Source: an uncultured Acetobacteraceae bacterium
GTDB taxonomy: Bacteria > Pseudomonadota > Alphaproteobacteria > Acetobacterales > Acetobacteraceae
DNA: 64,000 nt
Assembly: GCA_903918195.1 (NCBI GenBank)
Contig: CAIXDS010000147.1
Span: 1 to 64,000, forward strand
Direction: 5' to 3'
In this document: positions 1-64,000 of the stretch, in pieces
Position numbering within the stretch: position 1 is the first letter of the stretch
Layout of the letters: the number at the start of each line of letters is the position of its first letter
The notes under the pieces: model-generated
The model's input: the letters and a program-made list of their open reading frames with translations, nothing else
Told to the model about the DNA's origin: nothing
The model's database searches: none
Translations under genes and position numbers: made by a program

Positions 1-2
1 GC

Positions 3-122
3 GCCATCTTCGGCACAATCGTCCTCGATGCCCTCCTGCACGCCGGCCCCAACGTGCATCGCCGCCTCGCCCACTCCAAACGAAAACGAAAAACCCACAT
101 CCGATACCCGCTGAGGAGCTAA
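3..122 (+). CDS. C-terminal end of an unrecognised protein (partial, cut by window edge)
   Basis: An open frame enters from the left edge and ends at TAA (120-122), giving 39 residues with a basic tail containing SKRKRK and ending YPLRS. I do not recognise the family. Its stop codon lies in a block (AGCTAATTTAACGCCTATGGGGCG) that reappears, slightly changed, beside a transposase remnant near 32.4 kb, so a mobile-element origin is possible but unproven. Too little is present to exclude a chance open frame. Confidence 0.35.
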   Translation, partial: AIFGTIVLDALLHAGPNVHRRLAHSKRKRKTHIRYPLRS

Positions 123-130
123 TTTAACGC

Positions 131-183
131 CTATGGGGCGTTGCCCCTGGACCCCACCAAGGGCCTTAGGCCCTTGGAACCCT
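131..183. repeat. GC-rich paired-hairpin intergenic repeat, copy 1
   Basis: It contains two adjacent palindromes: GGGGC..GCCCC (135-147), then TGGACCCC, then AAGGGCC-TTA-GGCCCTT (159-175) followed by GGAACCC. The same architecture recurs at about 9.5, 12.4, 14.4, 21.9, 26.0, 32.4 and 35.4 kb. It abuts the 3' end of the SPOR gene on the minus strand and could act as a terminator or RNA-stabilising element, but there is no T-tract here. Confidence 0.75.
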
Positions 184-186
184 GAA

Positions 187-984
187 TCAGAACGTGGCGA
201 TTGAGCAGCCGGCGCCTTTGGACTTTACCTTTTCGCAGAAGTCTCTGGCGTGCTCCATGTCGGCGAAACCGCCGGTGCGCAGGCGGAAGAAGGTGCGGCC
301 CTCACGCTCGGCCTTCACCACCGTCGGCTGGTGCCCGCCCAGCACATCCGGCATCCGCTTCGTCAGGCGCTGCCATTCGGCCATCGCCGCTTCCTCGGTG
401 GGCAGCGCGGCCAACTGCACCAGCGTATGGCCGGCCGCCGGAGCCGCCGACGCTGCGGCGGCTGGCGGCTTCGGTGGGGCAACCGGGAGCGCGGTATGGG
501 CCGGCTTCGGCTCGGGGGCACTGCGCACGCCAGCGCTCAGCGACACGTTCTGCACCGGCGGGGGCGCGGCCGATGCCACCGCCGGCGTGACTGGCGACGA
601 CGTGACCGGCGACGACGTGACCGGCGACGGCTGGGACCGGTTGTCCTGCGCCCTCAGCGCCTGCGGCGCCGGCACCTCGGGCGGCGGCGCCATGGCGGCC
701 TGGCCGCTGCTGCTGCCCGACATGATCGCCGCATCGTTATCAGCAATCTCCAGCCCGCCCGGATCGACCGGCTTGACCCGCAGCGGGCGGCTGTCCGCCT
801 CGATCACCGGCACGCCGGAATGGCGATGGTCGCCGGCCGAATAGACACCCACCATCAGCGCCAGCGCCGTCGCGATGGTGCCGGCGGCGATCACCAGGCG
901 CTTCGTGTTCGCATCCATGCCCTGGCGACGGTCGAGCCGATAGCTTGGGATCGGTCCCATCGGAATATCCAGTTCTTCACGCAT
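187..984 (-). CDS. SPOR-domain membrane-anchored protein
   Basis: 265 residues. A short cytoplasmic head is followed by one membrane segment (about residues 29-48, rich in A/I/L), a long Pro/Ala/Ser linker with a TSSPV repeat (about residues 118-135), and a C-terminal SPOR domain (about 185-265) starting [19 protein letters not shown] domains bind denuded septal peptidoglycan, so a periplasmic, single-pass division or cell-wall role is likely. It lies 46 nt downstream of argS on the same strand, the usual alphaproteobacterial arrangement, and probably shares its transcript. Partner enzymes often found next (nagZ, scpA/B) are not in the window. Confidence 0.85.
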
Positions 985-1030
985 GCCGCGGCAAACTCCC
1001 TACCCCGCCGCCCCGCGATGCGGCGCGGCG

Positions 1031-2809
1031 TCAGCGCATTTCCTCAACCGGGGTCACCCCCATCACGGCCAGGCCGGACCGGATCGCGACCGCCGTGGCG
1101 GCCACCAGGGCCACCCGGGCGAGCGTCTCGGCCGGACGGTCGGCCTGCAGAAACCGCAGCGCCGAGTCGTCGCGCCCGCGGTTCCACAGCATATGAAAGT
1201 CGCCCGCTAGATCATAGAGAAAAAACGCAATTCGGTGTGGTTCGCGGGCCGCTGCCGCAGCCTCCACGGTGCGCGGCCAGGCGCCCAGGCGGCGCAGCAG
1301 CGCCAGTTCCGCCTCGTTTTCCAGGCTGTCCAGCGGCACCTGGGCCAGCGACTCGGGCGCCACCGCCGCCGCGCCCAGCAGCTCGCCGGCGGCACGCAGG
1401 ACAGACCGGCAGCGGGCATGCGCGTACTGCACGTAGAACACCGGATTCTCCCGCGTCTGCGCGACCGCCTGATCGATGTCGAACTCCATCTGCGCATCGG
1501 ATTTGCGGGTGAGCATGGTGAAGCGCACCGCATCCGGCCCGACCTCGTCCAACAGGTCGCGGAGCGTGATGAAGGTGCCGGCGCGCTTGCTCATGCGCAG
1601 CGGCTGGCCGCCCTTCAGCACATGCACGATCTGGCACAGCACCACGTCCAGCGTGCCGCCGAACGCGCGGGTGGCCGCCTGCATCCGCTTGACGTAGCCG
1701 CCATGGTCGGCGCCCCAGACATCGATCATCAGGTCGAAGCCGCGGGCTATCTTGTGCGCGTGGTAGGCGATGTCGTTGGCGAAGTAGGTGAAACTGCCAT
1801 CGGATTTCTGCAGCGGGCGATCGACATCGTCGCCGAACGCGGTGGCGCGGAACAGCATCTGCTCGCGCGGTTCCCAGTCGTCGATGGTCTTGCCTTTCGG
1901 CGGCTCCAGCGTGCCCCGGTAGACCAGCCCGTCGAGTTCGAGCCGGGCGATGGCTTCGTGTACTTCGCCTTGTTCGACCAGGTCCCGCTCGCGGACAAAC
2001 ACGTCATGCACGACGCCGAGGGCGGCCAGATCGTCGGTGATCTGCTCCAGCATCATGGCAATGGTGAAATCGCGCACGTCGATCAGCCAGGTTTCCGGCT
2101 CACCGATCCAGCTGTCGGCGGAGAGCAGCGACGCACCGAACTGGGCGGCAAGGGCCTGCCCGACAGGAATCAGATAATCGCCGCGATACTGCAGGCCGCC
2201 CGGCACGATCTCGCTGAAATCGGCTTCCGTGATCGACACCTCGAGCGCCTGCAGGTAGCGGAAATAGGCCGCCCAGGCGAGCGCGGTCACCTGGTTGCCG
2301 GCGTCGTTGACGTAGAACTCCTTGGTCACCTCGTGGCCGACCTTGGCCAGCAGGTTGGCCAGCGCATCGCCCACCACCGCGCCGCGGCAATGGCCGATAT
2401 GCATCGGCCCGGTCGGGTTGGCGGAGACGTATTCGACGTTGATCCGCACCCCCGCGCCGGCGGTGCTGTCGCCATACGCCTCGCCGGTCCGCAGGATGAC
2501 CGGCAGCAGGCGGCGCCAGGCATCGGCGTGCAGCCGCAGATTGACGAAACCGGGGCCGGCCACGGCGGCCTCGGCCACCAGCGGATCGGCCTGCAGCACC
2601 GCCACCAGGGCGGCGGCGATGTCCTGCGGCTTGCGGCGGGCGGCCTTGGCGACGACCAGGGCGGCGTTGGTGGCCATGTCGCCATGCTCGGGCTCGCGCG
2701 CCGGCGTCACCTCCACCCGTGCCACCACCTCCTCCGGCAGGTCGGGCACCACGCCGTGCAGCGCCTGCACCACACGGGCGCGCATCGACGCAAATATATT
2801 ATGGCTCAT
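1031..2809 (-). CDS. argS: Arginyl-tRNA synthetase
   Basis: Class I aminoacyl-tRNA synthetase that charges tRNA-Arg in the cytosol. The start chosen is ATG at 2809 (MSHNIF), giving 592 residues; a TTG four codons upstream is open but weaker, and GGGA sits just ahead of the ATG. The N-terminal Arg-S additional domain is followed by SANPTGPMHIGH with the HIGH signature at residues 137-140. A KMSKS-like LRMSKRAGT and the DALR anticodon-binding C-terminus with YVQYAHAR follow. It lies 21 nt after dgt, in a dgt-argS-SPOR unit. Confidence 0.97.
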   Translation of the reverse strand: MSHNIFASMRARVVQALHGVVPDLPEEVVARVEVTPAREPEHGDMATNAALVVAKAARRKPQDIAAALVAVLQADPLVAEAAVAGPGFVNLRLHADAWRRLLPVILRTGEAYGDSTAGAGVRINVEYVSANPTGPMHIGHCRGAVVGDALANLLAKVGHEVTKEFYVNDAGNQVTALAWAAYFRYLQALEVSITEADFSEIVPGGLQYRGDYLIPVGQALAAQFGASLLSADSWIGEPETWLIDVRDFTIAMMLEQITDDLAALGVVHDVFVRERDLVEQGEVHEAIARLELDGLVYRGTLEPPKGKTIDDWEPREQMLFRATAFGDDVDRPLQKSDGSFTYFANDIAYHAHKIARGFDLMIDVWGADHGGYVKRMQAATRAFGGTLDVVLCQIVHVLKGGQPLRMSKRAGTFITLRDLLDEVGPDAVRFTMLTRKSDAQMEFDIDQAVAQTRENPVFYVQYAHARCRSVLRAAGELLGAAAVAPESLAQVPLDSLENEAELALLRRLGAWPRTVEAAAAAREPHRIAFFLYDLAGDFHMLWNRGRDDSALRFLQADRPAETLARVALVAATAVAIRSGLAVMGVTPVEEMR

Positions 2810-2830
2810 CACAATTCCCAATCAGACGGA

Positions 2831-3979
2831 TCAGCCGGAGACCGACAGGTCGGTCAGGCGCAGATGTTCCTCGCGGGCGTAGCGGTCGGTCATGCCGGCG
2901 ATGTAGTCGCACACCACCGCCGCCGCACGCGGCGTGCCGGCATCGCCCGCGCGGGCGCGCCAGTCATCCGGCAGCAGGCCGCTCTGGCCGTGCAGCAGGG
3001 CAAAAATATCCGTCACCACCCGGCGTGCCTTGGCGGTCATCCGGTTGACCCGCCAATGCCGGTACATGCGGGCGAACAGGAACTCCTTAATCACCCGGTT
3101 GGCCTCCGCCATCGGCTCGCTGAACCCCACCACCGGGCGGTTGGCCTGGCGGATGCCGTCGGCGTCGGCGGGGTCGAGGTCGGCGAGCCGGCGCCCGGTT
3201 TCGGCGACCAGGTCGGTGACCATCCGGTGAATGACGCGGCGGATGGTCTCGTGGCGGAGCCGGGCCGGCGGCACGTCCAGGCTGGCGCGGCGCGCGTCGG
3301 CCAGCGCCTCGCCCACGACCGGCAGGTGCTGCAAATCGGCGGGGTCGAAGAATTCCGCCCGCCAGCCATCGTCCAGATCGTGCGCGTGATAGGCGATGTC
3401 GTCGGCCTGGGACGCCACCTGCGCCTCGGCGGCGGCGTAGGACGTCAATTCCAGCGGGTGGCGGGCATCGTAGTCGGCCACATAGGGCGGCGGGCGGCGG
3501 ACCGGGCCGTTATGCTTGGCCAGGCCCTCCAGCGTCTCCCAGGTCAGGTTCAGCCCGTCGAAGCCGGCGTAGCGGGATTCCAGCACCGTCACCACGCGCA
3601 GGCTCTGGGCGTTGTGGTCGAAGCCGCCGAACGGCTGCATGGCCACCGACAGCGCGTCCTCGCCGGCATGGCCGAAGGGCGGGTGGCCGAGGTCGTGCGC
3701 CAGCGCCAGCGCCTCGGTCAGATCCTCGTCCAGGCCGAGTTCGCGGGCCACCGACCTGGCGATCTGCGCCACTTCGATGCTGTGGGTCAGGCGGGTGCGG
3801 TAGAAATCGCCCTCGTGGTTGACGAAGACCTGGGTTTTGTACTGCAGCTTGCGGAAGGCGGAGCTGTGGATGATGCGGTCGCGGTCGCGCTGCCAGGGCG
3901 AGCGCGTCGCCGCCTCCGGCTCGGGGTGGAGCCGGCCGCGCGATCGGTGTCTCTGGACGGCCCAGGGGGCGAGGGACAT
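2831..3979 (-). CDS. dgt: Deoxyguanosinetriphosphate triphosphohydrolase-like protein
   Basis: 382-residue HD-domain nucleotidase of the dGTPase family, which hydrolyses dNTPs to nucleosides and triphosphate. Metal-binding residues are visible: RLTHSIEV (His66), AHDLGHPPFGH (His95-Asp96, His104), and a later SQADDIAYHAHDLDD block. The N-terminal DRDRIIHSSAFRKLQYKTQV is typical of the family. It is first in the minus-strand run dgt-argS-SPOR and diverges from erpA, with about 65 nt between starts that must hold both promoters. Exact dNTP preference cannot be read from sequence. Confidence 0.92.
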   Translation of the reverse strand: MSLAPWAVQRHRSRGRLHPEPEAATRSPWQRDRDRIIHSSAFRKLQYKTQVFVNHEGDFYRTRLTHSIEVAQIARSVARELGLDEDLTEALALAHDLGHPPFGHAGEDALSVAMQPFGGFDHNAQSLRVVTVLESRYAGFDGLNLTWETLEGLAKHNGPVRRPPPYVADYDARHPLELTSYAAAEAQVASQADDIAYHAHDLDDGWRAEFFDPADLQHLPVVGEALADARRASLDVPPARLRHETIRRVIHRMVTDLVAETGRRLADLDPADADGIRQANRPVVGFSEPMAEANRVIKEFLFARMYRHWRVNRMTAKARRVVTDIFALLHGQSGLLPDDWRARAGDAGTPRAAAVVCDYIAGMTDRYAREEHLRLTDLSVSG

Positions 3980-4044
3980 GGAAGAGGCTTACACCGGTTC
4001 GCCCCACCCTTCAAACACCGGGGAGTTACCCCTATGTTGCAGGT

Positions 4045-4371
4045 ATGGACAATTTCCGCGTGACCGAGCGCGCCGCCGCGCGCATTGCCGAGATCGTCGC
4101 CGCCCAGCAAGCCGGCGCCGCGTTGCGCGTGGCCGTGCTGGCCGGCGGGTGCAACGGGTTCCAGTACAAGTTCGACCTCGACCAGCCGGCCGCGGACGAC
4201 ATCGTCATCGAGAGCAACGGGGCGAAGGTGGTCATCGACCCGGCCAGCCTTTCTCTGCTGGCCGGCGGCGAGCTGGATTATGCCGACGAACTCATGGGGG
4301 CCTATTTCGCGGTGAGGAACCCGCAGGCGAAATCGGCCTGCGGCTGCGGCACCAGTTTCTCGGTGGACTGA
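4045..4371 (+). CDS. erpA: A-type iron-sulfur cluster insertion protein (ErpA/IscA family)
   Basis: 108 residues. It carries the three conserved ligand cysteines of A-type carriers: Cys36 in GGCNGF and Cys99/Cys101 in ACGCGTSF. The family delivers Fe-S clusters to apo-enzymes in the cytosol. The ErpA rather than IscA assignment follows from the dgt/argS neighbourhood typical of alphaproteobacteria and the absence of isc/suf genes nearby. xth starts 8 nt after its stop, so the two are probably co-transcribed. Confidence 0.9.
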   Translation: MDNFRVTERAAARIAEIVAAQQAGAALRVAVLAGGCNGFQYKFDLDQPAADDIVIESNGAKVVIDPASLSLLAGGELDYADELMGAYFAVRNPQAKSACGCGTSFSVD

Positions 4372-4379
4372 TCCGGCCC

Positions 4380-5150
4380 GTGCGGGTCGCCACCTGGAAC
4401 GTCAACTCCATCCGCCAGCGCGAGGGCCATGTGCGCCGCTGGCTGGAGACGCACAAGCCCGATCTGCTGTTCCTGCAGGAGCTGAAATGCGAGACGCCCG
4501 CGTTCCCGGCCGGCGGCTTCGAGGCGCTGGGCTATCGCTGCGAGATGGTGGGCCAGAAAGCCTATAACGGCGTGGCGGTGCTGGCGCGGCTGCCCTTCGC
4601 GGTTACCCACCGCGCCCTGCCCGGCCTGGGGCCGGAGGACGCGGCGCCGGCCCGCTACATCGAGGGGGTCGCCGAGGGGATCACGTTCATCGGCCTCTAT
4701 TTGCCGAACGGCAATTCCGGCGGTGAGGCCGGTTTTGCCACCAAGCTGCGCTGGATGGAGGCGCTGCACGCGCGCGCCGCCGCGCTGCTGGCCGATGATG
4801 TTCCGCTGGTCATTGCCGGCGACTTCAACGTGTGTCCGACCGATGAAGATTTTGCCCCCGGCGCCCTGCCGCCGACCGATGCGCTGGTGCGGCCGGAAAG
4901 CCGGGCGCGGTTCCGGTCCCTGCTCTGGCTGGGGCTGACGGACGCGGTGCGGGCGCTGCACCCGACGGGGCCGGTGTACACGTTCTGGGATTATCAGGCG
5001 GGGGCGTGGCCGCGGGATATGGGGCTGCGGATCGACCATGTACTGATGTCGCCCACCCTGGCCGAGCGGCTGACCGAGGCGGTGCCGGACCGGCGGGAAC
5101 GCGGGGAGGAAAAGGCGTCGGATCACGTGCCGGTGGTGGTGGGGTTCTGA
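4380..5150 (+). CDS. xth: Exodeoxyribonuclease III (AP endonuclease)
   Basis: 256 residues from GTG at 4380, which gives the canonical N-terminus VRVATWNVNSIRQR. Catalytic residues of the EEP/ExoIII fold are visible: Asn in TWNVNS, Glu in FLQELKCE, Asp/Asn in GDFNVCP, and the C-terminal SDHVPVV with the catalytic His. It cleaves DNA 5' to abasic sites and removes 3' blocks in base-excision repair. It lies 8 nt downstream of erpA. A 112-bp mobile repeat begins 31 nt after its stop. Confidence 0.95.
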   Translation: MRVATWNVNSIRQREGHVRRWLETHKPDLLFLQELKCETPAFPAGGFEALGYRCEMVGQKAYNGVAVLARLPFAVTHRALPGLGPEDAAPARYIEGVAEGITFIGLYLPNGNSGGEAGFATKLRWMEALHARAAALLADDVPLVIAGDFNVCPTDEDFAPGALPPTDALVRPESRARFRSLLWLGLTDAVRALHPTGPVYTFWDYQAGAWPRDMGLRIDHVLMSPTLAERLTEAVPDRRERGEEKASDHVPVVVGF

Positions 5151-5181
5151 GGGGGGCGTGCGCGGGGACCGCAAGGTCGCG

Positions 5182-5293
5182 CTAGTGTTGCGACTCCGAC
5201 GGATAGTGCCGTCGGAGTGGCAACACTAGCTCTTGATTTTGTGTTCCGATTCACGCGACGGGGCGGACGCATCTGTCGCGATCGGAACACTAG
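5182..5293. mobile_element. 112-bp MITE-like element, copy 1 (CTAG-bounded, IS630-like target)
   Basis: Bounded by CTAG on both sides. Inside these are inverted ends TGTTGCGA (left) and TGTTCCGA (right, read from the other strand). It folds as two hairpins: CTAGTGTTGC with GCAACACTAG, and GTGTTCCGAT with ATCGGAACAC, joined by CTCTTGATTTT. A near-identical copy lies at 17675-17785. No coding capacity. TA duplication inside CTAG is the known habit of IS630/Tc1-type elements, so a non-autonomous derivative is inferred. Confidence 0.75.
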
Positions 5294-6522
5294 GGGGCCA
5301 GCGGCGCCATGCTCGGCGTCGCATTTTTTCCGGTCCGCGCTCTGATTGCAGCATCAAGCCGTTGCCCGATTTTGATACCCGGTTGCTCGATCAGAAAATG
5401 AGTCATCGTCGCCACCAGCACAAGCAACACGCTGCACACGGACAGGGCTTCCCACCCCTGTTCTGGCGACGCAAGAGCAAATCGTCTCACTGGCCCCAAC
5501 GAGAAAAACGATAGCAGAACGAGTCCCTGAAGGAGATATATACCATAACTAACATTCCCAAGCCGACGCGCAGCCCTATTAGAGAGAAGACCAAAAACGT
5601 TTGATCCAGAAACAATTAGAAAGAACGCCAGGCCCATAAGTATTATCGGAAACCACGCATATGCAGTATCAGAGAAAATAAATACAGAACTAATGAAGCT
5701 GATTACTAATACCGAAGAGAGCCAGTTTGGGATGCTCAGGTTCATGGCCCTTGCCTGGATTGCAGCGCTCAACATCCCCACGGAAAATAGCGCAACGCAT
5801 GCGCAGCGATTGCTTTGGGTTTGGGTCAGCGTCACGGAAATCATGCATGTCAGAAGAAAAATAAGCGTAACCAACGGAAAGATAAAACATTGAAATTTGC
5901 TACGAGCGGCAAATGAGGTAAACAAGAGACTAAAATAGAAGAGCCACTCATATTTAAGAGTCCACGTTACGCCGGCAAGAATCCAGCCTGTATGCTGAAA
6001 GCTGTTGATACTTCGACCGTAACCAAAAAAGCCCAGCATCATCCATTGAGAAATTTCTTTCGTGACTTCCCAACCCGGCTCATGCAACGTCCAACCAGTA
6101 ATCGAAAAAACGATGAGAAACATTACAAAAACCGCAAACAAATAAAGAGGGCCAATCCGAAATACTCTTCCAATATATAATTTGAGCCAGCGCGGCTTTC
6201 CGCCATCTTTTATCATCATAGACCAAAATAAATAGCCAGTTATCATAAAAAATATTGCGACTCCAGCCTGTCCGAGCACCGTATAGAAATTGGATGGCGG
6301 AATCTCCCAAATATTTCTCGAAATGACACCATGATATACCATGCCATGGCAAAAAAATACGCTTAACGCCAAAAAACCACGCAACCCATCAAGCGTGGAA
6401 ACGCGTTCTCCCTTTGGGTTTGGTGGCGCATCGGCAAACTTAAGGGCAGGAGAAGCCGCGAGCGCCATCAAAAAAGCCACGCAGGCGAAGAACGGCCACA
6501 CATCATATGTTCCAACGATCAT
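5290..6522 (-). CDS. Acyltransferase 3 family membrane protein (OafA/YrhL-like)
   Basis: 410 residues with about ten hydrophobic segments. The family signature STLDGLRGFLALSVFFCH (residues about 43-60) contains the catalytic-type Arg and His, and GQAGVAIFFMITGYLFW follows. Members transfer acyl (often acetyl) groups to surface sugars or lipids in the inner membrane. Codon use and base composition are far more AT-rich than the neighbours, suggesting recent acquisition. The TAG stop (5290-5292) is inside the CTAG boundary of the adjacent mobile repeat. The substrate is unknown, and no polysaccharide cluster surrounds it. Confidence 0.85.
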   Translation of the reverse strand: MIVGTYDVWPFFACVAFLMALAASPALKFADAPPNPKGERVSTLDGLRGFLALSVFFCHGMVYHGVISRNIWEIPPSNFYTVLGQAGVAIFFMITGYLFWSMMIKDGGKPRWLKLYIGRVFRIGPLYLFAVFVMFLIVFSITGWTLHEPGWEVTKEISQWMMLGFFGYGRSINSFQHTGWILAGVTWTLKYEWLFYFSLLFTSFAARSKFQCFIFPLVTLIFLLTCMISVTLTQTQSNRCACVALFSVGMLSAAIQARAMNLSIPNWLSSVLVISFISSVFIFSDTAYAWFPIILMGLAFFLIVSGSNVFGLLSNRAARRLGNVSYGIYLLQGLVLLSFFSLGPVRRFALASPEQGWEALSVCSVLLVLVATMTHFLIEQPGIKIGQRLDAAIRARTGKNATPSMAPLAP

Positions 6523-6924
6523 ATCGTCTTCCTATGCCGGAGCCTGCGGGACAAAAAGATTGACCAGTCCCGAACCAACGAGCAACCAGCCGTTTCACGC
6601 AACAAAGCGGCCGGGGGCAACCCTTTGGAAAAGCCGCCCGCCGCTTTGAAACGGCAGGCCCGTCCCTGGACTGTCATCGCTAGCCAGGGCGCACCATAAG
6701 TTGAACCCCTGCAAATCCAACATCATCTTGAGCAAAATATTCCGCAGAACGCGAGGCAGAACCTCTCGCAACCCAAGGTGATGCGCACGGCCCAGGGCGC
6801 GGGGCCGAGCGCGACACGCCTGGAATTATCGTAAGCCTGCGGCAAACAGGCGCGCAAGGCCGGGATGTCCGCAGCCGGCACGACACGCAAGCGCATCGCG
6901 CCGGTGCAGCACACGGGCCGAAAG
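6523..6924. other. Gene-poor gap (about 400 bp)
   Basis: No convincing gene. A 57-codon minus-strand frame (6723-6896, beginning MRLRVVPAADIPALRACL) is open but matches nothing I recognise and has no clear ribosome site; it may be a fragment of a lost gene. The 5' part (6540-6700) is the upstream region of the AT-rich acyltransferase gene. Confidence 0.5.
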
Positions 6925-7320
6925 CTACCGCCAGTGCGGCGCCACCCACACCCAGGCGCCGTGCCGCATGACCCACCCGCCGGGCACCCATTCATGCCAG
7001 TACGGCTGGCGCCGGAGGTAGGCGCCAGAGATCCAGACATACCCTCGGCCATTCCAGACCCAGTGGCCGGGGCGCCAGATATATTGCGGGCCCGGCGGCG
7101 GCGGCACGCGCTCCATGCGCAGCTCCGGAATCGGCTCGTAGCCGCGCGGCGGCCCGCCATAGGGCGGCGGCGGCCTGCCATAGGGCGGCGGTCCGCCCGG
7201 AGGGGGGCCGCCAGGAGGGGGGCCACCAGGGGGCGGGCCTCCATAGGGCTGCGCGGCGGCGGCGCCGGATAGCGCGACCAGGGCCGACATGAGCAGAAAG
7301 CGGCGGGTCGGGGACGGCAT
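6925..7320 (-). CDS. Exported YXWXPGHW-type (WXXGXW repeat) protein
   Basis: 131 residues. The signal peptide ([24 protein letters not shown]) is followed by a Gly/Pro region with tandem GGPPP units (about residues 28-52), then several aromatic blocks: [25 protein letters not shown] and WVWVAPHW. These are the WXXGXW/YXWXPGHW repeats of small proteobacterial envelope proteins of unknown function. The periplasm or outer membrane is the likely location. The tandem GGNGGNCC-type DNA repeat behind GGPPP (about 7188-7245) is prone to length change. Confidence 0.75.
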
Positions 7321-7460
7321 GGCCGAAACTCCATGGGGTTCGTCCCCCTAGAATGCACCAATTCGCGCCGGCTGCATGCAGGCCAGCCTGCGGCTTCGTT
7401 CATTCGCCCTTTACGCAGCCGCGCAAACATCCGCCGCATTCGTGCCCCCGGGAGGTCTCC

Positions 7461-9455
7461 ATGTTCCTGCTCAGCCATCTCCGCCTGCGCACCAAGCTCG
7501 GCCTGCTGCTGTGCCTGTGCGCCTTCGGCCTCGCCGCCGCCGCCGGGCTGGGAGCGGTGATGCTGCACCAGCGCATGATCGACGACCGGGTGGAAAAGCT
7601 GCAGGCGGCGGTGGACACGACCAGTTCGATCGCCCGCTCGCTGGAGGCGCAGGTCGCCGCCGGCCGGATCACCCGCGAGCAAGGGATGGCGCAGTTGCGC
7701 GACCTCGTGCACGCTATGCGCTTCGACAATGGCAACGGCTATTTGTCCGTCTACACCGACACCGGCCTGACGACCATGCACGGGGCAAATCCGGGCCTGG
7801 AGGGCAAGCCTGTCCCGCTCGACGCGGCCACCGGCCGATCGGTCTTTACGCTCACAACCGAAGCGCTGGTCGGCCATGACAACGGCGTGATCACCTACAG
7901 TTTCCCCAGGCCCGGCCAGAAGGAGCCGCTGCGCAAAGTCGCGGCCGTCACCCGCTTTGCGCCCTGGCAGCTGGTGTTCCTGGTGGGCGCCTATACCGAC
8001 GATCTCGACGCCGTTTTTCATGCCTCCCTGTGGCGCCTCGGCGGCATCGGCGGCGGCATCCTGGCACTCATGCTGCTGGCGGCCTGGGCGGTCGAGCGCG
8101 ACATCGTCGTCTCGGTCGGTCGGCTGCGGGCAACCATGCAGCGCCTCGCCGGCGGCGATCTTTCCGGCGACATCCCCGGAACCGAACGGCGCGACGAGGT
8201 GGGCAGCATGGCCGCCGCCCTGCTTGTGTTCCAGCAACGCCTGATCGAGGCCGGCCGCCTCGCCGCCGAACAGGACACCCTTCGCCGGCAGGCCTCGGCC
8301 GAGAAGCAGCAGGCGCTGCGCGCCATGGCCGACACGATCGAGACCGAAAGCGGTCGCGCGCTGGGCGACGTGATGCAGCGCACCAGCGCCATGACCGGCA
8401 CCGCCGAGACCATGCGCGCCTCGGCCGGGCGCACCGGGGCCGCGGCACACGGTGCCGCCGAAGCCGCCGCGTCGGCGATGGCCAACGCAGGGGCGGTCGC
8501 CAGCGCGGCCGAGCAACTGTCCGCCTCCATCCAGGAAATCGGCCACCAGGTGGCGCAATCCACCGCGATCGTGCGGCGGGCGGTGACCGCCGGGGAGGAA
8601 ACCCGCGCCAGCATCGAGGCGCTGAACGCGCAGGTCGGGCGCATCGGGTCGGTCGCCGACATGATCGCCGAGATCGCCGCCCGCACCAACCTGCTGGCGC
8701 TGAACGCCACCATCGAGGCGGCCCGCGCCGGCGAGGCCGGGCGCGGCTTCGCCGTGGTGGCCAGCGAGGTGAAGCAGCTCGCCGCCCAAACCGCCCGCTC
8801 CACCGAGGAAATCGGCCGCCACATCGCCGAGGTGCGCGGGGCCACCGGGGCATCGGTGCAGGCGGTGCAACGCATCGAGCAGACCATCACGGAAATCGAC
8901 GCCATCGCCGGCTCGATCGCCGCCGCGGTGGAGCAGCAGGGGGCAGCCACCGCCGAAATCGCCCGCAGCGTCGGCACCACCGCCGGCGCCGCGGCCGCCA
9001 TGACCAGCCGCACCGGCGAAGTGTCCGCCGAGGCCGAGCAGACCGGGCACGCCGCCGATACGGTGCACGCCAACGCCGAGGGACTGGCCGCGGCGGTGAG
9101 CGAGCTGCGCCAGACGGTGGTGCGCGTGGTCCGCACCTCAACCACCGAGGTTGATCGCCGCCAGGCCGTGCGCCACCCGAGCAATCTGCCCTGCCGCATC
9201 GCAGCGGTGGGCGCGGCACCGGTTGCCGCCCGGCTGGTGAACCTTTCCACCGGCGGCGCCCGGGTGGAAGGCGGGCCGGCACTGGCGGCCGGGGCGCGCG
9301 GAACGCTGACGGTCGAGGGGCTCGGCTTCGCGCTGCCGTTTACCGTGCGCTTGGCGGAGGGGGGCGGGCTTAGCCTGGCGTTTGTTTTGGAGCCTGGCCA
9401 GGGGGACAGCGTGGCGGCTTTTGCGGAGAGGATAACGGCGCGTCGTGCGGCTTGA
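7461..9455 (+). CDS. Methyl-accepting chemotaxis protein with Cache sensor and C-terminal PilZ domain
   Basis: 664 residues from ATG 7461, preceded by GGAGGT. Order: TM1 (about 8-32), periplasmic single Cache-like domain (about 35-190), TM2 (about 195-215), HAMP (about 215-270), and a coiled-coil signalling domain. The conserved tip [20 protein letters not shown] is near residues 402-421. At the C-terminus (about 565-660) is a PilZ domain with RQAVR (RxxxR) and NLSTGG (N/DxSxxG), the c-di-GMP-binding motifs. It would pass ligand signals to CheA while sensing c-di-GMP. No che genes are nearby, so it is an orphan receptor. The ligand is unknown, though sCache domains often bind small organic acids. 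Confidence 0.9.
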
Positions 9456-9533
9456 CCGGGGCGCTGCCCCGGACCCTGGCAGGGCTTTGCCCTGCACCCA
9501 CCAGGGGCCTTAGGCCCCTGGACCCCATTTTTT
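9456..9533. repeat. GC-rich paired-hairpin repeat, copy 2, likely bidirectional terminator
   Basis: Three palindromes in series: CCGGGGC..GCCCCGG, GCAGGGC..GCCCTGC and CCAGGGGCC-TTA-GGCCCCTGG. The last is followed by ACCCCATTTTTT (to 9533), so on the plus strand it resembles an intrinsic terminator. It sits exactly between the convergent chemoreceptor and ABC-transporter genes. Confidence 0.75.
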
Positions 9534-11200
9534 CAGGCGGCGGCGCGGCCTGCCCGCAGATCCAGCCGCCTTCCGCCGAAACCGTGGGCTGCGGAGGAAT
9601 GGCTGGCCAGGATCACGGTGCGGCCAACCGTCAGGCGCTTCAGGCTGTCCAGCACCTCGGCCTCGGTGGTCGGGTCGAGATGCGCGGTGGGCTCGTCGAG
9701 CAGCAGCAGCGGGGCGTTTTTCAGGAAGGCGCGGGCAATCGCGATGCGCTGCGCCTGACCGCCAGACAGGCCATAGCCGCCCTCCCCTACCTGGGTGTCG
9801 AGCCCGAGCGGCAGGGCAGCGGCGAACCCATCGACCCGGGCGAGGCGGGCGGCTTCCAGCACCTCAGGGTTGGAGGCTTCGGGGCGGGCGAAGCGGATGT
9901 TGTCGCGGATGCTGCCGGCGAACAGGATCGGGCGCTGGCCGATCCAGGCGGTCATGCGCGACAGCGCCTGCGGCACCAGCGAGGCAATGTCGGCACCGTT
10001 GAAGGTGACGCGGCCGGATTCCGGGCGGACAAAACCGAGCAGAATCTCCAGCACGGTCGATTTCCCGGCGCCGGACGGGCCGACAAGGATGAGAATCTCG
10101 CCGGCGGGAACGCGGAAGCTCAACCCGTCCAGCGCCGGGCCGCGAGCCGGGTCCCAGGTGAGGCCCACGTTTTCGAAGGCGACCGTGACCCCGCGCGCCT
10201 CCACGGTGCGGACGGGAAGCGCCGGCACCGGCGGCGGCAGCGGCGGCAAGGCGGCCAGGGCGTCGGCGGCAGCGCTGGCGTGGAAGCGCTCCTGATAGGC
10301 GGCGGCGAAGGCACGCAGTGGGGCGAAATACTCCGGCACCAGCAGCAGCACGAACAGCGCCGTGCCGGGGCTGGCCAGGGTGCCGGACAGGGACTGCCCG
10401 CCATAACGCAGCGCGATCACCACCAGGGCCAGCGCCATCGCCAGGTCGAGCGCGACCGAGGACAGGAAGGCCACCCGCAGCACCCGCATGGTGCGGCGGC
10501 GCAGCTCATCGGCGGCCCGGCCGAGCGCCAGCGCCTCGTCGCCGGCCCGGCCGTGCATGACGATGGTGGCGATGCCGCGCACGCGGTCGAGGAAACGCGC
10601 CTGCAGATGGGCGAGGGCGGCGAACTGGCGCTTCGAGGCGACCGACGCGCCGATGCCCGACAGCGCCATGGCGACCGGCACCATCAGGCCGCAGCCGCCC
10701 AGCACCAAAGCGGCGATCGGGTCGGCGAAGGCGGTCGCCACCAGCACCAGCAGGGGCGCCGCACTGGCCAGGACGACGGCCGGCATCCAGCGGACGAACA
10801 GACCGTCCACCGCCTCGATGCGGTCCACCACCACGGCGGCGAGATCCGCCGAGTGGCGGCCGCGCAGCAGCGACGGCCCGGCGGCGAGCAGGCGGGTCAG
10901 CGCGTCGGTGCGCAGCCGGCGGCGCGCGGTGGCGCCGGCCTCGAACGCGGCGCGCTCGGCCAGCACGGACAGGGCGGCGCGCAGCAGCGCCAGCACGGCG
11001 AAGCCGGCGAGCAGCAGCAGCGGGTGGGTGTTCGGGGTGGGCACCAGCGCCGCCTGCAGGGCGAAGCCGGCGCACCAGGCCTGGCCGATGGCGAGGGCAC
11101 AGCCGGCCAGGCCGAACACAACCACACGCTGGACGTCGCGCTTCCCCGCCCTGGATTGCTGGCGCATCCAGGCACGGGATGCAGTCTTGGTCTGGGTCAT
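9533..11200 (-). CDS. cydD: CydD-type ABC transporter, fused permease-ATPase
   Basis: 555 residues from ATG 11200 (MTQTKTAS). An ABC type-1 transmembrane domain (about 1-320, six segments) is fused to an ATPase. Walker A GPSGAGKST is at about 374, signature LSGGQAQRIAIA at about 478, Walker B LLLLDEPTAHLD at about 498, and the H-loop is ASHS. It resembles CydD, half of the CydDC exporter of glutathione/cysteine required for cytochrome bd assembly. No cydC or cydAB is adjacent, which is unusual; it may pair with a distant CydC, work as a homodimer, or export something else. Confidence 0.8.
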   Translation of the reverse strand: MTQTKTASRAWMRQQSRAGKRDVQRVVVFGLAGCALAIGQAWCAGFALQAALVPTPNTHPLLLLAGFAVLALLRAALSVLAERAAFEAGATARRRLRTDALTRLLAAGPSLLRGRHSADLAAVVVDRIEAVDGLFVRWMPAVVLASAAPLLVLVATAFADPIAALVLGGCGLMVPVAMALSGIGASVASKRQFAALAHLQARFLDRVRGIATIVMHGRAGDEALALGRAADELRRRTMRVLRVAFLSSVALDLAMALALVVIALRYGGQSLSGTLASPGTALFVLLLVPEYFAPLRAFAAAYQERFHASAAADALAALPPLPPPVPALPVRTVEARGVTVAFENVGLTWDPARGPALDGLSFRVPAGEILILVGPSGAGKSTVLEILLGFVRPESGRVTFNGADIASLVPQALSRMTAWIGQRPILFAGSIRDNIRFARPEASNPEVLEAARLARVDGFAAALPLGLDTQVGEGGYGLSGGQAQRIAIARAFLKNAPLLLLDEPTAHLDPTTEAEVLDSLKRLTVGRTVILASHSSAAHGFGGRRLDLRAGRAAA

Positions 11201-11435
11201 GCGGCGGCATTTAGCAGAGCGCGGGGGAAGATTGACAGGCCCGGTGCGGGGCAAGCGGCTGCCGGACGGCACGGCGGCGGTGCGTGGGGCGGATGTTGCC
11301 GCTCCGTTCGCCTATTGATCGCGTTTTTTGTGGACAACACGTTGGGTATGAAATCGTCTTGTCCGGAACGGTAAGAACGCAACGACAACGGCGCGCCTGA
11401 ACGCACCGTTAACCAGACCGGGGCAGCATGGCGCC

Positions 11436-12014
11436 ATGATCCGCCGCCGCACCCTGGTTGCCCTGCCTTTTCTGGTCTGCCCCGGGTTGGCCGGCGCGCG
11501 GGCCGCGGAAATTGTTGCGGCGGACAGCATCACGCTGGCCGACGTCACGGTGCCGGCCGGGCGGGCGCGGGTGGTGGCGATATTTCCGCTCGGCGCGGCG
11601 ACGGCGTCGGCGCTGAGTTTCGCCGCCGACCTGCCGGAGGGGGAGCGCGACCTGCTGGCGGTGGCGGCCGGGGGGAAGGTGCTGGCGCTGGAGGTGCTGG
11701 CGTGGCGCGGCAAGAATGGATCGCGGTTGTTGACCCGCCTGTCCACGGTGCCGGACCGGCAGCGTCTGCGGCTGGAGCGGATGGCGAGCGCGCCGCATGG
11801 CCACGGCTACCGGCACGAGGAATGGACGGATTATCTGGCCTGGCAGGGCGAGGCGCCGATGGCGGATGCGCCGGTGCGGCCGGTGCTGGCGGGCACCTGG
11901 CAGGCCTCGCTGGCGGCGCAGCGGGCCGGCACGCGGGCGATGCTGGTGGGGGGCCTGCACGGGGTGGCGCCGGCGTTGCTGGCGGCATGTCCGCCGCCCT
12001 GTTTTTCCTCTTGA
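11436..12014 (+). CDS. Uncharacterised exported protein
   Basis: 192 residues. The N-terminus MIRRRTLVALPFLVCPGLAGARA looks like a Sec or Tat signal peptide. The mature part contains AAEIVAADSITLADVTVPAGRAR and a run of hydrophobic beta-like segments, then GHGYRHEEWTDYL. I recognise no domain. High third-position GC fits a real gene. It is followed 54 nt later by another small gene on the same strand. Confidence 0.6.
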   Translation: MIRRRTLVALPFLVCPGLAGARAAEIVAADSITLADVTVPAGRARVVAIFPLGAATASALSFAADLPEGERDLLAVAAGGKVLALEVLAWRGKNGSRLLTRLSTVPDRQRLRLERMASAPHGHGYRHEEWTDYLAWQGEAPMADAPVRPVLAGTWQASLAAQRAGTRAMLVGGLHGVAPALLAACPPPCFSS

Positions 12015-12068
12015 CACAACGCGATGCTGCCGCCCAGCGTCACGTTTTGCTTGGGGGCGGAGGGTGTC

Positions 12069-12425
12069 ATGACGCAGTATTCCCGTGTCCACTTGCAGGC
12101 CACCGTCGACAATCCGGAGGCGGCCGAGTTCTTTTTTGATCTCGTGCTGGATGGCGAGGGCCACATTGTCGGGCGGCACGCGGTGTTCGGGTTGCGCGGC
12201 GATTTCCACCGGCGGAATGAGTCGTTCGATCCGTGTGTGCTGCATCCGGATGGGCAGCTTGATTTCGGCATGGGGTATGAGAGCGACCCTGAGCGGCGCT
12301 ATGCCACCACGGATTTGCTGCGCCACCGGATCGGCTCGGGGGAGAAGATCAGTGTGGTGACAGGCGATGTGACGGCGACGTACCGGGTGGCAAGGGTGAT
12401 TCCGCTGCCGGCGCACCGGGGGTAA
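12069..12425 (+). CDS. Hypothetical protein
   Basis: 118 residues from ATG 12069 (MTQYSRVHLQATVD). GGAG lies about ten bases ahead, which favours this start over the in-frame ATG at 12024. It is acidic and beta-rich, with FFFDLVLDGEGHIVGRHAVFG and FGMGYESDPERRY. No signal peptide, membrane segment or recognisable domain. It probably shares a transcript with the upstream exported protein. Confidence 0.6.
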   Translation: MTQYSRVHLQATVDNPEAAEFFFDLVLDGEGHIVGRHAVFGLRGDFHRRNESFDPCVLHPDGQLDFGMGYESDPERRYATTDLLRHRIGSGEKISVVTGDVTATYRVARVIPLPAHRG

Positions 12426-12437
12426 CGGACAAGTGAA

Positions 12438-12512
12438 TTGGGTTCCAAGGGCCTATGGCCCTTGGTGGGGCCAGGGCAAAGCCCTGGTGGGGCGCGGGGC
12501 AACGCCCCGCTA
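12438..12512. repeat. GC-rich paired-hairpin repeat, copy 3
   Basis: Reads in the opposite orientation to copy 1: GGGTTCCAAGGGCC-TAT-GGCCCTTGG, then CCAGGGC-AAA-GCCCTGG, then GCGGGGC-AA-GCCCCGC. It begins 13 nt after the stop of the preceding gene. From its right end to about 12750 (240 bp) I see no gene, and composition becomes AT-rich. Confidence 0.75.
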
Positions 12513-12750
12513 GGATTTGGCGGACGTTTTACTCAAGCCTATGGGGTTTTATTCTGTGCATTGCCGGATGTTTTCAGAAGATGCGGGTTTTGGGAGGGAC
12601 GGTATTGGTATGCGGCGAGTCAGCGATGACGATAAGCGTCCAATACGATCGACCTTTGTTGGTAATTTGGCCGTTATTATTTCAATGTTTGACAGCCGAA
12701 ATTTTGCGTTTCAGAAAGTATTCAGCGAACTATCCTACAACAAAAAACAG

Positions 12751-13221
12751 ATGATGTCCGCGCGACATATTTTGGCTCCATTCTTGTGCGTGGCGGTTTT
12801 CTGCTGTGCCGACGAGCCTTCCACCATAAAGAGTGGACAACCAGTAACCATCACATTTTACGATTCGGACGGTTTCGACAGTCAGCTTTCTTCGGCAATG
12901 AGAAGCGGCAATGGAAATATCTCGGTGAATTTTGTGGGAAGCGTGTCTCCCAATGCACTACCCAGTCGGCTTGGTAGCTGGCTGGCAGAGGTGCAAGAGA
13001 GTGACGGGAAGGTTGTTGTCGAGAAAACGGGTGATAACGGAGGGACACGGACGCGGTCTATTGACATGCTTGGGGTTATTCCCGGACTTCTCCAGGCCGC
13101 ATACAGCTACATTCACAACCGCAATCTCTATGGACCGGCTTCCAGCTATGATGCAAGCTTGCTCGTCGTCTCCGAGTCTGCTCAACTCCAAGAAATCACG
13201 TTTCGGCACAGAGAACCATGA
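12751..13221 (+). CDS. Putative lipoprotein or exported protein of unknown function, AT-rich
   Basis: About 156 residues from ATG 12751 (MMSARHILAPFLCVAVFCCADEP). The hydrophobic head ends in Cys-Cys, compatible with a lipoprotein signal. The rest has no domain I recognise; it includes SGQPVTITFYDSDGFDSQL and SYIHNRNLYGPASSYDAS. The frame stays open upstream to 12517, but that part is less protein-like. Base composition is clearly lower in GC than the flanks, suggesting acquired DNA. Confidence 0.5.
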   Translation: MMSARHILAPFLCVAVFCCADEPSTIKSGQPVTITFYDSDGFDSQLSSAMRSGNGNISVNFVGSVSPNALPSRLGSWLAEVQESDGKVVVEKTGDNGGTRTRSIDMLGVIPGLLQAAYSYIHNRNLYGPASSYDASLLVVSESAQLQEITFRHREP

Positions 13222-13369
13222 AAAAGCAAACATGTTCTGTCCACAGAACGTGTCTTATGGAAATTCAACCGGACTCATTGGTTCGTGATTAGAACAGAAA
13301 GTCTGTAATTTCTCCCAAATCTGGGAATTATATATAAACACCGCGCAATGTGCGCTTTCTATGTTATCG

Positions 13370-13503
13370 TCAATCTTGAATTTCATTTGCTCTACCCCCC
13401 ACGGTACTCAGCCTCGAAATCGTGCCGTGCGAAACATTGTATCTCGGCGCGATCTCCCGCATAGGCTCCCCGTGTCGCGGCGGCGTAGCGTCTCCATGAT
13501 CCG
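13370..13503 (-). pseudogene. Remnant of a resolvase/invertase-type helix-turn-helix
   Basis: On the minus strand one frame reads METLRRRDTG. After a one-base frame change, a second reads GEPMREIAPRYNVSHGTISRL and ends at TGA (13370-13372). The combination RRRDxGEPMREIA.YNVSHxTISRL is the C-terminal HTH of serine recombinases and related transposition proteins. The catalytic domain is missing and the frame is broken, so this is a decayed fragment at the edge of an AT-rich patch. Confidence 0.6.
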
Positions 13504-13526
13504 GCACGGCGCCACCATCGCCCGAA

Positions 13527-14237
13527 TCACCCGCCCTGGCACGCCAGATCGGCCGGGAACAGCCAGTCCCGGAACGTCCGGCTTACCGCCGGCATGACGC
13601 CATACCCCGCCAGCACCACGGCGACGCCCGTCCGCAAGGCGACGGCCGTCGCCGGTTCCCAGCCGGCGGTGACCGGCGCGAGCGCCCACCGCATCACGAA
13701 ATAGACCGGATAGAGGGCGACAAAGTTTAACGCGATTGTCTTGTATTTCGGTGGCGTGCGGTAGTCCGTTTGTTCGGGCGGCGTCACCCAGACTTCCATG
13801 CCAGAACGGGTCTGGTACTGCGGCGGGCCTTCGCTCAACGGCGCCGAGCGGGCGAGCCAATCCTGCCGCTTCGGGGATTCCAGCCACTGCCGGTAGTCGC
13901 TGAAATGGTCGAACCTGATGATCGTGGTGTACGCATGGCTGGTCGGTTCGGGCGGACGCACGAAATCGGCGGTGGGGTTGCCGGGAATCTTGGTGTCTTT
14001 GGGAAACAGGTCATGGGTCAACGCCTCGAACCGCGCTTCGCAGCCCGGCCTGATGTAGCGCGTCACCACAAAGGCGATCGGCGCATCGGGGCTGCCTGGG
14101 GAAACGGTCGATGGCACGGCACTGTCGGCCGGTTCGGCATGCAGCTGTCCCGCTGCCGCGATGGCGATCAGCCCGGCGACCGGCAGGGCAAGCCATCGCG
14201 CCCGCTCAGACGTTCGAGAGGAAGAAACAGCCTGCAT
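13527..14237 (-). CDS. Antibiotic biosynthesis monooxygenase (ABM) superfamily protein with membrane tail
   Basis: 236 residues from ATG 14237 (MQAVSSSRTSER). An N-terminal signal or anchor segment (about 20-38) comes first. An ABM-like ferredoxin-fold domain follows (about 55-160: PIAFVVTRYIRPGCEARFEALTHDLF, then WLESPKRQDWLARSAPL). After DYRTPPKYKTIALNFVALYPVYFV come hydrophobic segments. This arrangement matches the COG3224 group of ABM-like proteins with a C-terminal membrane pair. The biochemical role is unknown. Confidence 0.7.
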   Translation of the reverse strand: MQAVSSSRTSERARWLALPVAGLIAIAAAGQLHAEPADSAVPSTVSPGSPDAPIAFVVTRYIRPGCEARFEALTHDLFPKDTKIPGNPTADFVRPPEPTSHAYTTIIRFDHFSDYRQWLESPKRQDWLARSAPLSEGPPQYQTRSGMEVWVTPPEQTDYRTPPKYKTIALNFVALYPVYFVMRWALAPVTAGWEPATAVALRTGVAVVLAGYGVMPAVSRTFRDWLFPADLACQGG

Positions 14238-14330
14238 GTGTGTCGATTCCGACCATTGCCCACAGGCGGCCGACCTTAGTGTCGGCCCGGCGCGGTCGCA
14301 ATGGTTCGGGGCTGGACCCACATGGTAATT

Positions 14331-14455
14331 GGGTGAAGGAAGGCCAGGGGCTCTGCCCCTGGACCCCGCTAAGGGCGGAGCCCTTAGAACCCATTCGTTA
14401 ACGGGTCTTCAATAATGAGCGGGGTCCAGGGCAGAGCCCTGGCCTTCCTTCACCC
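14331..14455. repeat. GC-rich paired-hairpin repeat, copy 4 (two units head to head)
   Basis: A large inverted repeat: GGGTGAAGGAAGGCCAGGG (14331-14349) matches CCCTGGCCTTCCTTCACCC (14437-14455). Inside, 14342-14398 is identical over about 57 bases to 35393-35449. Palindromes include CCAGGGGC-TCT-GCCCCTGG and AAGGGC-GGA-GCCCTT. It sits between two minus-strand genes. Confidence 0.8.
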
Positions 14456-14465
14456 GAGGCCGGCG

Positions 14466-15617
14466 TTACGCCCCCTCGCGCAGTGCCCGCCGCGCCACGC
14501 CGGCCAAAGCGGTGGCGGCGGCGGGGAGAATGGCATCGTTGAAATCGTAGTCGGGGTTGTGCAACTCGGCCCCGGAAGCCGTGGCGCCGTTGCCGATCCA
14601 CAGGAACGCCCCCGGACGCTCGCGGAGAAAATTGCCGAAATCCTCGCTGGTCATCGCCGGCGGCAGGTCGCGCCGCAGTGCCAGACCGGAGTCCAGTACC
14701 GACGCGGCGACCAGCTCGGCCTCGGCGGGGTGGTTCACCGTCGCATCAACGCCCCCTAGCACCTCCAGCTCCGCCCGGATGCCGAAAGTTGCCGCGATGC
14801 CGTCCACCACCCGGGCGATCGCCGCATCCACTTGCGCCCGCACCGCCGGCGTGAAGGCGCGCAACGTGCCGCCCAGGCGAACCTCGGACGGGATCTGGTT
14901 GACCGCGTTACCGCCCTCGACCGTGCAGATCGACACCACCGCCGGCTCCAGCGGGTCGATCGTGCGTGACACCACCGATTGCAGCGCCACCAGCAGATGG
15001 CCGGCCGCCAGCATCGGGTCGCGGGTCAGATGCGGCATGCCGGCATGGCCGGCCTGGCCGTGCAGGGTGATGCGCAGCGGCGCGCCGCCCGCCATCACCG
15101 GGCCGGCATGCACCGCCACCGTGCCGGCTTCCAGGCCCGGCCAGTTGTGATAGGCAAAGATGCGCTCCATCGGGAAACGCTGCAGCAGCCCGTCGGCCAG
15201 CATGGCGCGGGCACCACCATGGCCTTCCTCGGCCGGCTGGAACACCAGTTGCACCGTGCCGGTCCAGTCGGGGTCGCGCTGCAGCAGCGCCGCCGCCCCC
15301 AGCAGGCTGGCGGTGTGGCCGTCATGGCCGCAGGCATGCATCACCCCGGAATGGCGCGAAGCATAGGCCAGCCCGGTGGTCTCGGTGATCGGCAGCGCGT
15401 CCATGTCGGCGCGCAGCCCGACACTTCGGTTCGACCGGCCGCGCGACAAGGTGGCCACCACGCCATGGCCGCCCACCCCGCCCACCCAGGGGATACCGAG
15501 TTCGGACAGGCGGGCGCAGACGAACGCGGCGGTTGCCGCCTCCTGCAGAGACAGCTCGGGGTGGGCGTGCAGGTGCCGGCGCCATCCGGCAAGCGTTTCG
15601 GCAAGGGTATCGTCCAT
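14466..15617 (-). CDS. M20 family amidohydrolase (hippurate/N-acyl-amino-acid hydrolase type)
   Basis: 383 residues from ATG 15617 (MDDTLAETLAGWRRHLHAHPEL). Metal-binding and catalytic motifs of M20D amidohydrolases are present: GLRADMDALPI, HACGHDGHTAS, VFQPAEEGHGGA (catalytic Glu pair), and a C-terminal HNPDYDFND. These cytosolic enzymes release amino acids from N-acyl or aromatic acyl conjugates; the actual substrate is unknown. An alternative start 14 codons upstream (15659) is less like the family. Confidence 0.9.
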   Translation of the reverse strand: MDDTLAETLAGWRRHLHAHPELSLQEAATAAFVCARLSELGIPWVGGVGGHGVVATLSRGRSNRSVGLRADMDALPITETTGLAYASRHSGVMHACGHDGHTASLLGAAALLQRDPDWTGTVQLVFQPAEEGHGGARAMLADGLLQRFPMERIFAYHNWPGLEAGTVAVHAGPVMAGGAPLRITLHGQAGHAGMPHLTRDPMLAAGHLLVALQSVVSRTIDPLEPAVVSICTVEGGNAVNQIPSEVRLGGTLRAFTPAVRAQVDAAIARVVDGIAATFGIRAELEVLGGVDATVNHPAEAELVAASVLDSGLALRRDLPPAMTSEDFGNFLRERPGAFLWIGNGATASGAELHNPDYDFNDAILPAAATALAGVARRALREGA

Positions 15618-15810
15618 TCCGGTCAGCTTCCCATCGGTCGCGGCAAAAAACCAGAGCAACCCGCTCGGTCATGCGGCGGCCCGGACTGGCGACGGGCGGC
15701 GCTGTCGCACAAGGGTCATGGCACCGCGCTGAGATGCCATATTCTTCGCCGTAATCTTGCCATGCGTAACTGGAGAATGGCCCCCGAACCGCACGCGCAG
15801 GAGCCCCATC

Positions 15811-16151
15811 GTGCACGTCCCCGCCTATCGCTTCGACCCAGCCCTGGCCGGCCCATCGGTAACCGATGCCCGCGCCCTGGCTTATGGTCGGGCGGCAGCC
15901 AGGGACATGACGGCGCACGGACCGGGTGGCGGCGGCGATGACCAGACGACCCCGATGCACCTGCCGGTCGCGCCCGCGGGACCGATCACAGCTTCGGGAA
16001 GCTCGACAACGTGTCCGGACGGCCTCGCTCTGCGGGGCTACTTGCAAATCTCGGGCGGCAACGCCCGTCCCTTGGAACGCGGCTGGAGTGCCGGGATGCT
16101 ACGGGCGACCGATTTTGTCGCCGGGCTGCCCGCCTCGCCGCTGGAGGTCAT

Positions 16152-16155
<4 letters not shown>
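15811..16155 (+). CDS. Small hypothetical protein coupled to otsA
   Basis: 114 residues from GTG 15811 (VHVPAYRFDPALAGPS), with AGGAG placed seven bases upstream. It ends LEVI in ATATGA, so its stop overlaps the otsA start by four bases and implies translational coupling. The sequence is Gly/Ala/Pro-rich in the middle and matches no family I know. It is not the trehalose phosphatase otsB. The coupling and ribosome site are the main support. Confidence 0.45.
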
Positions 16156-17674
<1,519 letters not shown>

Positions 17675-17678
<4 letters not shown>

Positions 17679-17785
17679 TGTTGCGACTCCGACGGATAGT
17701 GCCGTCGGGCCGCAACACTAGCTCTTGGTTTTGTGTTCCGATTCACGCGACGGGGCGGACGCATCTGTCGCGATCGGAACACTAG
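17675..17785. mobile_element. 111-bp MITE-like element, copy 2
   Basis: Nearly identical to 5182-5293: CTAG boundaries, TGTTGCGA and TGTTCCGA inverted ends, and the linker CTCTTGGTTTTG. The main difference is in the right arm of hairpin 1 (CCGTCGGGCCGCAAC versus CCGTCGGAGTGGCAAC), which shortens the element by one base and weakens that hairpin. Its left CTAG carries the otsA stop codon. Confidence 0.75.
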
Positions 17786-17821
17786 GGTCGCCCCCCGACG
17801 GATGCGTCCGCGCCGGCGGGA

Positions 17822-18130
17822 TCAGCGCCCGGTGCGGCCGCTATCCGAGCCGACACCGGCATAGCCGGTCATGCTGCCGTTGATCCGCACCCGCACGCTG
17901 CCGGGCGCCAAGGGAGCATCGGCCGGAGCGGGCTTGTTCGCCGTTGCGAAACCGTCCGACGACGGCGGGCGCGACGGAACCGGGGCCGGCGTGAATGAGG
18001 TCGCGGAGAGGGGAGCCGGCGCCGGCGGGGCGGCGGGGGGATTTTGGGGCTGCACCTGGGCGCCGCCCTGTGATGCCCAGCCGGCCACGCTCAGAAGCAC
18101 GGCCAGTCCGATCGAACAAGCCAGTCGCAT
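17822..18130 (-). CDS. Small Pro-rich exported protein
   Basis: 102 residues from ATG 18130. The signal peptide (MRLACSIGLAVLLSVAGWASQGGAQ) is followed by a low-complexity Pro/Ala stretch and a short C-terminal part with GSVRVRINGSMTGYAGVGSD. No domain recognised. A VRVRINGSM-like strand could be part of a porin- or adhesin-type beta structure, but this is guesswork. It is co-oriented with the calpain-like gene 44 nt upstream. Confidence 0.5.
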   Translation of the reverse strand: MRLACSIGLAVLLSVAGWASQGGAQVQPQNPPAAPPAPAPLSATSFTPAPVPSRPPSSDGFATANKPAPADAPLAPGSVRVRINGSMTGYAGVGSDSGRTGR

Positions 18131-18173
18131 CAAGACACCCCGCAGGACGGCGCCGACGGTTTTTCGCCGGTTC

Positions 18174-19028
18174 TCAGCCGTATCGCCCGACGTCGATCTC
18201 CACGATCCCGGCTTGTGACAACTGCGACAGCGGGATCAGGCCGGGCTGGTGGAAGCCCCAGGGATTGCCCAGTTGCACCATGGTGGTGCCGTTCTGGACG
18301 GTCGCCCCTTCGTAGATATAGGCGTGATTGCTGACCAGATTGTACGACAGGCCGGATCTGGAGGACGTGTCCATGACGATCAGGTCGTGGGTCGGGTCAT
18401 AGCTCTGCACGATTTGCGGCGTGAGCGAAGATGGACTCGTGATCGGAATATAGCTCGCCGCCTGGCCGGTCAGCTCCTCCAGGGGAATCATCGGGTTCCC
18501 GCCACCGGCAATCACGCCATAGCCGCCGTCCAGCGTCGCCAGCGCCTTTTCCAGCACCTGCACCCAGATGCCATTCGCGGAGTCCGGCGAGGCCCCGCCA
18601 TTGACCGCGTTGCTGGGAAAGTTGTTGGTGACATTGATCTGGACGGGCTGGTACAGGGTCGCGCCGTAGGTGGGCACCTGTCCGGATGCACCGGCATAGA
18701 GCGTCACCGTCTCGGTGCCGTCGGCGTTGACCTGGATCATGTTCGAAATGAACTGCGGGTCCATCAGCGCCAGCTCCCCGATGGAGGAGAGGAGAAAGCA
18801 GTCGCCAATCTGGCCCTGGTGGATGTCGGCGACGCTGATATCCGCGAGGCCGCCCGGCCCCACATAGAGCGCCGGCGGGGAACTCGCCGCCACCTGAACC
18901 GGGGCGGGAGGGCTGGCAGACCCGGAATTGTCCACGCTGTCCCATAGGGATGACCAGGATTGCGGGCTTTGCCCATTCGCCCCGTCATCGTTCACGAGCA
19001 AACCGTACAGATCGTGTTTCAGCGACAT
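18174..19028 (-). CDS. Calpain-like (family C2) cysteine peptidase
   Basis: 284 residues from ATG 19028, chosen because GGAG lies seven bases upstream (a second ATG is at 19043). The first 55 residues are Ser/Pro-rich with no signal peptide. The rest is a calpain core: QGQIGDCFLLSSIGELA with the nucleophile Cys77, then SNHAYIYEG with His235, then QLGNPWGFHQ with Asn255, giving the full Cys-His-Asn triad. No calcium-binding EF-hands or C2-like domain follow. Bacterial calpain-like proteins are sparse and their roles mostly unknown; with no secretion signal it may act inside the cell or use a non-Sec route. Confidence 0.8.
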   Translation of the reverse strand: MSLKHDLYGLLVNDDGANGQSPQSWSSLWDSVDNSGSASPPAPVQVAASSPPALYVGPGGLADISVADIHQGQIGDCFLLSSIGELALMDPQFISNMIQVNADGTETVTLYAGASGQVPTYGATLYQPVQINVTNNFPSNAVNGGASPDSANGIWVQVLEKALATLDGGYGVIAGGGNPMIPLEELTGQAASYIPITSPSSLTPQIVQSYDPTHDLIVMDTSSRSGLSYNLVSNHAYIYEGATVQNGTTMVQLGNPWGFHQPGLIPLSQLSQAGIVEIDVGRYG

Positions 19029-19253
19029 GTGATATCTCCACATCGTTGCGTCTGCGGACTGGCCGAGCGCCGTTGAACACGCATCAGACGATGCGACCGC
19101 CGGGTGGCGAAGGTGCGCAAGCGACCAAACCGATACGAAATCTCGACCATTGGGGTCAAGGATTCATTAGCGTCGTGCGAGGGCGCACGGCGGAAGGGAG
19201 CGGCTGCAGTGAAGACCCCGGCCTCGCTTTGCGCCGGTCAACCGGACAGCGTT

Positions 19254-19796
19254 TCAGACCACGGCAAGCGGACGATGCGGCAGCGCCGGCAAATCGACCG
19301 CTATGGCGTCCCCCGGCCGCACATCGCCATCGGCGAGCACCACCGCCATCACCCCCGCCTTGCGCACCAGCCCGCCCTGCGCATCGCGCCCCAGCACCGC
19401 CGCCATCAGGCCGGGACGAAACCGATTGAGCTGGACGCAGGGATTGCGCAGGCCGGTCACCGCGACGATGGCCGCCTCGCCCAGCCGCAGCCGGGCGCCG
19501 GCGGGCAGGCCGAGCAGGTCCACGCCGCTTGTGGTGACGTTCTCGCCGATCTGGCCGGGGCCGATGTCGAACCCCGCTGCGGCCAGTTCGTCGAACAGTT
19601 CGGCATGGATGAGGTGAACCTGCCGCAAATTCGGCTGGGTCGGGTCGCGCGCCACCCGGGAGCGGTGCTTGACCGTGCTGCCCGCATGCGCGTCGCCAGC
19701 CACGCCGAGCCCGGCCAGCAGACGAATGGACAACTGGGTCGGCTTGGAAAAGCCGTGCCCCCTCCCCTGGCACACGGCGATCACCCGGCCGGCCAT
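19254..19796 (-). CDS. MOSC-domain protein
   Basis: 180 residues from ATG 19796 (MAGRVIAVCQGRGHGFSKP). It carries the MOSC core, with GENVTTSGVDLLGLPAG and the conserved cysteine in TGLRNPCVQL (Cys120). MOSC domains carry sulfur or bind molybdenum cofactor. Single-domain versions such as YiiM-like proteins reduce N-hydroxylated compounds. It ends a three-gene minus-strand run (alcohol dehydrogenase, NADPH oxidoreductase, MOSC) with gaps of 1 and 5 nt, so a redox operon is likely. Confidence 0.8.
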   Translation of the reverse strand: MAGRVIAVCQGRGHGFSKPTQLSIRLLAGLGVAGDAHAGSTVKHRSRVARDPTQPNLRQVHLIHAELFDELAAAGFDIGPGQIGENVTTSGVDLLGLPAGARLRLGEAAIVAVTGLRNPCVQLNRFRPGLMAAVLGRDAQGGLVRKAGVMAVVLADGDVRPGDAIAVDLPALPHRPLAVV

Positions 19797-19801
19797 GGCT
19801 G

Positions 19802-20824
19802 TCAGGCCGGCTCCTTGCCGACCCGCACCAGCATCTTGCCGAAATTGCCGCCGCGCAGCACCTGGCGCAGCGCCTCCGGGGCGCTCTCCAGCCCGTCCAG
19901 CACGGTCTCGCGATGGCGCAGCAAGCCGTCGCGCACCCAGGGCGTGGCCAGCGCCCGCCACTCGGCGAAGCGCTCCGGCTTGTCGGTGACGATCATGCCC
20001 TCGATGCGCACCCGCTTGCCCACCACGAAGCCGAGATTCGGCCCCGGCGGCAGGTCCGTCGCGTTGTACTGGGCGATCATGCCGCTCATGACCACGCGGG
20101 CATGCGCGTTCAGCAGGCCGAACACCGCCTCCTGCACCGCGCCGCCGACATTCTCGAAATAGACATCGATGCCGTTCGGGCAGGCTTCCTGCAGCGCCCC
20201 ACGCAGATTGCCCGAGCGGTGATCGACGCAATCGGCGAATCCCAGCGTCTCCTGCACCCACAGGCACTTGTCCGGCCCGCCGGCGACGCCGACCACGCGC
20301 GCCCCGGCCCGTCTGGCGATCTGCCCCGCCACCGAACCCACCGCCCCGGAGGCGGCCGAGACCACCACCGTTTCGCCGGGTTGGGGCTGGCCGATATCCT
20401 TCATGCCGGAATAGGCGGTCGTGCCGGGCATGCCGAGCACGCCCAGATAGGTGCCGAGCGGCACTGCGTGGCGGTCCACCTTGGTCAGCGCCGGCCCGGG
20501 CGAAACGCTGTGCGTCTGCCAGCCGCGGCTGCCCACCACGATATCGCCGGGGACAAAACCGGGGTCGTTGCTGGCGAGCACCTCGCCCACCGTCTCTCCG
20601 GTCATCACCCCGCCGATCGCCACCGGCTCGGCATAGACGACGCGCCCGGAGATGCGGCCGCGCATATAGGGATCAATCGACAGCAGGATGGTGCGGGTCA
20701 GCACCTCGCCTTCGCCGGGCACCGGAATCGGCTCCTCGACGAGGGCAAAATCATCGGCGCGCGGCTCGCCGGCGGGGCGGCGGCGCAGCACCAGCGAGCG
20801 GCGAAGACCCTGGGAACCGGACAT
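19802..20824 (-). CDS. NADPH-dependent MDR-family oxidoreductase (CurA/leukotriene B4 dehydrogenase-like)
   Basis: 340 residues. The N-terminus SLVLRRRPAGEPRADDFALVEEP and SIDPYMRGRIS are typical of zinc-independent medium-chain enone/alkenal reductases. The Rossmann motif ASGAVGSVAGQIARRAGARVVG binds NADPH; DVYFENVGG follows. These cytosolic enzymes reduce alpha,beta-unsaturated ketones and aldehydes. It starts 1 nt after the stop of the alcohol dehydrogenase gene. Confidence 0.88.
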   Translation of the reverse strand: MSGSQGLRRSLVLRRRPAGEPRADDFALVEEPIPVPGEGEVLTRTILLSIDPYMRGRISGRVVYAEPVAIGGVMTGETVGEVLASNDPGFVPGDIVVGSRGWQTHSVSPGPALTKVDRHAVPLGTYLGVLGMPGTTAYSGMKDIGQPQPGETVVVSAASGAVGSVAGQIARRAGARVVGVAGGPDKCLWVQETLGFADCVDHRSGNLRGALQEACPNGIDVYFENVGGAVQEAVFGLLNAHARVVMSGMIAQYNATDLPPGPNLGFVVGKRVRIEGMIVTDKPERFAEWRALATPWVRDGLLRHRETVLDGLESAPEALRQVLRGGNFGKMLVRVGKEPA

Positions 20825-20825
20825 G

Positions 20826-21887
20826 TCAGGCGGCCTCGGCTTTCAGCACCAGACGGCCGGTAACCCGGCCGTCGCGCAGCCGCATCAGCGCGTCATAGGC
20901 CTGGCTCTGCGGCACCGTGGCCACCGGCACCGCGTCCAGCCCGCCATTCTGCGCCAGCGCGACCAGTTCGTGCAAATCCTTCGGGTTGCCGACATAGCTG
21001 CCCTGGAGGGTCAGCGCCCGGATGGCCATCAGCGGCAGCGGCACGTTGAGTTCGCCGCCGAACAGCCCGACCTGCACCAGCTTGCCGCCCTTGCGCAGCG
21101 CGTCGAACGCGAACCGGGCGGTGGCGGTGCCGTTCACCAGATCGATGATGGCGACGGGCTGCACCCCGCACGCCGCGATGAGCGCCTTGGCCACATGGTC
21201 TCCGGCGCCATCGACGGTCCTCCACGCCCCGGCGCGCCCGGCGGCTTCCCGTTTTTCGGCGCTGATGTCCACTGACACAATGGCCCGATGGCCCAGCGCC
21301 TTCAGCACCGCAATGGCCTGCAGCCCGAGCCCGCCCGCCCCCACCAGCACAATCGGCTCGTCGGGCGGCAGCGGCATGATTTTCTTGATGGCGGAAAACA
21401 CGGTGATGCCCGAACAGGCATAGGTGGCGGCCAGCGCGTGGTCGAGCGTGCCGGGATCGACCAGATACCGCGCATGCGGCGCCAGCACATGGGTCGCATA
21501 GCCGCCGTGCCGGAAGACGCCGATCGACCTCGGCGCCGCGCACATATTGTCGTCCTCGGCCGCGCAGGCGGCGCAGGCGCCGCAGCCCACCCAGGGAAAG
21601 ACAATGCGGATGTCGCCCGGCTGCACGCCGGTGGCCTCCGGGCCGAGCTTCACCACCCGGCCAACCACCTCATGGCCCATGGCGAGCGGCAATGTCAGGC
21701 CCCGATCCTTCAGGTTCATCACCCGGCCACCGCCGAGGTCGTACCGCCCCTCCCAGATGTGGATGTCGGAGTGGCAGACGCCGCAATAGATGGTCTCCAG
21801 CAGGATCTCCGTGCCCTGCGGCTCGGGGGTGGGAAGCTCCAACTCCTGCAGGGGGGCTTCGTTTTCAACCACGGCCCAGGCGCGCAT
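20826..21887 (-). CDS. Zinc-dependent alcohol dehydrogenase
   Basis: 353 residues from ATG 21887 (MRAWAVVENEAP). The catalytic zinc site is indicated by GVCHSD (Cys38) and GHEVVG (His72/Glu73). The structural zinc loop GCGACAACAAEDDNMC gives Cys102, 105, 108 and 116. The NAD(P) Rossmann motif is LVGAGGLGLQAI. It oxidises alcohols or reduces aldehydes in the cytosol; the substrate is unknown. It is first in an operon with the MDR oxidoreductase and MOSC gene. Confidence 0.9.
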   Translation of the reverse strand: MRAWAVVENEAPLQELELPTPEPQGTEILLETIYCGVCHSDIHIWEGRYDLGGGRVMNLKDRGLTLPLAMGHEVVGRVVKLGPEATGVQPGDIRIVFPWVGCGACAACAAEDDNMCAAPRSIGVFRHGGYATHVLAPHARYLVDPGTLDHALAATYACSGITVFSAIKKIMPLPPDEPIVLVGAGGLGLQAIAVLKALGHRAIVSVDISAEKREAAGRAGAWRTVDGAGDHVAKALIAACGVQPVAIIDLVNGTATARFAFDALRKGGKLVQVGLFGGELNVPLPLMAIRALTLQGSYVGNPKDLHELVALAQNGGLDAVPVATVPQSQAYDALMRLRDGRVTGRLVLKAEAA

Positions 21888-21938
21888 GACGGGTCCTCCG
21901 ATGCTTTGGGAGGCAATGTTAGGCAGCAAGAGTTAGCA

Positions 21939-21991
21939 AGGCCAGGGCTCTGCCCTGGACCCGCCAAGGGGCAGTGGCCCCTTGGAACCCA
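21939..21991. repeat. GC-rich paired-hairpin repeat, copy 5
   Basis: GGCCAGGGC-TCT-GCCCTGGACCC followed by CCAAGGGGC-AGTG-GCCCCTTGGAACCC. It lies between the start of the alcohol dehydrogenase gene and the stop of the copper ATPase gene; its last base abuts the ATPase stop. Confidence 0.8.
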
Positions 21992-24190
21992 TTACTGACC
22001 CCAGCGCCTTAGCCGCAATGCGTTGGACACCACGCTTACGCTGGACAGCGCCATGGCGGCGCCCGCGACCACGGGGCTCAGGAAACCTAACGCCGCAAGC
22101 GGAATGCCGATCACGTTGTAGGCAAAAGCCCAGAACAGACCCTGGCGGATGGTCCGATGGGTGCGCCGTGCGATGTCCAACGCCTGCGGCACCAACGCAG
22201 GGTCGCCGCGCATCAGAGTAATGCCAGCCGTATGCATGGCCACGTCGGTGCCGGTGGCCATGGCGAGGCCCACATCGGCTGCCGCCAGCGCCGGCGCGTC
22301 GTTGATGCCGTCACCCACCATCGCCACCACGGCCCCCTCGGCCCGCAACGCCGCGACCTGCGCGGCCTTGCCTTCGGGCAGAATCTCCGCAGCGACGCGG
22401 TCGATGCCGACGGCCTTGGCAATGGCATCGGCGGCACCGCGGGAATCGCCGGTGAGCAGCACCACCCCAATGCCGGCGCGGCGCAGCGCAGCAACCGCAT
22501 CGCGGGCGGTGGGGCGCGGGGAGTCGGCGAAGGCCAGCAGGCCGAGCAGGCGCGCGGCGGGCGCGGTCTCCGCCAGCCAGGACACCGTACGGCCCTGGGC
22601 TTCCAGCGTAGCGGCGGTGTCCGCCAGCTTACCGGGCGGAATGCCGGCCTCGTCCATCAGCCGGCGACTGCCGAGCAGCAGCGTGCGCGCCTCGACGGTG
22701 GCGGATACCCCCCGGCCGGCAAGCGCCCGAAAACCCTTGGCGCGCGGCGCGACGGGGGCGCGGCGGCGGATGGCCTCGGCGAGCGGGTGCTCGCTGTTGG
22801 CCTGCAAGCCGGCGGCCAGGCGCAACAACTCGTCGGCGGTCGCCCCTTCGGCGGGAACCAGGTCGGTGAGGTCCGGGCGGCCTTGGGTCAGCGTGCCGGT
22901 CTTGTCGAAAGCGACCAGGGTGACGGCGTGGGCACGCTCCAGGGCAGCCGCGTCGCGGATCAGGATGCCGCGCCGGGCGGCAGCGCCCGTCCCCACCATG
23001 ATCGCCGCGGGGGTGGCAAGGCCGAGGGCGCAGGGGCAGGCGATAACGAGTACCGCAACGGCATTCAGGATGGCGGCGGAGGTATCGGCGCCGGTGGCCC
23101 ACCAGCCCACGAAGGTGATACCGGCGACAACCAGCACGGCCGGGACAAACACGGCGCTGACGCGGTCCACCAGGCGCTGGATCGGCGGCTTGGAAGCCTG
23201 GGCGCCTTCGACCAGGCGGACGATGCGGGCCAGCACCGTCTCGGCCCCGACGGCGTCGGTGCGGACGGACAGCACCCCGTCGGACAGGATGGAACCGCCG
23301 GCCACGCGGGCGCCCGTTGCCACCTCCACCGGCAGGCTTTCGCCGGTGAGCATGGAGCAATCGACGCTGCCGCCGCCGTCCAGCACGGTGCCGTCCACCG
23401 GGATGCGCTCGCCCGGGCGCACCACCACCACGTCGCCGACGATAATCTGGGCGATCGGGATGCTGAGTTCGGCCCCGTCGCGGCGCAACCGGGCGGTATC
23501 GGGACGCAGCTGGGCGAGCGCGCGCAGGGCGTCGGCGGTGTGACCCTTGGCACGGGTTTCCAGCCATTTGCCGAGCAGGACGGTGGCGATCAGGACGGCG
23601 GAGGATTCGTAATACAACGCCGGCATGCTGCCGGGCGGCGCGGTGAGCAGGTTCCAGCTGCTCAGGCCCCAGGCGGCGGAGGTGCCGAGGGCCACCAGCA
23701 GGTCCATGTTGCCGGCACCGGCGCGCACCGCCCTCCAGCCCGCCCCATAGAAACGGCCGCCCAGCCAGAATTGCACCACGCTGGCCAGCACCGCCTGGAC
23801 CCACCCCGGCAGCATCCAATGCAACCCGGCACCATGCGCCGCCATGCCCAGCAGCAGCGGGGCGGACAGCGCGATGGCGGCGAGGAGGTGGGCGACTTCG
23901 CGGCGCTCGGCCGTGACATGCCGGGGGATGGGGGTTGCGTCGGCGGGGCGGGCGTCGAAACCGGCCTTGCGCAGGGCGGCGGCGAGGTCGGCGGCGGCGG
24001 CGCTGCCCTGCGCGCGGACGACCCGGGCGCGGTTGGTGGCGAGGTTCACCTCGGCGCCCAGCACCCCCGGCACGCGCTTCAGCGCGCGCTCGACGCGGGT
24101 GACGCAGGAGCCGCAGGTCATGCCGGTGATGTCGAGGTCGAGCGTATCGCGGTCCACGCCGGCCGGGAGGGCTTCGAGAAGGTCGGTCAT
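21992..24190 (-). CDS. copA: Copper-type heavy-metal-translocating P1B ATPase
   Basis: 732 residues. One N-terminal HMA domain (GMTCGSC, Cys26/Cys29) is followed by eight predicted membrane segments. The CPC metal site [13 protein letters not shown] is near 383, the phosphorylation site [13 protein letters not shown] near 428, and the hinge [16 protein letters not shown] is present. CPC with a single CxxC HMA points to Cu(I) export (P1B-1) across the inner membrane. No CueR-type regulator or copper chaperone is adjacent. A hairpin-like GGAAAATAAATATTTCC lies about 75 bp upstream (24262-24278), but no clear operator is visible. Confidence 0.93.
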
Positions 24191-24446
24191 GGCGGAGAGA
24201 TGGGGATTCTTCCCCCCGGATGGTCAAGGGACGTTGTGTGTTCCGCACCGCCACGACCCGGAGGGAAAATAAATATTTCCGATGCAATGATGTAAATGGA
24301 CGGGGGCGCTCCCATTTAAAACACGCGATTGGCACATGCCGGCGGCGATGGATGAAAATTCCAATTTGTTCTCACGTGGGCATGCGCGGAGACGGTGCAA
24401 GCCGCGTCGCAGACCTGAGCTGATCTTTCCGGAACTGGAGTACGTG

Positions 24447-24776
24447 GTGGGTAAGCCTGAATTCGGCCGTAAGGTGACATGCTCGGCCTGCGCGGTGAGA
24501 TTTTTCGATCTTGCCCGCTCGCCGGCGATCTGCCCCAAATGCGGCGTGGAGCAGCCCCGGATAAAGCCGCGCGTGGCCCCGGCGGCGCGGGCTGCCGCGG
24601 TCCGGTGGTCGGGTGGCCGGCAGCCGCCAATGGTCATCGAAGCCGCCGCCCCCGAGCCCACCCTGATCGAAGCCGATCCGGTGGAGGAAGTGGAAGAGGA
24701 CGAGGACGACGAAATCGACGAGGCCGACCTGCCGGACGACGAGGACGCGACGCCCAAGGTCAAGCACGACGACTGA
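24447..24776 (+). CDS. TIGR02300 (FYDLN-acid) family protein
   Basis: 109 residues from GTG 24447, chosen because it gives GKPEFGRKVTC, matching the family's usual start, with GGAG six bases upstream. The zinc-ribbon-like core has Cys pairs in TCSAC and CPKCG around RFFDLARSP, a variant of the FYDLN motif. The C-terminal half is strongly acidic (EEVEEDEDDEIDEADLPDDE). This small protein is conserved in alphaproteobacteria with unknown function. Alanine dehydrogenase follows 80 nt later. Confidence 0.85.
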   Translation: MGKPEFGRKVTCSACAVRFFDLARSPAICPKCGVEQPRIKPRVAPAARAAAVRWSGGRQPPMVIEAAAPEPTLIEADPVEEVEEDEDDEIDEADLPDDEDATPKVKHDD

Positions 24777-24856
24777 AGCGGGAACGCCGGGGCTTGACGT
24801 TCCTGCGGCGGGGCCAACCATTACAGAGTCAGCCCCGTCGCAAGGAGGAAGCTCAG

Positions 24857-25975
24857 GTGAAAATCGGCGTTCCCAAGGAGATCAAGACGCACGAATACCG
24901 GGTGGGCCTGACGCCCGCCGCCGTTCGCGAACTGGTCTCGCACGGCCACGCCGTGGTGGTGCAGCAGGGGGCGGCGGTTTCGATCGGCTTCCCCGATGAG
25001 GCGTATCGCGCGGTCGGTGCGACCATCGCGCCGGATGCCGAAGCGGTGTTTGCCGAAGCCGAGCTGGTGGTGAAGGTGAAGGAGCCGCAGCCGGGCGAGA
25101 TCGCGCTGCTGCGGCCGGGCCAGGTGCTGTTCACCTATCTGCATCTGGCCGCCGATCGTGAGCAGACGCTCGGGCTGGTCGCGTCCGGGGCGACCTGCAT
25201 CGCCTATGAGACCGTCACCGATGCGCGGGGATCGCTGCCGCTGCTGGCGCCGATGAGCGAGGTGGCCGGGCGGATGAGCGTGCAGGTCGGCGCGCATTGC
25301 CTGGAGCGCGAGCAGGGCGGCGCCGGTGTGTTGCTGGGCGGCGTGCCGGGGGTGCCGTCCGGCCGCGTGGTGGTGATCGGCGGCGGCGTGGCCGGCACCA
25401 ATGCGGCGCGCGTGGCGGTGGGGTTCGGCGCCACCGTGACGGTGATTGACAAGTCGCTGCAGCGGCTGCGCGAGCTGGATGACCTGTTTCCGACCCAGTT
25501 GCACACGCTGTTTTCCACCACGGACGCGATCGAGCACGCGGTTGTTGATGCGGATCTGGTGATCGGCGCGGTGCTGGTGCCGGGCGCGGCGGCGCCGAAG
25601 CTGGTGAGCCGCGAATTGGTGCGGCAGATGCGGCCGGGGTCGGTGATGGTGGACATCGCGATCGACCAGGGCGGCTGTTTCGAGACCAGCCGGCCGACCA
25701 CGCATGCGCGCCCGACTTATGTGGAGGAGGGTGTGGTGCATTACTGCGTGACCAACATGCCCGGGGCGGTGGCGCGCACGTCGACGTTGGCGCTCGGCAA
25801 TGCGACGTTGCCGTTTGTGCTGGCGCTGGCGGGCAAGGGCTGGCGCGGGGCGGTGCAGGCCGATCCGCATTTGCTGGCGGGGCTGAACGTGCATGCCGGT
25901 TTTGTCACGCACGAGGCGGTGGCGGGAGCTTTGGGGTTGGAGTTCCGCAGCCCCCTGGAAGCGTTGGCTGCCTGA
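24857..25975 (+). CDS. ald: Alanine dehydrogenase
   Basis: 372 residues from GTG 24857, with AAGGAGGA seven bases upstream. The N-terminal KIGVPKEIKTHEYRVGLTP, VVKVKEPQ (substrate Lys), FTYLHLA (His), and SEVAGRMSVQVGAHCLE are alanine-dehydrogenase signatures. The NAD motif is VVIGGGVAGTNAARVA. It interconverts L-alanine and pyruvate plus ammonia using NAD in the cytosol. At this length it is not the PntA transhydrogenase subunit, which shares the fold. A possible TTGACG -35 lies at 24793. Confidence 0.95.
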   Translation: MKIGVPKEIKTHEYRVGLTPAAVRELVSHGHAVVVQQGAAVSIGFPDEAYRAVGATIAPDAEAVFAEAELVVKVKEPQPGEIALLRPGQVLFTYLHLAADREQTLGLVASGATCIAYETVTDARGSLPLLAPMSEVAGRMSVQVGAHCLEREQGGAGVLLGGVPGVPSGRVVVIGGGVAGTNAARVAVGFGATVTVIDKSLQRLRELDDLFPTQLHTLFSTTDAIEHAVVDADLVIGAVLVPGAAAPKLVSRELVRQMRPGSVMVDIAIDQGGCFETSRPTTHARPTYVEEGVVHYCVTNMPGAVARTSTLALGNATLPFVLALAGKGWRGAVQADPHLLAGLNVHAGFVTHEAVAGALGLEFRSPLEALAA

Positions 25976-25978
25976 GGA

Positions 25979-26138
25979 ATGGGGTCCAGGGGCCTCTCGG
26001 CCCTTGGCGGGGTCGAGGGGCAGAGCCCCTCGCCTTGCTTGCTTTGGTGGGGGCGACAAATCCTATCGGGGCTTTGCCCCGAACCCCACCTGGGCTCCGC
26101 CCTGGACCCGCCAGGGGCCAACGGCCCCTGGACCCCAT
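25979..26138. repeat. GC-rich paired-hairpin repeat, copies 6a and 6b
   Basis: Two units in tandem. 25979-26036 has GGGGTCCAGGGGCC and CGAGGGGC-AGA-GCCCCTCG. 26064-26138 has CGGGGC-TTT-GCCCCG, GGGCTCC-GCCC and CCAGGGGCC-AAC-GGCCCCTGGACCCC. It occupies most of the gap between the convergent alanine dehydrogenase and FGE-fold genes. The remaining ~100 bp (26139-26240) shows nothing further. Confidence 0.8.
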
Positions 26139-26240
26139 GCAGACAGCAAGGCGCCGCCTCGCCGCTGCTCCGGGCTGGGTCGTCGCCGCCTGCTCGCTCC
26201 GCTCGCCTGGGCTTGCTCCTCCCCGCCCTTCGCTTCGCGC

Positions 26241-27389
26241 TCACTGAACTCGGGCGCAGCGAAAGCCCAGGTAGACATTGCGGTTCGACGGGACGTAGTG
26301 GTCGCGGAACGCTGCCCGCACGAGGCGCGCGTCGTCGAGCCAAGACCCGCCGCGCACGACGCGGAGCGCTGCACCCCCGTCCGCATCAACCCAGGCCGAT
26401 CCGTCCGTCGGTGCACCGTCGTAGTTGTCATGCCAATTATCGGCACACCACTCCCACACATTCCCCAACATGTCATGCAGACCAAACGCGTTGGGAACCT
26501 TCAAACCGACCGGCCGTGTCCCCGCCCGCGTGTGGTCGTACTGCTTCTCGGGCCAACCACTCGAATCGGCGCCGTCCTCCAGTTCGAACCCCACCCCGCT
26601 GTTGCCGCCATACCAGGCAATCCGATCCAGCACGGGCGCATTGCACTCGCCCACGATGCGCATGTCACCCGCATAGGTCGCCGTGGTCGTGCCCGCCCGG
26701 CAGGCATATTCCCACTGCGCTTCCGACGGCAGCCCCAGGCCCAGACCCGGAGCAAGCGCATTCAGCTTTTCCGTGAATGCACGCACATCCTCGAAGGTCA
26801 CCTGCTCGACCGGCCGCGTGGGGCTCTTGAACCGGCTCGGATTGCTCCCCATCACCGCTTCCCACAGCGCCTGCGTGCAGGGCGTGTCGAACAGCCAAAA
26901 CCCCGCCGCCAGAGTCGCCTCATGCTGCGGACCTTCGGGGTTCCAGCGCCCCTCCTCGTCCTTCGGCGAGCCCATCAGGAACCGCCCAGGCGGAATCCAG
27001 CGCAGACGCTGCGTCACCCGGCTTCCGCCGGCAGCCGGCAGGCTGAAGCTGGCCCACGGCCCGTACTTGTCCCTGCCCCAATCATCAGCCCATCCGTCGC
27101 GTACGGCCTCGAACCCAGGGGGCCAGACTGTCGTTTCGTCATAAATGGCGCCCGCAAACATCGCCGAGTTGAGCCCCCGTGCCTGCGACAGATTCGCACC
27201 ACTGAGATCGGCATCGCAGAAATAGAATCCTCCAAGATCATCAGTTCCGAAATCAACGTTGCGGAGATTCGCACCGCGAAAATGGCGCGCCGCGTCCAGC
27301 CCTCCCAACCGCGCAAGCGTCGCGAAATCCGCATCATGCGCGGCAAGGATAGCCTGGGCTCGGCGCAGCGTGTCCGGTGACAGGTTCAT
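26241..27389 (-). CDS. Pentapeptide-repeat plus FGE-sulfatase (C-type-lectin fold) domain protein
   Basis: 382 residues. After an N-terminal helix-rich stretch come pentapeptide repeats (about 37-85: FRGANLRNVDF, CDADLSGANLSQARGL). Then comes an FGE/SUMF1 domain (about 128-380) with RFLMGSP, RPVEQVTFEDVRAF, LPSEAQWEYACRAGT, GLHDMLGNVWEWC and LRVVRGGSW..GFRCARV. The two catalytic cysteines that should follow GGSW in true formylglycine-generating enzymes are absent (LDDARLVRAAF instead), so it is probably a binding rather than an oxidase module. Its ATG overlaps the stop of the upstream gene by four bases. The C-terminal segment resembles retroelement-diversified variable regions. Confidence 0.85.
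   Translation of the reverse strand: MNLSPDTLRRAQAILAAHDADFATLARLGGLDAARHFRGANLRNVDFGTDDLGGFYFCDADLSGANLSQARGLNSAMFAGAIYDETTVWPPGFEAVRDGWADDWGRDKYGPWASFSLPAAGGSRVTQRLRWIPPGRFLMGSPKDEEGRWNPEGPQHEATLAAGFWLFDTPCTQALWEAVMGSNPSRFKSPTRPVEQVTFEDVRAFTEKLNALAPGLGLGLPSEAQWEYACRAGTTTATYAGDMRIVGECNAPVLDRIAWYGGNSGVGFELEDGADSSGWPEKQYDHTRAGTRPVGLKVPNAFGLHDMLGNVWEWCADNWHDNYDGAPTDGSAWVDADGGAALRVVRGGSWLDDARLVRAAFRDHYVPSNRNVYLGFRCARVQ
26262..26352 (-). other. Candidate variable region (DGR-like) at the 3' end of the FGE-fold gene
   Basis: The segment from RGGSW to GFRCA falls exactly where diversity-generating retroelements edit FGE/C-type-lectin proteins. Exposed positions are encoded largely by NNC codons (CTC, GAC, GAC, TTC, GAC, CAC, TAC, GTC, TAC), as expected from an AAC-rich template with adenine mutagenesis. 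High genomic GC gives the same bias by default, and no template repeat or reverse transcriptase is in this window. Tentative. Confidence 0.3.
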
Positions 27390-28243
27390 AGCAATTTCCC
27401 GCGATGCAGGCCGCCGCGCGCGAGATCAATGTGTTCGGAATCGGGATCGTCACAATCCATCCGCTGCAACACGCGGCGAAAGATCGCGAACTGCTTTGCG
27501 GTCACGTCCGGTGGCGGATCATGGATTTCGACGTCGAGGTCGATATCTCTGCACCGAAGCGTCAACGTAACGCCGTGCGGCCCCTCGCCGAGCAATCGCA
27601 TGTCGCAAAGCTTCGCGCCGCTCAGTGGGCTATCGTTCTGTCCTTTCGGGTTTGCGATCCGCCATGCGATGCCGTGGCTCACGTTAGGGTACTCGTTTCC
27701 CGGATTGCCCAGGACGGTACTGGGTACCGGCTGGACATTTTCCTCCTGCGGCAGAATTTCGACAACCTTGGCCCGGACCGTAACCGCCAGACGCGGCAAA
27801 TCCGGACCCGACTCGATTTTCAGGTAGATCGAATCGAGGCGTAACGAGACGACCAGTGCGAAACGATCCGGTTCACCACCCGGGGCCTGTGGTTCGACGT
27901 TCAGACGCGCAAAGTCCTGACGCAAGAACCAGGGTGGGTCGGGCTGCCACGACGGCGGCGAGGTCGATGAGGACGGAAGCTCCGGAGGAGCAGGCGACCG
28001 GGATCGCCTCCGCACGATCTCTCCGTCCTCCCATGCCGCGTCCATTTCGGCCCGCAACGGCCCTGTCTGCGGGTCGTTCGGCTCTGTGTTCGGCAGCCCG
28101 AAGAATACCTTCAGAATGGCGTCCTTCCGCCCCTTCTGTGGCCATTGCTCGCCCTTGCGCCAGGATTCCATTGTGTCGGCGTCCGGGCTGGAAGCTCCCG
28201 CCTTCGCCATCGCATCGGCGAAAGTGCGGTCCGTCCACCCCAT
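27386..28243 (-). CDS. Uncharacterised protein with N-terminal HTH-like domain, coupled to the FGE-fold gene
   Basis: 285 residues from ATG 28243, which has AGGTGA five or six bases upstream. The frame is open to 28435, and ATGs at 28312 or 28366 are possible. The N-terminal MGWTDRTFADAMAKAG..DTMESWRKGEQWPQ resembles a lambda-repressor/XRE-like HTH that picks out a short helix and a Trp-Arg-Lys recognition segment. A Pro/Ser linker (about 78-100) follows, then a beta-rich C-terminal domain of unknown type (RFALVVSLRLDSIYLKIESG, LRCRDIDLDVEIHDPPP). Its TGA overlaps the FGE-fold ATG (ATGA), so the two are translated together and probably act together. Confidence 0.7.
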   Translation of the reverse strand: MGWTDRTFADAMAKAGASSPDADTMESWRKGEQWPQKGRKDAILKVFFGLPNTEPNDPQTGPLRAEMDAAWEDGEIVRRRSRSPAPPELPSSSTSPPSWQPDPPWFLRQDFARLNVEPQAPGGEPDRFALVVSLRLDSIYLKIESGPDLPRLAVTVRAKVVEILPQEENVQPVPSTVLGNPGNEYPNVSHGIAWRIANPKGQNDSPLSGAKLCDMRLLGEGPHGVTLTLRCRDIDLDVEIHDPPPDVTAKQFAIFRRVLQRMDCDDPDSEHIDLARGGLHRGKLL

Positions 28244-28458
28244 ATCTCTCACCTTTGCCCGGGAATCGTGGCGCTCGAGGCCGGTCCCAAGGGTCCAGTG
28301 GTTGCGGAACATGTCGAAGAATCGCCGGCATGCCGCCAACGAATTCGGTGGGGAATTCGCCGCCATGCTAGCAAGAATCCCTGCAATTCCGTTCGATCTC
28401 CGCCGTTTGCCAGCATCCTTTGTGTGTCGGCGCAATCCCGCGCCAGGAGGATGCCGAC

Positions 28459-28716
28459 ATGCCGTGGCGTATCGTTCGTCTTTGGATCGAACTCACGTCT
28501 GCCATCGCCGTTATGAAGATGTTCCAGGCGTGCGACAGTCTGGCCGATGCCGGCCACGTGTTGCAAGCGACCGATGAGGTCCAGCGCATGGGCCTGATCG
28601 TCGCGGTCGTGATCCTGGTGACCGGGCTCGGGGAAATGCTGGAGGCGCTCGGGGTGGCGGCGGTTTGGGAGCGGATTATCGCTTGGCTGCGGCGGTGGTG
28701 GGGTGGCCGGAGGTGA
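28459..28716 (+). CDS. Small membrane protein of unknown function
   Basis: 85 residues from ATG 28459, with AGGAGG eight bases upstream. A first amphipathic or hydrophobic stretch (LWIELTSAIAVMKMF) and a clear membrane segment (GLIVAVVILVTGLGEML) are followed by a Trp/Arg-rich tail ending WLRRWWGGRR. It diverges from the HTH-like gene across about 215 bp that must hold both promoters. No family recognised. Confidence 0.55.
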   Translation: MPWRIVRLWIELTSAIAVMKMFQACDSLADAGHVLQATDEVQRMGLIVAVVILVTGLGEMLEALGVAAVWERIIAWLRRWWGGRR

Positions 28717-28723
28717 GGCGAGA

Positions 28724-28750
28724 CTCCCCCTCCCCTTGAGGGAGGGGGAG
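28724..28750. terminator. Perfect 11-bp hairpin between convergent genes
   Basis: CTCCCCCTCCC-CTTGA-GGGAGGGGGAG, 8 nt after the small membrane gene and 26 nt from the stop of the oppositely oriented efflux gene. There is no T-tract, so it may be a bidirectional stem-type terminator or a small palindromic repeat. Confidence 0.5.
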
Positions 28751-28775
28751 AAGGAAGGTGCGCGCCGGCCTGCCT

Positions 28776-30281
28776 TCACGTCATTGCCGCCCGTCGCCCG
28801 CGCCGCATCAGCGGCAGCAACAGCAGCGGCGCCAGGGTGGCGACCATCATCAGGCGGTAGTCGTCGTTGTAGGCGATAATCAGCGCCTGGCGGTGGATCG
28901 TGGCATCCAGCAACCCGGCACCGGCAGCGGTCGCGGGGTTGAGGAAATGGCCGGCGGCGCCGCCCTGCAGCAGGTGGTTGAACGGCGTGACGGGCGCGGC
29001 CAGGGCGGCATGGGAAACCTGGGTGAGCTGGGCCAGCGAGAACGAGGTCACGGACACGCCGATCGCCGCACCGATATTGCGGAACAGCGACAGCAGCGCC
29101 GTCCCGTCGCCGCGCAGGTTCGGCGCCAGCGTGGCGAAGGCGATGACCGATAACGGGTTGAACACGATGCCCATGGCGAAGCCCTGCACCAGGATGGTGA
29201 CAACCAGCCGGTGCTCCGACACGTCCGGGGTCCACAGGCTCATGTCGTACAGCGACCAGGACAGCAGCAGCAGACCGGCGCCGATCAGCGTGCGCTGGTC
29301 GAACCGCGTGCCGAGGCGCCCGGCGATCATCATCGCCACCATGGTGCCGATGCCGCGCGGCGCCATCGCCAGGCCGGCGGTTTTGACCGGATAATTGGCC
29401 AGGTTCTGCAGATATGGCGCCAGCAGGGCGGAGGTGGCCAGCAGCACCATGCCGATGGCAAACATCATCAGCACGCCGGCGGTGAAGTTGCGGTCGCGGA
29501 AGATGGACGGCGGCAGGAACGGATTGGCCGCGGTGAACATGTGGACGATGAACAGATACAGCCCGAGCCCGGCCAACACCGCTTCGGTGATGATCTCGCG
29601 CGAGGTGAACCAGTCCCGGTCCTGGCCGCGGTCGAGCATCAGCTGGAACGACCCGATGGCCAGCGCCAGCACCGCGAAGCCGGTCCAGTCGAAGCGCATC
29701 GTCGCGTTGGCATTCTCTTTCGGCATGAAAACCAGCAGCCCGGCAATGGCCAGCACGCCGAAGGGCAGGTTGACGTAGAACACCCAGCGCCAGTTCCAGT
29801 ATTCGGTCAGGTAGCCGCCGAGCGTCGGGCCAAGGATGGGGCCGATCATCACGCCGATGCCCCAGATCGCCATGGCGGAAGCACGCCGCTCCATCGGGTA
29901 GATGTCGAGCAGGGTGGCCTGCGACAGCGGCACCAGGGCGGCGCCGCACATGCCCTGCGCCAGACGGAACAGCACCATCTGCTCCAGCGACTGCGCCGCC
30001 CCGCACAGCATGGAGGTGACGGTAAAGCCGGTCAGGCAGACCAGGAACAGGTTCTTGCGGCCGAACCGCGCGGCGAGCCAGCCCACCGGCGCGGTCATGA
30101 TGGCCGCGGCGATGACGTAGGAGGTCAGCACCCAGGTGATCTGGTCGGAAGTGGTGGACAGGCTGCCCTGCATGTAGGGCAGCGCGACGTTAGCGATGGT
30201 GGAATCCAGCGCCTGCATCAGTGTGGCCACCATGGTGCAGCCGGTGATCAGCGCGCGGTGCGGAACGACGTCGAACGCCAT
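28776..30281 (-). CDS. emrB: DHA2 (EmrB/QacA) family multidrug efflux transporter
   Basis: 501 residues with about 14 membrane segments. DHA2 motifs: LDSTIANVALPYMQG near the start (motif D1) and WLAARFGRKNLFLVCL (motif A) between TM2 and TM3. The RFDWTGFAVLALAIG segment is typical. It exports drugs by proton antiport together with an EmrA adaptor. Last gene of marR-emrA-emrB, 14 nt after emrA. Substrates cannot be deduced. Confidence 0.92.
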   Translation of the reverse strand: MAFDVVPHRALITGCTMVATLMQALDSTIANVALPYMQGSLSTTSDQITWVLTSYVIAAAIMTAPVGWLAARFGRKNLFLVCLTGFTVTSMLCGAAQSLEQMVLFRLAQGMCGAALVPLSQATLLDIYPMERRASAMAIWGIGVMIGPILGPTLGGYLTEYWNWRWVFYVNLPFGVLAIAGLLVFMPKENANATMRFDWTGFAVLALAIGSFQLMLDRGQDRDWFTSREIITEAVLAGLGLYLFIVHMFTAANPFLPPSIFRDRNFTAGVLMMFAIGMVLLATSALLAPYLQNLANYPVKTAGLAMAPRGIGTMVAMMIAGRLGTRFDQRTLIGAGLLLLSWSLYDMSLWTPDVSEHRLVVTILVQGFAMGIVFNPLSVIAFATLAPNLRGDGTALLSLFRNIGAAIGVSVTSFSLAQLTQVSHAALAAPVTPFNHLLQGGAAGHFLNPATAAGAGLLDATIHRQALIIAYNDDYRLMMVATLAPLLLLPLMRRGRRAAMT

Positions 30282-30295
30282 GGCGGCTGGCGGCG

Positions 30296-31399
30296 TTACG
30301 GAATCAGGTCGCTGAGGTGGCGGGTGTGGCCGGTGTCGATATCAACCACCACGCTCATGCCCGCCCGCAAATCCGGATCGCCGGCATGGCGATCCACCTT
30401 CACCCGCAGCGGAATGCGCTGCACCACCTTCACCCAGTTCCCCGAGGCGTTTTGCGCCGGCAGGATGGAGAACTCCGAGCCGCTGCCGGGCGCGATGCTC
30501 TCCACCGTGCCCTGCCAGACCCGGCCGGGATAGGTATCGACGGTCACCCGCGCCGGATCGCCCGGCCTGACATAGGTGAGGTCGGTCTCCTTCGGGTTGG
30601 CCTCGACCCAGACATGCTCGGTGGAAATCAGGCCGAAGGCGGCGACCGAGGCGCCCAGATAGCTGCCGGGCTGCACCTGCTCAACCTGGGTGGCGATGGC
30701 ATCGAACGGCGCGCGCACGGTGGCGTGGTCGAGCTGGCGCTGCGCCTCCTCCACCTGGGCGCGGGCCTTCAGGTATTCGGGGGTGCGCGTTACGTCCATG
30801 TCGGGATCGCCGCCGAGGCGGGCCAGTTGCACCTGCGCCTGCACCTTCAGGCTTTCCACCATCGCCTTGTCGGCGGCGAGCCTGAACCTTGCGTCGTCGT
30901 ATTCGGCCCGGGTGACGGCGCCGCCCTTCACCAGATTGGCATAGCGCTCGTAGCTGGCCTCGTCGGACTGCACCTGCGCCTGCTTGGCCTCGATGTCGCG
31001 CCGCATGCGCTGATAGTCGCGCTTGGCCGCCTCCATCTGAAGCGCCACCTGAGCCAGGCTGGCCTCGGCGCCGTCCAGCGCGATCTCGAACGGGCGCGGG
31101 TCAAGCCGGAACAGCACGTCGCCGCGGCGGACATGGGCGCCCTCCCTGACCGCCACGTCCTGCACGATGCCGGACACGTCGGTGGCCACCGCCAGCTTGC
31201 CGGCGCGGACATAGGCATTGTCGATCGAGACGACGCCACCGCCGGTCAGCCAGAAACCGCCGGCGCCCACCGCCACCGCGGCGATACCGCCCAGCATCAG
31301 CAACGGGCGCAGCAGATGGGTCAGGCTGCGCCGGCGCCGTGCCGCCGGCGCAGCGACACGCGGGGCGTGGCCGAGATGATCGATGGTGGCCTCGGACAT
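30296..31399 (-). CDS. emrA: HlyD/EmrA-type membrane fusion protein
   Basis: 367 residues from ATG 31399. A basic cytoplasmic head (ARRRRSLTHLLRP) and one TM (about 33-52) are followed by a lipoyl/barrel-sandwich half-motif (VSGIVQDVAVREGAHVRRGDVLFRLD). A coiled-coil hairpin (about 95-190) and the second half (ATVRAPFDAIATQVEQVQPGSYL) follow. It bridges EmrB to the outer-membrane channel in the periplasm. Its ATG shares one base with the marR stop (TGATG), showing coupling. Confidence 0.92.
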   Translation of the reverse strand: MSEATIDHLGHAPRVAAPAARRRRSLTHLLRPLLMLGGIAAVAVGAGGFWLTGGGVVSIDNAYVRAGKLAVATDVSGIVQDVAVREGAHVRRGDVLFRLDPRPFEIALDGAEASLAQVALQMEAAKRDYQRMRRDIEAKQAQVQSDEASYERYANLVKGGAVTRAEYDDARFRLAADKAMVESLKVQAQVQLARLGGDPDMDVTRTPEYLKARAQVEEAQRQLDHATVRAPFDAIATQVEQVQPGSYLGASVAAFGLISTEHVWVEANPKETDLTYVRPGDPARVTVDTYPGRVWQGTVESIAPGSGSEFSILPAQNASGNWVKVVQRIPLRVKVDRHAGDPDLRAGMSVVVDIDTGHTRHLSDLIP

Positions 31400-31866
31400 C
31401 AGGCGGTTTCCTGTGGGCTCGCGTGGCGTTCGCGGGCGCGCAGCCCGGTCACCACATTGTCTTTCATCCGCGCCAGCGCGTCGGCGACGACAACGACGGT
31501 CTCCGGGTCGAGCCCGAGCGTGGTATTGGCGAGCATGGCGGCGCGCTCGCCGTGCAGCGCGTCCAGCACCGGGCGGGCCGGCGGGCGCAAGTGCAGGCGC
31601 CAGACCCGCCGGTCGCCCGGGTCGCTGCGGCGCTCGACCATGCCGCGCTCCTCCAGCCGGTCGATCAGGCGGGCGACGGTAATCGGCTCGACTTCCAGGA
31701 TTTCGGCCAGCGCCTTCTGCGACAGGCCGGGCTGGCGGTCGAGCCGGAACAGGATGACCCATTGCGCCCGGGTCAGGCCGTGAGCACCGGCGCGACGGTC
31801 GGCCTCCAGGCGCAGCTGGCGGGCCAAGTCATGGAGAAGGAAAAGCAGGTCGGGCTGATCGATCAC
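31399..31866 (-). CDS. MarR family transcriptional regulator
   Basis: 155 residues. A winged-helix core has LTRAQWVILFRLDRQPGLSQKALAEILEVEPITVARLIDRL (written here in parts: recognition helix EPITVARLIDRLEE, wing RRSDPGDRRVWRLHL). It probably represses the marR-emrA-emrB operon, releasing DNA on binding phenolic or drug ligands. First gene of the operon; a small inverted repeat lies just upstream. Confidence 0.9.
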   Translation of the reverse strand: MIDQPDLLFLLHDLARQLRLEADRRAGAHGLTRAQWVILFRLDRQPGLSQKALAEILEVEPITVARLIDRLEERGMVERRSDPGDRRVWRLHLRPPARPVLDALHGERAAMLANTTLGLDPETVVVVADALARMKDNVVTGLRARERHASPQETA

Positions 31867-31880
31867 ACATGGGATAGTAA

Positions 31881-31900
31881 GCAGCGTTATCTTAAGCTGC
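31881..31900. promoter_or_regulatory. Candidate MarR operator upstream of marR-emrA-emrB
   Basis: Inverted repeat GCAGC-N10-GCTGC with an AT-rich centre (GTTATCTTAA), 15-34 bases upstream of the marR start. Size and location fit autoregulation by MarR-type dimers. No matched half-site consensus was available to test it. Confidence 0.35.
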
Positions 31901-32400
31901 AGTACCTACCCGCATGCGTCGGCCGCGGGGCTGTCCTGCGCCGCCGCCTGCCTGGGCAATCGGGGGAAGGAAGGCCAGGGGCTCTGGAACGATGGCCTCA
32001 ATCAGGGCGGCCAGGGCGAGTTGTGTCAGGCGCCACAACGAACTGGTCTGACCCGCGTCAACAAGCGCCTGAGGGGAAAGATTCCAGGACATCCTGGCTG
32101 AGTCTGCTTGCGGCTGGCCTGCTGGCGCAGACGCTGTTGCGCCGCCTCGGTTGCCTGCGGCGTCTTGCGCCGGACCACGAGGCGGATCGGCACCGGCCTC
32201 TGCCGTTTACCCGATCGGACCCGCACCGCGATCTCGTGCGTGTCGCTCTCCAGCGGCAAAGCCTGGAGCAATGCAATCAGGTCCAACACCTTGCCCGCCG
32301 CATCAACCAGACAAACCGTGTTGCGGGGTAGTGGTCGATCGAGGCTGCTGATGCTGTGGGCATCCCAACTACGAATCCTACCCCCCACGAGCCGGGTCAA
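31892..32400 (-). pseudogene. Decayed IS4-type transposase remnant
   Basis: The upstream part reads GGRIRSWDAHSISSL..VCLVDAAGKVLDLIALLQAL..IRLVVRRKTPQATEAAQQRLRQQASRK, matching the catalytic-core neighbourhood of IS4 transposases. In other frames, SQDVLESFPSGA and SSLWRLTQLALAALIEAIV match the C-terminal end. The intervening part is deleted and the frame is broken at least twice; start and terminal repeats are missing. A truncated piece of the GC-rich intergenic repeat is embedded at 31967-31986. Confidence 0.65.
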
Positions 32401-32414
32401 GAGCTAATCTTAGT

Positions 32415-32455
32415 GCCTATGGGGCGCTGCCCCTGGACCGGGCTTCAGTCCCGTC
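32415..32455. repeat. GC-rich repeat, copy 7 (partial)
   Basis: CCTATGGGGCGCTGCCCCTGGACC followed by CGGGCTTCAGTCCCG. Its left flank (GAGCTAATCTTAGTGCCTATGGGGCG) closely matches the flank of copy 1 (GAGCTAATTTAACGCCTATGGGGCG), so the repeat unit is longer here. It overlaps the 3' end of the AsmA-like gene by about 11 bases. Confidence 0.7.
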
Positions 32456-35436
32456 CCCCCACATGCCGGGCCCGCCAGCGCGGCACCGCGCCCAGTTCCG
32501 GCACCCGGCGCAGCGCGTCCAGTGGCCCGACCAGAAGCAAGACGATCTCCGGCGGATCGGCCACCGCCGGCAGCAGGCCGAGGCGCAGTTCCGCCGCATT
32601 GCCCGCCAGATCGAGGCTGCCGGCCAGCGTCGCCGTGCCGGACGGCCCGGTCATCCGTCCGTCCGTCACCTCCAGCACCCCGTGCCGCGCCCGCAGCACC
32701 AGGTCCATCCGGGTGAACGGCGTGCTCCCGCCGGCCAGCGCCGCGCGCACCACCGCATCCGGCAAGGTTCCCGCCACGCCGTCCCCGCCGATGCTGCCCC
32801 CGATGCTGCCAAGCGACACCCCGGCAAGCGTGCCGTCCGACACGCCCAGCCGCGCCTCCCCGGCCAGCGTGGACAGCAACGCCGCCGGCGAATAGCCGGA
32901 CGCGGTGACCGACAGCGACGCATCCAGCCGGCCGGAGGCGATGTCCACCGGCTGGTCGAACAGCTTCTCGGTCAGCCCCACCCCGGCGAGCTGCATGTCG
33001 AGCGCCAGCGCCGGCGACCCGGCGGTCACGTCCACGCTGGCCGAGCCGGTCAGCGCCCCCTCGGCCAAGCGGGCCGACAGCCCGTCGATCCGCAGTTTTC
33101 CATCCGCCAGCGCCAGCGTCGCCACCGCCTGCTGCAGCACCGGCGAGGCGCCGGCCAGCACTTGCGCCGCTTCCAGCTTCACCTGCGCCCGCCAGCCCGC
33201 CAGCCCGCCAAACGGCAGCGGGTCGGGCGAGCGCAGATAGGGCAACGGCAGCGGCAGCGTTTCCGCGACGAAACGCCCCGTCAGCAGCGGCGCCAGGGGC
33301 GGGGCGCCGATGCCATCCAGCGTCAGGGCGCCACGCGCGCGCAGCCCGCCGGCGGTCAGGTCGAACGACCCGGCGGCAACCCGCCCGGGCCGCTCGCCCG
33401 GCAGTTGCACGAATAGCTGGGCCACCAGGCCGAGCGAGCCGTCGCCCAGCCAGGACGGAGCGCCACGCAGCCCGAGCGACTCCGCCAGCCGCGGTGCGCC
33501 GGGATGGCGCAGCGTCAGCACACCGACGGCGCGCCGCGCGACCAGATCGACCAGCGGCTTCGTCTCCAGCCGCAGGTCGCCAAGCTCGGCCGTCACAGCC
33601 AGCCCCAGCGCATCCGGCGGGCCGGCGGCCTGCACCGACACCACCGCCAGCCCGCGCCAGGCCCGCGTGATGTCGCGCACCGCCCCGAACGGGGCCAGCG
33701 CGGCCTGCGCCGGCAACAGCTCGGCCAGCGCGCTGGCCGACGGCGCCTGGATGTCGAGCCGCCCCTCGGCGATGCGTCCGCCCTCGCCCAGCGCGCCCGA
33801 CGCGGTAGCCCGCACCGCATCGCTGGCCAGGTCCAGGCGGCGCAGCCGGACGCGGCCGCCATCCACCGCCGCATCGAGCGACACCGGCCCGAACGGCCCC
33901 CCCAGCAGCACGACCTGTTGCGCGTCCAGCCGCACATCGGCGTCCAGCCGCGCCAGCCGCGACGGCACCGCGGCCAGCGACGGCCACGGCGCCGGCAGCC
34001 AGGGATCGAGGTCGAGCCGATCCATCTGCAGCACCGCCGCCAGCGCCGGCCGCCCGCCGGCATGGAACCCCAGGCTGCCCGACAGCCGCGTCGCATCGAT
34101 GCGGCCTTCCAGCCCGGTCAGGGACACCCCCCCGGGTTCCAGCACCGCGTGCGCGGTCACCTCGCCGGTGCGCAGAACCCCCTCGGGCGGCAGTTCGGCC
34201 GGCACCACTCCGGCGGATGACAGCCAGGCCAGCGTCGTCCGCAGCGCCGGCGCCGACAGCGCCAGGTCGCCCTCGAAGCGCGCCGCCCCGCCGGCATCGC
34301 GCCGCTGCACCTGGCCGGTCGCACCCAGCGTGGCCGCGCCCGGCAGTTCGGCCCGCAACTCGCGCACCGCAATGGCGCTGCCGCTCACGTCGAAGGCGCC
34401 GCGCAGGCGCCGCAGCGTGCCGCCGGACAGCTGCGCCGCCTCCGCCGACACGTCGATGCGGGTCGGAAACGGCACCGTTCCGCCGCGCAACACGGCGGGC
34501 AACCAGGTATCGAGGTCCAGCCGGCTGGCCGCGAGGGCAAGATCCAGCCGCAGCGCCGGCGAAACGCGCAGCGCCACCGTCCCTTTCACCGGCGCGCCGC
34601 CGATATCGCCCACCAGCTCGTCCGCCGTCGCCACGCCGTCGGCCACGCTGACCCGCCCCGCCGCGCTGAACGGCACCGCCGGCGCGGGCAGCAATTGCGA
34701 CAGATCGGGCCCGCGCCCGGTCACCTGGCCGCCAAACGTGCCGTCGCCGCGGATCTGCCCGGAGAGCCTGGCACCGATGCCCTGCACCGGCCCCCGTCCG
34801 TCCAGCGACACGTCGAGCCCCGCCGAGCCGTCGCTGCCGGCGCGGGTCAGCCGGACGGTGAAATGCCAGGGCCGGGCCGAGAATTGCAACATGCCCGCGG
34901 CGACATAGCTGCCGGTCCACGCATCGGTGGCCAGCGCCGCCTGGATGCCGGTGAAGGTCACGTCGCCGATGACGAGTCTGGCGTCCTCGATGCGCACCGA
35001 GGCCGCGGCGAACCAGTCGGGTGCCGCGGCGGCGATCTGAATCGGGCGCAATGGCCACGGCACCTGCACCTCGGCGCCGCGCAGCACCAGTTCCTCGGCA
35101 TCGATCTTCCCCGCGGCCAGGGCGGTCAGCGATACCCGCAGCCGCAACTGGTCAGCGCGGATGGCAATGCCGTCGCCCGCCGCGATCAGGCTGACGCCGG
35201 CGGCGGTCAGCACCGGCTCGGGCAGCAACGTCAGGGAAACCGGCCCGGCGATACGCACCTCGCGTCCCAGCCGTTCGGAGGCCAGGGTCGCGATGGAATC
35301 GCGGTAGCGGTCCCACTGCAGCAGGGGCGGCAGGAACCATACGGCGGCCAGAAGGGCGGCCAGAAGCAGCACCGCGCCGGCAGCGGCAAAGAAAGGCCAG
35401 GGGCTCTGCCCCTGGACCCCGCTAAGGGCGGAGCCC

Positions 35437-35447
<11 letters not shown>
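32445..35447 (-). CDS. Large AsmA-family inner-membrane protein
   Basis: About 1000 residues. One N-terminal TM segment (about residues 19-42: FFAAAGAVLLLAALLAAVWF) is followed by WDRYRDSIATLASERLGREVRIAGPVSLTLLPEP (AsmA N-domain, split here in sense). A very long repeat-rich beta region and a C-terminal AsmA_2-like block (LQLAGVGLTEKLFDQP, LRLGLLP..PPEIVLLLVGPLDAL) follow. Such proteins bridge the periplasm and are linked to phospholipid transport to the outer membrane. The only ATG near the TM (35447) lies in an intergenic repeat, which encodes the first ~18 residues. It overlaps the hydantoinase gene by 11 bases. The true start is uncertain. Confidence 0.85.
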
Positions 35448-39132
<3,685 letters not shown>

Positions 39133-39182
39133 CGTGGTGTCCGTCAGGGTCTTCCGCGCGAGGAGTTCGGGGAGGGCGGGGC

Positions 39183-39231
39183 AAAAAATGAGCCGGGAGG
39201 ACGGCGGGAGCAGCCGTCTTTTGCTCCCGGC
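39183..39231 (-). terminator. Intrinsic-terminator-like hairpin in the 5' leader of the hydantoinase gene
   Basis: Read on the minus strand, GCCGGGAG pairs with CTCCCGGC (39192-39231) around an inner GACGGC/GCCGTC stem. It is followed by TCATTTTTT (T-run 39183-39188). It lies 50-100 bases upstream of the hydantoinase ATG, so it would stop transcription before the gene, as in attenuation. Confidence 0.5.
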
Positions 39232-39280
39232 AATCCCCACATGATAGAGGCATTACGAATAATGGAGGACGTGCGGGCGC

Positions 39281-40057
39281 GTGTGGGGAAAGATCATCGG
39301 AGCGATGGCCGGCTTCGCCATGGGCGGCCCCTTCGGGGCGGTCGTGGGGGCGGCCCTTGGCCATGCCGCGGAGCATGGCGGCCTCAACCAGTTCCACTTC
39401 AACCTGCCCGGTGCGGACGGCTTCGGCGCGGCGCGGATGGCGGCGATGCTCGGCCAGCGCGAGCAGTTCTTCGCCATCGCCTCGGTGGTGCTGTCGGCCA
39501 AGCTGGCAAAATGCGACGGGCCGGTGAACCGCGCCGAGATCGACGCGTTCAAGCGCAGTTTCCGCATTCCGCCGGAAGCGCTCGGCCATGTCGGCCGGCT
39601 GTTCGACCAGGCGCGCGAGAGCGCTGAAGGTTATGAACAATACGCAAAGCAGATGGGGGAAAGCTTCGCCGATAACCGCGGCATGCTGGAGGAGGTGCTG
39701 GGGGCGCTGTTCCTGATCGCCCGCGCCGACAAGCCGCTGACCGTGAGCGAACAGGACTTCCTGCGCCGGGTGCACCACGCGTTCGGCCTGGACGAGGTGG
39801 CGTGGGAGCGCGCCAGCGGCGGCCGCGCCCGTGTTTCGTCCGGCCAGGCCGCGGATGACCCCTATGCGGTGCTCGGCCTCAAGCCCGGCGTCAGCGACGA
39901 CCAGGTCCGCGCCACCTGGAAGAATCTGATGCGCGAGAACCACCCGGACAGCCTGGCCAGCCGCGGCGTGACCCCCGAGTTCATCGCCCGCGCCGGCGAC
40001 AAGGTGGCCCGCATCAATGCCGCCTGGGACCGGATCAAGCGGGAGCGCGGACTGTGA
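39281..40057 (+). CDS. djlA: DjlA-type TerB/J-domain co-chaperone
   Basis: 258 residues from GTG 39281. A Gly-rich hydrophobic N-terminus (KIIGAMAGFAMGGPFGAVVGAALG) resembles the DjlA membrane segment. A TerB-like helical domain (about 60-165: FFAIASVVLSAKLAKCDGPVNRAEI) and a C-terminal J domain (about 190-258) with His221-Pro222-Asp223 follow. It would stimulate DnaK at the inner membrane. Its TGA overlaps the ampD GTG by four bases. GGAGG is about 11 bases from the start, so the exact start is uncertain. Confidence 0.87.
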   Translation: MWGKIIGAMAGFAMGGPFGAVVGAALGHAAEHGGLNQFHFNLPGADGFGAARMAAMLGQREQFFAIASVVLSAKLAKCDGPVNRAEIDAFKRSFRIPPEALGHVGRLFDQARESAEGYEQYAKQMGESFADNRGMLEEVLGALFLIARADKPLTVSEQDFLRRVHHAFGLDEVAWERASGGRARVSSGQAADDPYAVLGLKPGVSDDQVRATWKNLMRENHPDSLASRGVTPEFIARAGDKVARINAAWDRIKRERGL

Positions 40058-40782
40058 CCCTGCCGGTTCGCGAGCTGGCGAGCCCGAACCAGGACGACCG
40101 GCCGGATGGATGCCAGATCGACATGGTTATCCTCCATTATACCGGCATGAAGACCGCCCGCGAGGCGATCGACCGGCTGCGCGACCCGGCGGCGAAGGTG
40201 TCGAGCCACTACGTGGTGGACGAGGACGGCAACGTGCTGCGCCTGGTGCCGGAAGCAAGGCGTGCCTACCACGCCGGGGCGTCGTACTGGCGCGGCCTGC
40301 GGACGCTGAACAACCGCTCGATCGGCATCGAGATCGTCAATCCCGGGCACGGGCTTGGCTACCCCGATTTCCCGGTGCTGCAACTGGTCTCGGTGTGCGA
40401 TCTCTGTCTGGAAATATTGTCGCGCCACGCCGTGCCGGCGCGCAACTTCGTCGGCCACAGCGACGTGGCCCCCGACCGCAAGGAAGACCCGGGCGAGAAA
40501 TTCGACTGGGAGGGGCTGGCCCGCAACGGCGTCGGCCTGTGGCCGGAGGACGTGCCCGATCTCGGCACATTCGGCGTGGTGCGCGACGCCGCCTCGCTGC
40601 GCGACGTGCGGGCGGCGCTGGCCCATATCGGCTATGAAGTGGCGCCCGAGGGGGCACTGGACCCGGCACTGTCCACGGTGCTGCGCGCCTTCCAGCGGCA
40701 TTGGCGGCCGGAGGCGGTGACCGGTCAGGCCGATGCCGGCACGCTGGCGCGGCTGCTGGCGGTGGCGCGGAGCTGTGAGTGA
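40054..40782 (+). CDS. ampD: N-acetylmuramoyl-L-alanine amidase (AmpD type) with peptidoglycan-binding domain
   Basis: 242 residues from GTG 40054 (GTGA overlap with djlA). The Amidase_2 domain has zinc ligands His28 (VILHYTG), His135 (GHSDVAPDRK) and Asp145 (EDPGEKFDW); HYVVDEDGNVLRLV lies between. The C-terminal PG_binding_1 domain (about 178-240) has PALSTVLRAFQRHWRPEAVTG. It cleaves the lactyl-amide bond of anhydro-muropeptides, so it serves wall recycling. With no signal peptide it is probably cytosolic. RNase P RNA follows. Confidence 0.9.
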   Translation: MTLPVRELASPNQDDRPDGCQIDMVILHYTGMKTAREAIDRLRDPAAKVSSHYVVDEDGNVLRLVPEARRAYHAGASYWRGLRTLNNRSIGIEIVNPGHGLGYPDFPVLQLVSVCDLCLEILSRHAVPARNFVGHSDVAPDRKEDPGEKFDWEGLARNGVGLWPEDVPDLGTFGVVRDAASLRDVRAALAHIGYEVAPEGALDPALSTVLRAFQRHWRPEAVTGQADAGTLARLLAVARSCE

Positions 40783-40835
40783 GGCAGAGTTCCTGACCTT
40801 AACTTGACGCCAAACCGTCAAACGCGCATTTCCCC

Positions 40836-41240
40836 CCGGCCAGACGGCCGGACGGCCGCTGCCGGGGGTAACCCCGGTGGAGGAAAGTCCGGGCTCCACG
40901 GGAATACGGTGCCGGCCAACGGCCGGCGGGGGCGACCTCAGGGAAAGTGCCACAGAAAACAAACCGCCCGCGCCAGGAGGCAACTCCCAGCGGGCAAGGG
41001 TGAAACGGTGCGGCAAGAGCGCACCGCGCCCCCGGCAACGGGGGCGGCAGGGCAAACCCCACCGGGAGCAAGACCGAATAGGGGCGACCGGCGGGCAGTC
41101 GCAAGGCTGTGCCGCAAGGGCATTCCCGCCCCGTCGCCCGGGTTGGTCGCGCGAGGCGTACCGCAAGGTGCGTCCCAGAGGAATGGCCGTCACAGTCGCG
41201 AGACTGGACAGAACCCGGCTTATAGGCCGTCTGGCGCCTT
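40836..41240 (+). ncRNA. rnpB: RNase P RNA, bacterial type A
   Basis: Conserved RNase P blocks appear in order: GAGGAAAGTCCGGGCTCC (40878-40895), AGGGTGAAACGGTG, CAAGAGCGCACCG, CAAACCCCACCGGGAGCAAG, CCGAATAGGGG, GAGGCGTACCGCAAGGTGCG, CCAGAGGAATGGC, and GACAGAACCCGGCTTATAGG. The ends pair as helix P1: GCCAGACGGCC (40839-40849) with GGCCGTCTGGC (41225-41235). It is the catalytic RNA that removes 5' leaders from pre-tRNAs. It lies between ampD and mraZ; the boundaries are approximate within a few bases. Confidence 0.95.
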
Positions 41241-41310
41241 TCCACTGTCACCCGAACGCCACAATTCAGCGGAAATAAAGGACAAAAAAAGCGCCATCAT
41301 CTCGATCCAC

Positions 41311-41348
41311 TAAACGCTCTGTTAACGTCAGTCTAACGCATTGTAACG
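41311..41348. promoter_or_regulatory. Direct TAACG repeats upstream of mraZ
   Basis: TAACG occurs at 41323, 41334 and 41344 (spacing 11 and 10 bases), preceded by TAAACG at 41311. Helical phasing suggests a protein-binding array between rnpB and the dcw promoter. The factor is unknown. Confidence 0.4.
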
Positions 41349-41394
41349 GAAGCACAAAACCTGCACAGGGTCTTGTTGGCCCATAGCCATTTCC

Positions 41395-41434
41395 TTGACT
41401 CCCATGTTTGCCCATGATATCCCATGTGCTCCCA
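41395..41434 (+). promoter_or_regulatory. dcw promoter with MraZ operator
   Basis: CCCA starts at 41401, 41411, 41421 and 41431, exactly every 10 bases. On the other strand this is TGGG-N6, the TGGGN-N5 direct-repeat box known for MraZ. The boxes overlap a candidate -35 TTGACT (41395-41400) and a weak -10 TATCCC (41418-41423, 17-base spacer). Negative autoregulation of mraZ and the whole operon is inferred. Confidence 0.7.
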
Positions 41435-41478
41435 AGGGCACGATAGGGCGTGCCCATGTGGACCCTTGGCAAGGCCGG

Positions 41479-41500
41479 CGGCGCCTGCGCCCAGGCGCCG
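41479..41500 (+). other. Stable hairpin in the mraZ leader
   Basis: CGGCGCCTG-CGCC-CAGGCGCCG, a perfect 9-bp stem with a 4-base loop, about 57 bases upstream of the mraZ start and downstream of the promoter boxes. No T-run follows, so it is more likely an RNA-stability or processing element than a terminator. Confidence 0.45.
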
Positions 41501-41557
41501 ATCAGCACCGCTTCACGACGCAGCCGGAACCACGCGGGAAAGGGCTAACGCAGCCGG

Positions 41558-42016
41558 ATGACCCAATTTGTGGGGACCCATCAGAACAGGCTGGACGCCA
41601 AGGGACGCGTTTCGATTCCCGCGCCGTTCCGGAACCTGCTGAAGAACGGTGACGGCATCGCCGCCCTGGTGCTCCGCCCCTCGCACAAGCATCCCTGCAT
41701 CGAAGGCTGGCCGCCGGCCGTGTTCGACGCCCTCTCCGCCCCTCTGCAGAAGCTCGATATGTTCAGCGAAGAACAGGATGACCTCGCCGCTGCCCTGTAC
41801 GCCGACGCCTTCCCGGTCGAGTCCGACAAGGAAGGGCGGATCATCGTTCCCGAATTTTTGAAGGAACACGCCGGCCTGACCGAAGGCGTCGCCTTCATGG
41901 GACTCGGCCGCACCTTCCAGATGTGGGAACCGGCAGCCGCCGAGCGCCGCCGCGCCGAGGCGCGCGAGCGGGTGCGGGCGCGCGGGTTCACGCTGCCCGG
42001 GAGCGTGGCGGCATGA
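41558..42016 (+). CDS. mraZ: Transcriptional regulator MraZ
   Basis: 152 residues. Two AbrB-like half domains: [22 protein letters not shown] (first DxKGR box) and [20 protein letters not shown] (second). It binds DNA as a ring-shaped oligomer and represses the dcw operon; a fitting operator lies in its own promoter. First gene of the dcw operon; its TGA overlaps the rsmH ATG by four bases. Confidence 0.95.
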
Positions 42017-42975
42017 GCGGAAACGCAGGCGGTCACATCCCGGTGATGCTGCAGGAGATGCTGGACACGCTCGCCCCGCGCGACGGCGGCATCTACCTGG
42101 ACGGTACTTTCGGCGGCGGCGGCTATGCTGGCGCTATTCTCGACCGCACCGCCTGCACGTTGTGGGCGATCGACCGCGACCCGACGGCGATCGCCCGCGG
42201 CGCGGCGCTGGCCGCCCGTCATCCCGGCCGGCTGCACCTGGTGCAGGGCCGGTTCGGCGACATGGTGGAGCTGCTGCAGGCGCGCGGCGTGACCAGCCTG
42301 GACGGAGTCGTGCTCGACCTGGGGGTGTCGTCCTATCAGATCGACGACCCCGCCCGCGGGTTCTCGTTCCGGTTCGACGGCCCGCTCGACATGCGCATGG
42401 GCCGCGACGGCCCGACCGCCGCCGACCTGGTGAACACCCTGCCCGAGCAGGAGCTGGCGGACACGCTGTACCGCTTCGGCGAGGAGCGGCTGTCGCGCCG
42501 CATCGCCCGCGCCATCGTGACCACCCGGGCCGCGGTCCCGATCACCACCACCGCGCAGCTGGCCGGCATCATCCGCGCCGTGGTGCCGCCGGAGCGCTCC
42601 GGCCTCGACCCGGCAACCCGCAGCTTCCAGGCCCTGCGGCTGCGGGTGAACGACGAACTCGGCGAGATCGAGCGGGCGCTGCGCGGCGCCGCGGCGCTGC
42701 TGGGTGAAGGGGGGCGGCTGGTGGTGGTGGCATTCCACTCGCTGGAGGACCGGCTGGTGAAGCAGTTCATGACCGAGGCGTCCGGCCGCGCGCCGGCGCC
42801 GTCGCGCCACGACCCGGGCGGGCTGGCGCCGCGCGCCGCCGCCGAATTCCGTCTGCTGACCCCGCGCGCGCTGCGCCCGCAGGACAGCGAAACCGCAGCC
42901 AATCCGCGCGCCCGCAGCGCGCGGCTGCGCGCCATGCAGCGTGCAGCGGCCGCCCTCGGAGGGCCCTGCCCATGA
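42013..42975 (+). CDS. rsmH: 16S rRNA (cytosine-1402-N4) methyltransferase
   Basis: 320 residues from ATG 42013 (ATGA overlap with mraZ). It begins [21 protein letters not shown]. The SAM-binding motif is [35 protein letters not shown] and [17 protein letters not shown] are family hallmarks. It methylates C1402 in the ribosomal decoding centre. Its stop overlaps the ftsL ATG. Confidence 0.96.
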
Positions 42976-43916
42976 CCCGCCCGTTCACCATCGTGTGCAT
43001 GCTGCTCGCCGGCGGGTCCGGCCTGTACCTCTACCAGGCCAAGCACCAGGCGCAGATGCTCGACCGCGAGATCGCGCGCACGGTCAGGCAGGCCGATGCG
43101 GCGCGCGAACGCGCCGGCGTGCTGAGCGCCGAATACGCGCTGCTGAACGAGCCGCAGCGCCTGGGGGATCTGGCCGACCAGCACCTGCCGTCGCTGAAGA
43201 AGACCGCGCCGACCCAGTTCACCGCCTGGGCCGAGTTCGAAAAGCGCCTGCCGCGGGTGGGCGCGCCGGCAGCCGAGGCGGCACCGCTGGAGCCCGATGC
43301 ACCGACAGCGAAGCTGCCGGAACCGCAGCCCGCGCCGCCGCCGGAAGCGCTGCCCGAGACCGAACAGCCGAGCGGCGCCCGCTCGCCGGAGGTCGCCACG
43401 GCAACACCGGCGGCGCCCGCCCCCCGTCCGGCTCAGCCCGCGGCCGGCGCGCGGCCGGCGCCGGTCAACGCCCAGCCGGCAAACGCCCAACCGGTCAACA
43501 CCCAGGCGGTCAACGCCCAGCCGGCACACGCTCAACTGGCACATGCCCAGTTGGCACATACCCAGCTGGCATCCGTCACGTCGCCCGCGGCACGGCTGAC
43601 GCCGGTGTCGCTGACCGCGTCGCTGCAAACACAGTCCGCGCCGGCGCACGCGCCGGCCCCGCATCCGCCGCTGCAGGCCAGCATCCCGGCCGCCCGGCCA
43701 GCAGCACCGCCACCGCGCGCGGTGCCGGGCAATGCCTCGCCCGGCATCAGCACCGGCACCCCCGAGACGGTGGCCCGCATCGCCCGCGCCGCACCGGCCG
43801 CTGCCACCATACCGGCGGTTTCCACCTCGGCGCTCGGCATGGCGCGCTCCGGCATGGCGCCGGCACCGGTTACGCAGGTCAGTGCACCGCCAGCCATCTG
43901 GCAGCCGCCACAATGA
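42972..43916 (+). CDS. ftsL: Cell division protein FtsL with unusually long Ala/Pro-rich tail
   Basis: 314 residues, against about 100-150 usually. Residues 1-90 are a normal FtsL: TM segment (about 5-20), coiled coil ([20 protein letters not shown]) and the [15 protein letters not shown] motif. From about 100 on the sequence is Pro/Ala/Gln-rich and includes seven five-residue repeats of the form (N/H)(A/T)Q(P/L/A)(A/V) at about 165-200 (43464-43571). FtsL bridges FtsQ/B to FtsW/FtsI at the septum. It overlaps rsmH and ftsI by ATGA at both ends, so the long frame is real. Confidence 0.88.
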
Positions 43917-45961
43917 GCGACCCGCAGGCCCCCCCCTCGCCGTCCAGCGCGCCCCGCCGGTTCGGCGCCCCGCGCGAAGCCGTGGCGCCGCGCATGGAGA
44001 CGGTGCGGGTCACGCCTCCCGACCTGCGGCGCCGCGCCGCCATGGAGCGCATGCGGGCGCGGCTGGTGGCCTCGGCCGGCGGCTTCGCCGCGCTGTTCGC
44101 GGTGCTGGCGATCAAGCTGGCGGATGCCACCATCCTCGAGCCGACGCTGCCGAAGAATCTGCCCTCCGGCCATGTGGTCGTGCCGCCGCTGCCGCCGCCC
44201 GGGCACGACCCGTACCGCGAGCCGCTGATGCACGCCAAGCGCGCCATGATCACCGACCGCAACGGCGAGATGCTGGCGATCTCGCTGCCGACCGCCTCCG
44301 TGTATGCCAATCCGCACGAAATGATCGACGTGGCCGAGGCGGCCCACAAAATCAAATCGGTGCTGCCGGAGCTGGACGAGGCGACCGCGATCGAACGGCT
44401 GTCGAGCGAGAAGCAGTTCGTCTACCTGGCCCGCCACATCACCCCGCAGGAACATCTGCGCATCAACGCGCTCGGCATCCCGGGCATCTACTTCGAAACC
44501 ACCGAGCGCCGCCGCTATCCGCTCGGCCGCGTCGCCGCCCAGGTGCTCGGCGGCGTCGACGTGGACGGCCACGGCGTCGCCGGGGTCGAACGCTTCTTCG
44601 ACCAGCGCCTGGAGGACGACCCCGAGCCGCTGCGGCTGTCGCTCGATGTGCGGGTGCAGTCGGTGGTGCGCGAAGAGCTGTTGCACGCGATGGAGGAGTT
44701 CAGCGCCATCGGCGCCTGCGGCATCGTCATGGATGTGCGCACCGGCGAGGTGCTGGGGATGGCCAGCCTGCCCGACTACGACGCCAACCAGTTCGGCCAG
44801 ACCGTGCCGGACGACCGCTTCAACCGCTGCGTCACCGGCATCTATGAGCCGGGCAGCACGTTCAAGCTGCAGACCGCGTCGATGGCGCTCGACAACAATA
44901 TCGTCAATCTTTGGAACGGCTTCGATGCCAGCGCGCCGATCCATATCGGCCGCTTCTCGATCAACGATTTCGAGGGCAAGCACCGGTTTCTGTATATTCC
45001 CGAGATCCTCGCCTACTCGTCCAACATCGGCGCCGCCAAGATGGCGCAGGCCTCCGGCCCGGCGATGCAGCGGGCCTGGATGGAAAAGATGGGCATGCTG
45101 AAGCGGCTGCCCGTCGAGTTGCCCGAGGCGGCCGCGCCGCTGGCGCCGCCGGCAATCAACTGGAAGGAAATCGCCACGCTGACCATCGGCTTCGGCCACG
45201 GCATCGCGGTCTCGCCGCTGCATGTGGTCAGCGGCACCTCGGCGATCGCCAATGGCGGCACCTACATGCGCCCGACCGTGCAGGCGATCGACCCCGCCAC
45301 CCCGCGCGAGGGCACGCGGGTGATGCAGCAATCCACCTCGGACACCATGCGCCGGCTGATGCGGCTGGTGGTGACCGACGGCTTCGGCAAGGCCGCCGAG
45401 GTGCCGGGGTATTTCGTCGGCGGCAAGACCGGCACGGCGGAAAAGATCTCGCACAGGGGCTACAACAAGAACTCCCGCGTCTCGGCCTTCATGGGCGTCT
45501 TCCCGATGAACGCGCCGCGCTACGCGGTCTACATGATGCTCGACGAGCCGCACGCCACCAAAGCCACCTACGGCTACGCCACCGCCGGCTGGGTGAGCGC
45601 GCCGGCGGCCGGAAAGGTGATCGCGCGGATCGGGCCGGTGCTTGGCCTGCTGCCGGAGACCGACAACGTGCCGGCGATCAATGCCCAGCTCGCCCAGCCG
45701 CTGGAGCCCGGCCGGCCGGCCGGCGCCAGGCCGGTCGCCGCCGCGCCCACCCCGCCGGCGAAGGCGTCGCCCCCGGTGGCCGCACTGCCACGCCCCTCCA
45801 TCCCGACGGCCTCGCAGCCCGGCGCCGCGCCAGCCAGCGCGCCACGCGACATGCGGCGCGAGGCGAGCGCCACCCCCACCGCGCGGGGCGAGATCACGAC
45901 CGTTGCCGCGCGGCGCGAGGCAGGCACGCTGTTCTCCGGAGCCGCGGTTGCGGTGCGCTGA
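43913..45961 (+). CDS. ftsI: Septal peptidoglycan transpeptidase FtsI (PBP3)
   Basis: 682 residues. A cytoplasmic Pro-rich head, TM (about 50-70), pedestal domain, and transpeptidase domain. Active-site motifs are Ser315-Thr-Phe-Lys318 (EPGSTFK), Ser369-Ser-Asn371 (YSSNIGAA) and Lys505-Thr-Gly507 (GGKTGTAEK). After the transpeptidase domain (about 583) there is a 100-residue Ala/Pro-rich extension not usual in FtsI. It cross-links septal wall with FtsW. Its ATG overlaps the ftsL stop. Confidence 0.95.
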   Translation: MSDPQAPPSPSSAPRRFGAPREAVAPRMETVRVTPPDLRRRAAMERMRARLVASAGGFAALFAVLAIKLADATILEPTLPKNLPSGHVVVPPLPPPGHDPYREPLMHAKRAMITDRNGEMLAISLPTASVYANPHEMIDVAEAAHKIKSVLPELDEATAIERLSSEKQFVYLARHITPQEHLRINALGIPGIYFETTERRRYPLGRVAAQVLGGVDVDGHGVAGVERFFDQRLEDDPEPLRLSLDVRVQSVVREELLHAMEEFSAIGACGIVMDVRTGEVLGMASLPDYDANQFGQTVPDDRFNRCVTGIYEPGSTFKLQTASMALDNNIVNLWNGFDASAPIHIGRFSINDFEGKHRFLYIPEILAYSSNIGAAKMAQASGPAMQRAWMEKMGMLKRLPVELPEAAAPLAPPAINWKEIATLTIGFGHGIAVSPLHVVSGTSAIANGGTYMRPTVQAIDPATPREGTRVMQQSTSDTMRRLMRLVVTDGFGKAAEVPGYFVGGKTGTAEKISHRGYNKNSRVSAFMGVFPMNAPRYAVYMMLDEPHATKATYGYATAGWVSAPAAGKVIARIGPVLGLLPETDNVPAINAQLAQPLEPGRPAGARPVAAAPTPPAKASPPVAALPRPSIPTASQPGAAPASAPRDMRREASATPTARGEITTVAARREAGTLFSGAAVAVR

Positions 45962-45965
45962 CCTC

Positions 45966-47465
45966 ATGCGGGCGATCCCCGCTTTGACGGTGCCAAGCGG
46001 GGCGGCGCGCAGCTGGCATGCCGCCGCGGCGCTGGATTTCGCCGGCGCGAGCGCCGACAGCCGCCGCATGCGGCCCGGATTTCTGTTCGTCGCCCTGCCC
46101 GGCACCCGGGCGGACGGGCGCGCTTTCATTGCCGATGCGGTCGCCCGCGGCGCCGCCGCGGTGCTGGCCCCCGAGGGCACCGAGTGGCCGGCTTGCGTGC
46201 CGGGGCGACCGCTCATCCTCGACCCCGAACCGCGGCAGCGCCTGGCGCAGATCGCCGCCGTTCTGGCCGGCGGGCAGCCCGACACCGTGGTGGCGGTGAC
46301 CGGCACCAACGGCAAAACCAGCACGGTGGAGTTCCTGCGCCAGCTCTGGACGCTGGCCGGGCACAAGGCCGCCAGCCTGGGCACCCTCGGCCTGCACGCG
46401 CCGGGGTTTGCGCCCGGCCCCGGTCTGACCACGCCCGATCCGGAAGCCCTGGCACAGACACTGGCGCGGCTGGCCGAGGCCGGCGTGCAGCACGCCGCCA
46501 TGGAAGCCTCCTCGCACGGGCTGGACCAGTTCCGGCTGGACGGGGTGCGGCTGGCGGCCGGCGCGTTCACCAACCTCACTCGCGACCATTTGGACTACCA
46601 CGGCAGCATGGACGCCTACCGGGCCGCCAAGCTGCGGCTGTTCTCGGCACTGCTGCCGGACGGCGCGCCGGCGCTGGCCAGCACGGCACTGGATGCCGCC
46701 AGCATGGATGCGCTGCGCGACGTGGCGGCGCGCCGGCGGCTGGATTTGCGCACCGTCGGTGAGGGTGGCTCGGCGATCCGGCTGCTGCGGGCGACGCCGC
46801 TGCCGGACGGGCAGGCGCTGGACATCGAGGCCGGCGGCACAAGCCGCCACGTGTTTCTCCCCCTGCCCGGGCGGTTCCAGGCGGACAACGCGCTGCTGGC
46901 CGCGGCGCTGGCCGAGGCGACCGGGGTCGCCGACGTGTTCGACCATCTCGGCAGGCTGACCGGCGTGCGCGGGCGGATGGAGCTGGCGGCGCGGCTGCCC
47001 AACGGGGCGGCGGTGTATGTGGACTACGCCCACACGCCGGACGCGCTGGAGCGGCTGCTGGCGGCGCTGCGCCCGCACACGCACAACCGGCTGCATGTGG
47101 TGTTCGGCGCCGGCGGCGACCGCGACCCGGGCAAGCGCCCGCTGATGGGCGCGGCGGCGGCGCGGCTGGCCGATGTGGCGGTGGTGACCGATGACAATCC
47201 CCGCAGCGAGGACCCCGCCGCCATCCGCGCCGCGGTGCTGGCGGGCTGCCCGGGTGGCCGGGACGGCGGCGCGCGCGAAGCGGCGATCGCCGCGGCGCTG
47301 GCCGATCTCGGGCCCGGCGATGTGCTGGCGGTGGCCGGCAAGGGGCACGAGCAGGGACAGACCATCGGCACGGTGACGCTGCCGTTCGATGACGTGGACA
47401 CGGTGCGGCGGTTTCTCGCGGCGATGCCGCCTTCCCCCCACCCGCGAGGGGAGCGCGTGGCATGA
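45966..47465 (+). CDS. murE: UDP-MurNAc-tripeptide synthetase (meso-DAP adding)
   Basis: 499 residues from ATG 45966, four bases after the ftsI stop. The ATP loop is AVTGTNGKTSTVEFLRQ; EASSHGLDQFRLDGV and DYAHTPDALERLL follow. DDNPRSEDP is the DNPR motif that selects meso-diaminopimelate over lysine. It adds the third stem-peptide residue in the cytosol. The C-terminal tail ([11 protein letters not shown]) is encoded by a small palindrome-like sequence and runs into the murF ATG (ATGA overlap). Confidence 0.95.
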   Translation: MRAIPALTVPSGAARSWHAAAALDFAGASADSRRMRPGFLFVALPGTRADGRAFIADAVARGAAAVLAPEGTEWPACVPGRPLILDPEPRQRLAQIAAVLAGGQPDTVVAVTGTNGKTSTVEFLRQLWTLAGHKAASLGTLGLHAPGFAPGPGLTTPDPEALAQTLARLAEAGVQHAAMEASSHGLDQFRLDGVRLAAGAFTNLTRDHLDYHGSMDAYRAAKLRLFSALLPDGAPALASTALDAASMDALRDVAARRRLDLRTVGEGGSAIRLLRATPLPDGQALDIEAGGTSRHVFLPLPGRFQADNALLAAALAEATGVADVFDHLGRLTGVRGRMELAARLPNGAAVYVDYAHTPDALERLLAALRPHTHNRLHVVFGAGGDRDPGKRPLMGAAAARLADVAVVTDDNPRSEDPAAIRAAVLAGCPGGRDGGAREAAIAAALADLGPGDVLAVAGKGHEQGQTIGTVTLPFDDVDTVRRFLAAMPPSPHPRGERVA

Positions 47466-48856
47466 TTCTCTGGAACCCCGATGACCTGGTCGAGGCGACC
47501 GGCGGGTCGATGCTGACGCCGTTCGCGGCCTCGGGGGTGTCGATCGATACGCGGACGCTGCGGCCGGGCGATCTGTTCGTGGCGCTGGGCGGCGAATCGC
47601 GCAACGGCCACGCTTTTGTCGCCGATGCGCTGGTCGGCGGCGCCGGCGGCGCGCTGGTCGCCTGGGTGCCCGAGGGGGTGGCGGCGGCGGCGCCGTTGCT
47701 GGTGGTGGACGACACGCTGGCGGCGCTGCACCGGCTCGGCGGTTTCGCCCGCTCGCGGTTTGCCGGCCGGGTGGTGGCAGTGACCGGCTCGGTCGGCAAG
47801 ACCACCACCAAGGAGATGCTGCGCACCATCCTGGCCGCGTTCGGCGACACCTATGCCGCCGAGGCCTCCTACAACAACCATTGGGGGGTGCCGCTGACGC
47901 TGGCCCGCCTGCCCCCCGGCGCGGCCTATAGCGTGGTCGAGATCGGCATGAACCATGCGGGCGAGATCGCCCCGCTGGCCCGTCTGGCGCAGCCGCATGT
48001 CGCCGTGGTGACGGCAGTGGAAAAGGCGCATGTCGGCCATCTCGGCAGCATCGAAGCGATCGCCGACGAGAAGGCCGCCATCCTCGACGGGCTGGACTCG
48101 GGCGGAACCGCGGTGCTGCCGGGCGATTCGCCGTTGCTCAACCGGCTGCGGGCACGCGCCGGTTCGGCCCGGGTGCTGACGTTCGCGACCACCGGCGGGG
48201 CTGACGGGCTACTGCTGGAGGCAGCGGCCGACGCCGATGGCAGCGATGTGACGGCGTCCATCCTCGGCCGCGAGGTGCGGTTCCGGCTGGCGGCCCCCGG
48301 GCGGCACATGGCGCTGAACGCCACCGCGGCGCTGCTGGCCGCCGCGGCGCTGGGGGTCGATGCCGGACGCGCCGCGGCGGCGCTGGCCGGATTCGCCCCG
48401 CTGGCCGGTCGCGGCGCCCGCCGGATGGTGCGCGTGCCGGGCGGGCGGGCGCTGCTGCTGGACGAGAGCTACAACGCCTCGGCGGCCTCGGTGCGCGCCG
48501 CCCTGTCGGTGCTGGCGCTGCAGCCCGCGGCGCGGCGCATCGCCGTGCTGGGCGACATGCTGGAACTGGGCGAGGCGGGGCCGGGCGAACATGCCGGCCT
48601 AGCCGCCGATGTGGTGCACAGCGCCGATCTGCTGTTCACCTGCGGCCCGCTGATGCGCCACCTGCACGACTCCGTGCCGCCGGCACGGCGCGGCGGGCAC
48701 GCGCCGGATTCGGCGGCGCTGGCGAAAATTGTGGCCGCGTCATTGCGGCCGGGCGACGCGGCGCTGGTCAAGGGCAGCCTTGGCAGCCGCATGAAACTTG
48801 TAGTGCAGGCCATCGACGCGCTGGCGATCGATTCGCCGGTAGTGGGAGTGGTCTAA
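47462..48856 (+). CDS. murF: UDP-MurNAc-tripeptide:D-Ala-D-Ala ligase
   Basis: 464 residues. [16 protein letters not shown] at the N-terminus, ATP loop [17 protein letters not shown], then [18 protein letters not shown] and [19 protein letters not shown], all MurF signatures. It adds D-Ala-D-Ala to complete the UDP-MurNAc-pentapeptide. ATGA overlap with murE; its TAA shares a base with the mraY ATG (TAATG). Confidence 0.95.
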
Positions 48857-49944
48857 TGCTTTACAATCTGTTCGCGCCGTTGGCCGATCATTCTATTGTA
48901 TTCAACTTGTTCCGCTACCTGACCTTCCGGTCGGGCGGCGCCTGCATCACCGCGCTGGTGCTCGGCCTGGCGCTCGGGCCGGCCTTCATCCGCGGGCTGC
49001 GCCGGGTGCAGCGCAACGGCCAGCCGATCCGTCCGGACGGGCCGGCACGCCATCTGGTGGAGAAGAAGGGCACGCCGACCATGGGCGGCGTGCTCATCCT
49101 GGCCTCCATGACGGTTTCCACCCTGCTCTGGACCAATCTGGCCAACGGCTACGTCTGGGTGGTGCTGTTGCTGACGCTGGGCTATGGCGCGATCGGCTTC
49201 GTCGACGATTACATCAAGCTGTCGAAAGCCAATTTCCGCGGCCTGTCGGCGCGCGGCAAGCTGGCGCTGCAGGCCGGCCTCGGCTTGCTGGCCGGCATTG
49301 CGTTGATGCTGCTGACCCGCGAGCCGCTGGCCACCGGCTTCGCCGTGCCGGTGTTCAAGGAGGTGCTGATCCCGCTCGGCTACGCCTTCCCGCTGGTGGC
49401 GATGGTGGTGATGCTCGGCTTCTCCAACGCGGTGAACCTCACCGACGGGCTGGATGGGCTGGCGATCATGCCGACCATCATCGCCGCCGGGGTGTTCGCG
49501 TTGATCGCCTACCTGGTGGGCAACCGCATCTTCGCCGACTACCTGCAGCTCAACTTCGTGCCGGGGGTGGGCGAACTGGCGGTGTTCTGCTCGGCGCTGA
49601 TCGGCGCGGGGCTCGGCTTCCTGTGGTTCAACGCGCCGCCGGCGGCGGTGTTCATGGGCGATACCGGGGCGCTGGCGCTGGGCGGCGCGCTGGGGGCGGT
49701 GGCGGTGGCCACCAAGCATGAGGTGGTGCTGGGGATCGTCGGCGGCCTGTTTGTGCTGGAGACGGTCAGCGTCATCGTGCAGGTGTTCTGGTTCAAGCGC
49801 ACCGGCAGGCGCGTGTTCCTGATGGCGCCGCTGCACCATCATTTCGAGAAGAAGGGCTGGCAGGAAGCCACCATTGTCATTCGCTTCTGGATCATCTCGG
49901 TCATTCTTGCCCTGATTGGGCTGGGGACCCTGAAAATCCGATGA
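48856..49944 (+). CDS. mraY: Phospho-N-acetylmuramoyl-pentapeptide transferase
   Basis: 362 residues, ten membrane segments. Conserved catalytic loops are present: [48 protein letters not shown] and [12 protein letters not shown] (HHH motif). It makes lipid I from UDP-MurNAc-pentapeptide and undecaprenyl phosphate in the inner membrane. Its TGA overlaps the murD ATG. Confidence 0.97.
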
Positions 49945-51320
49945 ATTTCTTCCCCCATATTTTTGCCCCAAGCCTTTTCGCGGGTCGTCGATTTGCCGTG
50001 GTCGGGCTCGGCAAGAACGGGCTGCCGGTGGCGCGGGCCTTGCTCGCCATGGGCGCCGGGGTGGTGGCGTGGGACGACAAGGCGGCGGCGCGCGAGGCGG
50101 CGGCGGCCGCCGGCATCAACGTCGCCGAGCCGGAGATGGCGGGGCTGGAGGCACTGGTGCTGTCGCCCGGCATTCCACACATTCTGCCGGCGCCGCACCC
50201 GATCGCGGCCCGGGCGATCGCCGCCGGGGTGGCAATTCTGTCGGATGCGGAGCTGCTGTTCCGCGCGGTGCGCGGGTCGGGGTCGGCGGCGCGGTTCGCC
50301 GGCATCACCGGCACCAACGGCAAATCGACCACCACGGCGCTGCTGGCGCACATCCTGGCGCATGCCGGACGGCCCGTGGCGGCCGGCGGGAATCTCGGCA
50401 CGGCCGCCCTGGCGCTGCCGCTGCTGCCCCAAGATGGGGTGTACGTGCTCGAAATGTCCTCCTACATGTTGGAGCGACTCGAAACTATACGCTTTGATGC
50501 GGCCGCCATGCTCAACCTCAGCGCCGATCATCTCGACCGCCATGGCAACATGGCCGGCTATGCCTGTGTCAAACAGGCGATTTTCGCACGCCAGACCGCG
50601 GCCGATACCGCCGTGGTCGGCGTCGATGATGCGCCGTCGCGCAACATGACAGAATCGTTACGCAACTTCCCGGCGCGGCTGGTAACCGTTTCTGGTGAAG
50701 GTCCGGCCGATATCTGGCCGGACGGCAGCGTGCTGCGCGATGCTTGCGGCCCGATTGTCGATCTGGCCGGTGCCCGCGCGCTGCCCGGGGCGCACAACGC
50801 CCAGAACGCCGCCGCGGCCGCCGCGCTGGCCCTGGCGCTCGGCGTCGCCAGGGCAGACATCGCCGCGGGGGTGGAGACCTATCCGGGACTGCCGCACCGC
50901 CAGGAGCGGGTGGCCGAAGCCCGCGGCGTGCAGTTCATCAACGACAGCAAGGCGACCAACGCCGAGTCCGCCGCCCGCGCGCTCGGCTGCTACGACCCGA
51001 TCGTGTGGATCGCCGGCGGCATGGCCAAGGCCGGCGGCATCGAGAGCCTGGTTCCCTTCTTCCCGCGCATCGCGCTGGCACTGCTGATCGGGCGGGATTC
51101 GCCCGTGCTGGCGGCCACCCTGGCGGCGCACGGCGTGCCGTACCGCGAGGTCGGCACGCTGGAGGCGGCGGTGGCGCAGGGCTGGGAATCGGCGCGCGGC
51201 GGAGCGGCTGCGGTGGTGCTGCTGTCGCCGGCCTGCGCGTCGTGGGACCAGTTCACCGGCTTCGACCAGCGCGGCGACCAGTTCCGGGCGCTGGCGCACC
51301 AGATTGCGGAGGGCGGATAG
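49941..51320 (+). CDS. murD: UDP-MurNAc-L-alanine:D-glutamate ligase
   Basis: 459 residues. The N-terminal UDP-binding [21 protein letters not shown] and ATP loop [21 protein letters not shown] are present. [28 protein letters not shown] and [17 protein letters not shown] follow, all MurD hallmarks. It adds D-Glu to UDP-MurNAc-L-Ala. It ends directly before the ftsW ATG with no gap. Confidence 0.95.
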
Positions 51321-52445
51321 ATGCTGCCGCCGCTGTCGCGCGCCGATACCTCGCTGCTGGGCCGCTGGTGGTGGACGGTGGACCGCTGGACGCTGCTGGC
51401 GGTCGGCACCCTGATCGGGCTCGGCTACGTGATGATGCTGGCGGCGAGCCCCGCGGTCGCCGAGCGCATCAACCAGTCGCGCGACATCTTCATCCTCAAG
51501 CAGATCTTCTTCCTCAGCGCCGCCGGGGCGATCGTGGTGGTGGTGTCGCTGCTGTCGCCGCGCGGGGTGCGGCGGGTGGCCCTGGTCGGCTGCCTGGTGG
51601 CCCTGGCACTGACCGCGCTGACCCTGGTGGCGGGGGTGGAGATCAAGGGCGCGCGGCGCTGGGTGTCGCTGCCCGGGCTGTCGCTGCAGCCGAGCGAGTT
51701 CCTGAAACCCTGCTTCGCCGTGATGGCAGCCTGGATGCTGACCGAGGGCAAGCGGTCGGCCCACTTCCCCGGCATGCTGGTGGCCTTCGGGGTGTATGCG
51801 GTGATCGTGCTGCTGCTGAAGTCGCAGCCCGACGTGGGCATGCTGGCGGTGATCACCGGCGTGTTTTTCCTGCAGTTGTTCGTCGGCGGGCTGAACCTCG
51901 TGCTGGCCGGCATCGGCGTGGCCGGCATGGCCGGGGCGGGGGTGGCCGCGTTTGCCTTCTTCCCGCATGTGCGCAGCCGGGTGATGCGGTTCTGGGACCC
52001 GACGCAGGGCGACAACTATCAGGTGACCCGCTCGCTGGAAGCGTTCGGCAATGGCGGCTTTCTCGGCCGCGGACCCGGCGAGGGACGGGTGAAGGACCTG
52101 CTGCCGGACGCCCATGCCGACACCGTGTTCGCGGTGGCGGGCGAGGAGTTCGGCATGGTGCTGTGCCTGATCATCATGGGGCTGTTCGCCTTCATCGTGC
52201 TGCGCGGGCTGCTGCGGATGCTGTCCGAGGCGAACGAGTTCGTCGTCCTGGCCGCCACCGGCCTGGTGGCCAGCTTCGGGCTGCAGGCCTTCGTCAACAT
52301 GGCCTCCACCCTGCACCTGATTCCCACCAAGGGCATGACGCTGCCGTTCGTCAGCTATGGCGGCTCGTCGGCGCTGGCGGTGGCACTGAGCATGGGCATG
52401 CTGCTGGCGCTGACCCGCCGGCGGCACGTCGGGGAAGTGCTGTGA
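51321..52445 (+). CDS. ftsW: Septal peptidoglycan polymerase FtsW (SEDS family)
   Basis: 374 residues with about ten membrane segments. SEDS signatures: GARRWVSLPGLSLQPSEF, LLLKSQPDVGMLAV (with the catalytic-type Asp), and near the C-terminus TKGMTLPFVSYGGSS. It polymerises glycan strands with FtsI. Its TGA overlaps the murG GTG by four bases. Confidence 0.95.
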   Translation: MLPPLSRADTSLLGRWWWTVDRWTLLAVGTLIGLGYVMMLAASPAVAERINQSRDIFILKQIFFLSAAGAIVVVVSLLSPRGVRRVALVGCLVALALTALTLVAGVEIKGARRWVSLPGLSLQPSEFLKPCFAVMAAWMLTEGKRSAHFPGMLVAFGVYAVIVLLLKSQPDVGMLAVITGVFFLQLFVGGLNLVLAGIGVAGMAGAGVAAFAFFPHVRSRVMRFWDPTQGDNYQVTRSLEAFGNGGFLGRGPGEGRVKDLLPDAHADTVFAVAGEEFGMVLCLIIMGLFAFIVLRGLLRMLSEANEFVVLAATGLVASFGLQAFVNMASTLHLIPTKGMTLPFVSYGGSSALAVALSMGMLLALTRRRHVGEVL

Positions 52446-53583
52446 GAGGCCCCGCCCAACAGCCGCCCGCGCTGCCTCCGCCCGCGCTGCCTCCGGTCGT
52501 GATCGCCGCCGGCGGCACCGGCGGGCATTTCTTCCCGGCCGAGGCGCTGGCCGCCGAGTTGCTGCAGCGCGGCCGGCGCATCGTGCTGATGACCGATGCC
52601 CGCTCGGGCGGGCTGGCCAGCGCGACGTTCGGGAACCAGGAAACCTTCGTGCTGCGCGGCGCCGGCATCGCCGGGCGCGGCGTGCTGCGGGGCGCGACGG
52701 CGGCGGTGCAACTGGCCGCGGGCAGCTGGCAGGCGCGCGCCATCCTCGAACGGCTGCAGCCGCCCGTGGTGGTCGGGTTCGGCGGCTATCCGGCGGTGGC
52801 GCCGGCGTTGGGGGCGCGGGTGCTGAAGCACCGGCCGCGCCTGGTGCTGCACGAACAGAACGCCGTGCTGGGGCGGGCCAACCGGTTGCTGGCCCGCCTG
52901 GCCGACGTGCTGGCGCTGAGCCATGCCGGCACGGCGCGGGTGCCGGGCAGCATCCGCACCGTGCTCACCGGCAACCCGGTGCGGCCGGCGCTGGCGGCGC
53001 TGGCCGGCCAGGGTCCGGCGCCGGCCGGGCCGGAATTCCGCCTGCTCGTGCTGGGCGGGTCGCTCGGCGCGCGGGTGTTCAGCGACGTGGTGCCGGCGGC
53101 CCTCGCCGCCCTGCCGGAGGAGCTGCGGCTGTACCTGCGGGTGACCCAGCAATGCCGCCGCGAGGATCTGGTGCGGGTGCGCCAAGCCTATAGCGGCACC
53201 GGCATCGCCGTCGAACTGGCGCCGTTCTTCGCCGATGTGGCGGGACTGCTCGGCGCCGCGCATCTGGTGATCGCCCGCGCCGGCGCCTCTACCGTCGCCG
53301 AACTCGGCGTGGCCGGGCGGCCCGCCATCCTGGTGCCGCTGCCCGGCGCGATCGACGACCACCAGAGCGCCAATGCGCGCGCCCTGGCCCAGGCGGGCGG
53401 CGCCTTCGTGATGCCACAGCCCACGTTCACTCCGAATGCGCTGGCCAGCCGGATCGCCACCCTGGCCGCATCGCCAGCGATGCTGGAAACCGCCGCCCAT
53501 GCCGCCGCAGGTTGCGGCATCGCCGATGCGGTCTCCCGGCTGGCCGATCTCGTGGAGCGGACAATAACGCAGGATTTCGTTGC

Positions 53584-53587
<4 letters not shown>
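52442..53587 (+). CDS. murG: Lipid II synthase, GlcNAc transferase MurG
   Basis: 381 residues from GTG 52442 (GTGA overlap with ftsW). After a short Pro-rich leader come [60 protein letters not shown], and the UDP-GlcNAc site [18 protein letters not shown] with DDHQSANA. It converts lipid I to lipid II at the inner face of the membrane. ATGA overlap with murC. Confidence 0.95.
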
Positions 53588-55016
<1,429 letters not shown>

Positions 55017-55020
<4 letters not shown>

Positions 55021-55982
55021 TGACAGCCGCGATCATCCGCCCGCTGGGCGAACAATTGCCACCCTTGCGCGGCCGCGTGCAGGCGGAGGCGGTGCTGGCG
55101 CCGCAGACCTGGTTCCGCGTCGGTGGCCCGGCGGAAGCGCTGGTGCGGCCGGCCGATACCGATGATCTGTGCGATTTCCTGCGCGCGCTGCCGCATGGCG
55201 TGCCGGTGACCGTCATCGGCGCGGCCTCGAACCTGATCGTGCGCGACGGCGGCGTGCACGGGGTGGTGGTGAAGCTGGCGCGCGGCTTCGGCGAGATCGT
55301 GGTCGAGAATGACGGCATCATCGCCGGCGCCGCCGCGCTCGATGTGACGGTGGCCGAATACGCCGCCGCCGCCGGGCTGGCCGGGCTGGAGTTCCTCTCC
55401 GGCATTCCCGGCACGATCGGCGGGGCGGTGGCGATGAACGCCGGCGCCTATGGCGGCGATGTCGCCGCCTGCCTGGACTGGGCCGAGATCGTGACCCGCT
55501 CGGGCGAGCTGGTGCGGCGTGGGTCGCACGGACTGGGCTTCGAGTACCGGCATTCCTCGCTGCCGCCGGGCGGGGTGGTGGTGCGCGCCCGGTTCCGCGT
55601 CCGCCGCGGCGAGGCCGCTGCCATCGCCGCACGCATGGCCGAAATCCGCGCCAGCCGCGAGGCGACCCAGCCGGTGCGCGCCCGCACCGGCGGCTCCACC
55701 TTCCGCAACCCGCCGGCGATGAAGGCGTGGGAACTGATCGACGCCGCCGGCTGCCGTGGGCTCACCCGCGGGGCGGCGCAGGTGTCGGAGAAGCACTGCA
55801 ATTTCCTCATCAACACCGGCGGCGCCACCGCCGCCGACATCGAGGGGCTGGGCGAAGACGTGCGCCGGCGCGTGCGGGAGGCAAGCGGGGTGGTGCTGGA
55901 GTGGGAGATCCGCCGGATCGGGGTGCCGGGCACCCCGGAGCGCGCGCCCTCCTCCCTGCCACACGGGGAGGAGCTGACATGA
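55017..55982 (+). CDS. murB: UDP-N-acetylenolpyruvoylglucosamine reductase
   Basis: 321 residues from ATG 55017 (or the next ATG, 55020). FAD-binding motifs: [30 protein letters not shown] and [25 protein letters not shown] (quoted in sense only as [18 protein letters not shown]). [10 protein letters not shown] and [19 protein letters not shown] follow. It reduces the enolpyruvyl group using NADPH. Its C-terminal tail ([12 protein letters not shown]) is encoded by a palindrome-like stretch. ATGA overlap with ddl. Confidence 0.95.
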
Positions 55983-56896
55983 GCAGGGTGGCCGTTCTGT
56001 ACGGCGGGATTTCGGCCGAGCGCGAGGTGTCCCTGGCCTCGGGAGCGCAGGTCGTGACCGCGCTGCTGGCGGCCGGCTACGAGGTCGTGCCGGTGGTGGT
56101 GGGGGATGATCTGGCGGCGGTGCTCGCCGCCCTGGACCCCCGGCCCGACGCCGTGTTCAACGCGCTGCACGGCCGTTTCGGCGAGGACGGCGCCATCCAG
56201 GGCGTGCTCGACTGGCTCGCCATCCCCTACACCCATTCCGGCGTGCGCGCCTCCGCCCTGGCCATGGACAAGGCCGCCGCCAAGGCGGTGTTCGCCGCCG
56301 CCGGGCTGCCGGTGGCGCGCGGGCGGATGGTGGACATCGCCGAACTGGAACACCACGACCCGCTGCCGCGTCCCTACGTGGTCAAGCCGGCGAACGAAGG
56401 CTCGTCGGTCGGCGTGGAGATCATGCGCGAGGGCGACAACCGCCGCGCCGCGCTGGCCGCGGGCTGGCGCTTCGGCCCGCAGGCGATGGTGGAGGAATTC
56501 ATCCCCGGCCGCGAACTGACCGTGGGCGTAATGGGCGACCATGCGCTGGCGGTGACGGAGATCGTCGCCGGCAATACGTTCTATGATTACGAGTCGAAAT
56601 ACGCCGAGGGCGGATCCTATCATGTCGTTCCGGCGGCCATCCATCCGGACGCCGCCGCCCAGGCGCTGGACATGGCGCTGGCGGCGCATCGCGCACTCGG
56701 CTGCCGCGGCGCGACCCGCGCCGATTTTCGCTACGACGATACGGCCGGCGAACCCGGCCGGCTGGTGCTGCTGGAAGTGAACACCCAGCCCGGCCTGACG
56801 CCCACCTCGCTGTTGCCCGAACAGGCCGCGCATTGCGGCGTGAGCTTCCCGCAACTCTGCGCCTGGATGGTGGAGAACGCCGCATGTCGCGCGTGA
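55979..56896 (+). CDS. ddl: D-alanine:D-alanine ligase
   Basis: 305 residues. AVLYGGISAEREVSLASG, FNALHGRFGEDGAIQGVL, YVVKPANEGSSVGVEIM (ATP-grasp) and the metal/substrate loop LLEVNTQPGLTPTSLLPEQA identify Ddl. It makes the D-Ala-D-Ala used by MurF. Its end overlaps the ftsQ start by 13 bases. Confidence 0.95.
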   Translation: MSRVAVLYGGISAEREVSLASGAQVVTALLAAGYEVVPVVVGDDLAAVLAALDPRPDAVFNALHGRFGEDGAIQGVLDWLAIPYTHSGVRASALAMDKAAAKAVFAAAGLPVARGRMVDIAELEHHDPLPRPYVVKPANEGSSVGVEIMREGDNRRAALAAGWRFGPQAMVEEFIPGRELTVGVMGDHALAVTEIVAGNTFYDYESKYAEGGSYHVVPAAIHPDAAAQALDMALAAHRALGCRGATRADFRYDDTAGEPGRLVLLEVNTQPGLTPTSLLPEQAAHCGVSFPQLCAWMVENAACRA

Positions 56897-57855
56897 GGCC
56901 GCCCGGCCCGTCGCTGCCGCCCTCGCGCATGCCGCCGCCACGCATGCCGGCGCCGGGCGTGCCGCCCCGCATGCCGCCCCGCATGCCGGTGTCGCGCATG
57001 CCTGGCCGGCCCGGCCTGCTGCGGCTGCTGTGGAAGCGGCGGCGCGGCCTGATGGGGCCGGGCCTCTCGCTGGCCTTGCTGGCGGCGGTGGGCGTGGCCG
57101 GCTTCGCGGCCCTGCAGCCGGTCAGCCGGACCGGCAATGTTCGCGAGCGGCTGGGCGATGTCACGGCGCAGCTGGGCATGCGGGTGCAGGACGTGGCGAT
57201 CGACGGGCTCAACAAGACGCCCGAGCCGCTGGTGCGCGCGGCGCTGGGCGTGCACCGCGGCGATCCGATCCTGGGCTTCTCGCTGGCCGAAGCGCGGGCG
57301 CGCATCGAGACGATCAACTGGGTGGAGAGCGCCACCGTCGAGCGGCGGCTGCCCACCACCATCGTCGTGCATCTGACCGAGCGACGGCCGTTCGCAGTGT
57401 GGCAGCACGAAGGCCGCTTCGTGCTGATCGACCGCAACGGCGAGGTGATGACCGATCCCGACGTGGCCTCGTTCGCGTCGCAGATACCGCTGGTGGTCGG
57501 AACCGGCGCGCCGGTGGCGGCGGCAGCGCTGATCGACACGCTGGCCCGCTATCCGCAGATCATGAGCCACCTGCAGGCGGCGGTGCGGGTGGGTGAGCGG
57601 CGCTGGAACCTGCGTATGAACAATGGCGCCGACGTGCTGCTGCCCGAGGGCGCCGAGACGCCGGCGCTGGCCAAGCTGATGGAGCTGCAATCGACCTACG
57701 CCCTGCTCGACCGGCCGTTGCAGGTGGTCGATCTGCGCCTGGCCGACCGGCTGGTGGTGCGTCCGCAGCCTGAGAAGACCGACCCGAAGGAAATGGGCGG
57801 CAAGGAAACCGGCAAGCCTGCCGAGGCCGGCAAAACAGCGCGCAAACCGACGTGA
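56884..57855 (+). CDS. ftsQ: Cell division protein FtsQ
   Basis: 323 residues from ATG 56884. The cytoplasmic head (about 1-50) is basic and built of repeated RMPP/RMP units. A TM follows (about 60-80), then a POTRA domain (VQDVAIDGLNKTPEPLVRAALG) and the beta domain (ESATVERRLPTTIVVHLTER, FVLIDRNGEVM). The C-terminus is a charged Lys/Glu tail. It docks FtsL/FtsB and regulates septal synthesis. Confidence 0.93.
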   Translation: MSRVRPPGPSLPPSRMPPPRMPAPGVPPRMPPRMPVSRMPGRPGLLRLLWKRRRGLMGPGLSLALLAAVGVAGFAALQPVSRTGNVRERLGDVTAQLGMRVQDVAIDGLNKTPEPLVRAALGVHRGDPILGFSLAEARARIETINWVESATVERRLPTTIVVHLTERRPFAVWQHEGRFVLIDRNGEVMTDPDVASFASQIPLVVGTGAPVAAAALIDTLARYPQIMSHLQAAVRVGERRWNLRMNNGADVLLPEGAETPALAKLMELQSTYALLDRPLQVVDLRLADRLVVRPQPEKTDPKEMGGKETGKPAEAGKTARKPT

Positions 57856-57865
57856 GGAGGCGGAC

Positions 57866-59167
57866 ATGAACGAGATACCGCGTCGCGTGCTGCCGCCGAA
57901 CACGGCATCGATGGAGCCGCCTGCGCGCATGCGCCCCCGGCCCTCGGGCGCGTTCGGCGTACTCGACATCGGCACCACCAAGATCGTCTGCATCATCGGC
58001 CGGGTGGAATCGGATGCCAGCATCCGCGTGCTCGGCTTCGGCTGGCAGAAGGGCCGCGGCGTGCGCGGCGGCGGCATCACCGACATGGAGGAGGCCGAGC
58101 GCGCCATCCGCGCCGCCGTCGGCCAGGCCGAGGACATGGCCGGCACCCGGCTGCGCGGCGTGACGGTGAACCTTTCCTGCGGGCAGCCCGAGAGCCGGCT
58201 GTTCAACGTGCAATGGCCGGTGGGCGGCCGCGCGGTGAACGAGCACGACGTGCGGCGCGTGCTGCTGGAAGGCCGCGCCCGCGCGGTCAGCGACGGGCGC
58301 GAGATTCTGCACGCGCTGCCGCTGGCCTTTACCGCCGACGACGTGCAGGGGGTGACCGATCCGCGCGGGCTGCACTGCGAAACGCTGACCGGGCGGCTGC
58401 ACGTGGTCGATGCGCTGTCAACCGCGCTGCGCACGCTGGGCGCCACGATTGCCCGCTGTGACCTCGACATTACCGAGCTGGTCTCCTCGCCGATGGCGGC
58501 GGGGCTGGCCACGCTGGTGGAAGACGAAAAGCTGCTCGGCGCCACCGTGCTGGACATGGGCGGTGGCACCACCGGCATGGCGGTGTTCGCCGAGGGACAA
58601 TTGCTGCACACCGCGCAGCTGCCGGTGGGCGGCTCGCATGTCACCAACGACATCGCCCGCATCCTCTCGACCCCGGTGGCGCATGCCGAACGGCTGAAGA
58701 CGCTGTACGGCAGCGCCCAGTCGAGCCCGGATGACGAGCGCGAGATGCTGCCGGTGCCGATGGTGGGCGAGGAGGAGCACCAGATCGCCAAGGTGCCGCG
58801 CAGCATGGTGGTCAACATCATTCGCCCGCGCCTGGAGGAAACCTTCGAGATGGTGAAGGAGCGGCTGGAAGCCTCGGGCCTGGGGCGGGTCGCCGGAACG
58901 CGCGTGGTGCTGACCGGGGGCGCGAGCCAGTTGTCCGGCGCGCGCGATATGGCGGCGCGCATCCTCGGCCGCACGGTGCGGCCGGGCAAGCCGATGGCGC
59001 TGCGCGACCTACCCGACTCGGCCTGCGGGCCGGCCTTCGCCACCACCGTCGGGCTGCTGGCCTGGGCCTCCGGCGAGGGCCGCTCCGTGCATGACATCGA
59101 CCCGGAAACCGAACGTCCGAGCGGCTGGGTACGCCGCTGCGTCAATTACCTTCGTGAGCGCGTATGA
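57866..59167 (+). CDS. ftsA: Cell division protein FtsA
   Basis: 433 residues, actin-like ATPase. Phosphate loops FGVLDIGTTKIVCIIGR and VLDMGGGTTGMAVFAEG; VLTGGASQLSGARDMA is the adenosine motif. The C-terminal amphipathic helix GWVRRCVNYLRERV would anchor it to the membrane. It tethers FtsZ filaments. GAGGAGGCGGAC precedes the ATG. 59 nt separate it from ftsZ. Confidence 0.96.
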   Translation: MNEIPRRVLPPNTASMEPPARMRPRPSGAFGVLDIGTTKIVCIIGRVESDASIRVLGFGWQKGRGVRGGGITDMEEAERAIRAAVGQAEDMAGTRLRGVTVNLSCGQPESRLFNVQWPVGGRAVNEHDVRRVLLEGRARAVSDGREILHALPLAFTADDVQGVTDPRGLHCETLTGRLHVVDALSTALRTLGATIARCDLDITELVSSPMAAGLATLVEDEKLLGATVLDMGGGTTGMAVFAEGQLLHTAQLPVGGSHVTNDIARILSTPVAHAERLKTLYGSAQSSPDDEREMLPVPMVGEEEHQIAKVPRSMVVNIIRPRLEETFEMVKERLEASGLGRVAGTRVVLTGGASQLSGARDMAARILGRTVRPGKPMALRDLPDSACGPAFATTVGLLAWASGEGRSVHDIDPETERPSGWVRRCVNYLRERV

Positions 59168-59226
59168 TAAGACCCCGAATCGGCACCCTGTTCCACAACC
59201 GGACCCTGTAGTAGGGAGGACCTGAC

Positions 59227-60903
59227 ATGACCCTGAACCTGACGATCCCGCAGAACATGCACACCGACTTCACTCCCCGGATCACCGTGATCGGCGTTGG
59301 CGGCGGCGGCACCAATGCGGTTGACAACATGATCGCGATGAACCTCCAGGGTGTCGAGTTCGTGGTGGCCAACACCGATGCGCAGCAATTGCTGCACTCG
59401 AAGGCGAATCGCCGCATTCAGCTCGGGCCCCACATCACCCAGGGGCTCGGCGCCGGCGCGAAACCGGAGATCGGCCGCGCCGCCGCCGAGGAGGCGGCCG
59501 ACGAGCTGTACCGGCACCTGGATGGCGCGCACATGGTGTTCATCACCGCCGGCATGGGCGGCGGCACCGGCACCGGGGCCGCCCCGGTGATCGCCCGCAT
59601 GGCGCGCGAGAAGAACATCCTGACGGTCGGCGTGGTCACCAAGCCGTTCACCTTCGAAGGCCAGCGCCGCGCCCGCGCCGCCGATGAGGGCATCACCGAG
59701 CTGCAGCAATTCGTCGATACGCTGATCGTCATTCCCAACCAGAACCTCTTCCGGCTGGCCAACGAGCGGACCGGCTGGAAGGAAGCGTTCAAGATGGCCG
59801 ACAACGTGCTGTACATGGGCGTGCGCGGCGTCACCGACCTGATGGTCGCCCCCGGCCTGGTGAACCTCGACTTCGCCGACATCCGCACCGTCATGGCGGA
59901 AATGGGCAAGGCGATGATGGGCACCGGCGAGGCCGAGGGCGAGAACCGCTCCATCCGCGCCGCCGAAGCGGCGATCAGCAACCCGCTGCTGGAAGACACC
60001 AGCATGGCCGGCGCGCGCGGCCTGCTGATCAACATCACCGGCGGCGAGGACATGACGCTGTTTGAGGTGGATCTGGCCGCCAACCGCATCCGCGAGGAAG
60101 TGGACGAGGAAGCCAACATCATCTTCGGCTCGGCGATTGACGAATCGCTGACCGGCAAGATCCGGGTGTCGGTGGTGGCGACCGGTATCGAATCGCCGGC
60201 GCAGAAGACATTGGAGCGTCCCAAGCTGGTGGCAGTGGGCGGCAGTGCGGCGCCGGTCGCCGTGTCGTCGGCCACCGGCGCCAACGGCGCGTCGCTGGGC
60301 ATCATGAGCGCCCCGCCGGTGGTGGGCACGCGCCCGTCCGGCAGCGGCCTGCCGCTGCAGGCGACCGCGGGCCTGCCGCTGCACGCGGCGGCAAGCCAGC
60401 CGATGCACGCGGCCGCAGGCCTGGCGCAGCAGCAGAGCCGGCCGCAGCCCCTGCGGCAGGCGCCGGCAGCCGCCCCGGTCGCGCGCATGGTGCCGTCCGC
60501 CCCGGCCCCGCAGCACGCGGCGGAGAGCGAGTACGTCCACGCCAACGGCTATGCCGACGAGCAGATGGAAGCGCCGGTGAATTCGCGGGCGGCACCCCAG
60601 CAGGCGCCGCGCCAGGGTTCGCGGCCGGCGCAACAGCCGCGCGGCAACGCCATGTATGGCGACGATCAGGGCGCCGACGTGGCCGCGCCGGCGGCGCGCA
60701 AAAGCCTGTTCGGCATCGTCACCGGCGCTATCCGCGGCAGCCTGCCCGCGGCCCAGGGCGGGGCGCTGGCGGGGTCCAACCGGGGCGAGCCGGCGCTGCA
60801 CGAGGTGACCCGCGAGGCGCCGGTGCGGGCCAATGTGCGCCAGGCCGGCGGCGACGAGGTGGGCATCGACATCCCGGCCTTCCTGCGCCGCCAGTCGTCC
60901 TGA
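59227..60903 (+). CDS. ftsZ: Cell division GTPase FtsZ with long repeat-bearing linker
   Basis: 558 residues, longer than the common ~380-400. GTPase core (about 1-325): [15 protein letters not shown], tubulin signature [15 protein letters not shown] near 112, and the T7-type loop [12 protein letters not shown] ~220-residue Ala/Pro/Gln-rich linker follows, with imperfect units [16 protein letters not shown] (about 60349-60423). The C-terminal peptide [12 protein letters not shown] (about 545-556) binds FtsA. It forms the Z ring. AGGGAGG precedes the ATG by seven bases. Confidence 0.96.
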
Positions 60904-60920
60904 CCGGCGTTTTCGGGTCG

Positions 60921-60991
60921 CCTCGTCCGGATCGGACGAGGCCGGTCGAAACGCTCCCTGGCAGTGTCGCCGCACTGCCAGGGAGCGTTTT
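60921..60991 (+). terminator. Strong hairpin(s) terminating the dcw operon
   Basis: Two perfect inverted repeats follow ftsZ. The first is CCTCGTCCG-GAT-CGGACGAGG (60921-60941). The second is AAACGCTCCCTGGCAGTG (60949-60966) pairing with CACTGCCAGGGAGCGTTT (60973-60990), ending TTTT CG. The 18-bp stem is the likely intrinsic terminator. The next ~240 bp to lpxC hold no gene; a TTGACT at 61120 may be part of the lpxC promoter. Confidence 0.75.
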
Positions 60992-61230
60992 CGTATGGCC
61001 CGAAAATCGTGTAATCGCAGTCGATTTGCGCCGGTTTTACGGCGTTTACCTGCATCGCCTTGCACCGCCACATTTGCCACAATTTCAGTCGGTTCGGCTG
61101 TAATACGCGGCAATAATCATTGACTCGCGCGCTCCCCGCCCACCCCTTAGCCTCAGATTGACGGCGCACCGTACCGGCGCCGGCCCGAACCTAGACCGGG
61201 GCCTGTTCGGCCCGAGGGGAAGACCGCGCG

Positions 61231-62274
61231 ATGGATGGGCTGCCACAAACGTTCCGCCTTGAGACGACCGATCCGACGCTGGCCGATCCGTCGCTGACCA
61301 GCCCAATGCTGCCCAGCCCGGTGATGGCCGGTTTTGGCTTTGGCATGCAGCGCACCCTGCGCTCCGCCATATCCTGCGTCGGCGTCGGTCTGCACGGCGG
61401 GCGTCGCGTGGCGCTGACGCTGCGCCCGGCCCCGGCCGGCAGCGGCTTTGTGGTACGGCGCACTGACTTGATCCATGCAGACGGCAGCGCCGGCGTGGAC
61501 ATTCCGGCCCGGTTCGACCACGTGATCGACACCCGCCTGTGCACCGTGCTCGGCCTGCCCGGCCATCCCGAGGCGCGGGTCGGCACGGTGGAGCACGTTC
61601 TGGCGGCGCTGGCCGGCTGCGGCGTGCATAATGCCGTGGTGGAGGTCGATGGACCGGAGATGCCGATCCTCGACGGCTCATCGAGTGATTTCGTGTTCCT
61701 GATCGACTGCGCCGGCACCGTCGAGCAGGACCTGCCGGTCGAGGCCATCGAGGTGCTGCGGCCGGTGCGGGTATCTCACGGCGAGTCGTATGCCGAACTG
61801 CGGCCGCGCGCGAATGGGTTCGACATGTCGGTGTCGATCGCCTTCGACGCCACGGCGATCGGCTGGCAGGCGTTGACCCTGCAGCTCGGCCCGGGGGTGT
61901 TCCGCAGCCGGCTTGCGCGCGCGCGCACCTTCACCATGGCCTCCGAGGTGGAGCATCTGCGCGCCGCCGGTCTGGCGCTTGGCGGCAGCCTGGACAATGC
62001 CGTGGTGGTGGACGGCGCCGCGGTGCTGAACCCGGCCGGCCTGCGCATGCCGGACGAATTCGTGCGCCACAAGTTGCTGGACGCGGTGGGTGACCTGGCC
62101 CTGGCCGGGGCGCCGCTGCGCGGCCGTTACGTCGCCCACCGGCCCGGCCATGCGCTCAACAACCAGCTGCTGCGGGCATTGTTCGCCGATGATGCCAACT
62201 GGCGGCCCGCGGTCCCGGCCGAGTCGATCGCGGGCTGGCAGATCCGCCTGCCCGCCGCGGCGGCGCCGGCCTGA
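61231..62274 (+). CDS. lpxC: UDP-3-O-acyl-N-acetylglucosamine deacetylase
   Basis: 347 residues from ATG 61231. It carries a ~38-residue N-terminal extension with DP/SP repeats ahead of the usual start MQRTLRSAISCVGVGLHGG. Catalytic and zinc residues: Glu121-His122 (GTVEHVLAAL), His280..Asp284 (HKLLDAVGDL) and His307 (HALNNQLL). It commits UDP-GlcNAc to lipid A synthesis in the cytosol. ATG at 61324 (MAGFGFGMQRTL) is an alternative start. It follows the dcw terminator and probably has its own promoter. Confidence 0.94.
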   Translation: MDGLPQTFRLETTDPTLADPSLTSPMLPSPVMAGFGFGMQRTLRSAISCVGVGLHGGRRVALTLRPAPAGSGFVVRRTDLIHADGSAGVDIPARFDHVIDTRLCTVLGLPGHPEARVGTVEHVLAALAGCGVHNAVVEVDGPEMPILDGSSSDFVFLIDCAGTVEQDLPVEAIEVLRPVRVSHGESYAELRPRANGFDMSVSIAFDATAIGWQALTLQLGPGVFRSRLARARTFTMASEVEHLRAAGLALGGSLDNAVVVDGAAVLNPAGLRMPDEFVRHKLLDAVGDLALAGAPLRGRYVAHRPGHALNNQLLRALFADDANWRPAVPAESIAGWQIRLPAAAAPA

Positions 62275-62379
62275 GGCGCCCCACGCAGGGGGGGAGCGGG
62301 AGAATACCCCAGCCGGCTCTCGCCATCTCCGCCTCCCCGTGCGAATTTTGCCCGCGAACGTGCCGCATGGTGCCGCAGC

Positions 62380-62414
62380 CTTTCCTTTCGCCGGTCCTTT
62401 CCTTCCGCCGGTCC
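62380..62414. repeat. Short tandem duplication upstream of bamD
   Basis: CTTTCCTTTCGCCGGTC is followed directly by CTTTCCTTCCGCCGGTC, a 17-base tandem repeat with one mismatch. A possible -10 TATAAG (62419-62424) follows at once. It may be part of the bamD promoter. Confidence 0.5.
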
Positions 62415-62445
62415 ATGCTATAAGCGCGGGCACAAAGGGTGCTTG

Positions 62446-63336
62446 GTGGTGGCATTGACGATTCTCCCGACTTCCTTCCTTCGCTGCGCGGTGCTGGCCG
62501 GGATGCTGGCGGTGCCGCTTGGCGCCTGCTCCACACTGGACTCGCTCAACCCCTGGTCGGGCAAGTCCGACGAGTTGGACGTGAAAGAGGATCCGACCAA
62601 GGTATCGGTCGAGGAGATGTACAATCGCGGCGTGGATTCGCTGAACCGGAAGAACTACGATCAGGCCGTCAAACAGTTTGACCTGGTCGAGCAATACTAT
62701 CCGTACTCGACATGGGCGATCAACGCCCAGCTCATGCAGGGCTACGCCGAATACCTTCGCAACCACTATACCGACGCGATCGGTGTGCTTGACCGGTTCA
62801 TCCAGCTCCATCCGTCGCATCGCGACATCGGCTATGCCTATTATCTGCGGGCGCTGTGTTACTACGAACAAATCGCCGACATAAGGCGCGACCAGAAGGG
62901 CACGCAGGAAGCGATGGGCGCGCTGCAGGAAGTGGTGAACCGCTTCCCCGACAGTGCTTATGCGCGTGACGCGCGGCTGAAGATCGACCTCGCCCGCGAC
63001 CACCTTGCCGGCAAGGAGATGGAAGTCGGCCGCTTCTACCAGAGGCAGCATCTGTACACGGCGGCGATCGGCCGGTTCCAACGGGTGGTGGACGACTTCC
63101 AGACCACCAACCACGTGCCGGAGGCACTGCACCGGCTGACCGAAATCTACCTGACCCTCGGCCTGGTCGACCAGGCGCGCAAGACCGCCGCGGTGCTGGG
63201 GTACAACTATCCGGGCAGTCCCTGGTACGAGGACAGCTACAAGGCCCTTGTGACCGGCGGGGGAACGGGCGATGCCGCCGCACCGCCGCCGGAGCAGCCC
63301 GGATTCTTCGGCCGCACCGTCGGCACGCTTTTCTGA
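62446..63336 (+). CDS. bamD: Outer membrane assembly lipoprotein BamD (ComL)
   Basis: About 296 residues from GTG 62446, with AAGGG seven bases upstream; a TTG one codon earlier and a GTG one later are also open. The lipoprotein signal ends LAVPLGAC (lipobox Cys). TPR-like helices follow: EEMYNRGVDSLNRKNYDQAV, FDLVEQYYPYSTWAINAQLM and YYLRALCYYEQIADIRRDQ. It is an essential Bam-complex part at the inner face of the outer membrane. Confidence 0.94.
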   Translation: MVALTILPTSFLRCAVLAGMLAVPLGACSTLDSLNPWSGKSDELDVKEDPTKVSVEEMYNRGVDSLNRKNYDQAVKQFDLVEQYYPYSTWAINAQLMQGYAEYLRNHYTDAIGVLDRFIQLHPSHRDIGYAYYLRALCYYEQIADIRRDQKGTQEAMGALQEVVNRFPDSAYARDARLKIDLARDHLAGKEMEVGRFYQRQHLYTAAIGRFQRVVDDFQTTNHVPEALHRLTEIYLTLGLVDQARKTAAVLGYNYPGSPWYEDSYKALVTGGGTGDAAAPPPEQPGFFGRTVGTLF

Positions 63337-63358
63337 GCCCGCGTCCCGGCAGGCGCGC

Positions 63359-64000
63359 TTGCTCACCGCGCTCTCGATCCGCGATGTGGTGCTGATCGAG
63401 CGGCTGGATCTCGGATTCGGACCCGGCCTCACCGTGCTGACCGGCGAGACCGGCGCCGGCAAGTCGATTTTGTTGGACAGTCTGGGGCTGGCCCTCGGCG
63501 CCCGGGCCGAGCAGGGGCTGGTCCGCCGCGGCGCCGAGCAGGCCAGCGTGGCGGCGGCCTTTGCGCCGGCGCCCGGCCACCCCGCCCTGGCGCTGCTGGC
63601 CGAGCAGGGCATCGCGGCCGAGGATGAAATTGTCCTGCGGCGCGTGCTGGGCCGCGACGGCCGCAGCCGGGCCTTCGTCAACGACCAGCCGGTGGGGGCG
63701 GCGCTGCTGCGCCGCGTCGGCGCGCTGCTGGTCGAGGTGCAGGGCCAGCACGATCAGATGGGGCTGGCCGATCCATCCGGCCATGCGGCACTGCTGGACG
63801 CCTTCGGCGTGGCGCCGCCGCTGCGCGAGGCGGTGGCGCGGTGCTGGCGCGACTGGCGCGCCGCTTTCTCATCCCTGGCCGACGCGCGGGACGCGATGGA
63901 AGCGGCGCAGCGCGACGAAGACTGGCTGCGGCACGCGGTGGAAGAACTGGCCTTGCTGCGCCCCGAGGCGGGCGAGGAGGAGCGGCTGGCGGCCGAGCGG
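63359..64000 (+). CDS. recN: DNA repair protein RecN (partial, runs off the window)
   Basis: At least 214 residues. It begins LLTALSIRDVVLIERLDLGFG at TTG 63359, which matches the usual RecN start; an in-frame ATG at 63272 would overlap bamD by 65 bases. The SMC-like Walker A is LTGETGAGKSILLDSLGLALG (as GETGAGKS), followed by FVNDQPVGAALLRRVGALLVEVQGQHD. It acts in double-strand-break repair. The coiled coil and C-terminal half lie outside the window. Confidence 0.93.
   Translation, partial: MLTALSIRDVVLIERLDLGFGPGLTVLTGETGAGKSILLDSLGLALGARAEQGLVRRGAEQASVAAAFAPAPGHPALALLAEQGIAAEDEIVLRRVLGRDGRSRAFVNDQPVGAALLRRVGALLVEVQGQHDQMGLADPSGHAALLDAFGVAPPLREAVARCWRDWRAAFSSLADARDAMEAAQRDEDWLRHAVEELALLRPEAGEEERLAAER

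What the first reader, a model, noticed from the sequence alone, without database searches (positions are those of the whole stretch)
26241..27389. FGE-fold protein without catalytic cysteines, ending like a DGR variable protein
The sequence shows an FGE/SUMF1 domain whose GGSW motif is followed by LDDARLVRAAF instead of the cysteine pair, so formylglycine synthesis is unlikely. The RGGSW..GFRCA end is where diversity-generating retroelements edit C-type-lectin-fold proteins. The exposed residues use CTC/GAC/TTC/CAC/TAC/GTC codons, as an AAC template would leave. No reverse transcriptase or template repeat is in the window, so a remote or lost retroelement is inference.
Basis: partly seen in the sequence, partly recalled or inferred. 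Interest (0 to 1): 0.7.

Follow-up and report, generated by a model that had tools for sequence, protein, structure and literature searches.

The report
Orphan target of a hypermutation retroelement
This bacterial gene ends in a segment that bears the marks of a known self-mutating system, a diversity-generating retroelement, but neither the machinery nor its template was found in the assembled genome.

Summary
The 382-aa protein (26241-27389, minus) has a C-type-lectin/FGE domain (Pfam E 4e-47; AlphaFold pLDDT 97; closest solved folds, tied, PvdO and the DGR variable protein TvpA) without the FGE cysteine pair. Homologues of 51-75% identity sit in diversity-generating retroelement (DGR) cassettes: 18 of 140 loci screened hold long adenine-biased repeat pairs. 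Against the nearest template (L117) the window's variable region differs at 14 of 27 adenines but 7 of 104 other bases; the upstream part of the domain shows little such bias. It carries the target-type end GAGTTCAG, not the template-type GAGCTCAC. Of three paralogues on other contigs (HTH-like, TIR-neighbour, TIR-fused) two show the same signature strongly. No DGR reverse transcriptase, template or exact template-type end was found in this 94% complete assembly; one relative keeps what looks like a half-deleted template. In Rhodoblastus and Methylumidiphilus a template matches targets on other contigs, so remote action is possible in this kind of DGR. Most likely a DGR-diversified binding protein, perhaps the sensor of a conflict system, whose retroelement is lost or unassembled. 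A new member of a known kind.

The parts
26241..27389 (-). 382-aa protein: pentapeptide stretch plus FGE/C-type-lectin domain without the FGE cysteine pair; DGR variable protein
27180..27239 (-). pentapeptide-repeat stretch (residues 51-70), weak match
   Evidence: PF00805, E 1.3e-4, 21.9 bits, cut-off 20.2; no single stretch passes alone
26245..26375 (-). variable region (VR): 131 bases aligned without gaps to the template repeat of L117; 14 of 21 mismatches lie at template adenines
26244..26264 (-). target-type end of the VR (IMH-like), TTTCGCTGCGCCCGAGTTCAG; 6 of 7 templates listed have GAGCTCAC instead of GAGTTCAG
26137..26243 (-). 3' tail shared with paralogues C58 (87%) and C214 (85%); holds the motif GCGGAGC (26196-26202) seen after 20 of 26 VRs and 0 of 7 templates listed
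27386..28435 (-). partner gene, up to 349 aa (start uncertain), stop overlapping the FGE gene's start by 4 bases; a stretch resembling weakly the N-terminus of the C214 FGE fusion, which I read as HTH-like; no family match

Best explanation
The gene is a target (variable protein) of a diversity-generating retroelement of the FGE/C-type-lectin kind. In the past, mutagenised cDNA copied from a template repeat with AAC-rich codons replaced bases 26245-26375, randomising template adenines and homogenising the other positions; the target-type end GAGTTCAG and the 3' tail are the expected landing site. The C-type-lectin domain is a binding domain, not a formylglycine-generating enzyme. With its overlapping partner it is probably the variable sensor of a conflict (defence) module, as its TIR- and HTH-like-linked paralogues may be. 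The reverse transcriptase and template were not found in the assembly: either lost, leaving frozen variable regions, or in the unassembled few per cent. Shown: fold, adenine-biased difference from relatives' templates, target-type end, homology to DGR targets, no match for template or DGR RT in the assembly, matching targets on other contigs in two related genomes. Inferred: the past overwriting itself, the defence role, present inactivity.
For: Homologues in DGR cassettes: A-biased repeat pairs, RT ORFs with IG[A/N/S/T/C]LTSQ and RYMDD/RYVDD in 14 loci, L117 layout FGE-HRDC-RT-TR-FGE. Window VR against L117 TR: 14/27 A and 7/104 other changed, p 4.3e-7; C214 17/28 against 8/104; C58 17/27 against 11/104. 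Upstream control for the window: 27/120 against 125/576. Homogenised yet hypervariable: C147-C214 differ at 32.2% of bases upstream but 13.2% in the VR region, C214-C58 at 15.6% upstream and 24.0% in the VR region. Target-type end GAGTTCAG at 26244-26264; the template-type end is found exactly once in each of 4 DGR records and not exactly in G000-G006. Fold: TvpA Z 32.5, PvdO 32.3, TaqVP 14.8, Mtd 12.7. Precedent for remote targets: two VRs on another contig in G100 and four of six in G102 match the template at all but 1 of 99-102 non-A sites.
Against: No template and no DGR RT found in the assembly. None of the other 99 genomes except G033 has the segment, so activity cannot be seen. The own-genome VRs differ at non-A sites (C147-C214 4/101, C147-C58 15/101, C214-C58 16/101), while the three VRs of L117 differ at 0-1/101, so they are not freshly copied from one template. 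Some adenine bias arises because template AAC codons mark exposed positions: C339, with a broken end, shows 18/28 against 28/106, and C214 and C58 show a milder bias upstream too (39-52 of 100-111 A against 33-36% of other bases). The codon-position contrast between VR and upstream is weak among own copies (Fisher p 0.04, 0.18 and 0.06). The partner protein has no informative relatives.
Confidence: 0.82

Rival explanations
1. Active remote target (a sub-case of the best explanation): a complete DGR exists in the cell on an unassembled stretch or plasmid and still rewrites this locus.
For: The assembly is 94% complete in 410 contigs. In L049's genome the template lies 201 bases from a contig end and no DGR-level RT match was found, so assemblies can hide a cassette. 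Templates match targets on other contigs in G100 and G102. The window keeps a target-type end and tail. Dore et al. 2024 report remote targets in Thiohalocapsa (PMC10907252, section 8 read).
Against: The own VRs differ at 4-16 of 101 non-A sites (C339 at 28-31), more than the VRs of L117; no exact template-type end in G000; no RT match in the same-genus genomes (at most 20 candidates scored in each).
Confidence: 0.33
2. Frozen relic (the other sub-case): the retroelement was lost from this lineage and the VRs are fixed sequence, kept or decaying like any other.
For: No TR or DGR RT found; non-A drift between own VRs; degraded end in C339; a half-deleted template without a neighbouring RT in G033.
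Against: The four FGE genes have open frames; the assembly is incomplete; the G033 deletion could be a misassembly across repeats.
Confidence: 0.5
3. No retroelement at all: ordinary diversifying selection and gene conversion among FGE-domain paralogues produced the pattern.
For: [quoted passage not shown] C147 and C214 share changed codons (GCGCTCCGC, CACTACGTCCCGTCG), which suggests conversion between them. C339 shows that part of the adenine bias needs no recent copying.
Against: The changed adenine-bearing codons keep their third base in 10 of 11 cases against L117's template (counted by hand from the alignment), while upstream third positions differ at 81/232 (L117b); the target end is that of the DGR targets; C58 shows the bias too.
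Confidence: 0.1
4. A catalytic SUMF1-type enzyme (FGE, PvdO or EgtB-like).
For: PF03781 membership; PvdO-like sequence and fold.
Against: Scores far below NCBIfam cut-offs (PvdO 122.8 against 500); FGE cysteine pair absent; several homologues are DGR targets.
Confidence: 0.04

Closest known systems
FGE/C-type-lectin variable proteins of cellular DGRs tied to conflict systems (Dore et al. 2024, PMC10907252; Kaur et al. 2020, PMC7159879)
   Same: FGE-type domain at the C-terminus with adenine-patterned variable region; TIR parts in paralogues, NACHT, nSTAND1 and MoxR-like parts in relatives; remote targets reported
   Different: RT and template not found in this assembly; here the variable domain is a separate gene with a weak pentapeptide stretch and a partner without family match
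Treponema denticola variable protein TvpA (2y3c)
   Same: Closest solved fold with PvdO by VIA-align (Z 32.5, rmsd 1.7, 229 residues); third by Foldseek
   Different: 26-34% identity; its retroelement is known (recalled)
PvdO (5hha) and SUMF1-FGE enzymes
   Same: Same Pfam family and fold; PvdO is first by sequence and Foldseek
   Different: Lacks the FGE cysteine pair; ends in a DGR-type variable region
DGR cassette on IMG/VR contig L117
   Same: 74-75% identical FGE domain; its template aligns to the window VR over 131 bases without gaps; similar 3' tail
   Different: Cassette with HRDC-domain gene, RT and TR

Membership tests
DGR variable protein | C-type-lectin (or Ig) fold scaffold | tested here: met
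   Pfam PF03781 E 3.9e-47; AlphaFold pLDDT 97.2; TvpA Z 32.5, TaqVP 14.8, Mtd 12.7
DGR variable protein | VR near the 3' end differing from a TR mainly at TR adenines | tested here: met
   Against the nearest relative's TR, not its own: 14/27 A, 7/104 other
DGR variable protein | own template repeat in the genome | tested here: not met
   None found in the 94% complete assembly; so the claim is former or unplaced target, not working member
DGR variable protein | DGR-type reverse transcriptase in the genome | tested here: not met
   RVT_1 hits: a group II-like RT split by recombinase genes (C324) and a Drt2 (C355). RT profile A2 gives G000 only 2e-8 on C324
DGR variable protein | IMH-type end distinct from the template's end | tested here: met
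   GAGTTCAG in the window and in 22 of 26 VRs listed; GAGCTCAC in 6 of 7 templates listed
DGR variable protein | hairpin/cruciform after the VR (Guo et al. 2011, passages) | tested here: inconclusive
   Fold energy of four tails no better than shuffles (z -0.6 to 0.9); motif GCGGAGC present
DGR variable protein | observed diversification | not testable with these tools
   No second strain or reads
Formylglycine-generating enzyme | active-site cysteine pair after GGS (recalled) | tested here: not met
   GGSWLDDARLVRAAF
PvdO (NF051459) | NCBIfam cut-off | tested here: not met
   122.8 bits against 500
Ternary / STAND conflict system | effector or NTPase partner | tested here: inconclusive
   Partner without family match at the window locus; TIR at C58 and C339; bpMoxR-type gene in G033; no PADLOC match for the FGE proteins scanned

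The most novel reading that the evidence does not exclude
In this kind of DGR the variable domain together with its target-type end and GCGGAGC-bearing tail acts as a portable landing site: plugged onto different proteins (HTH-like, TIR, NACHT, nSTAND1, long tandem-FGE) at scattered loci, it lets one template and RT diversify a whole repertoire of sensors from elsewhere in the genome. The window's genome keeps such a repertoire after losing the machinery, a fixed receptor set left over from a mutating one.
Probability: 0.25. Interest if true: 0.68.

Novelty: new member of a known kind. Interest (0 to 1): 0.52.

Why it matters
Surveys that need the RT beside the target miss such genes; Roux et al. 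2021 say so of their own method (PMC8144416, passage). A target recognisable from its end, tail and adenine pattern alone would let orphan and remote DGR targets be counted. The relatives found here, in which a template matches NACHT-, nSTAND1- and tandem-FGE proteins on other contigs, make action at a distance testable, for instance in Rhodoblastus sphagnicola DSM 16996, a named strain.

Tried and rejected
Other RTs: the C355 RT and the RT on G033 C300 are Drt2-like (NF041746 402.8 bits, above its cut-off of 390, and 353.2, below it). The C324 RT lies in two pieces about 4.7 kb apart with recombinase-type genes between; its second piece scores best with the group II model (82.5 bits), but so do true DGR RTs of L117 and L040 (102.2 and 82.4 bits), so that score does not tell them apart; the profile A2 (2e-8 for the first piece only), its GGVISPLLAN..YADD motif and the absence of the TSQ motif do. 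Short hits of the VR in the own genome (E 0.006 and worse; 40 of 48 candidates scored) were not taken as template copies. The hairpin near 26111-26131 looks DGR-like but belongs to a genome-wide repeat (84 matches with 40 of 387 candidates scored, a lower bound) and was not used. Tail fold energies were no better than shuffles. A first AlphaFold run with 7 sequences failed (pLDDT 45.7); the second with 100 succeeded.

L038 and L039, 67% identical, gave no repeat pair; nor did the G033 remnant, which was seen by eye and then tested. Of one search's hits I did not count the short or simple-repeat ones (L050, L103, L105, L110, L139, the 67-base pair of L115) and those of L100, of which one is 103 bases long with 6 of 7 mismatches at T and was not examined. 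L117 and L118 look like near-copies, so the 18 are not all independent. One search used 12 templates (11 loci and G033), not all 18. One search looked in 21 sources with a GFRCAR-type pattern; 6 (L038, L044, L046, L056, L063, L064) gave no match, so ends of other kinds are not among the 26 VRs and 7 templates. In one search templates were told by GAGCTCAC (6) or position (G033); the 6 coincide with templates. In one search, matches with 3 mismatches in G000 (C75, C231, C233), G001, G002 and G005 were not examined. One search scored at most 20 candidates per genome; its matches at 1e-28 to 1e-3 in 13 genomes were not classified, except G033's. In one of 7 genomes compared (L214) the alignment beside ald runs to window 26102, compatible with an insertion; not followed. 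Paper searches with orphan/in-trans wording and with Rhodoblastus plus DGRs returned nothing; this covers only the held library.

Full report
Observation. The ORF at 26241-27389 (minus) matches the FGE-sulfatase family over residues 131-380 (E 3.9e-47) with a weak pentapeptide match before it. After GGSW there is no cysteine until GFRC. An AlphaFold model of the domain from 100 window and locus sequences has mean pLDDT 97.2. By sequence PvdO is the best solved relative and TvpA the second; Foldseek puts PvdO first and TvpA third; VIA-align gives TvpA Z 32.5 (229 residues, rmsd 1.7) and PvdO 32.3, which is a tie, FGEs 27.2 and below, TaqVP 14.8, Mtd 12.7.

Own genome. The window is on contig C147 of a 6.09 Mb, 410-contig assembly, 94% complete. 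Three paralogues exist: C214 (653 aa, with an N-terminus I read as HTH-like), C58 (531 aa, beside a TIR-domain gene) and C339 (TIR and FGE in one protein). A 180-base probe of the 3' end finds, beyond itself, C214 (84%) and C58 (77%); the remaining hits are short (E 0.006 and worse). RVT_1 hits are a split RT on C324, group II-like by motif, and a Drt2 antiviral RT on C355.

Relatives. Of 100 genomes searched, the own one included, only G000 and G033, of another genus of the family, have the segment (at most 8 candidates scored per genome). G033 has a MoxR-like gene (bpMoxR 30.4 bits, cut-off 27), a 1231-aa protein with two FGE domains, a 122-base template-like stretch and a further FGE gene. 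The 3' 85 bases of that stretch differ from the first VR at 14 of 19 adenines and 7 of 66 other bases (p 2e-7), from the second at 11/19 and 7/66, from the third at 11/19 and 18/66; its first 37 bases have lost the resemblance. No RT adjoins it; G033's two RTs are group II-like (253.6 bits, cut-off 300) and Drt2-like. I read it as a half-deleted template; a misassembly is possible.

DGR cassettes. Scans with the FGE alignment gave 79 genome loci (capped list) and 49 viral-contig loci. A self-comparison of 140 loci (L026-L165) found repeat pairs of 100 bases or more with 75-95% of mismatches at adenines of one copy in 18 loci: L040, L042, L043, L044, L046-L049, L063, L064, L082, L084, L087, L095, L099, L115, L117, L118. 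RT ORFs with DGR-type motifs were recognised in 14 loci, all among the 18. L117, a 4.6-kb contig, reads FGE, HRDC-domain gene, RT, template, FGE.

The window against templates. Twelve templates were used. With L117's, 131 bases align without gaps: 14 of 27 adenines and 7 of 104 other bases differ (p 4.3e-7); C214 17/28 and 8/104; C58 17/27 and 11/104; C339 18/28 and 28/106. Ten others give the window the same direction with p from 2.4e-4 to 0.028; L048's gave no window match. Upstream in the domain the window shows 27/120 A and 125/576 other changes against L117b and 37/131 and 117/571 against L117a2; C214 and C58 show 39-47% of adenines against 33-36% of others. C339 and these controls show that part of the bias comes from where adenines sit, so the low non-adenine divergence within the VR is the stronger point. 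The VR region is more alike than the rest of the domain between C147 and C214 (13.2% against 32.2% differing bases) and between C147 and C58 (24.0% against 34.0%), and more different between C214 and C58 (24.0% against 15.6%). C147 and C214 share some changed codons, so gene conversion between them may have contributed.

Ends and tails. Of 26 target ends listed, 22 have GAGTTCAG, the window's among them; exceptions are C339, L041, L047 and one of L054. Of 7 templates 6 have GAGCTCAC; G033's remnant deviates. Searched with up to three mismatches, the template-type end is found exactly once in each of four DGR records (G100, G101, G102, G105) and not exactly in G000-G006 or G033; G000 has the target-type end at C147, C214 and C58, and three unexamined 3-mismatch hits elsewhere. 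The motif GCGGAGC follows 20 of 26 target ends and 0 of 7 template ends within the 150 bases examined; base-shuffled tails give 1.5 of 26 on average and at most 6 in 500 trials. In 9 of the 26 it lies in the loop of the hairpin that a simple search ranks best; for the window it does not. The 26 are related sequences, not independent.

Search for the machinery. An RT profile from eight cassettes (A2) gives no match in G000 in a search of 100 genomes and 2e-8 on C324 in a fuller search. In that search five of six DGR-bearing records give E below 1e-160, but those five contributed sequences to the profile, so they match by construction; the better sign of reach is that further RT matches not in the profile appear in G102 at 4e-153, 3e-95 and 1e-64. 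The sixth record, L049's genome, has a template 201 bases from a contig end and nothing better than 1e-28, which shows how an assembly can hide a cassette. The Pfam RVT_1 model used does recognise L117's RT (44.7 bits, cut-off 29.6).

Action at a distance in relatives. In G100 (Rhodoblastus sphagnicola DSM 16996) two VRs on contig C45 differ from the template on C105 at 1 of 99 non-A sites each, with 11 and 20 of 27 adenines changed. In G102 (Candidatus Methylumidiphilus alinenensis) six VRs on contigs other than the template's were compared: four differ at 1 of 101-102 non-A sites, one at 3 of 102, one at 16 of 103. G102 holds several RT matches, so other templates with other ends may exist there. 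Its targets include DUF4062-NACHT-FGE, nSTAND1-FGE and tandem-FGE proteins. Dore et al. 2024 report targets matching a template elsewhere in Thiohalocapsa (PMC10907252; abstract, sections 6 and 8 and passages read), so this extends a known behaviour.

State of the window's copy. Pairwise differences at non-A sites are 4/101 (C147-C214), 15/101 (C147-C58), 16/101 (C214-C58) and 28-31/101 with C339, against 0-1/101 among the three VRs of L117. With no RT or template found, I think a relic somewhat likelier than an active remote target, but cannot settle it.

Function. The overlapping partner gene (27386-28435) has no family match and no relative in the 100 genomes beyond one marginal hit (9.8e-4); its residues 53-113 resemble the N-terminus of the C214 fusion weakly (22 of 66 identical, E 0.002 for one comparison). 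The gene pair has lower G+C (65.1% and 61.7%) than the window (69.5%), which fits acquisition. A sensor role in a conflict module is inferred from paralogues, relatives and the cited papers (Kaur et al. 2020, passages). Guo et al. 2011 and Roux et al. 2021 were seen as passages only.

Noticed in passing
G000:C355 (L003:799-2139) and G033:C300 (L037:751-2181): Drt2-like antiviral reverse transcriptases in both genomes that carry the FGE variable domains; probably coincidence.
   Followed up: partly
window 25990-26137: Beyond the tail begins a genome-wide intergenic repeat family with hairpins (at least 84 matches in the genome).
   Followed up: partly
L035:9655-9776 (G033): What looks like a half-deleted template repeat between FGE genes, with no reverse transcriptase beside it.
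   Followed up: yes
L028:4616-6187 (G000:C339): TIR-FGE fusion with a degraded target-type end; perhaps an old, silent target.
   Followed up: partly
downstream of VRs in L040, L042, L043, L045, L047, L049, L117: Motif GCGGAGC after 20 of 26 VRs and 0 of 7 templates, in 9 cases in the loop of the best hairpin; differs from the GRNA loop described by Guo et al. 2011 (passages).
   Followed up: partly
G102 (L040's genome): Several further RT matches to the DGR profile on other contigs (4e-153, 3e-95, 1e-64), not examined.
   Followed up: no
L117, L118: Contigs filed as viral in IMG/VR carry a DGR cassette with tandem FGE domains; viral origin not checked.
   Followed up: no
phage records MW202622 and MW202658: Records named Bacteriophage sp. 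with a 59% identical FGE domain; not examined for a DGR.
   Followed up: no
G000:C324 (L030:2476-9424): Group II-like reverse transcriptase gene in two pieces with recombinase-type genes between them.
   Followed up: partly
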